The translations under genes were made by a program, and so were the position numbers. 64,000 nucleotides of DNA from Fasciolopsis buskii (lineage: Eukaryota > Platyhelminthes > Trematoda > Plagiorchiida > Fasciolidae). Shown here in pieces: positions 1-64,000 of the stretch. The notes below the pieces were generated by a model, which was not told the origin of the DNA, did no database searches, and worked only from the letters and a program-made list of their open reading frames with translations. The DNA lies in NCBI GenBank assembly GCA_008360955.1, contig LUCM01009133.1:71924-135923 (forward strand), read 5' to 3'. Each line of letters opens with the position of its first letter. Position 1 is the first letter of the stretch.

Positions 1-2235
1 CGAAGGTTCACCTAAAAGAATGAACCACAACGAATTGGGTACTTCATATCATATGCCCAAGCACTGACAAGAAAAAATGGTGCTACATTTCACAACGCTG
101 ACGTCTGGCACCTCTACCATGTCAGTTTTGAAAGCGCAGTTTGGACCACCATGTTTAATGGACTGTTTCCTCGTGACCTGAGCTATGACTCCAAAATAAG
201 GCTGAGAATTACCTGACAACTTTTCCAAAACTCTTGTTGGAGTACCCCTCAGGAATTTGCTCTCATGACATTCATTTTTATTTGTGGAGCCTATGAATGA
301 ACTAGGTTGACTTTGTACTCCAGGGTTGTGAAACAGCGCAGATTTCTTGCATATTTACGTCACACTGATCCCTGATTAAAAGTTTTAGTAAGCTGAAAAA
401 TCGTGCAATCTAATCACCTTGAATTCAGATACGAATCCAATTCACCTTTGAAGTTTAAATGCGGAATCAAGTTTGCATGCGAATACCAATGTAACTTCAA
501 TAAATGGCTTTCAGTTATCGGATACCAGAAAAAATACATGTGATGGTGATCATCAAATTTGTCACTGTAATCAGCTGGAAAAGTACGGAATGGGAATCAC
601 GTTCAAATTCACCTCTATAAAACTGGCCAAAAGGATCCAAACATATAAACCTTTTTTATGGACCTATTACCCCAATCGTCTGTTTAATCGAACAACTTGC
701 TTTTAATTTTCTTCCACCTCGAGGATCATTCAGATCTCCGTTTTCTTTCAGTGTAGCCTTGCAAGATCAAGATAAACAGACAAACTTTCTAAAATGGACA
801 TTCCAAGTCAGACTTTCCTCGGAAGATCTCAGCCCGCAAAGCAAAAGATAGAATTTGAAATAAAACTTAATCAGACCAAATGTAACTTGACTTTATAAAA
901 ATGTAAACTTGCTACCTAGTGGCCAGAAAGAGAAAACTTTTGCTGGTAGGCATTTGGCACTGAACCCTAGAGAAAAACTCTTTCAGTGTCGGATACTTGA
1001 CTGCTTCACCTGCGAATTTTGACCTAACCTTCAGAAATACCATAAAAATAGTGTGTAACGGCGCAATTAAACAAATTGTCTTGCAGTCACAATATTAACT
1101 TGACTAAATGTTGAAAGTCACTTGCTATTTGATTGCATAGGTTGAGTTTGATATTGAGCCCCAGAGCAACAGAACGTCGTTATCCGTAGATCACATGCAA
1201 GCGGAGATTTGCGTTGTGTTAACTGTGCAGTCTTTGGACAAGTGATCACACCAGGCTTGTTTGTTGGAATGTGACAAGGTCGATCACGAGAAAATATCAC
1301 GGTTTGTAGAACCTAATGGTCACATGCTCCTTATTACATTGCTTCTGAAATTTGCATGAGTAATCAAATCAAAGTAGCCATTTTTTCTACAAGTGGTCTA
1401 TTGTGCATTGTTGAGGTATATGGTAAGAACTATGCACTTACCTCGCTTCGTGCTTTTCGTCGGTCTGCTTACCCAAACCAAAGGTAAACAGGGTAGTTGT
1501 TTGGCCCCGTTTTTCTGGGTTCCGAGAACCTTTATGCATTTTGAGAGACTTTAGGACTATAATGCATCTGGGACCAATGTGATTCGTTGCTGGTTTTGTT
1601 TGAAAAAAAGAACCGGAAATTTCTTGAACTCAGCGTAATTCTCTATCAACTTGGACTTTTGAAAGGTCCAACGAAAATGTGCGGATATAAGCAATGAATG
1701 GATCTCTCCGAAATACTATGGAATTAACAGAATATCTATCGAGTGCATAAATAATCAATGTAGAGGACTGTAGTCAAGGCAAAAATCGACTCTATCTATC
1801 CATTTCCGGTTTTCAAGCCCTTTTGCCTCGAATTGTTCGCTGCAAACGAATCTAGCTGAACACGGAATAATACACAACTAGCTCCATTTTGTTCAGCAGT
1901 TGGTTCTAAATTGCTGTCTTGACGCACGTGGATAGTAAATGCAAAATTTTGGTATTTTGATTTGTTTTATTGTGTCAAAGGAAAGGAATATCTCTAAAAG
2001 GTGTGAAACCTTCCAGTTTGCTTTATTAATTGACCGTATATTTTATTGTGACGTTACTTGACTTTGAACCTGGATTGTTTTCTGAATCCAGCCTCCCGAA
2101 ACGGCCTCCATTGGGACTTACAGTACCGAATAATAACAACCGATACCATCTTATAGTACTGCATTGCATAGACTTTTGAAAGCAATAAATAATGTCGTAT
2201 TTCAGTCAAGGAATATGAGGGTAAAAGTAAAATGG

Positions 2236-2263
2236 GGAAAAAATAAATAAATAAAATAAAAAT
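2236..2263. repeat. A-rich (AAAT)n-like simple repeat
   Basis: A short run is built mainly of AAAT units with a few irregular steps. It could be a simple repeat or the poly-A-like tail of an old retroposon. No element body is recognisable on either side, so the retroposon reading is only a possibility. Confidence 0.6.
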
Positions 2264-5200
2264 AGACCCAACACTTCGTGAAAAATATAAAAACTCATCG
2301 AGGAATTATCATAGCTGATAATTGCTGATCACATCGATTAAGGGACGTTTCAGTTAGTAAGTAGTATGATAGACACGTGGCTAATGAATGATAGCCCCTA
2401 GCGAAGAATCTTAGTCCTGGTTAAGTGAGCCTGGAAAATAACATGGGAACAGAAAAGAAGGATTGGAAAAACACTGGTGAGGTGGCGCTTTGTTTCACTT
2501 CGTAGTGCCGAAGATTCCTGACTAGAAATCACAAACATTGGAGGTTCTTTACATAGGTAGAAATGTTAGAAGTCCACTGCGGATTTTTTATCAATAGTAC
2601 CTTCGAGATACTTCACAGAGGTTTAGTTAAAAAAGCGGTCCGGATAATAGGTGCTCCGTGAAGGCACTTGCAGAACCCTTAAAACGAGCAGGGTTTTGTC
2701 TTCCCATCAGCGTTCGCTCACTCATTATTTCGACGATTTCCGCCAACCTCCAAAACTGACCTATCTCTCGTCACTGGATGACTGAAATTATGGATTGCAC
2801 TTCCCTATGTTTCTGCTCAGTTGGTTGGAATTAAGGTGCCCAAAAGAGTTCGAAATAGTAACTCACAGCAAAGTGTCCCAATTTGGGGATAAAATTTTCC
2901 TCCCATACCTTGTGACTGAGATTTACCCTTCAAGCGTGAATAACTTGTGATCACCTGACGAACAGTATAATGCTACCCGGACCAAAAACTTTTAGTGATA
3001 GCTTCGACATAGGCAATGCTTTTCATTTTGTCTCATCTAAATTTTGATTACCTTATACTCTATTTTTCTACAGATTGACTTTGTGCTCGGTATCTAGACC
3101 ACACAATCAGTATGAGAACATATGCTGTTAATTTCATTCTTTCTGTCCTCCATGGTGCACTGTAGTCAGCGTTCTAATTTTCTTCCATATTTTACTTAGT
3201 GTGACACGAAATGACTAGGTTTTACGGCACATCGATGAAATCATATCATATATCTTGTCCGTGAATATCCATTCAAAACCCCCTGTCAAGGATAATAGCA
3301 CCTAAAATAGTATATGAACTCCTGTCCAGAGTATTAATACGTACTCATTTTCGTTCACTGGTACTGAATTTCGTCCACTGCCCCATGAACACAATTTAAA
3401 AAAATATTGCAATTCAATACCGGGAGCGTCTGCAACTATTGCACATAGTGAAAAACCTATATTATATCGGACTATAACCGTGGAAATCCTGTACTCTTGT
3501 AATGCCTGCATTCACATTCTCAGCTTCTCTCGATTAGCTTTGCCTGTTCTGTCATTCTCAAACACTTCGGGGTTTTGGGGTGCACCCCAGGGAAATGTGT
3601 TTTGTGCAATTTCTTCTAGCTTGAAAACGGGAAACTTCAAGATCACTTGCTGATGACTGAATCACATCATAGCACTGTTGCATGTCCATGCTGCAGTCTA
3701 CTCAAACTAAAGCATTCTTAAACACTACGCTTTGTGGAATTCTACACGACGGTTATCGTAGATTTACCCAATAGCTCCCCATAAGCAAGTGTTAAAAGCT
3801 TCCATCTCATTGTGGCCTTGCCTTCCGTGGCACATCAATCAAGTAACTTATTCAGCTCAACCGTGTGATACCCGGCTTGTGAAACAACTAGGTTAATGCC
3901 AGATAGCCTAGTCGGCGATTTTCTGTGGTCCGGCTCATGAAAACACGCCAGGCACACTGAGATTTTGGACAATTTTAAGCCATATCAGTGTTTAGAGTCG
4001 TGTGTACTGCTCCCTGAATTTAGTATAGTAAATCCTGCTGGTTGTCGAGAAGCCACGCATAAGACACTGAACCATGCATTCGATAAAAGAGGCCTCATCG
4101 TAAAACGATCAAGGGACTTATGGTTAGTTTTTTCCGATTTTTAAAAAGTAACCAGTAAATTGGAACATACGTATTTACCGCTTGCTGTGTATCAGTCAGT
4201 CAACTCAAGTACCCCGAACAGCATCAGCCAATATACAAATGAGGATAAAAAGTCGTTCGAGTTGCTTTATCTCTGAAAGATCAATCAACGGAAATAGTTT
4301 TGGATGGCTGCGAAACGAAGCAGGACATGACTGTTATAAATTCTTCCTATACCTCATTGTTACTCAATATAGCCCAACCAAATCACTAAACAGAGATTCG
4401 TGGCATTCCATGCGTTGCATCACGTTTTCTTTTCTAGTCTCATTTACAAATCATTGAATGTAAGCTTACTGTCAAAACCAAAGAAAGATATCGCGAACCG
4501 AACCTCCAAAAAATTTTTCGGCAACCATTAGTAAAGTCCTCTACAGACTGAACATCTTTGGCATCGATCAAATTTATTGTTCCAAGAGATTGATCAATTC
4601 TGCGAGAGGATTTAAGGGTCAGTATACCATCGGATGCGGAGACAGTTTGTACACGCCCTGGTGGGCAATACGTTTGCCGTTCAAAATGAATAGTATGCCT
4701 ATAAGTGCTCACTTACAATTTGCCCAAAACCGATTCTTTGGCTTTAACAGAAAATTGCGATCCGCCTGGGACAACTGAGATGCAAATTAAGAGGGAGAAT
4801 AATTAAAAAATTCAAGGATCAACTTGTAGCACAAAAAATCTCTCAATCACTGAGAGCCCGCCACTTAAATATCTGTCCGGACCTAACTAGTACATTTAAT
4901 AAATCGTTTTTCAATCCTCGTTAGAAAAATTCCTTACGTATCAGCTTCTTAAAGTGGCTTTCAGGATGTTACCTATTGTTTGTTGTTTCTATCCGCAACG
5001 AATCCTAACGGAGCTTGGCCAGGAAGACGAATTGTCTCAGTGATGCCGAATTTGCAGCAAACGCCTCAACATCGTGACTAAAATCCTCGTCATTATCGCC
5101 AAACTTATGCGGTGAAGAAATATGAACGACATGCTCACAATGATATCAACGGCTCTCGAGATGAACCACATTGTTTGTAGATGTTTGCCACGAAATACTG

Positions 5201-8200
5201 TAGCTGCTGCAGGCAGCTCCTGTCATGAAACTCGAATCAGGTTGATCCAGTGGTGTGCATAATGGAAAGTAATTCAGAGGACTTGATCACACTCTGACAT
5301 TTCTCCTAATGTGGACGTTGTCACTTCTCCTTCAAGCTTGCTTTGTAAACCGGTAAACGGATGCCCCTCTAGTATTTACCGTATGCCTGTCATATATCCC
5401 GCACCGTGCACAAGCAGATGAAAGTAGTACGATGTGGTACACAATTCAAACAGTCTACTTCTTATTCGTTTTTTGTCTTTCAGGGGCACAAAGCTACGAA
5501 CAAAAATGCCGCAACAAAACATGCATTAACACAATAAGCATGAAAATAAATCTGAGAATGGGGAGTTCAATAAATCGATTAGACGTCCAGGAGAAACATC
5601 CAGACTTGCTAAGCAATCTCATATTGGTCAGTCGGTACTTGTCACGTTATTCATATGCACATAAATTAATACTAGTTGCCGGGGTCGCTGCATGGAATTA
5701 TTAATCAAACAAAATTGTGCTGAAAAAGTATCCATAGTAATGCGAACAACTTCAGGAAAAAAATCGAAATATGTTTCCTTGCTCGAAAAGATTATTTTAT
5801 GGAAAATAAAACTTATTATAATAAACAAAGATTAGGTTCTAATGGATAACGGATTTTGCATTGGCTTAACGTCTTCAATGAAAATAGTTATCAGGTTTCA
5901 TTTTCGTTATTGCCGAATTTGTCAAAGTAAACTGGTATTAGTGTAACGTGCGGCCAGTTTGATTCTAGTAGTGCAAGTGCCACATGCTATTAGGTGTATA
6001 TAATGAATTTCAATTAAATAGCCTGCACTTTGGTTTTCGAGGATTAGGAAGCATGCATTCCGAGTACGAATAATGTATTTTACCAGGCTACCTAAAATTA
6101 ATACGGGTGATCCATTCGGACAAAACTTACTGATTTTGACTCAGCCTATCGAAGTTGCCCATCGACAAAATTTATTCAGGTATAAATTTACAATGATTCA
6201 AAATTGTCTGAAGCCACTGTCATGTTGACGGGAGGTGTGCAAGCCTAAAATTCTGTTACCCGAATCATTCCACTGCCTGTAAGCTTACTCTTCTAGCATC
6301 CTGCTCTTTGAAGTGCCCTTAGTCCTGAATATGATGTGCGATACAAATGAGAGGAAAAACGTAAGTGACCAACTATCAGCGGAAGTTGGGAATCTGCGAA
6401 GGGTCAGTTTCAGAACCAGGTAGGACATTCGGCTTAGCCTTCATTCAACGGAGCTCAAATAGAACTGAAAAGAGTCCCCGAATACTTTTGGAGTCAGTCA
6501 GTGTATAGATCAAAAGTGAAACACGAGAAGGGGTACGCGAATGTTTTCGTGTTTATTTCACTGTTTTAAATAAGATTCATAACCAAGGAGATAAAACCAT
6601 GCATTACGTATTTCTGAGTTCGGTTAATAGGTCTGATATGCTAAAAGCGAGCTAAACTACTTGTGGCATGTAATTCGGTGAGTGAAACCATAGGTTAACC
6701 ACTTCAGATCGATGATCTCTCACTTCTGAAGGTTGCCAGGAGATGTGGAAGAAACTGGATTATTGCAATAACCCGTCGGATTCGCTGCAAAAATATAATA
6801 AATCTTGGCGTAGCCCTTGGCGTGTAGGAGTTGTGGTCCAGTTCAGAAATGCGTACGCGTCAAAATTTGATCTACTATAAAAGGCAAGACAAAACAAAAG
6901 CCTGTCAGTAGTGGCCATGCTCTTCCAATTTAATTTTAACCTAGACGTAAACAATAAAATGGGTGACGTGGGCTGAAGTGTTGAAAAAATAGGAGCTAAA
7001 TATTTTTTCGGATGTTTTAAAGTCTGCCGCGTGGTCCAACAAAACAGACTGACAGTGCACGTTTTAACAAGCACTTCCAACGGAAGTTGTGTTTATTTTT
7101 TTATTTCTTACAAGTTTTTGCTTTCAATCGGATTTGAAAACGTGAACGGAAATAGAGTAAAATAATCCGCTATTCTACACTAATTAAGACAGTCAGCGGG
7201 GTGCTGATTGACGCTAACGTATACACTCCTATCTGGTAATCGAGAAGACAGAAACAAACCGTGGCCCGTGTTCACAGGCTGGTTAGTGGTGCACGAGTAA
7301 GTAGACAGCCCCTGTTTCCCCGTAGAAAAATTCTATTGCAACGTCCGCAATCCACGTTGTTTCTCGTTTTTATCTTGAGCCAAAGCACATGGTAACTTTC
7401 ATTGTCCGTGTGGACACGCATGCGAAATAGCTTTCGAAAAAACGACACATTTTCTATGAACAGTCGATAGACAGTTTAGCGTTGGAATCAATTTGCCCGA
7501 ATGTCTAAACCTTGAAAAGCTCTCGCGATATAGAGACGAAATCTAGGTTGACAGGAATAATAGGCTTTCGGTGGAAAAAATCAAGGTCCTCATATTTCAC
7601 ATCAGCATTACAGCTAACTGTTTCTATCCAGGATTCTAAATAATACTCCAAACGTGCAACTGGTCACTGATTTCTAAACTAGACTGGACGGCAATGTATT
7701 TGGCATTTCACGTGATCAACAGTTTTTTCTTCAATGAGGTCTGAATATTTCTTTCATTCCAATAAACCTCTCCGGGAATAAGGGGTATCCAAAATAATGC
7801 TTACACAGAAAGTAAAATACCTATTGGTGCCATCGGGCACAATCATCGAAGCCATGGACAAAAAAATGCATTCCATATGAACAGCTATTAACGCATATTC
7901 CAAGTTCCCAGACTGTGGTTCAGATTATTTCGTTATTAGGCCTTCTACAAACCCCTCAAGAGTCTCGTGTTCATTGCCGACATCACATGGTAAGCCGCAA
8001 ATCCGTTAAAGGTGCCGTAAATTCTGATGGAAGGGTTCCGGCGTTGAATCTGAGCAATTTGTTATTGAACATCCAATAATTAGTCATCTCCAACTTCCAT
8101 TCTGAACGCAACTAATTTGTGTTTTCTATCCTATTCAGCAAAATTTACCCAAATATAAGATGAATGGCACACCACGTTAAATTCCTGGGATAGATAACGC

Positions 8201-11200
8201 GTACAGTTCACTAAATTGTTATCTTATTTGACATTTAGTTTCTTCAAGTTTGAAAGTCGTCATTTAATGAGATATGACGAAGGCAATTATGCTCACTTCT
8301 TTAGAAAAATTATTGTTTCTTCATTCCGCAACGTCGACTGAATGAAAAAATAAATAGTCGTTCGATTAACAAAATAATCTTTGGATTAACTTGTACTGAA
8401 TCGGCTTGCATTATCTTTCCATTGTTCCAGGCACTGGTTCGCTGTCAGATTTCAAGCAACATTCACGCCACTTTGGAGTATGTTTTACCTAACCCATTTC
8501 ATTATTGCGCATAGAAACGGAGTTGAAGTTCACTCCGAAAACGTTCTTCATTTCGCGAAAGCATTTTTTGCTATTCTGCCGGCAAATGACATTATTACTA
8601 CCTTAAACATTAATCAATGAAGATGTAACTGCATGAACATAGTGGGCAGGGGGTCAGTCTCAACTTTACGAAAGCGATTACTGGTCTGGATGATTAGTAG
8701 TGGCCAACAGCCATACTTAAAAATGTATTTTTAAACAAAAGTCTTAAATATGGGAAGTAAACTGACAGCTCTGAAACGGATATCCGTAAGGCAATACATA
8801 TAAAATGAAAACACAACAAGCAACTGATAGATATCCTTTTTGCTTTTCCGCTTAATCATGAACAGATTGCCTTGGTAAGGTTAGGAAGTCAGTCAGATAG
8901 CTCATTAACGTACTCCTGTTAGCCGTTTTCCCATTCATTTCAAGAACAATAATAGTTTTGTGGTTCGCACTGGGAGAACAATCTTCCCGGAGGGATTAAT
9001 CCACCAACCTTAAATGCATAAAGTTGGAAAAATCCTGCTTGAGCCGGAGCCCAGTAGTACGCTGGCCAGCATCAGTACCGACACAGGCAAATCAGTTCGG
9101 CTGCCGGAAAGCTACACTGTGCAGTACTGCCAAATAAAATCTAGTGATGGCCATTGACTTCGGTAGCATTCGACAGACGCGTTGACAACTCACACTTCTT
9201 CAATTATTAGTACCGAAAAACAAATTATCACCATCTGACTCACGTTAACTGGATCCCAATACTAGGCCACCAGCATCTACTTATTATAATTCACTGCTGA
9301 TCTTATATAAAGTGACTGAAATGTACAAATAACACGACACTTCACAATGAATCTTTTAATTAGCCGTCGTATACTTGTAAAATTTGATTTCAGGATGACT
9401 GCCAAATATAGGGGTGAAAACAGGACGGAAAATTAGACTGGCAAACGTCTAGCAATGGTGCATCGAAAAAACTTCAGATAGCTTAAACGTGACGACTTTC
9501 TCACGCAACGAACCACCTCAAGCTCCAGAAAAATCTCAATGAGAAACCTTTTAATGAGTGCAATAGAATTATCCTCGTTATCACTATTACCTAGACGGTT
9601 CAGAATAGTCGTATAACACTTTCATTGATCACAATGCTACCACGGATTACTAATTTACGGAGCAAAACTGAACGACATTCACGCGAAAATCACACACTTG
9701 CTCGTGCGCGGAACGCAATAACAGTATTCCTGAACTAAAACCATCTACTTTGAAGACATATAGACCAGACAGAGGACAGTTTGTGGAATCCACCCAAAAT
9801 GAGTGCTAAATATTTTGGATTTGAAGCTTTAAAAGAAAGGTTTTCAGGCGTCACTAGGTGTGTTGGTATGTGGCTAATGCCTAAATCCAGACTAACTCAG
9901 TTTAAAATGTCAGAGCGTAGACTGATGATCATTAGTCGTTTCCGAACTGCTAAGATTGTAGTTGTAGCAAATCTGAATAAACAAATGGGGAACAACATAG
10001 ATTGATATGTGATATACTCTGGTCCTTTTATTTTAAGCTCTTGATTCCCATTTGCTGAGACATCGGTATCACTCTCCCTGTCACATGATTTGGACCAGCT
10101 GTGCGCAGAAATGAGCACAAATGACAAGTGGTTTGATCCTAATCACTTACCCGAAAACTGGCACCTGCAACAATTACAATCTATCGTAGTTTGCACTAAG
10201 GTGGCGTGTGATTTGCGACATGTCCACCTCTGTGATTACGATAACGATAAGAGAGACGCTACAGGACAGAATTGAGTAGAAACCAATTAGAAAACTAACA
10301 GAACATGTGAGGTAGGAAAAATTAATTACGTCTCACCCGAAATAGGATAGATCTTAGTTCGACAGCGAGATAGAAGTTTCGTGCGTCCTATTCAAAGTGG
10401 GTGATGAGAGAACGTCTGAACGCAAAAATTCTCAAATTGCTTTAGTATGGCACAATGATTTTGTGTGTTTATGTGAATCAGTCGGAGCAATGAGATGGGT
10501 GAAAATAATTCACTCTTAAAGCTCAAGTTCATTTTTTAACTTACCTTCTGCCTATGCCCCGTTTTTTCTGGAAACATTTTAAACATAGTTCCCTAACTTA
10601 AAATACCGACTCTCCTTGTCCTGAAAGGTTTCTCCTAGATGTTTCTTTATACACTGCTCTCTAATTTACAACAGAGATGTTTTTGGGGTGGTAAATTCCT
10701 AATCACACGTCCGAATATTGAGTTTTGGCAATTCAGTTGCCATCACTCTGATCCAAAAGGCTCCCATCATTCTGGCTCAGTCACCCGCTTTACTCTTACC
10801 CTCCTTACATAGTTCTTCTCTAAGGCGACTGAAACGTTTTTTCACCCCTCATAATTCGTGCATGAATGTTCTATAAGTATCCCTTTAGATTTTTATGCAC
10901 ATCCGAAAAGCGCACTTAATCCCGTTGGCTGCTTAGTGTATTTTATCACATACGCGTTACCATCTTCATAAAGCTTCAAGCATCAGATTGTGCTGTGCAC
11001 ACAGTTTCTTTTCCGGGTACTATTTTGACAACCGAGCGAAGCAGGATACAACGGATCACAGAATATCTAGGCAACCTGTCAATACTTTCCTCAATCTTAT
11101 TCGCATTTTTTGGTTTGCTGTCCATCCTTATCACTTGAATATACCAATGATATTATCATGTCATGCCAGCTTAAATCCCCAAGAATTTAGAATAACCGGT

Positions 11201-11790
11201 GGAAAACCGTATAAGATAAATTACCCATTTTCTTTATTGGGAATAAATCTGAATCCAGCAAAATCCCAGCAGTTTATACTGGTTCCGCCCTCTTTGTTCT
11301 TTCTCTATATATGCGGTTAGGTTGAATACCAACAACATACCCTTAGAGAGTTCCGTCGGGTTTGGAGATATCAGTCCCACTGCCAAACCAAAAAGGTTCT
11401 GTCACGTACAGCTCTGTTTCAACAAGCGCAATGTCTTTTCTTGTTCGTAAGAAACTTTTTCGGATATTGCAATTATTTTACGTGGATACTAACAGTCGGA
11501 GTTGGAATATGATTTCAGTGAAGTTACAGGTACATGTGCTGCCTCCCCATAATAAGCGAAATAAATCGACGTTGAGTCATTTCAGTCACACGATCTCATA
11601 ATCTCCATTGATTTGAGTACATTAGAAACCTCTTTTTCACACCTAAATATAGGTGTCTGTTGCAAACTAAGAATAGTCGTTTGCTGCAATAAGTCCTCCT
11701 TAAAATGCTCACCATCTAAGCCTCCTAAGGTTTTTTTTTGCCTAAGACGGTGTTTTATCCCAGACCACCTAACCGTGGTGTCTTGGCGCA

Positions 11791-11829
11791 GAAGAACCGG
11801 TCATAAAAATAAACGCTGACCGGTTTTAC
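11791..11829. repeat. Short inverted repeat (hairpin)
   Basis: The arm aaccggtca at 11795-11803 is matched by its exact reverse complement at 11817-11825 across a 13-base AT-rich loop, with partial pairing outside the core. There is no U-run that would suggest a terminator and no adjacent gene. It may be chance. Confidence 0.4.
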
Positions 11830-13468
11830 TTCTGTTTTCATTCAACAACAAAACCGAAGAATCGGAAAAGTGTTGTGGGTTTTGTGAGTTGTTAACTTTT
11901 ACGTATATTCGTCACACGAGGGAGAAATCCTCATTCCCAATTGCAAGTAAAGTTTGTCCTTAGTCCACTCTGTACAGAAGGCCGTTCTTCATATGCTCTT
12001 TGGAAGTTATGGAACAGTACAGCTTTGGACGATTTTCCATCCTTGTATTTAAAAAACGTAAAGGAAAGATTTATGAGCCAAGTTAAGCTGGCTGAATTCA
12101 GCCTACCGTAAAGCTGCTTGTTTAAGGTTTACTGTTTAATATAGTAAATTTTCTGGCGCGAACAAGATGTTTGGTCTGAGATAACGAGGTTCTAATTTGC
12201 TGATCAGCATAGATTCCTGCGAGCTCCATTTAAGATTCCGAACATGAACGATGGAGACTCTAGTGTGGACGGGACAGTATTGAGACGTGATTAAAATTGC
12301 GCGCTATACTCTGAAGGATTTCAAAAAGCAAAGATAAAGTGAAAGAACAGGTTAGCCTAAATTTTGATTGTCATAGAGCTATAAATATTCCAATGGAGAT
12401 AGTGTTACCATCTGCAGAAATTGCAGAACGGGAATGAAACGTATAAATTAGACCAGTGTTATTCAAGCGGTCGTAATAACAGCTTCTCAACCAAATAGTT
12501 GTGTATTCGGTACCTGCAGTGACAGATCGACTTCTACATTTGGCAACAGGGTCTTTGCTTTTGCTGCCTCCTTGAAACTGCCTGTTTCGTTGATAAATTG
12601 GAAAATATGAAGAGAAACGTTTGGAAAACTTCATGAACCGTAACGCGAATAACACGAATTTAAGCAGGTGCGTGATGTTAAATAGCATTTTTCGTTATAT
12701 TTGTGTAGTTGCGCGTTATGAGAAGAAGTTCGCTAAATGCAATAGGTTGCTGTTTAATGAGCACACATTGTTACAGGTGGGCATACCATGACAAACCGGT
12801 TCGTTTTGTTTCCCTGCATTCTTGGATCCATTCTGAATCACCGATAGTGGGTCCGCACTGTTTTATCCGGGCATATCTTTTATGGATGGGATAAATCCAT
12901 TTGATTAATTGCCAGTGCACAATACGGAAACGACTGATTGTCATAAGACTAATACAGTGAAATTTGGACAGGCTTGTGGTGCAACCGTTTAACGGACATT
13001 GACAGATAGAGTTTGCATCATTTCCTTCGCTGGAGAAATTTGCTCTGTTCATTTTATCTGTTTCACTGCAGTCGCAAGATAAAATTCTCTCCGACTAGAT
13101 GAAGTCCTCTTGACTATAAGTACTTGGTAGGCAATGATTTCTAATGTCCAAAGCAGAATAGTAATCAAATTTCACTGAAAGATTGCGAAACCAAAGCGGT
13201 CTGTTTTTCGAATATCAGCAAAGATAACTTGTGGTCAGGTTTTCCCGAAAACATTTTTTCATGTAGGTTAAAGATACCTGAGTTTCAGAATCTGAGGAAT
13301 ATTTGGTATATGTAGCTTAAAATTTCACCTTGGTCAACATGGTTGCATTACCTTACCAAACTCACCTTCGTATTAGCAGATTTACATGGAGACTTATGCT
13401 TGTAATATTTTTATTCCTTCTCGCTGTATCTTTACTTCGATACATCCGCGCAGGTGGCTATTGCAGAT

Positions 13469-13676
13469 TTATCTTTATCTTATCTTTCAATATTTACCTC
13501 GTTTAGTAACGAAATAACCGTGTACGTCGTTTCCAGGACAAGACAGCGGTGAACAGATGGCAGTGGGGAAGTTGATCAACGGTAGGAGGATTCGAACCCG
13601 CAACATTCGCATCCAAATGCTAAATTATGTACTTGGTTATTTCATTAATAAAGGAAGTAAAAGATAAAGGATAAAA
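13469..13676 (-). mobile_element. SINE-like element with tRNA-type B box and inverted tails
   Basis: Read on the minus strand, 13588-13598 gives a perfect RNA polymerase III B box (ggttcgaatcc), and the sequence on its upstream side (13599-13636) aligns with the A-box side of the 36 kb copy. The element continues to a tail at 13469-13518 ending in TTATC/GATAA-type short repeats. The body aligns along its length with the copies at 25.55 and 36.05 kb, which supports a dispersed family. One oddity is that the 26-base tail at 13493-13518 reappears in inverted orientation at 13636-13661 with 22 of 26 positions matching. This copy is therefore bounded by inverted repeats, perhaps because a second truncated copy sits head-on against it. 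Confidence 0.65.
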
Positions 13677-16600
13677 TGGGCCTCATCCACTCGAACAATA
13701 CTGGCCTATTGTTGGGGAATAACAGGTTTAATTTGTATGTTTTTGACTTAGTATCGTTTCATTTGTTAAAATCCAAGTTTGAAACATGTGACGATCCTTC
13801 AGATAAAATGAAGTGCTGTCGATCAGCTAGGTGAAGTAAGATTACAGTCCTAAAAAGTCAACAAGTTGATGTCCGCATCACCTGTTTTTTACCAATCAGT
13901 GAAGATTTTATTAGTACTTTACCACTGACTTCTCTGGTTTAGTAGTCAAAATGTGCAACTGACATAAAACAAGGAAAGCGACAACCGAACGAACATACAA
14001 ACAAAGATTCGAATGGGTGAAATATTGAAGTTCGTTTAAACAAACTATGCACTTTTCATTGTCGTGCAAATTAGAGGAATCTGCATAAAGGGGAGGGCGT
14101 GAATTTTAACAATTTTATTGCCAGTCTACTCTAAAAGATGCTGGGAAATACGTCACATTTTTGATTTAACTGTTCTGCAATCGAACTCGCATTCGACGGC
14201 ATGTATGCACTGATGAGTACGTACAAAAGCACTTCTTGACCGTCGCAATCGCATACGCAAAAGGAATACTAGAACATTTGAACAAACAACCGCGCGTTAA
14301 AGGCTGTTACTCGAGTGTATGTAAGTGATTATGTCCATTTAGTGCATTATCGTTATACTATTACGATCAGCACCCTCGTGTGGTGAATCGGAGAATTTTG
14401 TGGACATTTGGACAGACTGAGAACTTAGTTAATAGACACATGCTGTTTGCGTGTGCGTGTGCGTGTGTGTGAACGTTTGCACGGCTCCGACCGTCCACAC
14501 TCCCCAAGGTTCGAGACAAGGTTCAACCAAATTTGATGATGGTACAAAATTTCAACTTGGTGCAACCAAAATTGGCAAATAAGCGTAATTTTCCCCCGGG
14601 TTGGAACAAATTCCCCCGAATGGACGGGCAATGACGCCTCTTGAACTGTGCTGGCACATGACTGTTTGTTGCCCTTACACGAGACATTATTGCCCTAGTG
14701 GAGTTATTTTTAGCATGCTGGGTTTCAAACGTGATTCGAATAAGAGACAAAGTTTGCTTATCCGACAGATTTGGCTGAAAACAACGGAATTAAAAGTACA
14801 GGTTGATTGCAAGTGCTAATGAGGTCCCTTTCGACTTCAGTTAGCACATCTGCGAAAGCAATGCGTAGTTATTTCAATAAACCGAATTGCAATTTTTCCA
14901 CTTCTTTCCATCAACTAAATTGTTACCTACCCTAGAAGTCAAACATGTGTTGGTCTTCTAATTATTACTTTTTGCCAACGAAACAAAAAATAGCTAAAAT
15001 TTTAAGACAGGGGTCCAAGATGGTGAAAACATTTGTTGTATGAAATCAGTAGATTAATTCCTCGGAGATTCCTCCCGCTCGGATCATGGGGCTCGATGGA
15101 TTTGGGGAAGAAAAGACATTTTGTTTTTTCCTGCTCCTTGTATTCAAATAGATCAGCCAAAAGAAAGTACGATTCGTGCTTCTGCAATTGATAGAACTCA
15201 TTCACGGTATTTGAAGACATTTTCAAACTCCAGTAGCTATGTTGATTCGAATTCATCATGAAAATGGACAGACGGAGATGGTTCAATGATAACCAAATCA
15301 AGTAGAGTCGAGTCAAGACAATTAAATGCTTTATGCGCCCCGAAAGGCGGATATGCAGCTACCTTTAAACAAAAGATTCGTGTTTATTGAGTGTTGGGAG
15401 GCATTAGTTTGGCATGCTGGTCCAAATAACTACGTGAACTCCGTTCTGCGATTTGTGTTTCGGCCATTTGGGCTGTGAGCATGCAGCTCGACTGCGTTCT
15501 GTTTTTTGATCATAAAATACGTTGGTCAGGTAAAGGCTTTCGATCTAAAAGCTCTTTTCTTTGACACGCAGTCGAGCGTGCAGGTAACCAGAAACAGATG
15601 AATCATGCCAAGTCGTTCTGTTTGGCTATAATCGACAGTATCGTAAATGCCACTCATACAACCGGGAAACAATAGTTCCGAGGAACCGAAAAATTCGCGT
15701 TGGGCCAAAAAACGCCGTGTATATCGGCAACAGAAACAAGATTTATTGACCGATCAGTAGTACTGGTCTGCGGAATCCACGAAATCCACATATGAACGAA
15801 ATGCCTAAAGTGTCTAACGACCCACTGATTCATTCTCTACTTTGTCTTCTTTGGTTTGATGAGCAATCCTCTGAAGACTGATCTGGGAGACCCAACCCCG
15901 TAGTTTACCTTGCACTTGCGCCTACAAATAAAACAAAACGCAGGCTTATCAGCAATCTATCGAGAATTGAGGTCTTTTGGGGGAATATTTTCTCCCCAAG
16001 AAGTGTATATCTGCTAGATCAGATCACGTATCTGCGTTATATATTACGGATGGCTTCGAAACTTTATCACTGCTATTGACGAATGTCAGTTTGGAAAAAG
16101 CAAAACTCGTGTAAATGAGTGATTGTGCCAGTTTATAAGGATGGTCGGACACCATGCTAAGATAGTGACAGCGTAATGAGTTTGGTTTGCTTTGCATCCA
16201 ATCTGCTTGCCCATCATCCAGTTCCTCTAAAAAAATGCACACGTGCGAATCAAGTCAATCGTGTTGACCACACCTCTGTCCGATGGCTATCTCAGTACAG
16301 ACACAGTCTTTCCGTCAGCTTTTGTTCGCCATCACTCCTACTTTGATCGTGATAGCTGTCTCTTTTGGTAGTCCCAACTTTTATCACTATCGTCATAGAA
16401 GTGTGCGCCAGGGAAATGCGTTTAGCTTTCCTAGTGACTTTTAAAAACAGCCAAAGTCTGGTTTAACTTTCTGGTCGTTTTTGTCCGAATGTACCATAAG
16501 ATTTGATATTGTTTCGGGTTATCGCCTTTTATCCTTTCATTTCAACTTTATAATTGAAGTGGTTACGCAAACAATCCCAGCCCCAGATCAAAATAGCAAA

Positions 16601-18741
16601 AATGGCAATTAATCACCTAGTAAATTTTCTGACTTAGTTAATGTGATGGACACTGTCCTTTTAGTCTGAAGATCTAAGGAAACCGTTGGTACTTTTGAGC
16701 CACCCGAAAGATATTTAGACTGGATTGCGATGGAAGTGGCATAAAGTGCAAAACGTTTTTGTTGTAAGACCGGATTGGCTTCGACCTTAATCTTGCTGTT
16801 GTAGAGAAATTATGGAAAGCAGATAAATTCCGTTGTTTTGGACAGTTATACGGCATCAGCTGGTCTTAGAACAGGTTAAGTGACTTTGCTGAATTGAGGT
16901 TCACGGAATGTCGGCATCCGTGACATCAGCGGAACGGATGCTTTTCGATCGCTTTTGATCGTGCTACAGAGCTCACGGTGACTTCCATCGTGGATAGATA
17001 ACATCGGAATACTGGTGGCTGTCGAACACTGATGCCCGCACATTATACCAGGTGTCAATGGGTATAGTCGACGAGATGTGTGAAAAATACGCTGCAGACT
17101 AGTTGCACAACTCTCAGTTAACTGAGTTGCTGCTTATTATTCTGAAATCGAATTTATTTCTCAGAATTAGCAGAAGAAATTTTTGAAATCGGTCTCAGAC
17201 CGCGCTTTTATAATCACAGTAGGTTCACGACCAAGTTTCTCAATCCTTCCTATTGCAATCCCACTTTTGCCTATCATTAATAATATCTAGGTTATCTTCA
17301 AATGAAAACAGTTTATACATATCTTGTCAAACTAGGCAGGCAGTTCACACGATTATTTCTTCCACTAGGCCCTCAGAAATCATGAAAACTTCATTGACTA
17401 CACCCAGTGTCAACAGTTTCAGTGGAGAGCTTTACAAATCGCCATATTTTTTCTGACGCTTCGAAATACATTTACCGTCCTCGTGATAAGAAAATTTACT
17501 GCGACCTCTATCGTATTCTGGTGCTGGCCAGCAGTTGTGTGCGGTAATGATATGTTACATTATGCCATCATATATAAGTAATGGTAACAAGTCAGGTGTT
17601 ACGAACCTAGAATTCTTCGCAGTCTTCCATAAAATTTGGTCAATGCAGATGGCTCCTGCATGGGAATCCGTTGCTCCAGTACCGTCCAGCTTCCTCAGCG
17701 AGTTGCTTGAGATTCTTACTTTTGCATGGCTCTCAATACTTTTTATCTGAAATTCTTTTGGAACGTCTGCTGCCCGCATCGCTTTAAAGACAACATGAAA
17801 GCTGCTGCCTAGATACACACTCATCAAAGGACAACTTTACCAGCGGACAAATTTATACCGTTTGGGTCTTCCCATCTGTGCAACACGCCTCAAAGGGAAG
17901 ACGTATGAATAAAATTGTCTTAGGAAATGGACTAGATGGTCACAGGTCACATTAATATCCGGAAAGCTTGACCTCAGCTTGGCCAACCGGAAACGTAAAA
18001 TCATACCAACGTGTGCAGTTTCCTCTTTATTTCGGCATTGGTTTACAAAAAGTCAAATTAGCAGAATTAAATCTCTATGAAACAAGTCTTCATTTATCAG
18101 ACACTAAGCTGCAAAGTGTTCTAATCACTGAGTTCCTGACAAATATAGAAAACCGTTTCTACCCGTACCTCATAAAGTATAACACTTTTACTGAAAGAAT
18201 CCGAATGAAGCCATAGCTCAGATCAACTTCAGTTACCTTTCACCTGGACTTACATGAACCGAAAACCACAATCCCGTTGTTGGCTTCTATCTAAAAATCG
18301 TTAGCGTTTCTATAAGTGCTGCTCTTGCTGTTTGCCAAAGCAAGGGCACGATAAATGCCTGCTAAGTTGAACAGGAAACACGAGCAGGTCAATGGCCCAA
18401 AGCCTATGGTAAATGGCTTGGAGAAGAACTGGAATTCAACCATAGATTCAGTATCTCTTCATTCTGCATACTGTCCAAGTGCTAGTTTTTCTAGTTGTGT
18501 TCTTTCATCCTTCTGCTGGATCCTGTCCTTGGTGAATGGTTCCAACAGAGGCCACTTTTGCGTAACATTTGGAATAACGGATTAATAGGTCACGTAAATA
18601 AACGTATTCAAAATAATGGGAAACTTATTCTAGCTGGCCGGGACAGCTGAGCAGTCTAACTGTAGACGTTGGGCACCATACGTTCTTTTGACAACCGAAT
18701 GAACTTCTCCCCATTACTCGAGTCATATTTCCTACCAGAAA
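13677..18741. other. Non-coding stretch, no gene recognised
   Basis: I see no gene. Open frames are short, overlap on opposite strands and match nothing I know. The stretch holds a GT-rich microsatellite near 14.45 kb. The sequence at about 16531-16560 has a weak likeness to the inverted SINE tail (runs resembling aaaggataaaa on the minus strand), too short to call. Confidence 0.55.
14449..14471. repeat. (GT)n/(GC-GT) microsatellite
   Basis: An alternating purine-pyrimidine run of gtgt and gcgt units. Alternating tracts of this kind can adopt Z-DNA. The minus-strand open frame crossing it reads as a repeated Thr-Arg string and is an artefact of the repeat. Confidence 0.8.
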
Positions 18742-18895
18742 TATAAGCACGAATAAGAAAACGCACTGATTAAGCAGTAGAATAAGGGAATACACATTAA
18801 AATTAAGTGGTTTTAAACAATGAGCAGCAACTAACTGGATTGAAACTTCACACCTGTCTTTAATAACACTCAGGCTCGCCAAAAAACATGGTAAA
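18742..18895. repeat. Diverged duplication, copy A
   Basis: This segment aligns with 19444-19597 in the same orientation. The best-conserved part runs from the gaatacacatta block near 18788 to the aggctcgcca block ending near 18880. By eye about three quarters of positions match, with small indels. On the minus strand a consensus-like splice donor (gtaagtgc) lies at about 18933-18940, just before the shared block, and a similar one precedes copy B. The shared block may therefore be old duplicated intron or repeat sequence. Confidence 0.6.
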
Positions 18896-19443
18896 AGAAA
18901 CCGAAGCGGAAAGCGAACCAGATCGAAAATGCGCACTTACCCAAAATAATGGAACACGTGTCCTTACTAGCCGCAGTAGTCAGAGTATCTACGTGTAGAA
19001 AGTTGGCACGGGCCATTGATATGAGAACCAGATGAATCCAGGGCAGTGTGCTGCTCTAAACCTACGTTGTCCGGATCCATGCCGTCAAGCATCCAGTCTT
19101 TTCACCAGCCAGAAAGGCGTTTTGCATCCCGCTGTTATTAGTCTTCTATTCGACTAACTTAAATCCAGCAGGTAGCACCAAAAAAGCAGTCAGTTTACCA
19201 ACCAAAAGATTAGACTTTTATATCTCCTAAAGATATACAGTCGCTGGTATTTGGAAGAAATAAAACCTTGTTGACGTCATATACCTCCAAGTGGACCACA
19301 CACATCAAGAAACTTGAAATTATGGGTCCACTTAATCCTAATCGGTATTTCAATAACGACGCTATTGTGGCACCCAGGTAGTTAACTACCTGTATGTGAT
19401 CCTAACCAAATACGTTTCTCTGTTTCCTTCTCGTATGCCTCGA
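18896..19443. other. Spacer between the two duplicated blocks
   Basis: This is a somewhat GC-richer spacer. A short segment near 19070-19100 is vaguely reminiscent of the B-box region of the SINE-like copies, but it lacks a proper box and is not called. No gene is visible. Confidence 0.4.
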
Positions 19444-19597
19444 ATCACGAATAAAGACATTCACTGAAAAGCACTGGAATACAGGAATATACATTAAACT
19501 GAATTGGTTTTAATGCAGCAACCTGCAATTAACAGGGTTCAAAATACACACCTGACTTCAATAAAACTGAGGCTAGCCACGAAGCATGATGAATAAG
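19444..19597. repeat. Diverged duplication, copy B
   Basis: This is the counterpart of 18742-18895 and lies about 700 bp downstream in the same orientation. Shared landmarks include cacgaataa at the left, ttggttttaa-like sequence in the middle, then cacacctg and aataa, and actgaggctagcca at the right. On the minus strand copy A reads open across the block while this copy has stops in the matching frame, so no conserved coding function is indicated. Confidence 0.6.
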
Positions 19598-22500
19598 CAT
19601 GGATGAGAGGTGAAATGAAACTAATCGCAAAGGCTTCAGAAAAATCCGTAGAGTCAATGAAACCGAAATCATCAGATGATGCTAATTAAGGTTGAATAAC
19701 TCCACAGTCGAACTAATCCAATTTTTGCCGAACGAATTCTCAGTGCACTTACAACGCAAATCTTTCCGTTGCAGAGAATTTGCCTTATCCTGCGGATTCA
19801 ACAACTTTTTGCAGTTTCACAGGATTAGAAGAAATTCACTTTCATTCGGCCGATAAAATGCCAAACTAAAGGTCATACTTTGCCACGCTGCCACTCATTC
19901 ATTTTATTATGAAGTAGCTGCATGGCTTACTCGGCTCATGTTTTGCGAATTTTGGATGTGTTGTGTGAAATGCTTTCTTGCTTTTCAACTGCAGTTGGTT
20001 TTATACGATTACTTAATCAAGGAAGCATCATTTTTATCAAACGAGCAAATCTATGAAGTTCTTTTACTTGTCGAGACCAATGTTCTCCTGCAAATGTCAT
20101 CTCTTTTTTTATTACACGTTTTCGCTTCTTTCGGCTAGTCATTTGGCGTGTCACCCTAACCTTTGAGCCTATTCAGTCGTTTGTTTTAAAATTTCGGATA
20201 TTATGACGAGTTTCAGGCGAAGCAACGCATGAGTAAACAATTCAGTAAACTATTTTATCCAGCAACTGAGATAAGAATCAGATCTTTGAATGCCGGACAC
20301 CGAATATTTTTTAATCTAGTTAATCCACACTACACGTCAGTAGCATGCGATGTTCACTGAAGGGAAGGAGGAAGTATCTTTCGCCGGGCGGTTTAAATTA
20401 TGGCAGTCTAAATCTTCCCTAATGGCTGGTACAATAGCACTGTCTGATGCTTCCACCTATCCCGTTCCCCTTTCGTCATTTTTGTCCTCGACCCACAACT
20501 TTCATTGACCCGTTAGTCCTTCAGCTTCACAACTGTAACGTTTTCCCTCAAGCGTTTTCACACCATTTTTCTAGTGTCCAAAGCCTAAAGTCACGTGTTA
20601 TAAATAAGCACGTGTCTTTCTTAGTACTCTTAACTATCCTGTTTATTATGCTTCACATTAATGCGTGTACACATTAAATGCCTCCTCGTAGTTTGTTAAC
20701 GTAGACATAAATCCGCATATGCATTTAAAACCCTTGTACTTTATGCGTTCCTTTTTACCTGGAATTCTCTCTGCATCCGACTTTGTACGACGGTCCCTCC
20801 TAATACCTAAACGGAAACGGTCTGTGTTCTTCGTACAAGCACTGGCATTGCTATTCGGTTGTTACATGCATAGATCCATGCATACGATTAGGCAGGAAAA
20901 CTCTAAACCCGCTAGGCAGCAAACAATTAGTACTTAACGTAACTGTTTTCCTTCTTGCAGGTTTTCCAACAGCATCAGCAACTTATTTAACAGTTTCCTC
21001 CTGTCGTTTGCGCGGGGTTAAGTTGACGGTGCTCCTCGTAGCGGCAAATCGGAAACAGTTTACACTCGTGAAGAGTCCGGTCAGTTGATATTAGATTTCA
21101 TCAACATTTAGATATTCATTCTTCCGTATCGGTACCAATGAATGGTTACTTTTTCCTTTGTTACAATAGAAGCACTTGCTAGTTTGGATTCCGTCAAAAA
21201 ACCTTAAGAACTTCACCTAATAACTTCAATCGTGTAAAGAAATACCAGAGGTTATCGCACTAAGCAATAATACATCAACGACAATTCAAAGTTAAGCATA
21301 ATTCTGAGGTGTTTGCATTTCTTCGCTGTATTTGCCGGCATGATAAGGACAAATCTTAAAATCAAGAGGCCGTCAATTCCTAGTCTAGTATCCTTCACCC
21401 AAATAAGGGATTCAGCTTTCAAATAGTGTTCTGCGTTATTGTTGCTCGTTATAACTTTACATAAATGATGCAGTCTGTTCTTAATCATGGGCTGAGTGAT
21501 CATCATTTATAGTGTCACTATCAGGCTTCGAAATATTCCGCTTTTCTTTTCCCGTGGTGTCACTTTGTAGTTCACGAAACTCAAGGATCTCTCATTTGGT
21601 ACGCAGCCCTCTTTCCAGACTGGGAATGCTACTACACCAAATTTCGGGACCACCTTTGACTACCGATTGGATTGTTTCTCACTGATCTATCTCCCTTCTC
21701 AATGCACTAATGATTCCATTCTATCTGATTGAAATTAACATGAGGGCGGCAAAATGCAACACAAATACAATAGAATTTAATCTCAAATATATACTAGTAA
21801 TGATGTCATTCCAAACAAAGGCCCGTTTCCGGTCACGTGTCCTCTCCAGCTAGTAAAATGGCTAGCCTCGTAAGCGTTATCAAAAATTCACTCGATGCTT
21901 GAACTTTTCAGTATGAAAAAACGATTACAAGAAGCGTGCATCACAGGTAATGCTTTGCATCAATTTAAGGAAAGGTGGTCTGGTTTGGTTTGGCTTTCGC
22001 TTCGACTCATCCAATATGATTCTCTGGATCCGAACCACATTGTGTCATGCGATAGTAATTACCTCGAACCAATTTCGGATACTGTGCACATTGAGCTCCT
22101 AACTATAACATTCTAACAAGCTTGGACGTATGCATAATTTCATGTTTTTTAATTATGATATTATAAGATCAAATATTTTGTCCGAAAGTCGACCAGATGC
22201 TTAAGTTTGCTCGACACAATTTGGACCATATAATACTCGTCATGCAAGCAAACCTCCGGTTTTTAGGTCACAGTTTGGGGCAGAAGTCGAAAAAATAGGC
22301 GGATCCTGCATCCTGTCCGATTTGATTCCACTCTGCCAGATCGTGTTTTATTCAATTAATCCAGGGAGTTTTTGGTCTCTATTCGTTGGCCGTTTGCCAA
22401 AGTGAACTTTAGGTAGCTTTGCTCGAAAGACTGTTTGCTATGGAGTACTGCCACCCCCATCCGTCTATCGCTCAATTGAGCGTCTGCGAGATCCCGTTGT

Positions 22501-25500
22501 CTGACATTTGCATAGATGCACTGTGATTACGCTGTTGGGAAATAACTTTCCACGCATATTCATCTGTGGTCAGTGTAAATTCTTGTCCGATTGTTAGGAC
22601 CGTGCAGACAATTGCAAGGAGGAAAACAGTGTGTGGCTAGTTACACACAGAGCCAGGGAGCAGCGTGATCCCCGCAGTGATCTGTATTCGATGAAAGATG
22701 GGGGAACACACGCAGTACGTTGTGGCTTTTGATCCCAATCAGCTCTCCCATGTTCGATAACACACTTTGGTTTGGCACATCTAAGATTATTTTGCAGCGG
22801 AATTCTAGGCAAAAACTTGGCAACTGGTTTCTTACAAACTATCAAACATTCCGCAAATTTTCCCCACAATGCATAGAATAAAATTTTCGCTTACCCTCGA
22901 GAAAACATTTACCGGTTTTTCTTCAAATTTATACTGTGTTGATTTCAAATATTAGCTCGCGTATGAAGAGGTAGACCACGTGAGCTTATCAAACCAGCCT
23001 CGATAAGTGAACAGACACAATCAGAAACGGTTTCGAATGAGACGAGAAACAGCTAAATTGCTGAGATTTCCAAATGCACTAATGTGCTTCGGATTGCGAT
23101 GAATGGGTTTTGACGTCATCTGATCAGTGTGCAATTGTCTGTCAATTGAAAACTTTTTACAACCAGATCGACTGATTTTCTTATAACAAGTAGGTTAGAT
23201 ATTTCATTCGCCAGTAAACAATCTCATTTTCCTACCGCATCGCAAAAATCTCAATAGTTTGTGAATGCACAGCTGTCAATAAAAGCGGCACAATTATTGA
23301 TTAGAATAAAATTTGGCTCTAATGGCACGAAATTTCGGTTCCTAGGTGACAATAGTTTCGAGCAAAAAACTTGCAAATGTCGTTTTTGGAACATATCTAT
23401 GATTAGAAATAATAAATCTGTTCTGACAACTGCAACCAGGTCCAAGTGTCCTGTAAACTGCTAATGTCAACATTGCCTTCACTGTCACTGATCAGACGCA
23501 CGAAATTAACCCGAACCTTTGCATATTTCTCCCGATTTCAAGTCGAAGGACCCCAAAATAGTGTTCTTATCTAATCTGGTTTTACATCTATCGAGTTACA
23601 CTGTTTTTTATAACAATATAGATAATCATGTCTTTTGCGTTTTCGAGTCCGCTGGTGGAACTAATTATTTCGTTGCAAATGAATAAGAGACTGGAGGTGA
23701 AAGAAGTGTTTTCCCTGACATAATTCACTATTTCCATAAATTATTTCTTGGTTTTCAAATTGTGTTGGCAAGACGAAGTTGCTTTCTTCAAGAACGGCAG
23801 TGCAAGTTGCGGGTATTCTTTTGCAATTATATTGGATGTAGTTAGCCCACCGAAGAATAACATCCTCACGTTTTCTTGCCAGTTCAAAGGAGGATGTTCA
23901 ATTTTAGGATCCAGGCCTAAACTGTTTATCAACTGTTTATGCGTTTTCGCTCGAAGAACAAACAAATGACGGTCAGTTCAGTCAGCCCCCCCAAGTCACC
24001 AAAGCGAGTGCTCAAGAATATGCAAACAAATGACAAACATTTGACTGTTTATTCACGGACTCGAAATTCCACTTGCTGATGAATATCATTGGAAGATCTT
24101 TTCGTGGTTTAGCCCGAACTTTTTCTATTACTTGTTTTATACTTGGCAGAATATCAAGTTATCTTCATCCGGCCCTCTAAAATGATGTGCGTTAATGCTA
24201 CACGCCCTAATATTTTTAAGCGGATGAGAAAGAATTTCCCATTTTACTATTCCACAAATTACCATGAAATGCAAAAGACATTTCGTCCATGAACTTGGTA
24301 GTAAACACAAGCTCAGTAATAATATCAAACACAGTTGCAGATTGGACAAAATGTCGAATAATTTTCCGAAATTAACCCAAAATGTCATCTTGGGAAGGAG
24401 GTTGCAAATCTGATAAATATATGCGCGATAAGAAGAAACAAATGAGATTCGTAGTTTGGACAAATGATAATCCAACGCATTCCTCACCACATGAGAAACA
24501 ACGACAGCGAGAGCATGGAATTCGACTGAAATCGGACCAGTCACTGGAAGGACATCAATGATAGCAATCTGACTGCTAAGTTGGGAGCAGACTTGATGGG
24601 GTGTTAAATTCCTTTCAATCACTTGCAACTTATACCTTCCAACAAATTGCGATACTACGGTTGCTGACCTTTTCTAATATATGAAAAAAATAAATATTTC
24701 TGCTACTGGCCCGTAGGAAAGGAAAGTGTTATTGTGCTGCATTCTTTCCCCGTCTGATTTGGAACGTCCTGTGGCTGCCTTGCTCGTGTTGTCGGATAGC
24801 AGTCTGCATTCCTGGAGATTTTGTGGGTGCATTTCTTTGCCATTTTGAAAGCTTATCATATGCATGTGTATAGTTTGCGTTGCTTCACTTTCAGATGAAA
24901 ATGACGGTAGTCTATGCGACAAACCAAGACGTTTCACGAAGAAGATCACACGGGACGAATATCTGGCGTTTGGGGCCTCGAAAATTCTCACTTGTCACAT
25001 TTGCAAAACCAGAAAGATTTAACCGTTTCTATTTAGCACGAATACAATTGCATATTAGATTGTAATGTAACCGATAATGTTTGACATTCACACGACTATG
25101 ACGATGATTTGCCTTCAACAGTTTTGCATTTTGGCCTCAAAATCTGTGATTTCGGGGCATATGCAAACCGGGTCGAACTGGACACCAAGTTGTCGGCCAG
25201 GACAGCTTTGCCATAAAGGCGTCCGAAGAAACAGTGAGGACAAACGGAAAGGTGGCTATCAGTATACCGTTTACTCCGAGTTAACAGAAAACAAGTTTCA
25301 GTAATGGTTGTAGATTCAAGCAGAATAATGGCCAGAGATCACTGGAAACCAGAATGGTGGTTAAACGTCAGTGTCAGAACCAAAGTTAATCGTGTGGTCG
25401 AATAAAATCCGTGTCAAGTAAAACCTCAACTACATATATGAATTAGGACTTAGATGGCTAGAATGCCCCATCGACGCTTCTACATTGCAGTCTGTTTGTT

Positions 25501-25545
25501 TTTCATGAGAACATTTCTACTATGAATGACACCAGTGATGATAGA
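19598..25545. other. Non-coding stretch, no gene recognised
   Basis: No gene can be supported. The longest open frame of the whole window lies here at 24137-24628 on the minus strand and is described separately. A slightly GC-richer island at about 22.59-22.80 kb has overlapping open frames but no recognisable domain. Confidence 0.5.
24137..24628 (-). other. Long unassigned open frame, possibly chance
   Basis: This frame of 163 codons begins at a TTG. It has a Leu/Ile/Cys-rich stretch at residues of roughly 90-125 that could pass for one or two membrane segments. There is no family resemblance, no ATG near the start, no convincing splice boundary and no supporting neighbour. With many frames in 64 kb of AT-rich DNA, one frame of this length is not surprising. 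I record it only because it is the longest. Confidence 0.12.
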
Positions 25546-25702
25546 AATTAGCTTTTACTTCCTTTATTAGTATACAGCAAGCAGGAAGAAATTCTGGGCA
25601 AGGGAGACGGCTGAATGACGAAAGTACCCGTCCGTGATTGGATACGATCGCATCGGGCATCCCACCCGAAAATGCCGCCTTATCCATTTGACCACTGTCG
25701 GC
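25546..25702 (-). mobile_element. SINE-like element, copy 2
   Basis: The tail at 25554-25569 is identical over 16 bases to the reverse complement of 13646-13661. The body shares the order tail, AGG-rich block, degraded B box (ggatacgatcg at 25640-25650) and A-box-side block (near 25670-25700, ending ttatccatttgaccactgtcgg) with the 36 kb copy, where the equivalent is ttatccatctggccttcgccgg. The B box is mutated, so this copy is probably transcriptionally dead. The family link rests on alignment by eye. Confidence 0.6.
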
Positions 25703-28700
25703 TGAAAATATGCAACCCAGCCGATAATTTCATTGTTTTTAGTCAAAATTAATGAATTTAAATGTGATAACTAAAGTCGTCGTTGATCCGAGTATCTAGG
25801 CCAAACTAAAGGAAATATTTTAAGACATTCCGAAGTAAAATCATCTGGGAATTGCGCAGAATGGAGGAAATTCACTGGCAAATAAAGTCGGGTAGTAATT
25901 TTGAACATGCACGATTAATTCGAGATTGAAACAAACAGTTAAATCAACGTGATCTCTTTACAAATAGTGGTAGCTGAAATACTACATGAGTTGGGTTTTA
26001 AAAACCAACCTACATGGCTTTTGTCGAAAATCTCATTTTCATTAGTTGATTCCCTCGGACAACTGTTGAAAATCATGGGTAACGGAAATGTGGGCAACCG
26101 CGTCAAAAAAGCTGACTGAATGCGGTAGTTTTTCGTCGAAGTGTAATGTCATTGGTGTCTATCTAAGGTTCGAAAGGAATAAACGAAAGAAGGTTGATGG
26201 CTTGAAGTAGATATTCCTACAAGAAATTTTCCTGTTAACAGGCTGTTAACGTTGAAAGTTTCCGTAATAGAGTTTTGCGTTATCGAATTTTGTCAGCATA
26301 TTTCCAGGGTACATCTTCAGGCTAGATTCAAAAAAATGCTTCGGTTGGATTATACCAAATTTTAGAATTCATTTTGCCCGTCTGACTGTCACTGCTGGTA
26401 TTCTCAGACAGCAGCCAGTCGTTTCTGTCCCGCTTCGCGCGCGGTCATCTGTGAATCACCAATTTGCAGACAACAACACGCTGGCTGCAAATGATGCTTC
26501 GCGCAATAGGAAGCGTTAAGGGTTTTGTACTTTTCAGACTAATGTTGTAAATTATAATTAAATATTCAAAAATTGAGGATTTCAATTTGCTATTTTTACA
26601 ACGGGCAAACAAAAAGGCATGTAAGCAACAGACTAATAAAAGCACACATACAGGCAAGCAGACAGCTGAATAAGAAAGGATGGGAGAAGATTGAACAACC
26701 ATATCGAAAGATTAATGCTAGTCTGACTAAAAGGAGTTCGGAAGCTGGTAAGCGTCCTTTCGGTCAGTGCGATCAAGCATCGGCCATTTGAAGCTCCGGG
26801 AAACTGTGCAGCGTTTATGCACGTGAAAAATCATTTCCGAGCACTATTTCTCACAAGTGGCGGAAGTATCGGAATGACTATATCACAAAGTGCATTCTTA
26901 CGGAGACCTGATATAGCCTGGTATAGGTGATTAGGACAACTGATGATGAGCGACAATAACCGAGAAGCCAGTTGTGTGCCCATGGGAGAATTTTGTCCGT
27001 CTGTTCGTATGCCAAATACATTGGCGCAAATAGAAACCTTTGTTCTAGGACAATTTCAAATCAATTCCGGGTTCGGTTCGGCCGACAGGTGTTTTATGCA
27101 TTTAACAACTTTATCCAAAGAAATGAAATGTTGAAAAACGCTTCGTTTTAACACTCATGTTTCGAATGAAATGTCCATATATGATCAAAATAGATTTCAA
27201 AGTACATAATTACATGCGACTAGTCATGGTGTTTCAAAAAGTCCTGAGGATAAAGTTAAGTATTGCGAAAGTGTTGGTAACCAAATAAATTTTACATACT
27301 TCTTCCCTCCAAACGCTGAAATCCAAACCATTTGGATATGAAACTTTTGTACATGTCATCTTATGTCTCACAATAAAAAATACCAAACCTGGTTGCAAAC
27401 TGAAGAGTTTGTGAGATAAAGCCAAAACATCGTCTTTATTGTTGCTTGTTACAATGGTGGTTCAGAGCCGAATACCGGGACAGTGGGGCTTAGAAGTCAG
27501 CTGATCAAAATACTAAAAGCCGGTGCTGCCAGACGGAACGGTACGCACTTGTAAGTACAATTTTAGGACCATTTCCACAGAGCTTGCTATCTTTTTACGA
27601 GCCAGTTTCATGCAATTTCGTCAGTACAACCTACTGAGCAACATGAAAGTAGAATAACGATCTGCATGTATGTCCACACACGGGACTCATTCGGGCTGTT
27701 GCACTTTGCTACACTGGATCGATCACACTCCATGTCCGTTTATTTCGTTAGCACCTAGTAAAATGTACTATCCAGAACGAAAAAGCAAGCACGGAAGCCG
27801 AACAAAACTCAAGGGAAATTTAGCGATAGAATTTTTTAATTACTATTTGACACTTGGAAGTGAACAGTTGTTCGCCGATTGACATCATTTTTCGAAATTC
27901 GCGATAGGTCTATTTCTCACTAAACGACACTTACCAACAGTAATAAGAATACAAAGTGCGATAAATGGACAAGTATTGCATCATTTTCGAAAACATTGAC
28001 GACATTCTAAAAGGTGTCCCTAATGGCTGATAGTTCAGAAATTTCGGGACATTTTCCACAACGTTTTTAAGTATTCCATGTGGTACCCTGCATAAGTCAC
28101 GTGTATTTTAGAAAAGCTTGCTTATTGTAAAGTCTATGTAATAAGCAATTATTTAAGAAAAATGAAAAAAATTAACTTGACGATAGTTTCAATGTGACAG
28201 AAACTGTGGAGGATGGATTCTTTGCTGTTAGAACGGAACCCCTTGGAAATAAGGGGCGACAAACAGTAAAATACTGGTCTGTGTAAAGCAAACAAAATGA
28301 CAACAAGAAGCGTGCAAAAAAGAAGAACGTTTTCCTCTTCATCCATTATTTTGATGGCGGGAAATAGTAACAACCTGCCTAGCCACAAATATTGCAATTT
28401 CCAACGGTTTACACCACGAGTCTTTCTTTCATTTAATTGCATCTATTGCATTTCTCGTTAATTTTGCTACGGTGACTCGAGGGAAACCAGACGGCTTGCA
28501 TGATGCTTACAGATAATCACCAACCGAGACTAATTAGTATTTGTAGACTTTCTGTTGTATACTCTACTGGAATGATCAAAGTGGTGAGCACAACCACTGA
28601 CTTTCGTCATGTACGACGGGTTTGTTTTAGCCCTCAAGAAGTAATGACAATCCTGTGTGCAAATTTTGAGCGTAACCTTTCGTTTAGTTCATGTAGTCTG

Positions 28701-30660
28701 TCGTGGACAGCATCCTTCCATTCGCCTGAATCGTTTTATTTTCAACGCTTTTACCCCTTCAGAAGTGAATGAGGTTGAAAACCACCGGTCTGGTTGTCCC
28801 AATCTAAGCTCATTTTTTACTTGGATTGCTAATGGTCTTACAGTGATGATTGAATCAAATGCATGCCTGCTAAGTCTATCAAAACAAGGATGTGTTTACT
28901 TTGTAAGCACGGGAAAACTGAACTTCAGTGTCAAAAGCTACATAAAAGTGGGTTTCAATTGTGAGTGGATTCTCATGTGGATGGAAGAAAGCATTTTTCC
29001 GGAAGAACACCCTAATCAGGTGTAAGTACCCAGCACCGTCCCGAGTAATCAACCCCGTACTCTTGCAGTTTGATAGTGGTTATCGCACGAGAATCACAAA
29101 TCATCCTTGTGGGTTATGAATGTACTCTCATTCTGTGCATAGTACTGGGGACTCAAATGAGATTCTGATGAGAGAGTTGGTGTTGTCCAATGGACATGTT
29201 TTGTATGCATCACCCATAACTGGCACGTAAACTTTCAACTAGTCTCAGTGTTGACAACTCGGTAGAACGACAACGTTTATCGTCAGAGTAATTTTAGATC
29301 ACTTTCAGTATCATCTGAAACAATCTGAATACGTCGACTGACGACATAGTCAGATGTAACCAGTGTTGTTGCATTTTATTACTAGAAAGTCAACGAATTT
29401 GTAGAATAGCTGTGAATGTGTTTGGGCTTAAAATTTAAAGTCCGCCACTGAGTAAGTACAAAATAAACGAGTTAGTCGCACGATACCGTCTCGACGTTCA
29501 TAGATTCGGCTACCATAGACCAGGATTCAATTAAACTCCGGTCATTTATTACGCTTCACAGAGGACGCTGCTATTCACTGTTCTAGTTGTGATTTATGTG
29601 TGCAACTGGGTCAGTGGCCAGTTTCGCCCTTACATGAAAAACTTTGTGAGGGTGGAGAGGCCAACAACCGTAGTTCCGATTCGTTTGTTCAGACCGAGTG
29701 GCTCCAATAATCTCTTTCTTCTTTCCTGACATTCATTGGGCAGTTTGAGATGCAAATACAAGGTATGTAAACTTAGTTTTGTTTGACAAGAAACCTGTTT
29801 TTGCAAGCAGGATGTTTCCAACGCAAAATGAAAGCATGAAATGCTGGACAGCCATAGTTCGAAGCACATGTTTAGCCTTCAGACACGTAGGTATTGTCGA
29901 CTGAAATGTTTGCATCCGCAACACGAGTCGATCTGACAAGCAGAAACTTTCAATACGGCTCGGAAGAGAAGTGAATCACGCAACGGTTTAATGGAAACGA
30001 ATATAGGCATTTCATTCACATGGTGAGACAAAAAAGCAAGTTACACTCCGGATAAGGAGCACTAAATCCACATTCATAACCCGCGTGCCTGTCAAGAAGA
30101 CAATTATATCGATTGTCGGTGCCTAAATTTTGAACTCCGTTTTAGCCTGTTGCGAGTAAAAGTTGAAAAGCCATGACGAAATATGTTATAAATTTTGGTA
30201 ATACGCAAATGACCGAAAGCGAGTTAGGCAATTGCGGTACTAATGCCAATTTGACGGAGCAGCAGTAAATGCATATGCAATTCGTCGACCTGCAAAAAAT
30301 CAATATATGTTAGCACGTTTTCATCTTATTTGAACTAGTGTATCAACAACAAGGCTGAAGAAACGCGGCGCTGATAACAACTTCCCAAGGAATATGTTTC
30401 TTATCACTACTACTTTGTCTCCATGATCGAGATGGTTGACTGAATTTCTTGGACCACGGTTGACAAACCACCCATTTCGTTTGCTACGCCGAGGAATTAA
30501 TTTTAAATTGGATTTCCATTTCGTTATGCTTTCCGTAGTGCTACGAGATTAGATTCTAATGCATGGCAATTTGTACAAGGAAACACAGCAAACGAGGACG
30601 TTGTGAATAAATATATCAACAGTGTCACTTTAAGGGTCAAGTGCGTGATTAAGCAGTGCA

Positions 30661-30692
30661 CGTGTGTGTGTTTGTGCGTATTTGTGTGTGTG
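30661..30692. repeat. Interrupted (GT)n microsatellite
   Basis: A run of gt units broken by ttt, gc and att steps. The His-Thr-rich reading on the minus strand is an artefact of the repeat. Confidence 0.8.
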
Positions 30693-32149
30693 CAAATTAT
30701 GACAATCCTATGACACAAACAAGTACCCAAAATTACAACTCACGTAGTTTTTGTTTTACCTTGCTTATCGGACATACGCGTAATTGTGTTATCACCAAAA
30801 TCGGGGAGCGACCTATATGTTTAGTCCATCTCCACCTTCCTGTGGTGAATTGTAACAAAACTAGCTAGTGATCAGCTCAAGCACCAAGAACAACCATACG
30901 ATTAGTGTACAAAATAAGGAAACGTAAGACGACTTGCATGACGTGGAAAATTTAAATAAGCGTGCAGTGTAGCAATTCAGAATGAAAGTTCAAAATTCAC
31001 TCCCAGTCACGAGATTCATTAGTGCAACGAAGAATGTAAACATTTAGGGTTTACGCGTCACTGACTCTCAAGCTTTAAACTTAATACGGTTCAAAAATAT
31101 TGGTGTAACCTTTGTACCGAGACAAAAGCTAAATCGTAAATGTGGGATACAAAATTTCCTACGGGTACCAACATATAACCCGGAATTATGCGTGCGAATA
31201 GGTTTCCTTTATTTGCAAAAGCCAAAATTTAAAGATATTGCCAGTGCCACAATGACTTCCATATTGGCTTTTGCCGTTGGTCAGCAAAACAGCACTAAGA
31301 AATAATCGGTTCACCAAACGTGTTGACTTTTGTTGATGTGAATGCATTGCTCAATGTCCGAATAAAAGCTCTGATAGCCGTGTTTGATTGAAGATCTGAA
31401 GGTCAGGTTAGCATATTGTGGACAAACCGATGGTCACCAAAAACTGGTCATCATTTCGAACCTAAATGGCCGTGAACAAATGGAATCCGTAAAGGCCAAA
31501 GTATCTGAATTGCAAGCTGCTAATTTACTGTGTGCAGATTCATCCTAATGACGTGGTTACCAAGCGTCCTGTTTTTTCTACTTGCTTTTTGTCATTAATA
31601 TTTGAGACAGACAACTACACTGAATTCCATGATGTCCATCGTTCCGCACAGCTAAGTGTTTCCTGTTGGTACTGTAAAACAGAAGCACCGTAAATTTTCC
31701 CACGCAGGCTTCTGTGCTGCGATATGAGCTCAAAAGTGTGCAGTGCAAAACCTATGTAATCAATAATGAGACGTAAAACGGTACAGCAGTGTCTAGATGC
31801 TGGACCGATTACTATATGCCTTAACTCAATATAACATCTACGGGTGTGTGCTTGTCTAGTGACAGCGCACGTACCACGTGACTCACTAGCCGAACTCAGT
31901 CCATGATGCTAGCGCGCACATGCGTGTCCACTCAGGTAAATCGGACATGTGAATTGCTGCTAGACGTCAATCACACATGCCTGTATGTCTGTACAACGCA
32001 GGATCGGTGGGTGGTGGGCACGTCAAGGCAGTACGTGAGGTTAAGAGAAAAGCGAGTGTACAATATGGATGACATAAATTCAGTCGGCTGAGTGATGTCC
32101 GCGACTGAGCCGTTAAACTTCTTTGTTTATTCGCCTTCCAATTCTACAG

Positions 32150-32338
32150 GATTTGGGTAATCCATGGATGACCATTGTGAATTGTTCCGAAAGGCCCATG
32201 ACGCATGACACATGTCTGTTTCAGTTAAAGCACCACCTTAGCAAACCCGATATTATCGTTTTATCACCAAATATGGTGGCCAATTCTTCTTCGTGTATTC
32301 TGTCACCGCCGCAGATGACTGCCTTCTCATTAAAGTGA
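32150..32338 (+). other. Possible 3' exon, unassigned
   Basis: The sequence at 32118-32149 is pyrimidine-rich and ends in tacag, a good splice acceptor. From the next base an open frame of 62 codons runs to a TGA at 32336-32338. The reading is mixed in composition, with no known domain. No poly-A signal lies close downstream and no partner exon was found. The acceptor context is the only thing that lifts it above background. Confidence 0.15.
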
Positions 32339-32456
32339 ACTTCTAGCATTGAAACGGCCAATCTGTTAGTGATACATTTAATTTCACTCGCGAATTAAGA
32401 AAACACTCGTGTCCGAAGAATCTGACTCCCAAAAACCATCCACTCATTGGTTGTGG

Positions 32457-32669
32457 CTAATCGTCCATATCCAACTTTGCTTCAATTTTTATCGATTTCC
32501 TCAGTTTGAACAGGACTGTTTCGACGTAGTCAGTAAGCTCTAGACAGGCCGGAGGACATGTTTCCAAAAGAAATGCTATGAACTCCTGGTCAGAACATTT
32601 TAGGTAGCAGCAGATTTCAACCACACTTACAAATGCGTTGGTGGGCATTTTTTCCCATAACAAAAGCAC
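32457..32669 (-). other. Possible exon or gene remnant, unassigned
   Basis: This 70-codon frame reads as a protein-like mixture with several Cys residues, an acidic-hydrophobic middle and a basic-acidic C-terminal end (KLRKSIKIEAKLDMDD). An internal ATG in a plausible context sits at residue 8. Opposing features are a gtaagt donor-like hexamer inside the frame, no recognisable family and no visible partner exon. It converges on the plus-strand candidate at 32150-32338. Confidence 0.15.
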
Positions 32670-34594
32670 TAATTGGGACTGTTTCTGTGATAAAATAAAC
32701 GCTTGGTACTAGTCAAAGAACACCCACGTGCAAATACAAGTACGTCAGCATTCATAAAATCCCCGAGGTTCTATTTTAGGTGGCAAATCTTTTACAAATA
32801 AACACGTGCTTTTGGACGCATACAGACGCTGGGAGGCTACTAAAATTGGGCTCCACGAAATCTGATTCATCAGTCGAAGATTACGGCAGCCAGTTAGCAG
32901 CAGTCAAACGATTATAGATGACCTACCATTTCCTTGTTTCTAGATTTGCTGGGTGGCATGTGGATGTAAAATTGTCTACCGAATGTTTGCTTGCATTGCA
33001 TTTACAGATTGCATTTGACATCCTAAAACCTTTTTTTACGAATCCATTCTTTTCATGAGAAAAAAGAATTTGGAGGCTGTTTCTAAATTTCTGGCACCAC
33101 TTCATCTATCGAAGCAAGGTTTTATGAAAAGGAAATCATTCCGACTTTGACTTGATCGCAATAACCTGTCAAAAGTTAGGAATGTTTCCATTAGATTTTT
33201 TAACCCTGAACTTGCACTAAGCCCTTGCGGTCTTTGCATCGTCGTCGCATTGTTTTTTTCTATCGATCATTGCGGTAAGCACCTGGAAATTTCTACATCT
33301 GTCGGTGAATATAGAGTGCCCAAAGTATTTTCTGGTAGGCAATCCAACTCAGTTTTTTCAGCCATCTGGTTTTAGTAAAAAAAATAAAATGTGAAAACGC
33401 ACACATATTTCATTGTTGTTTGATGTGTCATTGTCAAGTGGAGCATTGAACGGGTTTGCAGACCAGAGGTTATCATGCAGGTCATGAATACAGAACCTCA
33501 TTTCAGGGAATATGATAACGTTGGCCGGCAACAACCTAGATGCGAACTACCAGTGGACAGGCGAACATGTTCGTGGAGCTTGAACGTGAATGTCACAGTC
33601 TCGAATCTTCCCATTGCCGGTCGAATTCCCATCCCGGTAACTCTCTACTGTCAGAGCGTTGTTTTCTGAAAATACTGTACGTCATTATTTCATCGATAGA
33701 AAGAAAGCAGATCATAAAATATTACCAATTTATACGACAGTGAAAATGTAAGCCTTAAGCTAGTAATGACATCGATGCTAGCAACTAGGTCTTTTGTCGT
33801 CTTCCATCGATTGCTTATCACATGCCACCGATTCATATGTTGAATTCAGTTCCTTACTTCACTTTACAGCACAAGAAAACGAGGGCTGTTTATCGTAATT
33901 CGTTATCTGCTCCTTGTGCACAAGGATCGAAAATCAAATAGCCAAGATTACCGGGTCTTGATAAATTGGTGCATAGGTTTTGATTCGTAGGGTTAGTGGA
34001 ATTTTTGATAACTCATTTTATCGTTGCACAAAGAATAGGTTGCATTCCGCGTAAATTTTTCACAGATACTTGCTGTCTTTTATCATTGTGGAGCTGTAAA
34101 TTAATATGCGGATTGAAATTACTCTAATTCGATAATTATTCGTCTGGTTCGTGAAATGTCATGTGGTCTGCAAAACAAAACGAATTTCAACCCAAAAGCG
34201 AATATTGATTTTGTTTTCAAAATCGCAAAACACAATAGGATTGTTTTTTTTATGGATGGTGCAATTCACCGAAAAATTTATATTGAATCCTACAATCCAA
34301 AATGTTATTTGGCTGTTGTCAAACGGACAATACAAGTGGAATAGAAACAAGACAAGAAAGTAATTTGTAATGGTAATTTTCTGCTTTCAATTACGATTAA
34401 GCAGTAATTTTTTCACCTCCTCTCTCTATCTTCGTGTGCTAAATGACTGCCGTGATATACCAGAAAACATTTGGGCGATTTTGATTAACCGGGATATTTT
34501 CGTTCGTCTGACCACATACGTGGTGCACCGCCCGCAGGACCAACTGCTATTTTCGACGTGTCACTATAGCAAGCCCCTGATATTTACGTCTATC

Positions 34595-34598
<4 letters not shown>

Positions 34599-34639
<41 letters not shown>
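34599..34639. repeat. (AT)20 microsatellite
   Basis: An uninterrupted AT dinucleotide run of 41 bases. It is self-complementary and can extrude a cruciform. The Ile-Tyr string in the plus-strand frame across it is an artefact. Confidence 0.95.
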
Positions 34640-34641
<2 letters not shown>

Positions 34642-36044
34642 GTACCTATATAAACATGCAGGTTCGGGCCATTTTGTGGTGTTACGGATGGATGCAAGCA
34701 ACCCATATACTACCTAATGACTTTCATCAATCGGCATTTCAACAAGCCTAAATGTCAAGGGTTTTGGTGCACTTTATTACGCTAGGCTGGGAGCTGTGGT
34801 TTTCTTTAGTAGACAACCGATTACTCGCTTCCCTCAGCATTTGTTGCAAATTTCGCTACCGGCTTGCATGATATATGACAGTGAAAAAATTTCCAGCTTG
34901 TCAGACAAAACCAAGTCTGACCACAATCCACAAGACACTCCATTTGGTGGTACGAGGTTATCACATTCTCCATCCAAATAGTTCCGGGTTTTTTTTAAGT
35001 TTCTTGTCTATCTCGGCGTCAATCGTGATACTAAGCCGCCTCATCTTTCCCAATCGAAATGGTCCGTGATGAAAATGCTTGCCAGTATTACTTTTGTTCT
35101 TTCGGGAAGTTGGGGTTATTTCGATGGTTGAATTGTGCTCCGTGTGTTACCACCGAAACCATATTTCAACCGGGTACAAGGAATGTTGATGCATACAGCC
35201 GTTTGTAGAGGAATGAACGGAATTAATACGTCAAGATTCCGTCGATCCTGAAATTCGTAGCTCGTGGTTCCTGACTATATTTCTGTACCTAATCAATTGA
35301 CTCCTGTTTCAGCTGGACGAATCCAGAATCCAGCAAACTATATTTTGATGGATTGCCGTTAATGCAAAATAATTCATTTTCTTTTGTTTATTACAAACTT
35401 TGAAATGTCAAGACAGTGTTAACGGATAAGTATTTAACATGATGCTGTCTCATTAAGCTTTGGCAACTTGTTCCTATAACCATATGTCCCAGCGAGATAG
35501 GTCGGTGTTACAATCCTATCGAACCACTCCTCACAACCGACAAACAGATAGATAGGGAAAAATGTGTGTACAATTTTGTGGGCAGATGCGCGAACAAGGC
35601 TCACTGGAACATCCCTTGGCTTGGTAAACAGATATCAGTTGATTACAAACACTGCTATTGAGATAGCTACCCATGGCAAATGAAAAAAAATAAACCACAT
35701 CAAGAAACAAAGAATCTGTTATCCATCGTTTTATATTTTGTAGATACAATGCAACGTAGCACATCAACTCGGTACTCGGTTCGCCTTATTAATTCGATTT
35801 CCTGTAAAGGATGATGAATCAGAAATATGTTTTACTAATGTATTGGTTTTTCGAGGACCATGTTCAGACTTCAAGTTACTGAATCTTCTCTTTCAGCATT
35901 AAGGAGTTTTGATGATTCTGTTTAACAAAGCTTATTTCTCTTAAGGTTATGAACTGACGGACCGCGTGTTCCACATCTGTTTCATGAACGCCTACTGTGC
36001 TTTCAACCGTGGACATTTTCAACTCTTTTACGCTAGAGGAGGTC
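34640..36044. other. Non-coding stretch, nothing recognised
   Basis: Only short overlapping open frames occur here, and no repeat family or RNA gene is recognised. Confidence 0.5.
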
Positions 36045-36214
36045 ATCTTTTACTTCATTTATTAATGAATTAACAATGTACATCATTTTTCAGGAAGGAG
36101 GCAGCGGCCAGCAGAGGGCTGCCAAGTGAGGAAGTTGACCGGCGGTGGGAGGATCCGAACCCGCGACTTTCGCGTCGAAACGCCAGGATCTTATCCATCT
36201 GGCCTTCGCCGGTT
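36045..36214 (-). mobile_element. SINE-like element, best-preserved copy
   Basis: On the minus strand the order is a tRNA-like head at about 36214-36150, a body, then a tail ending at 36045. The head has an A-box-like segment (agatggataagatcctgg, about 36185-36203) and a B box (ggttcggatcc, 36151-36161), with a stem-like gcgtttcgacgc between them. This spacing is typical of tRNA-derived SINEs transcribed by RNA polymerase III. The tail at 36049-36074 matches the inverted tail at 13636-13661 in 24 of 26 positions. I cannot name the source tRNA with confidence. Confidence 0.7.
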
Positions 36215-39200
36215 CTCAGTTCTGTGGAAATAGTTTGAATAGGCAACCAACGCGTGCATCCATTATTCTTACACTGAGCGAAATGAAATTTTGAGTATTT
36301 GTCAGAATGTACAATTCCGTTTCGCATTCATATAATAGTTTTGCGAGATTGCAAGTACTTCTTTTGAAAATTGCTGGAAGCTTTTCTCCTTCGAAAGACA
36401 ATCAGTTTTTGCATACTTCTCCGTTCAATACCTTGGGATGTTTATGGCTCTGAAGAGTCCCTTAGTTCTACGTGAAACAAACGTTCTTCGAAGACATTTT
36501 TAACCAATACGGTGTTTTACTTTGTTATTTGTCCTAGTAAAGTGACAATGCATATATCCGTTTTATTGCTGTTAAAGTTACGAACAATGTTGGCATCCTT
36601 TTCTTTGGAATTGGGGTGGACAGGCATGTGCAATTGTTTTCCGTCGGTTTATGGTATCCAAACAGAACACTGTAGTAGCTTTAACTGAACAGGTCTGCCG
36701 TGAAAATAGACATTTTTTATCTTTATTCTCGAGACCAAATGTAATCTTTGAGGGGGAAGGAGTTTAGAAATTATTATATGCGTGCAACCTAAATTTCAAC
36801 TTACATTTTTCTTTCAGTCAGATGGGTAGTCAACCCAACAGATCAAAGCAACTATTCTAATAAGCTGCACAAACAATTCAGCGATTTAACGCGTGCAAAA
36901 CCGTGAAAACAATAACGACTGTTTTTAATTAATTAAACTTTTTACTTCCACGTTTTTACCGTGGTTGCTTTCATTTCTGTGATTTGTTTTATACTCATTC
37001 ATAAATAGGTTGCTCCTGATGCCTCATTCGGGTAGATTAGACAGGATACTGGTGTGATTATCTGTTATCACTTGTAACCGCTAACATCAATAAATCCCTA
37101 GTAAGTTTTCATCACAATAGGTATTCCAATCTAATTTTGTACGGAGTGAATAGAAAAATCGATAATTCACGTGACATTTTACGCGAAACCATTTGATAGG
37201 CAGAAACAGCGTTGTCGAGACTATTGTTAAATAACCTATTTTCGACACCCAGCGAAGCAGTTGGCTGATTACAAGACAAATGATCACAGGCCATATTTGG
37301 ATAAGCACATACATGTATGCACTTAAGTTTGACATTGGTAACACTTACTTTCATTATACTCCGATTTTTTATCCTGAAGTGATACGTAATACGATCATTT
37401 CATCGATTCAGTTACGTGTGTGCCATCGCTGCTCAGACTTTCTAAGTTCATCCTGGCTGCTCGTCAATTTGTTGTCCGTCCTCATAAACTAAAACCTGTA
37501 TTCCCCGATCCGATAAGTTCGGTCTCTTTTGTTGAAAACATTCTGCTGATATGAAAAACCCACCTCTTGCGTCCTGATAACATAGAAATTTACCAATACG
37601 ACTCTGCCTATTCATACGAAGGTACAGATCAATTTGAGTAACTCTGATTTCCCTGACCCGGGAACCGACCTTAATAGATCAAAATCGATAAAATTTCGTG
37701 CATAAGTGTCAACGAGCACATGTATAGGATTCAGAGCTGCAGCCGAACCTGTTAATATATTTATTCTATTTGCTGATTCCGTTTCACTATCTGTTGGCTC
37801 CTTTAATAAATGCTACCAGGGAACGTAAAAAGGATTCTTCGATTGCTACCGAATATCGAAGTTCCGTGGACGTGATGATTTTTATTCAAATTCCAATTTA
37901 TTGTTTCACTAGACGCTACGTGTCTCAAATACCCAACGCATTACCTTAAGGTCACCATTTCCTACGATCACCCACCGTCGTGAACAATGCATGGTGAGTT
38001 CCATTGAAAGTCACCCTGGTTAGTGGATTGCTAGTAGATCCAGATAGTAAAACATCTCTAATCAGTCAATTTATCAGTGACACTGCATATCTGATCCGTG
38101 TTTGTAGATTAGCTATTTGTTTTTGAATGCAAAATAGATCTTGGACCAAATTCAATAGTCTTTTCTTTTTGCACACAAATCGATAAGCAGGTTGTAATTT
38201 TATTTCCATTCCCAAAATTATCCACCAGTCTAGTTAACCAAATACAAGCAAACATACCGAGTAGATTGCAAAACGGCAGTTGCATTATATTTTGGTGTCC
38301 AGAAATGAAACCAGAATACGAATACCATTCCGATTACAGCAAAAGTTACAACTAGCTATTTGTTGCCCGGAACCAGAAATGTGTCATTAAAACTAAAATT
38401 CCTCAGAAAGTGTTTGTTTCTACCGTTTGGTCAAGAAAAAACCAAGTATTACCTGATAACTGTAAACGATTTAGGAATAAAATGATTTACACATTACCCC
38501 TCAGCTGACCTACTTAGCCAAGCCGAATGTTAATTGCGAATCTGTACAGGCTAACAAATGATGTTGTGGGATGTACAAATCTCGTTTATTTGGTCTTTAT
38601 CTTATCCGAAAGAGTGCATATGGATAAAATCTAGCCGGGATCAACAGTTTTCTACCTGTATCAATCCAATGTTTATCGATCTCTTGTGCAAATTGAAAAA
38701 TTCAATTTTTTCCTCTCTAACACTGCTTGTTTATCACTTCCTAATGACTTTTATCTACGGGTTACTTTGGATCGACATGGCACTGCATTAATTGCCTGCA
38801 GTTACCAGGGCCGATTTCCACCAAAACGAAATGCTGACGAACATTTCGGTTAGGTGACAAGATGCCGAGAGACTCCCACTTAGCCAGTTATAAAATTTGT
38901 CCAGTTTGTATTCAAGTGCCTTTATCAATCTAGTCGAACTCGGATTATTCTCGGTGTCCACACAAGTTACTGGTCGAATTCGATACACCCGGCGACTTCT
39001 GGACAGCGAGAGAGAGAGGTGATACGAGTGGGTACCACATGGAATGTCATAGTTTTGGCTTTAGTACTGTGTGGGGATAGAAAAGTTGGACTAATACAAA
39101 ACACATGTTGACAACTTTGAATAGCTTAAACTGGTGTCGTCTGCACCAATCCAAAAGGCGGTGTTCCTGACACTGATTTCTTTGCCGGTTCGTTACCGTA

Positions 39201-41289
39201 TTTTGAATCCGATAAAACAACCGAGGCAATTATAACAGGTGGGCCTGTGCTACATAAATTCTGATTCAGATAACAGTGTGAACTAGGACAAATTTTAAGT
39301 TGCTCACTAAAATAAACAACACGAAATGGGGATATGATCAGACGAATAATTCTTGCTGTTTAATTTGCGTCTTACTACAGTTATTTTAATTGCAACATTT
39401 AGGCAGCCTTTGGAAAACAGTTGGTCGATTGCTGTAGAGCTTCATGTTAAATCATCCTTAAATGGACTCGTAGTAGTTGGAGCGAAATCTTGCGCTGTGA
39501 CCGATTCTGTGGTCATAATCTAAAGAATCGTTATTCACTGAAGATTTCACACAAACGACTCGCTCAGTCTCGTCTGAAATTGGCATTTTCTGACCGGCTG
39601 AGTATCAACAATATAAGTGCAACCGGGGTTAACGTGAAACTGCTTACCGTACTATCTTGTTGTTGACTAGTCCACACATGTTCGTGTGTATACATTTAAC
39701 TTAAATATGGAGTCGTCGAGGAACCTGTTGGGTGGATTACCAGATGTTACCCCAGACGAGAACATTTCGGTATCGATTCATGAATTCGTTCGGTAGAATA
39801 TGTTCAGCATTCTATTTTAGTTGACAGCGGGAAACTACACGATACGAGTGACAGATATAGTCGGAAATTTTCAGTTGTTCCGCCAGATCACTTTTCGGAA
39901 ATTTTCGCAGGCGGTGTTGATGCGCGTACTGTAGGTACACATAGTTCTGTTTTGACATACCGGTTGTGAATCCGCGACAGTTCTGACTACGAACCCAGCA
40001 AGCACTCATGGGAGGCCAACGCGAAATGCCGGGCGTCTATTAACAGAAGTTTAGAAAACAGTCATATTGGGTGACTTAATGAATGCTTTCCAAAATGACC
40101 CATAATCGCTTACGATCAAACTGCAGCTGGGAACACGGCGGTAGTTTTGTCCAGATTTAAACAGTTAAATAGATTCACAGCCAATACTCGGCTGTCCCTA
40201 ACGCAAAAGCAGACTAAGAATTCTGATATCGTGTACGGCGATGATCGAGAACGGCCGATTGCAATCATCAGTTTGATTTTGTGCTCACTCGTTTACAACA
40301 CCGTCGGAGTTTACGATCCTCTTCCGTCAGATCTCTTAGCCAATGACTACCTACTTTGGTGAACGTTCGGTCAGATATACTCAAGTGAAGTGAATCAGGA
40401 GTGGAAAGTCTGGGTATTTGGACCGATGCTGCACAGAACTAAGTTGAATGCCTGGATCCAACCTAAAGTCTCTAGGCTTCGTTCTAAGATAGGTTTGTGG
40501 AATCGACAGTATTTTCACAATCGCTTTTAATCCACATTTTTGGAGTGGAGTCCCGAATTGTGAGCACAGGATATAATTTTGCCTGGTGAAGAAATTCAAA
40601 ACTTGCACATACGAGGTTGGATAAAAGAAAGCCTTAGGTAGGCGTTTGATTTGGAGGTAAGCTTTTCGTTGTGTAAGTCTCAAAACAGCATTGAATTTGT
40701 ATCCGGCGTTTAGTGGTTGCACTTACGATAACGTAGGAGATTTAGGAATCCTAAAGAATTCATTTATGGACACTGTCTAACGAAAGGAAGGTCAATGAAG
40801 TGCCTTGGTGGTTTACCTATCGCGTTTTTCAGGTTTAAAAATTGATATTGTTTAGCAGCAATTTCTACAGTTTTGCAGGTGAATCACTCCTTCTAAATGA
40901 CATTAATTCGGTTCAATATTTATCTAATTTTGCTGGTTTACTTCATTTTTGTCTAATCATTGTTTCGTTGCAATGTCAACTTCCATGGAACTGATCATCT
41001 TACCATTCGGCAACTGATGAAACGAACTAGTAATGCTCGCAAATTTCATGACTGGGTCTAACAGTCCTAACGGAAAATTGGACCGGATTACGAAGTGCTC
41101 GTCAAACCGAATTATTCCATGACGGTTGATTATTCGTCCAGAGAGCTCTTTTTCGCTCCGGGTATTCATTTCAACCCAGTGAAAATAGTCATTCTGTGCC
41201 AGTGATTGTGCATCAGTCTCAAATCTAACCGGTTGTCGTGATCACAGAATCTGGCATATCCCAGTGTTCGGTAAAATACGCAGTTCGAT
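36215..41289. other. Non-coding stretch, nothing recognised
   Basis: No gene or known repeat can be supported. Open frames are at most about 115 codons and show no domain. Confidence 0.5.
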
Positions 41290-41530
41290 CGGCAGCGATC
41301 AAGTGGATCAAGCGTCTCTGACCACCAGTGTTTAGTGGTACGAATCCCGGACCCCCCTGTCTATTTGATAGCAGACTGGCACTTATCGTCGCTCAGCGCG
41401 TCACTTCACCTGACCCAATAGGACCTTATTTGGTCTTATGCCACTCTGGCTTTCATGATAGCGGTTGTTAGTCCCCCTCCAATTCTCGTGCGGTAGTCCT
41501 AAGGGCTGCGGACCGTACTGTTTCTAATAT
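41290..41530 (+). mobile_element. Possible tRNA-derived repeat
   Basis: An A-box-like segment (tcaagtggatcaagcg, about 41299-41314) is followed by ggtacgaatcc at 41337-41347, one base off the B-box consensus ggttcgaatcc. The A-to-B spacing suits a tRNA-type promoter, and between them accaccagtgtttagtggt can form a short stem. The sequence stays GC-richer than its surroundings to about 41.53 kb. No second copy was found in the window, so the right-hand boundary and mobile status are inferred. Confidence 0.4.
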
Positions 41531-44500
41531 ACTCACATTAAACGGATGCCGTAAAAAACATTCATTGCCAGTCAATTCGGTGAAAAGTCCATCGTCCCAC
41601 ACAGTCCGGTCCCGTCACGTCGGCTAGTTGTCTGATTTATTTCCTGAGTTGGCCTTCATAAATGGGTAAATTTTCAAATAAACAGCAGCCAAATATTGCC
41701 TTTCTTAGCAGGGGCTATTGAGCATGCCCTGTGCGAACTTCGGTAGTTCTCAATACCTCCAAGTGTTGGACTCGACGAGCTATGATAGTATGTGATAAAA
41801 TCGGAAAAAATGCTCCTCCAAGTCAGAGAGCCAGCATTTGGCGACAGTCTACCATAGCTTCACTATTCCTCCGACTTTCATTTTGTTAATTGTGGAACTG
41901 AATGGACAAGTTTGTCTGTTTCTAAATTTTTGCAATTTAAATAACTACGAATAAATATTCCTGTTTAGCAATTATAAAAACTCAAATTTGGTTTTCATTC
42001 TGCTGTCTGATTTCATTTTGCTCGTTTCCAGTAGTCTGTAGTGGCTGACCCAGGGTTGTTCTTTCCTACCCCACTTTATACCCTGTATGTGTCCGTTACT
42101 AGCAGGTCTGAGATTACGGCTTAGCGGACATCTAGTCATTATGACTGACATTCAAGAAAATGGCAACAGTATGATAGACGCTGTATGAATGGAAACGTCA
42201 TTCACGATCATAGCCACCTAAGGGTAGTTACGCATAAATCAGTGTTCTTTTTTTCCTAGATCGAACACGGATCTCGCAACCACGTGCCAAACGAAGCTAT
42301 TGCCCACTATTCTCCGGACTACGCAGCTGTTTCCAATAAATCACTATCTCCACCAGTCAACTTAATAATCCCCCACCCCAGTTTGATATATGATATAACG
42401 TCATTGCCATGTTTTCAAACATGCATCACATAAGTCTAACAACCGATTATTATATCTTCATTGTCACAAGCAACTCTTCTGGAGGGCAATTAATCCAGGT
42501 CACTGGTTCCGTTGTGCAGCTAGTCATGACGGATTCTGCATTGCATTTCGATTATAAACAAGCTTCCGATTCACGGACTCAAAGTTAATTTGCGATATTT
42601 TGATTGCAAGAGAGGATGCTACGAAAATTTAATGCGGATGTTCGTCCACTAAGAAAATTGCAGTTTAGTCCATAAATTTATCAGAAAATATATGGTAATT
42701 TATTGTTCGCACGAGTATTCCGGCTCATGTTTGTTAGGAAATTTCGACGCTGAATTGCAGAGACGACTTTTCTCTCATAGCAACTGTGCAATAATAGAAA
42801 ATCTGGGAGGATCAGTTGTTAGATTTCTGTCGGAAAAGTCGACGGATAAACACGGAAAGCAAACGAGGCTCAAGCCAGCTGCGATGACCAAAATACCGCG
42901 CCAGTGAATACGGGTTGTTTTTTCAATGCTATATATTTTGGAACCAGATGAAACCTGGATCAACCAATCCATAGCGTGTGGTATTCTGTTTTTAGCTAAC
43001 TAGTTAGAAGGAATCGACCGGAGAGATTCGGATGCATTCTATTTACCCTACCAAATCACTTTTGATATGTTACCATTGACTTTCTATTAGCCTGCAAATT
43101 GCAAGCAAATCTTAACAAGTAGTTGACGTTATTAATACATATTCACACAAATTGTGAAGTCTTGGATGTGATAAGGTCTCTTGTGATGGGCTTCGGTTAA
43201 CTGGGATTCTAATCTGCTGTAATTAAACACATTTTAGTACTGTCATCTGATGGTCATAATTTGTACATGTTTAGGGCTTGCCAGAACGACATTCCAAACT
43301 TTTCAGTCTCCAGTGTGAAAAGCGAAAAAACTAATGACTTGAAACCCAGTTATTTTAACCCACAGCGCGTGAGGCTTGTATGCTTTGAATCTAATTGGCG
43401 GTGTACAGCCAACTCTCTACATGATTGGAATTTTTAGGTTAGTTGATGTTGAAACAACAATGCAGACGCCAGTAAGATCAGTCTCAAGCGTAGCAATAGC
43501 ATCCGTTGCATCTGACCCCGCTGCGACAAACATTACAAGAAATGCACAGTTATATATTTCATGGAATACCCGATAACTAATGACGCTTTTGTAAAATTCG
43601 AAATCTTTGAGAAATGCAGTGCCTGAAATTCTTCGATAAAGGTCATATAAAAATTGCAATAACCGAGAAAGTCAACTAGACTTATTCTTCTCTCACCTGG
43701 ATATTAAACGCCAGTGCTTTATTGCTTTTCCTAACCTAACAACAAATGTTGCAGTACTGTTTGCATTTCTCTCGACTGTTTGGCTTTCGCCTGTTGATAA
43801 CGTGTGACGATTACTTTCAGTCGGTGTTCGGTCTACGACGATAGGGTTTGTCCCAATGTTTACCAAGTACAAACGCGTGATCAGCAGTTTATTCGGTTGT
43901 TTTCACCTACCTTCGTTACCATTTGTCTGGGTGCTCGGAATTTGACAATTTTGGCCGTTTTATTCCATAAAGTTTGATTAATTTACAGTCTGTTTGCACA
44001 TTTGTTGGTTTTTTTGTAAATTTCATCCCTGAAATGAGCAATATACGTGCAGATTTCCAATTCCACTCAAGAATCTCCGATTTCAGCCAACTAGATTTGA
44101 TCACTACCTTTGCAAGTTGACTTTTTTGAACCAGTTGAGCACAGTCCGTTGGTAGTCCTTTTTGCATAATAAGAGATAACTAGAATGCCTCTTCGAACAG
44201 AGTATGATATTGCCTAAATTAAGTAACGAATAAGCCAAGTGCATACAAACAGACAATTTTCAAATGCTTCTTTTTGCAAGATTAAACGGAATTGCCGAGT
44301 GACACTAAGCACCTCTGGTCCATGCATATTTAGTCAGCTCAATCTCATATTGTCTCATGCTTTTCATGTTCGTTTTGGTAATAATTACAAAACACGTCAA
44401 TCAAAATGGTGTATTTCACGGTACAAATCAAAGCAAGAAACTTAAAAGATTCATTAGTTTTACGTTATTTCACAAAAGCAAGTATGCACACCGTAAATAG

Positions 44501-44923
44501 TTCAAAAATATTACACTCATATTCAACAGCTAAAAGTGTTTTGATTGATTTTATCTTTATAAACACTACTAAATCCATCACTCGATAATATTTCGGATGC
44601 AACTGTAACTGGTCAGCAGATATGCATTGGTCTGCTGTCTATGAACTAATCCACCCGGACGCAGATGACTTTGCCGATTCCTGTGCTGCCAGTTAACTTC
44701 CTGTTCCTAACTCTCCACTGTTTCAAAAAGTATGCTTTATTCAAGGTACGTAAAGACGGAATGCCACAAGACTCCGTATCTCTAATGAATTAAGCACCAT
44801 ACTAAAGTTGGCAGGTTTTCAGCTAACTTGTTAAGTCCCCGTTAGACAAATTCCACAGCAAACTGTCTGAGAGGGGTATGTCGATTTCGTAGGTATAAGG
44901 ATGGAGTAGAATACATCCTACAG
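41531..44923. other. Non-coding stretch with one tRNA-like fragment
   Basis: Apart from the fragment near 42.3 kb I see nothing identifiable. Overlapping open frames on the two strands at 43.4-43.66 kb look similarly unconvincing in both directions. Confidence 0.45.
42274..42325 (-). mobile_element. Degraded tRNA-like fragment
   Basis: Read on the minus strand, a gtgggcaatagc segment followed by gtggttgcgagatccgtgttcg resembles the D-arm to T-arm part of a tRNA or a tRNA-derived SINE. The B box is damaged (gagatcc in place of ttcgaatcc). The fragment is short and the call rests on likeness alone. Confidence 0.25.
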
Positions 44924-45215
44924 ACTCTTGATATCGGATGACAACTGCATGTCACTTAGCAACGACTCATCTGAGAAGGGAACAGGTGTTGTGTACATAA
45001 AGTACCCGAGATCGCAATATACTGAACCATCATCTTCGGATTTTTTAACTATTGAGCAGCGAAGAGATACGGCTCCGATTGCATCAGAGCTTATATCAAA
45101 AGGTCGACGGCGTACCAGTGGGGACTTCATTTTCTCCGATATTAGCCGACCTGTTTACGTAGGATCTAGAATGAACAAAATTACATCAAGCCGCAAAGCC
45201 AAAGCATTTCTCTGA
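44924..45215 (+). other. Possible 3' exon, unassigned
   Basis: After a tcctacag acceptor-like site ending at 44923, an open frame of 96 codons runs to TGA at 45213-45215. Its composition is protein-like: Ser/Asp-rich at the start, then short charged and aromatic stretches, then a basic end (SSRKAKAFL). There is no family match, the pyrimidine tract before the acceptor is weak, and no poly-A signal follows closely. A further open frame begins at 45361. This could be a terminal exon, an old repeat ORF or chance. Confidence 0.2.
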
Positions 45216-45360
45216 GACGTTAAAAGGACAACAAATCTGCAGTAGTTGACATTAGAAAGATGCTCTCACCCGCTACCGCCGCAAAGCACGAACTAAGATT
45301 CTATTTTACTTGTGGAATGGCAAATTCAATATACAAATGAATTTCCAATCAAGTCGATAA

Positions 45361-45606
45361 TCCCTAAGTCAAAGTAGGGGTGATATTACAGGAGTTCCAG
45401 AAGTTTTTGTCCCATGCGAGTTAGCAGTCTTAGTGAGAAGTCTGATTACTAAGAAAAACGATCTCCAATTTCCACAGTGCATAATTAAGGACAATAACCA
45501 TTTGTACCGCTTCATCCCTGGTCAGGATGTGGCAATTAGAGTTAGAACCGGGATGGATAAATTTCCTAGCATGACCAAAACGATGACGTTGGGCAAACCA
45601 GTTTGA
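45361..45606 (+). other. Open frame without start codon, unassigned
   Basis: An 81-codon frame lies between a TAA at 45358-45360 and a TGA at 45604-45606. It reads smoothly, including a segment like LYRFIPGQDVAIRVRTGMDK, and resembles coding more than most frames here. It has no early ATG. No family is recognised. It might be part of the same locus as 44924-45215, or the edge of a decayed element upstream of the LINE. Confidence 0.12.
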
Positions 45607-46318
45607 GGCAAGCTGCTGTTAATGCGTGATAAAACTAGAAAGATGCTCGTTGAATCTTCTCCGGTGACTTTGGAAATCTGTATTGGTCGAATTTAGGGTT
45701 GCTGAACCTGTTTCTTCCGACCAAAGTTCAGCACAACTGCGGCCACGTTTTGGTGGTTTCTTCAGTCAGCTAAGTAAGCCAAACTCACTTGATAAGATCA
45801 GTTAATAAATGTAGACCGAAATAGCCAGCAAACTTATCGTTCAGCGGTTGGTGACTAAAAAACTAAGAAAAGTGATCTGTTTATTGGTATGATAAAGAAA
45901 CTTTGCTCTCTGATAGACTTGATTTTTTCACTACAATCAGTAGAAACTGGAGATAACGCCCGCGAGAAAGAATCGAATGAAGATTTGTGGCCTAACTAGA
46001 GCAGAAGTCTCATCCGTTTTTCCGACAGAAAACAGCCGTAATTCAGGGCGTTGCTTTGCAGGAGGTTTTGATCACTAGGCTTTGACTGGCTGCGCTACAG
46101 TTCTGTCGTCGTTATTTTGTTGCATTCTTGTCCGAAATTCGATTCAGTCATGATCTCCGTTCGCCACACAATCGGTCTGAATAACCGTTATTTAAAAATT
46201 TGTTGCTTCTCAACATGGACTGGGGTCAAGCATCGATGCAACTCAAAGATGTTGCCTCTATAAAAGAGGCACTCGTGCTAGCTGGAAGACCCCTCTTAAA
46301 TGCACCCTCCCGGCCAAG

Positions 46319-46950
46319 ATGTCCATTCCGGCATTGTCGAGTACTAACACCCACTCTCTGTTTACGAAGACGTCCGATCTGTCCCTCGCACTTCAATCAC
46401 CGATCCAAGTTCACACGTGTCATCTGCATACAAGAATCGTAGCTGAGCCCGGATATCGCTAATTTACTCGTGTCGACAGAATTATACAGACATAGTTTCG
46501 GACAAGAAGACTGAAGGCGATGTGGAAACGTACATGGACTCCTTCCAGTCTGCAAAAACGAAGTTACTTATATGTACGCGTTAAACGGAATTGACTGTCT
46601 CGTGACACAGTATCATCCTAGGCTTTCTCGCCATAAAAGCACAATCATAACGGACTTATACATTACCCCTTTTACCTCGCAACAAAATATCACATAATTT
46701 TTCGACTCTTTTCTAGTACTTATTGTTCCTCTTCTTGAGGATAATCTGCATACCACTGTGGGTGATTTCAATCATGAATCTACCCTACCATTGACTGCCT
46801 TTGATTTGACCGACCTCTGTGTTTTTCACACCAGTGGCGACTCCAGTTTAGATGGAGTTATTACCAAACGCCTTGATTTTTGCCCTGGAATGAATACTCC
46901 AATTTCTAGTAGTGGTCATTGTCTGCTTCTGTTAAGGCCCAAAATATACT
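46319..46950 (+). pseudogene. LINE endonuclease domain remnant
   Basis: From the ATG at 46319 the frame opens with an endonuclease-like start (NTHSLFTKTSDL) and then shifts frame at least twice. In another frame near 46430-46480 a segment resembles the conserved ESW.-type catalytic region, and further on there is a D-R-R-like block. A stretch at 46560-46755 reads as the Y.PP-type strand region with one in-frame stop. The GDFN motif is intact at 46761-46772. The late catalytic SDH motif is present as Ser-Gly-His at 46911-46919, so the Asp is lost. In intact elements this domain nicks target DNA for target-primed reverse transcription. Confidence 0.8.
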
Positions 46951-47188
46951 CTAGGTCAGCCTTCCATTCCTTCAGGCACTCCAATCGCTTCCGCAGCTTT
47001 TCACACGACAACTTTATTCTTCTTCAGAAATCCCTTTCTCACGCATCTGCCTGTTTCATTTTGAAGTCCTGCTTAATGACAATATCAGACTTTTCACAAA
47101 TTCTGCCAGCGCAAACTTAGATATCTGCTGTCCCTTAGAGGCGTTACTAATCTCAGGTGGCCGCGTCGCCTCTGAGTTACTGCAATCT

Positions 47189-48425
47189 ATGAGAAAACAT
47201 AAGAAGCACTTCTGCAAATCCCGTAATAATTCAAGCGTGTGGTATATTTACAACCTAGTAAAAAATGAAATCAAGTGGATCGACACCATATTCGCTAGCC
47301 CACTTTTGACTGGCAACAACGGTCGATTCCTAAGGCAACGCATTCGACTGTTTTGGGGGAAGAAGAACAAGCATACGAAAACTTCTGCTGATGTCGACAG
47401 CATTAATCGTGCTCTCATCCACCCTTTCACTTATACCCCCGTCATATTTGAACAGGGTGGTGATATGACAGTTACAAGTTTTTCTAGGGAAGAGGTGCTC
47501 GACCTTATCCGCATCACTAAAATTACCACAGGGATTGGTCCTGACAATCTGTCTTCAGCTATTTTAAGGCATGATGCTGTGGCTTTGAACGATGCATTTA
47601 CTCCTCTCATTAACTTGTAATTAACCTCGTCTTCTATCCCCGACTGCTAGCTACCCGTCACTATTATTCCTATCCCAAAATCCAACAGTTCTACTGCTTT
47701 GGCAAAACGTTTTCGCCCCATCGCCTTCACATCTTCTGGTTTTAAACTGACGGAGAGTGCTATAGTTAAGCGCATGTGTTCTTCTATGTATCCTCCTGAC
47801 AACCCTTCTCAGTTTGCCTATAAATGTAACAGATCCACTTTGGACGCTGTCGCCTCCCTCATTCACTACCTTTGTAGTTCCTTAAACGCATCAATGAAAT
47901 CCGTCTGTTGCGTCTTTCGAGACTATTCGTCGGCATTTGACTCAGTCCCATGGTCTCTTCTGCTTCGCAAACTGCAAACATTTGGTTGTCTCACGCCTTT
48001 ATTAGCATGACTGTCTGATCACTTCACTAATCGAACCCAGTGCACATGAATGGACGGTAAAACTTCGAAATCATTGATTAACAAATCAGGCATGCCACAG
48101 GGTGCTGTTCCTTCATTTTTTCTTTTCTCTACTTACATCAGCGACTTATCAACCGGCTCACCCTGTCATCTGTTTGAGTATGCTGATGATGTTGCTCTCT
48201 CTCAAGCTGTTTCGAACAGCGATGGTTTTCAAAGTTTTCCAACCTGTTTACTATTTATCTGCACGAGCTGGTTTAAATCTCAACGCATCTAAATGTTTTG
48301 AATATCTGTTCTCCCTCCCTCGGTCGGCCTGCTCATTCGAAACGTCTTCCATCAACTCAAAAACTCTTACCAGGGTTGATTCTGTGAAACACCTAGGAGT
48401 TACTATTGATACAGGTCTGAATTGA
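47189..48425 (+). pseudogene. LINE reverse transcriptase domain remnant
   Basis: Ordered motifs are visible across three or more frames: a TTGIGPDNL-like block near 47530, RPIAFTSSGFKL at about 47714-47750, QFAYKCNRSTLDAV near 47806-47850, the motif A region FRDYSSAFDSVP at 47915-47950 holding the first catalytic Asp, GMPQGAVPS at 48089-48115 (usual GxPQG), and the YADD box at 48179-48190 with the Asp pair intact. A frameshift at about 48230-48245 moves the reading to the frame holding a K-H-L-G-V-T-I-D thumb motif at about 48391-48414. In-frame stops lie near 47618, 48008, 48046 and 48423. The catalytic residues survive but the gene is dead. Confidence 0.85.
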
Positions 48426-48960
48426 ACTACTCACATTTCTACTTGTGTAAAAAGGTTTGACGGTTGTCATTTCAAGTCAGGAAGCTTCGACAGTGCAAGG
48501 TGAGACAAAGCACCACTTCCCGATTTGTATACCAGTGTTTTTCCAATCCTTCTTTACTGTTCCCCCGTCATTTTTCCGGGTTTTCTTAAAAAGACTTTAA
48601 AATTCTTCGCGGGGGACTATCAATTATCAGCCGGGTGTCCTTCGTACCACTAATAATTTGTCCCTTAATCTAGGTGATCAACATTTATCAGCATGTGAGA
48701 AATTTGCTGATAAAATTCTTTCTGATCCCACGTATCCTGTGCATGATGAGCTTTCGAAATACCGCACTCATCGTTCCACACTCTCTAGAATCAATATCTG
48801 TAGGAACTCTACTGTTCCACATTTAGCGCGAACTTTACAAGCCATGATCTTGTTTTAACTCAATTCCTGAGCAACCTGTCACAATGTGTTCTGATTATTC
48901 CTCGATGAGTTTATAATCAAGTTTTTGCAGGGTGATAAGTGCAAGTGTTTTCCTATTTTT
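48426..48960 (+). pseudogene. LINE C-terminal remnant
   Basis: Downstream of the thumb motif, fragments in shifting frames still read like the LINE tail, notably the open frame at 48658-48858 with DPTYPVHDELSKYRTHRSTL and RNSTVPHLAR segments. These match the usual C-terminal end of such elements in flatworm-like repeats as I remember them. Several stops intervene. After about 48.95 kb only AT-rich sequence with no coding likeness remains, presumably the 3' UTR. Confidence 0.6.
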
Positions 48961-49231
48961 TACCCCCACGTTTTTGGCTGAAAGGCGACATTATATTTTG
49001 TATGCAAAGTCTATGCACTACTATACGAACGTTCTGTCTTCTGTGAGCTGATATTGTCAACGCGTGTGAGTGTTTAGAAAAGAAAATGAACGAAACATTA
49101 ATGATGCTACAGGACATACGAAGGATCACCAAACAGGAATGCTGGAGAACAAAAGCTTAAGCTTCAAACGCGGAAAAGCTCTATGGAGTATCGAAGATAC
49201 AGGACAATCACCCAAATAGCTACAATGCGTC

Positions 49232-50245
49232 GTGTATCCAAACCCTATTAATATCTTGAATTCATTGCAGTACATCAGAAATAAGGAAACAGGGATAAAA
49301 GTTTCTTTTCAAGATGTTTTTCCTGCAGCACGGCTATCCAAAGAATTACATGAAAAGAACCGCATACGGGGTGAACAGGGAACCCGACCAAAGTACACAA
49401 TTAAACAGAAGAACCAAACCAAGATCGTACGTGATATAACCGCAAGATTGCTCCAAACTCCAGTTAACCACAGTGGCTCACAGTACGTCAAAAACGATCT
49501 GAGGACTTGTATCGAAACCAAAAGGACGAAGCCAAACCAATGAAAAAATAAGACGTCATGTTCAAAGTCAATTGGATGGACTGCAACTAAAGCAACATTA
49601 GACTAATCGATGGAAAGTGTCCACTTGGATAAGCAAATACAAACCAGCTACAAGAAGACATGATCCACTCTCATGTGTCCAAGAAGATCCAAAACCAAAA
49701 AAAAATCAGTCTTAGTGAAGGTGAAATGCTAGGGCAAGGAACCATAAATCACGCATGGGAGTTTGTGGAAGACTGGTATTTTTCAAACTGTTCAATCAGC
49801 AAACAAAATGAGTTGGATCAAGTGCACAGCCAAAAGAAGTGCTAATGGTACAACTAGATATGAAAGCCGGAAATCGAATCAAATTGCACTGGGAAACAAC
49901 TGGGAAACTGAGGCACCATATGTTCACAGACGAATTGGACACCATATCAATAGCTGACATTATCAATTCACTCAGGCCAGTCGTCGTTCCTTTGGAGTCT
50001 TGAGACAAACCACAAAACGTCAAACATTAAAACAAACGTCTATTTGCGAGGTTAAGACTGTCGACGAGGTCAATGGTCATGGCCTTATTAGGCGACGATA
50101 GAAACAAGCGAACAACACTCACTACCACAAGCACTGATGACCTCACCTCAAGTGGTGATGAAGTGTTTGTCATCTGAATGTCAACTCATGCAATCAGAAT
50201 CTCATGAAAACCTATCCTTTGCCACGCACCAGCGTGTGACTGAGA
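49232..50245 (+). mobile_element. Penelope-like element, decayed C-terminal part
   Basis: The segment contains the linker after the reverse transcriptase and the GIY-YIG endonuclease typical of Penelope-like elements, in the right order and orientation. The reverse transcriptase core itself is not seen. Landmarks are R-D-I-T-A-R-L-L-Q-T at 49430-49459, V-A-H-S-T-S-K-T-I at 49473-49499 in a second frame, the endonuclease from 49558, and a C-terminal tail to about 50.2 kb with a T-S-T-D-D-L-T-S-S-G-D-E-V block near 50127-50170. Multiple frameshifts and stops mean it is inactive. The left edge may extend to about 49.1 kb. Confidence 0.8.
49558..49845 (+). pseudogene. GIY-YIG endonuclease remnant of Penelope-like element
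   Basis: The N-terminal strand reads MFKVNWMDCN then a stop then SNI at 49558-49596. Canonical elements have a V-Y-K-.-C-.-.-C start and a Y-I-G-Q-T-G core here, so the G-Q-T-G part is damaged. After a frameshift the helix carrying the catalytic Arg reads VSTWISKYKPATRRHDPLS at 49617-49673; the Arg expected in the S-T-R-I position is now Trp, which alone should abolish activity. A second frameshift leads to the C-terminal part MLGQGTINHAWEFVEDW at 49726-49776 and an S-I-S-K-Q-N-E-L-D motif near 49791-49817. Confidence 0.8.
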
Positions 50246-53178
50246 GTTTTGCGAAGTCAGATTAAATTGTTGTCTAAAAGTGCGTCAATGTTGTCAGCCG
50301 TTTACATGGATATTTGTACGCAGGTGAGAAGATTGAGCACGAAAGTTGAATTTAACCTATCTTATGATCATACCTGTCTATGACCTCGTGTATCTGCGGT
50401 CGAAAAATGTGAAAAACCAAATATTACCCACACAGTTTTTGTACTTATAACATTTGAGTTGGATCCAGGCGACTCACTGCATGCGAGTCCCCACGTCATT
50501 ATTCGGTTTCCAGCTTTCATCGTTTCAGCATTTCTAAAGGTTTCAAATAAATCTGCAGATTTTATTTGCACAGCAGCCAGTGGTGCCACATGAAGTAAAT
50601 GGTGTCTTCTCTTATCGCACAGATTCGCAAACCACAGGTCATTTTGCACGGAAGTTATTCAGTTCAAACTGCTAGTGTTTAATGATTATACCAAAAATCT
50701 GACTTAATGTAAATATAAACAGTTACTGGGTTGATCAACTCCCATTCAAATCACTTGATGGACACTTCGTTTTTTCCTGGCTGCTGACCAAAAGGGCGAG
50801 AGGACGTCCATTCCAAACTGCTAATCACCGTTAATCATAATTCCTATGATTAATCTTAACGAAGAAGAAATCATATTGAACAGTGCAATACATTCTTGCT
50901 TTAGGTAGACCGCTAATGTTTCTCAGGGGTCAAGTATTAGAAGTGGACACAAAATCTGACCAGCAACAATTTCGAAAAGCTGAAGCCTTATGAAACTCCT
51001 GTTTTATTTTTGATTGTTTGTATTTTGGGTAGTTTAGTCATATGTAACACTTTTTCTAGTACTGTATGGATTAAACATCCACTGTCACACAGAAGATTGT
51101 ACGACGTTTCACTGCGCTGTGGGATTCACAACTGTTCGTCAAAGCACATCAACTTCAGTGTGTACCAGATAAAATGTTACCCAACCGTACCAGATGCATC
51201 TCTTAGTCACACAACCGACTCAGGCGCAATTCACACGGACCATTCAGTAATAAAGTTATATGCATCGCATATAGTGCACGGCAACGAAAATTCCAAGTAA
51301 GAGTATAGACGCAAACAGTCAGAACTTCTACATGACATTTCAGCCTCATCTTATCTCAATGAAGAGAAAGTGTTTTGTTTTATATAGATCCTAACAATAG
51401 TAAATACGCATTCCTTGTCATCCTAGCTTTAGATTAACCGGTCCTACCTTTTAATTAGAAGCAAAAGTGTAAGTAATATATGTGTATATATGTATATGTA
51501 TATGTATATATGCATATACAAATACAAGAAGATGATGGTAGAATTATAACGAAAAATAATGTAATGCGAATTCGTTTCCTGATGAATTGCCAACTGACAT
51601 CCATCCTCCCCTAAAATTACTTTATCGTCGTCATTTACCTTACGACTTGGTTGTCGGTGACCAAAGGTGATCCATTACTTGCGATCTAATATCCATGCGA
51701 TGAAATTCTCCAAAGACAAGCAAAATTAGTCATCAAAAATTATTCCGAGGTAAACTGTTTCAATTTTTCTACTAGAATGTGCAAGATCCCTAAGTTGGAT
51801 CACCTTCTAGTTTGGGTTTGTTCTAGAACAAATTGGAATAGCATGAGACCAATAATAAAAACGAAAAAACAACAAACATCATACATAGGCATATTCGCTG
51901 TTTTCAATCAAACCATTGCAAAGCTGTTTTCGTAACTTGACTCACCTGTCGATTGTTCGAACTCTTTGCCGTTCGTTTTCCCCTCCGTTCGTTTACTGGA
52001 CTAGCGTCAGCTTGCCCGTAACGGATGTCCAGCTGTCTCCGTGCTAGCTGCCTGTTATTTTGCTGCCCATCGGCTCCGATGTACATCGAAAACCTTCCAC
52101 TTGACTGCTACAAATTCAGTCCAATTTACCCCTCGAATTTTTGAACCCTCGGCGGATTAAACACCCACTTCTGTCAAAGCTGTGCAACGTTAATTTGACA
52201 TCTTTTTCGTCCAATCATTAGGGCTTCACTCTCAGACGGGTTTCAATTTCTAGGAAAGTGTAAATTCTCCACAGGCGGCTATCGATTTTAATTGCAAAGT
52301 GTAACGAAACCCAGATTCTCAAAAGATTGGAGAAATTATAGTCTACCAGGTACCTCTTCCTTCCAGGTTACGGTTAAAGCAATACGGGGTTCGGTTAATA
52401 GCTCTGAATACTACTGTCATTTAATACTGAGGTGAATTATTTTAAAATGAACCGAACACCAACGATTTCGGAATATTTACTCCGATCCGAAAGTTTCTGA
52501 CACTGGTATTCTTCGCACCGCTCAAAAAAGGCTACCGAACTCGTGCAGAACATTTATCTGATTGACGGGTGAGACCAATTAAATGAACAATGATGCGACA
52601 TCAAACAAACGACGGTTTTCATTCTGTGAGAAACGGAACTAGTGCAAAATAAGTTTTTTTTACAACAACCCTACTCGTGTGTGCATATTTCTATAAGCGG
52701 TATGAAGCGGAATCAGCCACACTGGCGGAACGGTGATTAAATCATGAATGTCGCGATAATTATTGTCACGGTTGTTACGTGCTTGTTACTTTTTGGATTG
52801 ACGTGGTCTACAAAAGGGCGAAGAACAAATTTTCTCGGCACAAAACCGCTTACGGACAAACAGTGAATTCTTTAAGTCCAAGAAACTGCGAATACTCCTG
52901 GGCGGAGATTAGTGTCCACCCTCGAAGTGGATCTGTGCGACAGTTTTCACCTACCAGGTTCTGGTGCATTGTATGAGACATGAAAACTGATCCAATCTAA
53001 CGTATTCAACGTGGGGGCTTCTCTTTGGTGTGAAAGGGTTAGGGCCGGTTCACTATTCAGCCATAGAAAGCGTCACAGCCATAGTTGGTTGAATAAATCA
53101 CCATGGAATCGACGAGTACTGACCATGCGTTTCGGTGCATAAGAGAATCCGGGAAAGAAAATTCGATGGTCAGCACAA
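50246..53178. other. Non-coding stretch
   Basis: No gene is recognised. It contains a TA-rich simple repeat near 51.5 kb. A minus-strand open frame at 51904-52086 is Gln/Arg/Asn-rich with no domain. Confidence 0.5.
51474..51522. repeat. TA/GTAT-rich simple repeat
   Basis: An imperfect run of tatg and tata units. Its AT-rich, self-complementary makeup would melt easily. Confidence 0.8.
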
Positions 53179-53195
53179 CAAGGAACAATCGATTT
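53179..53195. repeat. 17-bp direct repeat, left copy
   Basis: The sequence caaggaacaatcgattt occurs here and again at 53761-53777, immediately outside the foldback and its tail. Exact repetition in the same orientation is what a target-site duplication around an insertion looks like. The length would suit a LINE-type integration better than most DNA transposons. Confidence 0.85.
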
Positions 53196-53709
53196 CAGTG
53201 ATTCGTACTCATGCCATTACATCACTATATATATCTTGACAAAATATTTTCACTTTAGGAAGGATTGGATTAGTCATTTACAAATATGGGTGGGGAAGGG
53301 ATTTGTGGTGTTAATTGTTTTGTTGTCTAGGGTTTGTATTGGGACGGGGGGTGGGCCAAGGGAGTTGAAGCGCAACCACAAATTGTTTTTGAGAACAAAG
53401 TGGAGGACTGTGAAGACGGATTGCGACAGCTTCCGCAGTGCTCAAAGTGTCGCCTCTTGAGCACTGCGGAAGCTGTCGCAATCCGTCTTCACAGTCCTCC
53501 ACTTTGTTCTCAAAAACAATTTGTGGTTGCGCTTCAACTCCCTTGGCCCACCCCCCGTCCCAATACAAACCCTAGACAACAAAACAATTAACACCACAAA
53601 TCCCTTCCCCACCCATATTTGTAAATGACTAATCCAATCCTTCCTAAAGTGAAAATATTTTGTCAAGATATATATAGTGATGTAATGGCATGAGTACGAA
53701 TCACTGAAA
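53193..53709. repeat. Perfect 517-bp inverted repeat (foldback)
   Basis: The left arm 53193-53445 and right arm 53457-53709 are exact reverse complements over all 253 positions, around an 11-base spacer (agtgtcgcctc) centred on 53451. I compared the arms end to end and found no mismatch. Because they are identical, the same open reading appears on both strands: 53236-53460 plus against 53442-53741 minus, and 53334-53591 plus against 53311-53568 minus. None of these is recognised as a protein. A transcript from either side would fold into a 253-bp double-stranded RNA hairpin. A palindrome this long and perfect is unstable in replication, so it is either very young or an assembly or library artefact. 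Confidence 0.95.
53341..53362 (+). other. G-quadruplex-type motif in left arm
   Basis: Four G3 runs with loops of 2, 4 and 4 bases can be drawn here, and a looser G-rich run precedes it at 53288-53300. The mirror-image C-rich motif falls at 53540-53561 in the right arm, so the quadruplex strand is the plus strand in one arm and the minus strand in the other. Confidence 0.6.
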
Positions 53710-53760
53710 ACGAGCTTGTTCGCCAACTTGTGTTTTCTCAATGTGCTCAGTGGTAATTTT
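53710..53760. other. Unique tail between the right arm and the direct repeat
   Basis: Fifty-one bases separate the right arm from the second direct-repeat copy. The left arm instead abuts its direct repeat with no gap. The tail has no poly-A and no recognised motif. It makes the insertion asymmetric, so a simple foldback transposon with symmetrical ends does not fit. Confidence 0.7.
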
Positions 53761-53777
53761 CAAGGAACAATCGATTT
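53761..53777. repeat. 17-bp direct repeat, right copy
   Basis: This is an exact second copy of caaggaacaatcgattt (see 53179-53195). Beyond it the sequence differs from that following the left copy, as expected if only the target site was duplicated. Confidence 0.85.
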
Positions 53778-56700
53778 ATCCTATTCCATTATCTGTACAC
53801 CAAGTTGACTCAAAACAGCAGAGAACCTCTGGGGGACAACTTGTGCATATTCCGTTCGATTTTAACCGCGATAGATTTGATCATGTGAGAGGACTGAATA
53901 AAAGTAGATTTTAAATTCATGTGTCACCGTTGTTCGCATTTTAGCTTTTCTAACGATCCCCGCAGTAAATTAATACCGGGTACCATAAGCTAGTACATAT
54001 TAAGCACTGTGCATATTAGCAAACCTAAACCGTTCAATGTTTGCAGGTTATCCAAAGTCGATTTTACTCTCGTAATTATTGCCTAATGCCCCATCAGGAT
54101 TCACAGTATGGACCAACTTTGAAGACCAGCTCATCATGTGTTCAGAATTATTCCAACACTAAATTTACCAAATCGATGCGGCCAGCATATACTCGATGTT
54201 GGGCATGGAGCATAAGCGCACACTTAAAAAGTAGGAAGAAATTCTGCTCTGAGGTTTTTCTCCCTATGAAGCCTGATGTAAACTGACATGCCAGAACTTC
54301 CAGACAGCAAACTCGCGTCAACCCATTTTTTGTTTCATCTCTGTATGGTTCGCGAATAAGCTGGTGCCGTTGAAATACACATGGATCTGGAGATCAAAAG
54401 TAGCTGTTTATCGTTCATCTCCCGCCCGTTTCGTGATTGACGTGGATTAACAAACAGATTTTCATCCAGCTCGAACAATTCACCTGAATGTTGTTAGTTA
54501 CGATTCTCAGGCTTAGTAAGGCCCAACAGCACTTAATGTTACGCGGGCACATTTACTAATAGATTTCAGTCAAAAGTACCATAAATCCTCGAATCTCATC
54601 CTATCCAGTGTACTTGGAAATTCCCGATTGTCTGATTGTTATTTATCACCTTGGGAGGCTGAACTGTAAATTGCATATCAGTCATTTGCTTCAGTCGAAA
54701 AAACCTTGTCTCTCAGCCTATTTGGTTGATTAATCAATCTTCCGAAAGCAGCTACGGTAGTTATTCATCGGTCACTTCTATTTAATTACCGAGTGTTGGC
54801 TAATGGCCCGTCACTTGCCAATCAGCAGATTAGTGTAACAGAAAGTTCCCTCTCATTCTGAAGTGGATCAATAGTAGAGTTTTAGTAACTTCAGAATATG
54901 CAAGAATATTCCGTGAATCCGATAAATAAGATAGATCACATAATAATAAGGTATGCTTTTAAATCCTTTGTTCAGTAAATAATACTCAATTTAACGGGCT
55001 AAAGTTTGATAGCAAATACGTGGGCAATACTATCTAATTCAAATCAATAGCACTAATCTAGTTAATCTTTATTTAGTCTTTTTTGCTTGTCTAGGAAGAC
55101 ACGACCAGTTCATAAATAACTTTCTCGCAAAGTATGTCAACTTAGTCGGTCAAAAAGCTTTACCACTTGGTACTGGTTGAATTTTCCCAAGAGTATGCAC
55201 GTGCATTTCTAATCATTCGAATTACGGGCGCAATGTTTCTAAGCTACCGCGTGATGTGCGATCTTCGTACGCCAAGGCAATTGAGACTATTCTAAGTGTG
55301 AAACCTACAAACATCGAATAAAACGCTTATTTCTGAAAATCGAAGTAGGGGGCTTAAGATTGCGGCGATTTTTATTCGTGCCTTGAATTTGTGTGTATAA
55401 GCCTAGGCTTCAGGCTGAGTCACTGAAACTCGGATGCCCAAAATGAAACTCAATCAAAGCACTAAACTTCGTAAGAAGCATACCAGTTTTTCAAAGCGAA
55501 ATGCCGGCATGCAAAAAGTAAATAACAAAACCTGCAATACCCCTCTGGTTCAAAATCTTCGGAAGGGTTCCAGGTTCAGCTTATCAGTAACAACAAACTT
55601 ATTCCATTTTACGAGATTGGGGCTGACTACAGCTGAACACTAGCTATGGCCAATCTTTGTGGTAAGAACTTTACGAAACTTCCAATAAAAATTCCAATTT
55701 GGAAGCATCGGATACAGACAGATCCATCCAGGCTATTTCATTTCCTGCAAGACACGCTGCCAACAGAACGGAACGACGACGAATGACAGTAAAATTATCC
55801 TAATTGTTTTTCCAATAAAGGCCCAGTGAGCACAACGCTTATAATGCCTTTTTCCTTTTGACTTGTCACGTCGCGTGCTGTCTCCGGAGGTGCAACGGGT
55901 CGCGAGTTTATGTCATGTTTAAGGTTCAATGGATGTTAGGAGAGTTCTTACCTAGCAGCCGCGTTCCCTTGTGAGACGAGTCCGCATTAAGAGATTTGAA
56001 GTAATGCTGGTCTATATGACAAATTTGACTGCGACGACTAGACTGTGATATCCAAGGACTTCTCCAGTTTATGTACTGTTTGAATTAACTGAAGGAATGC
56101 CATGACGAAATGCCGAAATTCGAGTACTATTTTCGATTCTATACGGTCCCGTATGGCCTCATACAGATGAAAACTTTGGTAAACCGCCAATATTTTTGTT
56201 GTTTACTCGTCCATTGTGAACGCACAGAAACAGTCAATGAATTATTAACCGGTACTGATCAAATCAGTTTCAGGGAAACACTAGGCTCTGTTTTGTTGCT
56301 CCTGACTTTGGATGTTTCTATGTAAGCGCAGAATAACTCGTTTGGTCTTCACATGATTTGGAATGTTGTTGCTAATTGCTTTTCTGGAATCGCAAATGCT
56401 TATTAAACGTTAATGATCTAGGATAACAACCTGCATTAAAGGTTTCACATTAACATCTACTTATGGCCACGTTGTTTCGCATATTCATCAACGCTTGATT
56501 CACTCGATTGTACGGACGAAGTCATTACCAGGCTGTGGCATTTGTACCATATTGCGAACTAGCGTATTTTAAATGACAGATATGCATTTCCGAATTCCAA
56601 AACTGGTAGATTCGAAGGCAGATCAAACAGCCGCCCAAAGGTTGGCTGATGCAAAACGTCTGCTGTTCCTTACTACCGATAAATGCAATCGGTGCTCTGT

Positions 56701-58019
56701 TTTTGAAAGTTTCCGCAAAACTGTACCCGCGAATGTGAATTTATTCTCATGTTACAATCGTCTATTCCACTTGTAAACATACTATCAACAGGAAACAGAT
56801 GAGATGAAGGAAGTGGAAGGAAATTTAACTTGTAGTGACTATATTACCTTGACTGGCAATGAACAGTTTGCGATTTAAATGCCAAGCTCAGCAGTTAGAA
56901 CCCCACGGGAAAGGAAAACTTTAGCTGCGATTAACAAAATGTTCAAATCCACCGATTCTAAATAACTGAGTCAAGGCATATGCCTTTGTCAAGTACAACA
57001 CCCGATTCGATGGTCTAAGATTCAATAAAATCTGAACAGACTGGAACAGAAAAGGTTGACTGTGATTTTGTTTATTTGGCTGATAACCAATCGATTTGTC
57101 GTGGATGGATTCTGGTTCACGGAAATATGTCCCACTTTTGCGAACTAATTCAACATCCGTGTATAGAGATCTCGTTTAATTCCTTCTGAAACAAAATCCA
57201 CTGCACTAAACTTTGTTGAACACCCAATTGCTAGAAATGTTTGGATCTTGGTAATCAGATGACAATATGCACAATAGTTTTGTCAAACCAACATGTTTTT
57301 GCTATAAATGTTTCATTTTCAGACCAAAAGTGAGCCAAAAATGGTTTAATCATTAAGTCAGATAGCGTTTGCAGTATGTTGCAAAATTTCAGATGAATCA
57401 GTTCTCTCCCACAGCTGTTTCATCGCATCTGTGATTACTAAGCAGAGGCCTATGCCAATTAACAATTTACAGAGAAAGTTAAGCTGGCTACTTCGACCCA
57501 AGCGACTGGAACTAACTGACTCATGCTGAGTATTTTCAATCGAATACCTACTTCAACTGGACGTTGAAATCAGGCAACAAACATGCAAATACGAAGAAGA
57601 AGGAACCTAATTGTCATGTTACCGTGGCAGCATTTCTACCTGTCGATTTTTGTGTGAAAGAAAATCCGGGATGCAAATGACCTGCGGCACTTTGAATTCA
57701 ACCACTGCTCTTCTCCGAATTCATTCGGCCTTGTTGATCTACCGTGGATTTGTTTGTACTGTAGCTGACCGATCGATTGGCAATTTCGTCGATCCGAGCA
57801 GAATCTGAGTAGCGGATAGCGGCAGCCGTGATGAAATTTGGATGGCAAACGTTGCTACAGACCATTTGCATGAGTTGAAATTGGTAAAACGCGTTAAACT
57901 TATTGCAAAATTAAAGCAGCGAAAGTCAAATTATGAAATATTATACCTTGCCGAAGACTACAAGCTTGCGTAATGTTTGCTGGAAACCAGTAATCGACAG
58001 ATAAATCTTCTTAACATCT
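53778..58019. other. Non-coding stretch
   Basis: No gene is recognised. One open frame at 56573-56776 has protein-like composition and is listed separately. Confidence 0.5.
56573..56776 (+). other. Small ATG-started open frame, unassigned
   Basis: This 67-codon frame starts at an ATG with a second ATG three codons on. It reads as a plausible soluble peptide with an Ala/Asp/Lys-rich helix-like stretch (QTAAQRLADAKRLLFL) and a C-N-R-C pair. No domain, signal peptide or splice boundary is apparent and nothing downstream supports a gene. I regard it as slightly above background only. Confidence 0.13.
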
Positions 58020-58024
58020 TTTGT

Positions 58025-58095
58025 CCTGGCCTCATAGGCCACTTCCTAGTGCAAACGCAGTAAACTTGCTTAGGTTCGAATCCCGACTGCGTCAA
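58025..58095 (+). mobile_element. tRNA-like fragment with perfect B box
   Basis: The sequence ggttcgaatcc at 58073-58083 is an exact B-box match, followed by a T-stem-like cgactgcg. Upstream, ggcctcataggcc is a short hairpin where a D-arm would sit. The piece does not fold into a credible full cloverleaf by eye (no convincing acceptor stem), so a SINE or tRNA pseudogene is more likely than a working tRNA. It differs from the 36 kb family. Confidence 0.4.
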
Positions 58096-61000
58096 CGAGT
58101 TTTCATATCCACACCTTACAGTGCATCAAACCTGATAAACCACAGTTTAGAAAATTCGACAGGACCGTTCGTGTACTTTTGTCCAAAGTAATCAACTTAA
58201 CCCAAAAATCAAAGCACCCAATGGATTTACGTGCACAGAGAGCATTGGATTCATCGTAATATGTCCTACTGCGAAGTTGCATGGCCTTCTCATATGCACA
58301 TATTCAGTGAGGTATACAGTCACCATTTTAAGACAGTTTCAATCATCCTAAAAAACTGCGCCACTTCATCGACGGTAGTGGAATGATACGCAAAACATCC
58401 AGTCACAAAGTCTGTTACATTGCTTGTATTTTTCTAGTCAATGATTGATGATTAAGGTGGTTTATTGACAGAACATGTACGCGGACAGGTTCAGGCTTTA
58501 TACTGAACGCGATCGAACAAATCAGGAGACAAATGCTGTAGAAATACACGGATTCCCCGAATCCTTGTGGAACGAATTCTTCCGGCATGCGTCTGTCATT
58601 CGTTTAAGCGTATAACGAAAACAGCTTTTGGAATGATGGAAAGAGTTGTGAAATCCGGGTGTATGTTCCCCTAATTGAAGTTGTCAGCTTGAGTTTGTAT
58701 GAGCTTGATTGAAGCCATAGTAGACAGACCAAGCTGAAGGTCTTCTGTTTGTGGACATAAAAAGAATTTTTGATGTCATCAATAGGTAACTTTCACTAAT
58801 TCTAGCACGTACGTCATCTTTCCATGACTGTAATGCCGCTGATGCCCATCGTCTCTCGAGCCGAGGGCAATCAGATGACATTAGAAATTCTGTCCCCTGA
58901 AAACACTTTGTTTAAGACTACAACAATCAAGTGGGTCGGTTCCTTTGTAAAGTATTACAGTAAGAAGATAAATATTATTAATAATGGTACACCTAAAGCA
59001 CCGATTTCATAAGGGGTTAGAGTTTCTGGCAAATAACAATTCCGCCAGTAAGAATGTGTATAAACATAAAATGAATTGGACTAATCTCCATGTACTGGAC
59101 ATTATTCCTACAACCAGGGATTACGAGATACCATAACTAAGTTAACGGAATTGTGAGAATGCTTAAGCCAGCGCGAAATATAACTCTGAAGTCGAGACCG
59201 TCAGTAAGATTTCAGGATTATGTATGGTCTGCACATGCAGTACCGTCACTCGAAGATGGGAGACATCCGGAAATTTGAGGATTCGGATCCATGACATTCA
59301 AGCACAAATGGTATTATGGTGTACGCAGTGATACCCCCATCCAACCGGCTTTTCTGTTCCAACTATATGATTAATTATGACGGTTGTAGTAATAAATTTG
59401 AACAAACGCAGCAAAGTGAATCCAACCTGTTGTAGAAACTATTGTATTCTTCTTTCGTGGTTTTTGCCTGCGTTTCCGGTTACCTTTCTGTCGCTGGAGT
59501 AGACCACCAAAACCACAATTATTAGGAACATCCAACTGTTGAGATGCAGTTAGAATACCGCATGCATCAGACAACATAAATCATCCTGTCCTTTGTTCCT
59601 CAGGCGCACTGTCCAAACGGTTCGTCTAGTCGAGTGACATCGCACACTCAGTCGCGTTCCCAATTATTCATTCTTGGTAAAACGGATAATTTTGTGTCTT
59701 TAACGGAAATTTTGTTTTCTTAGTTACCGGGTACACGTGATGTGCAGTTGTACTTTTAAATGAGGAGAAACCTACAGCAGGGTAATGAATAGACAATTAC
59801 AGTTTCTCGTCTAGGTATGTCTGTCTGTTATTTGTGTTTTCACGTGATACCGATAAGTTACGGTAGGCCTGTGCTGAAAGCTTTTTGGATGGCAAGAGTT
59901 GATCGCCTCACAGTATTTCCACTATCCTAGTTGGCACAAATCAACGGTATCATGTAAAACCGTGGTTAGTGTGCGGTCTAGAACAATGGTATGAATTATT
60001 TCATTAACGTGCTCTTCGCTATTTCATCGACTACTGATTCAAATTGCTTTCATTCACCAGATTTAAAGCGTGAGGTTGTCCAGGATCTTGTCACATTTCT
60101 GTTTTTTCTGTTTAGGGGTGAGTTATTCGTTTTGAGTCTGTGGTTCTTAGGCTTTTTGGCTTTCATCTCTCAGGAGTCGACTAGTGCACGTCCAAATAGA
60201 TAATACAGATAACACGAGGCTTCGGACTTCCTAGTCTAGCCTATGACTATCGGAGTAAACTGAACAACTAAGGGCACAAATCTTTCATTTAATAACGGTT
60301 AGTTCATCATTGGTTTGTGCGGTAGAATGAAGCAAATTTTCTAAACGCAAAATTCGGTTCATTTGGACTGGCTATTTTCATCAGAAAAAGAGTGAAGTTA
60401 AAAAGTTAACAACTCCGTCAACGGTTTTGAACGGTAAAGGACAACAGATGATCTATCACACGGTTGTCGCTTTGATTCAATGGAAATGACAGTCGACAAA
60501 TCTCCCAAAGAACTGGAATTCATAAAGTACCTAACAAATAGCCATCGGCAGGTCTATTTTCCACTTTGATACCAAAGCTTTATCATTAGTCTCAATCTCT
60601 TTGTACGGAATTTTGTACTAAATTGAAAAGCTGGTGTGAGATAGGCGAATTCATCCCAAACTGGAATAACCGGTGTTCTTCCAATGATGAGGCTACTGGA
60701 AGAAGTCGAGTGCAGAGAATTTGTGCACATTCGCAAGTCCAATAGTATCTCAAAACATGACAACCATTCACCCATGGTGATGCAATCCAAAGGACTAGCT
60801 GCTATCTACCTGAGTATAAAAGACTAAATACTTTTCTAAAACTAGATGACCTGTCGGTAATAGTTGTGGGCTGGAGTTAGGCTAGTTTTCAAAATCAGCG
60901 ATAGAATATCTCTGAATTCTACCTCCAATGACGACTAGGCTACAAGTCGATCGACGGGCATAAATTCGGTTATGAATCTTAACCGCAGTGAAACCAGTAA

Positions 61001-64000
61001 ATCAACACACGTACAACAAGTAGTTAGCCATCAGATAAACGAGAGGCAGTCAGAAACGAATTGGAATTTTACGTTTGAAAATGGTTGTAGCGTATCTCCT
61101 CGACCGAGGAGAGTGAAACGAAAGTTTTAGGCAATCAAGTGCTCACAAGATAAGGCCGTCCCAGATTCAGTTGTAACTGATACGCATGGCTAACGACAAA
61201 TTTAGCAGTTGTAAGTGAAGAAACTTCCAAGTGAGTTTTGGCGACTTTCTCATGTCTAAATATCTAGGAAATTTATGTTGATCGCCGCTGAGGTTGCCAG
61301 CATTTACAATTGTTTGATTGCTCAGCTTGGCTTTTAGTTCGTGAAATTTCCATCGACAGTCGAGATGCTGTCGATAATGCAAGGGTGCAGTTGGCTTCGA
61401 TGTCTTACATTTGTACAGTGTTATTGTCTCTAGGTTTGGCCTCGTACCTAGTCAGAAAACTTATGCAAAGGCCGCGCTATGCTACTATGACATGTTTTCG
61501 GCTGCGTGAATTGTGTTTGTTGCTCCGACTTGAACCTGGCGGCTGAGTTTCGTAATTCACTTTTGTGCAATGCATGTGAGGTGGTTTGAAATCCCTTTGC
61601 GAGGAACACCGACAATGTGTTTTACTTAAAACAATTTAGAAATTTTCACTCTCCGTGCCTTAATTTGGCCTCCATTCCGGTAACGCTCTGATCACTTTTG
61701 TTTTGATGTTTTTTATTGACCGTCGGCTCATTCATTGAATTTCAAGACATGCTGTTTACAGTAACGAGAACTAAAGTAATTTCTAGAAGCTTAAAAACTA
61801 TCAGATAGTTGAATCGAAACATATGCCGAGTTGGATACCTAGCACATCTGGTTGGGAAAGGAGTGAATAAGAAAGATGCTCCAGAAATCGTAGATCCTAG
61901 TGCTTAAGATCGATGCGACGTTACTGGAGAATCACTGGATTTTTACTCGTAGCTGAAGTCGTCCAGCTTCTCGAGAAATTGACTAGCTTTTTGAAATTAA
62001 CATTTAACCGAACAGGAAATAACGGCATAAGGTCAAAAGTTCAATTTTCTCCCTGTCTAAGGCCGTGGATGACGTTCAGGGTCAAACGTGGGGTCAAAAC
62101 TGCTCACAGATATCAGATTTACTAATGACCCAGCAGTGACCACTGCAAACCAAATCGAATTGCGAGATGCGAACTTCGGCGGAAATATTTGTGCTAAATG
62201 AACAACTAGCTTCGGTTCGATAGTTCTTCTGATCTTCACTTTTATTACTCTCTCTGTGTGTGTGTGTGTGTGTGATTTGTTCAAAATACACGGCGGCATG
62301 TGGCATGAAGTCATAAATATGTCATCATGTATTCCCGAACACCGTCGTCCTATGAAGGATGCCTGGAGTATCTCGCCCACATATTGCTCCACTTGGAGGC
62401 ACGGATCTGGAATGTGTGACCGTGTGTACCTGTTCCAAATCTGGGGTAGCAAATGAAAACGTATTTACACTGTTGTGGCGAGAACGATAAAACAATTAGA
62501 AAAACTGATTTGGGAGTAGAAAAAATCGCACTTTAATATTCAACTTCAAGCTGTGTGCATTTTGACTGAAACCATTAAAATTTGGCATTGATTTATGACC
62601 TGCCGTTTTTTTCGTTTCTGGAATTTCTTACACACCTTAGTGTGAATCACAAACTGAGTACCATCGAGTGGCCCTTGTTTTACCGAATATAGTTCATGAT
62701 GCCTTGGCCGGGAAATTATTACACCTAAGTTAAGCAGGATATATGACGAATTTATGGAACTTATGCTGGAATTTTTCGGTTTGCTTTGGAACATGGGAAT
62801 CACATAGCCGAATGGGCAAAATAGACACCTAGTGCTAACATGTTCATTGATCTGAAATCCGAAGTTATTTTTAAATTTTCAAACACAATCCCAAATTATC
62901 GTTCGGTGACTTCGTAAAACGATTATTGACCTACACACATTCCACATGATTAGTGAACTGGCTGAGAGTGGTTGTTTTTTTCCCTACGAGCTTCTTCTTA
63001 CAATGCAGACGACTAGTGACATTTAGCTGCTGTCTGCTAAACCAGGACCAAGTCCAAGGATGAAATGTGGTTTGGTGAACACGGAAACAACTTCGAATAT
63101 CACCGCGACTATCATTATTTTTTTAACTTGAGAAGATGAATATTAGTTGCCTTATTCTGGAGAGTTGAATGCGACTTGTAAACACCTTTCCGTAAAGTAA
63201 GCCAAACAAGTTAGCAGTGCAAGAGTAAGTAAAGTACGTGGTGTTGCACAATGCATGCGTCTACTAGTGGCCAAGTTTTGAAGAGATCCGGTACGCTGCG
63301 GTAGAGTTCGTTGGAGCAAAATATTAAAAGTTTCAAACCACACAAATTAGATTGCAATTCGAGGGAGTTACCAAACTGGTCCTGAAATTTTATCTGTTTT
63401 CGTTGGAAACACAAACTAGTTAACCGGTATGACCTGTGTCCACATGCTCTAAGTGTCGGACGGTCACGTCTATAATGCCAAAAGTGGTCGTTTCCACGTG
63501 AAACGTGTTCGCTACTTCAGAAAGACGCATCAAATTCCGACAGTAGGCGGATAATTTAGACAAAAGACGGCGGTTTTTCACACAGACCTGGAAAACAAAT
63601 TTAGGAGGCGATTATTTTCTAAACTATATTTTGTCTTATTCTTTTAATTTCACCAGGTCGCTCATTTTAAAACCTATATTCATATTATGAGTAATAACTA
63701 TTGTTTCCCTGCTGTGTTTTGTGTTGCTCGCCAGACGGGGTGCTGGAAATTCGAAATCAACGAGCGCATGGCCTTCAGAGAAGAAGGATGACAGCTGAGG
63801 TGGGTAGAAGCACAGTTCCTAGAACCATGGAGAGATTTATTGGTTTTAAGGTTAATTTGCAGACAGCAAAGAAGCCTACAGAGAGAATTACAACAAATAT
63901 GGGAATCCAAACAAATTAGTTGCTCTTTACGCTGTTAGGCACCGGATCAAGAAATGTTCCAGCGAAGTCTGTTACACGTGACTGGATGACCTATTTGTAT
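58096..64000. other. Non-coding stretch
   Basis: No gene is recognised. It contains a (TG)10 microsatellite at 62255-62274 and short overlapping open frames. A basic frame at 59371-59577 on the minus strand has donor- and acceptor-like sites inside it but no family likeness. Confidence 0.5.
62255..62274. repeat. (TG)10 microsatellite
   Basis: Ten uninterrupted TG units preceded by a short CT run. Minus-strand frames across it read as a His-Thr string and are artefacts. Confidence 0.95.

Follow-up and report, generated by a model that had tools for sequence, protein, structure and literature searches.

Penelope-like elements (PLEs) have two peculiarities at their ends, inverted pLTRs and short 3' extensions, as stated in the accessible part of PMC8969392. 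In Adineta vaga, according to the available text of PMC3846280, PLE copies carry inverted pLTRs, most often head-to-head, and a 31-bp tail is optional on one of the two. The same text describes the tail as the start of the ORF in other PLEs too, contains the proposal that inverted pLTRs arise by self-priming on an antisense template, and reports that most rotifer PLE families yield mainly antisense small RNAs. In the available text of PMC11167929, a PLE protein purified from the Anolis element is shown in vitro to cleave each of the two target strands and to extend both, and it uses two adjacent internal RT start sites, with the interval between them equal to the tail and no apparent start-site difference between the strands. 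The accessible portion of PMC12910113 yielded nothing on inverted PLE ends, and we found no start-site-pair counts or arm-containment tests in literature titles and abstracts, which is no proof of their absence.

The locus described here is an ordinary example of the head-to-head insertion already known for PLEs. As in Pen2a_Av and other endonuclease-containing PLEs of Adineta vaga, element ends meet head-to-head (several of them there inside one target-site duplication), a tail is present on one inverted end, palindromes occur at the inverted junctions, and copies are 5' truncated. Unlike the Adineta vaga elements, for which the text at hand gives a low copy number, full-length pLTR-ORF-pLTR units, and flanking repeats of 8-10 bp or none, the present family shows 1349 matches of one 31-mer, no full-length unit in the loci sampled, and flanking repeats of 10-17 bp (PMC3846280, available text). 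With the Poseidon PLE of Anolis carolinensis (PAc) it shares two adjacent reverse-transcription starts close to where the ORF begins, the genomic tail being the interval between them. It differs from PAc in vitro in that, within a single insertion, the starts of the two arms are almost always different, and from PAc and other PLEs in that their hammerhead ribozyme was not found in the loci searched here (PMC11167929, as far as the available text goes).

The window, i.e. the whole 64,000-nt stretch of Fasciolopsis buskii DNA that was analyzed, lies within contig C5381 and contains no N bases. A preliminary description made from the letters had reported a perfect 253-bp inverted repeat with an 11-base spacer, and this was confirmed without a mismatch at any of the 253 positions: the arm at 53193-53445 is the exact reverse complement of the arm at 53457-53709 (253/253 bases), and the 11 bases between them, at 53446-53456, read AGTGTCGCCTC. 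Repeat detection lengthened the arms to 257 nt with one mismatch in the added bases, at 53192. The predicted RNA fold of the palindrome (-492 kcal/mol) was far below the mean of 100 shuffles (-132 kcal/mol), which excludes a chance origin. Beyond the 253 bp the feature is asymmetric, with the right arm continuing as element sequence to 53767 and the left arm ending at 53193, or at 53183 in an alignment of 98.5% under looser scoring. The palindrome is the overlap between two unequal PLE copies and only part of the whole feature (Table 1).

Table 1. Features of the head-to-head insertion in window coordinates; X is the distance from the RNA 3' terminus, measured on copy L028.
Feature	Position	Strand	Reading
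Left copy of 17-bp direct repeat CAAGGAACAATCGATTT	53179..53195	.	Longest exact substring common to both flanks; target-site duplication
Left arm	53193..53445	+	PLE 3' end in cDNA (antisense) orientation, X60-312 (L028 alignment)
Overlap CAA/TTG, 3 nt	53443..53445	.	Head-to-head meeting of two cDNA copies; both arm alignments cover these bases
Right arm	53443..53767	-	PLE 3' end X2-326, 99.7% to L028, includes 3' terminus
Spacer	53446..53456	-	PLE X313-323, continuation of right arm
Last codons and stop of RT/endonuclease ORF	53446..53591	+	Sense, within right arm; TAA 53589-53591
Tail, right arm only	53741..53767	+	X2-28; opens with ATG (MCSVVIFKE...)
Right copy of 17-bp direct repeat CAAGGAACAATCGATTT	53761..53777	.	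Same flank comparison

Several features are read from the sequence itself: the outer starts are unequal, the spacer belongs to the right arm, the arms overlap by 3 nt, and a direct repeat flanks the insertion. The same is true of the RT family considered below. The left arm begins ~59 nt internal to the 3' terminus, which the right arm retains. The spacer was assigned to the element on the basis that GAGGCGACACTTTG comes after the arm in most other full-arm copies; GAGGCGACACTTTGCC likewise follows in most of the other full-arm copies, and the window departs from it after TTTG. At the outer ends, the final TTT of the left repeat copy also belongs to the left arm, and the first seven bases of the right repeat copy, CAAGGAA, coincide with the PLE terminus. 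The ORF ends in ...NTNPRQQNN in L010, L015, L028, and L032, with the last codon at X181. The PLE ORF probably begins at the tail ATG at 53741, because related proteins share the consensus start M..GIF..LK. The inner start site X28 (window 53741) is the A of this probable start codon.

Beyond the arm, long copies carry an opposite-strand ORF with a reverse transcriptase domain (RVT_1, E 4.7e-12). The best named homologues of its protein are from flatworms, namely Paragonimus westermani (60% identity) and the digenean trematode Dicrocoelium dendriticum (57%); a few other protein matches are labelled as bacterial metagenome bins. The protein is 48-58% identical to six related proteins, four of them from flatworms, and the stretch ...CSCGTMYIGRTTRRLSERIREH is largely conserved in all six. 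A C-terminal piece of 143 aa matched the GIY-YIG model PF01541 at E 0.0067 with 17.1 bits, below the cut-off of 22.6, and a whole-protein scan up to E 10 gave no GIY-YIG match. NCBIfam matches of the protein to bacterial RTs were far below cut-off, and no solved structure matched its sequence at E 0.001. The arm end is common to the copies, whereas their opposite ends are truncated at many different points, as is expected of 5'-truncated retrotransposons. In our reading, the arm represents a PLE 3' end, a label that we take from sequence motifs and structural features and not from a database label; the palindrome is a young insertion of this retrotransposon, which the preliminary description had not recognised, and not a stand-alone hairpin locus. 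No tandem pLTR was detected as a repeat in the 5.9 kb inward of L028, in a sample with no full-length copy. Hammerhead ribozymes gave no Rfam match at gathering in six loci, and in 52500-54500 none was among the Rfam matches up to E 1. Since copies end near ORF +28, truncation may have removed the motif.

The genome search for further copies of one arm that had been proposed at the outset turned up many, and it was the informative suggestion among those made there. In 703 Mb (6974 contigs) the arm had at least 42 matches at 98-100% identity, a lower bound from scoring 40 of 2472 first-look candidates, and at least nine places matched it without any difference; both counts include the two arms in the window. 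A 31-mer from the outer end of the arm occurred 1349 times with ≤1 mismatch, versus 0 for a control pattern. We examined 73 loci, the window and 72 others (L009-L080). Sample A comprised the window and the 33 loci with the 40 non-window arm matches, and it is biased toward young, long-armed copies. Sample B comprised 39 loci taken in contig order among the first 100 of the 1349 31-mer matches, so that the matched arm cannot start beyond about X37.

Alignments to L028 had a median identity of 99.56% in sample A (n=49) and 97.62% in sample B (n=34). Over X60-312, the window arms have the base most frequent among the sampled copies at every position except X122, and there their base is common to 10 of 60 loci. 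Fourteen head-to-head pairs of sample A had 100 or more positions in common; of these, seven had identical arms, the window included, three differed at one position, and the remaining four at 2, 3, 3, and 25 positions. Recency is thus sufficient for the perfect complementarity. The preliminary description had put forward an extremely recent event or active gene conversion between the arms; the exact arm copies and the seven identical pairs bear out the first, and the second is not needed.

For the comparison across insertions, 37 rows with a head-to-head flip were considered. L034, with a centre of 871 N, was added to the head-to-head set by hand, seven rows whose outer end was hidden or beyond the fetched stretch were left out (L054, L062, L066, L069, L071, L074, and L075), and 31 insertions with both outer ends resolved were kept. 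An architecture like that of the window was present in 30 other insertions, 25 of which have resolved centres, with different junctions. In 29 of the 31, one arm started at X≤8 and its partner at X26-97, where shuffled pairing would give 15.7 such pairs (p 5e-6, the floor of the test). The exceptions were L018 (99 and 20) and L029 (29 and 25). This pairing of starts was seen in 17/19 insertions of sample A (p 6e-4) and in 12/12 of sample B (p 1.5e-3), and of all 105 arm starts 51 fell at X1-8 and 30 at X27-31. An optional tail of ~30 bp on one inverted end is a PLE feature, and it is the pattern present in these 29 of 31.

Exact flanking repeats of at least 9 bp were found around 32 of 45 blocks tested, as compared to 0.45% of 1980 mismatched flank pairs, and they measured 10-17 bp when overlap with the element ends was counted. 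Head-to-head insertions had them in 24 of 30 cases tested; by the same test, L014, L017, L044, L061, L072, and L073 showed no clear flanking repeat. Since one flanking repeat surrounds the whole head-to-head structure, the inverted structure would have gone in as one unit. A terminal-inverted-repeat DNA transposon, MITE, or foldback element was also considered and rejected, as it requires equal fixed ends and the outer ends were unequal in 29/31 insertions (X≤8 vs X26-97). The inner arm ends, unequal in 26/26 resolved centres by 1 to 2209 nt, likewise count against a DNA transposon. No second inverted end was seen in 35 of the 73 loci within the stretch available, some of which are cut by N or by the fetched edge.

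We consider it probable that a young, heavily 5'-truncated PLE insertion was generated at this locus by priming from both target strands, with the two cDNAs joined head-to-head. The use of both strands, the order of the events, and the route of joining are the parts that we infer. The PLE endonuclease would make a staggered cut at the target. One target 3' end would prime cDNA synthesis at the RNA 3' terminus and yield the right arm, from X2 to X326, and the other target 3' end would prime a second cDNA internally and yield the left arm, from X60 to X312. For this second priming, the target end ...GAACAATCGATTT would anneal imperfectly with PLE sequence. The two cDNA 3' ends would subsequently be joined head-to-head via the 3-nt CAA/TTG microhomology, and gap filling would produce the 17-bp flanking repeat. 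In L1 twin priming, the element RNA is reverse transcribed from each of the two target 3' ends, and microhomology joins the resulting cDNAs into inverted pieces. Those pieces come from different parts of the RNA, whereas both cDNAs of the present PLE usually come from near the 3' end, with the same segment represented twice.

Among the PLE ends X25-325 scanned, the target strand ...GAACAATCGATTT pairs best at X62, which is the start of the left arm (TTT shared), and 32 of 20000 random 20-mers paired as well at the left-arm junction. This suggests that the second target strand acted as a primer by imperfect annealing, although 88 of 300 random 20-mers could pair just as well at one place or another in the PLE end, which counts against it.

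Self-priming, as put forward for PLEs in the available text of PMC3846280, would have the cDNA (or antisense RNA, Arkhipova 2013) snap back via CAA/TTG with an 11-nt loop and copy itself, the copy stopping 59 nt short and joining the target. We regard this explanation as unlikely; as a route at the window locus alone it is possible. The window has what self-priming calls for, in that the loop is part of the longer arm, 3 nt are available for snap-back pairing, and the shorter arm lies inside the longer one. With the five insertions that have N at the centre set aside, 26 resolved centres were left for comparison, and in 18 of these, window included, the range of one arm was inside that of the other. 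In the remaining eight (L015, L029, L033, L038, L040, L042, L063, and L078) neither range contained the other, so neither arm can have copied its partner, though L029 (by 4 nt) and L040 (by 1 nt) are marginal. This class ranges from L015, where X57-1856 stands against X1-52, to the near-palindromes L033 and L063, and because of it self-priming cannot explain all insertions. The position of the window's left arm, whose start is the best-pairing site for the target end among the PLE positions scanned, also speaks against self-priming. By these counts, at least some of the insertions are better explained by two-sided priming than by the self-priming route put forward in the literature.

An excess of near-equal inner ends is in line with self-priming. 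The inner ends were ≤30 nt apart in 8 of the 26 insertions versus 2.4 expected from shuffling (p 4e-4), or in 7/25 without the window (p 1.5e-3), with the 30-nt limit picked after looking at the data. Other limits gave 3/26 at ≤15 nt (p 0.07), 4/26 at ≤20 nt (p 0.04), 9/26 at ≤50 nt (p 0.001), and 10/26 at ≤100 nt (p 0.06). Such closeness links one cDNA to the other, whether by a shared template RNA or, in some cases, by a hairpin step. The arms abutted or overlapped at 16 of the 26 centres, and 13 of these 16 overlapped by at least 2 nt (~16% by chance); the other 10 centres had 1-100 unmatched bases between the arms and no overlap. In L011, L057, and L061 the sequence between the arms amounts to 49-100 nt without a match to L028, perhaps captured filler DNA.

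Minority variants often occurred in both arms of one locus (X122, X147, and X360 in L033; X326 and X418 in L020), which agrees with a single source copy for most loci, though not necessarily with a single molecule. A single polymorphic site distinguishes the two arms in each of L014, L020, and L029, and 25 positions beyond X590 do so in L030.

For two-sided priming we tentatively entertain a stricter version, possible but on balance doubtful, in which use of the two target strands would be coordinated: one would start at the terminal site and the other ~27 nt inside, on the same RNA, which an asymmetric dimer would hold. If this were true, head-to-head duplication would be a normal reaction product and not an accident, and potential silencing hairpins would arise automatically in a large share of new copies. 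The PLE family is abundant and young and offers many independent insertions with readable junctions, and it is suited for tests of two-strand priming, of paired start sites, and of the use of one RNA for both cDNAs.

An origin after insertion, by two insertions, a later inverted duplication, or gene conversion equalising the arms, would account for identical arms, and we consider it very improbable: the inverted structure as a whole lies within a single flanking repeat, as in 24/30 insertions, the inequality of the outer ends follows a pattern, and the median of 99.56% to L028 in sample A makes recency enough. To a selected endogenous siRNA or microRNA-like hairpin gene we likewise assign a very small probability. 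A transcript of the locus would fold as a near-perfect 250-bp hairpin, and Rfam miRNA models do align to it, but all 12 of the 12 Rfam matches to microRNA precursor families up to E 1 were under their gathering scores. Such sub-threshold matches look like a by-product of any perfect hairpin, and the sequence is a high-copy PLE end. Head-to-head copies are candidate natural triggers of small-RNA silencing.

An assembly artefact with a chimeric join at the centre, which the preliminary description had kept in view and which the N-containing centres of five head-to-head copies might recall as a sign that the structure is hard to assemble, is hardly credible here, given a window without N, matched 17-bp flanking repeats, unequal outer ends, and the same architecture in 30 similar insertions. 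The five copies are L014, L017, L020, L021, and L034, four with a single N and one with 871, and they indicate that the assembly under-resolves head-to-head structure.

An older head-to-head insertion of the same PLE family was observed in L040 at 809-1148, 92-96% identical to L028 and 1.4 kb from a younger copy; the head-to-head arrangement is thus not confined to the recent burst. Elsewhere in the window, a different retrotransposon has left decayed reverse-transcriptase fragments at 46698-48425 (+), with RVT_1 at 47651-48010 (E 1.2e-14), and by its look it resembles a CR1-type LINE; the open frames beside the fragment at 47651-48010 gave no Pfam match. The remark that the other repeats of the window are heavily decayed agrees with the only other repeat pair found at E 1e-20, which is 73% identical. 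This inverted pair of 320 bp occupies 2314-2619 and 48381-48692, and its second copy adjoins the decayed RT fragments.
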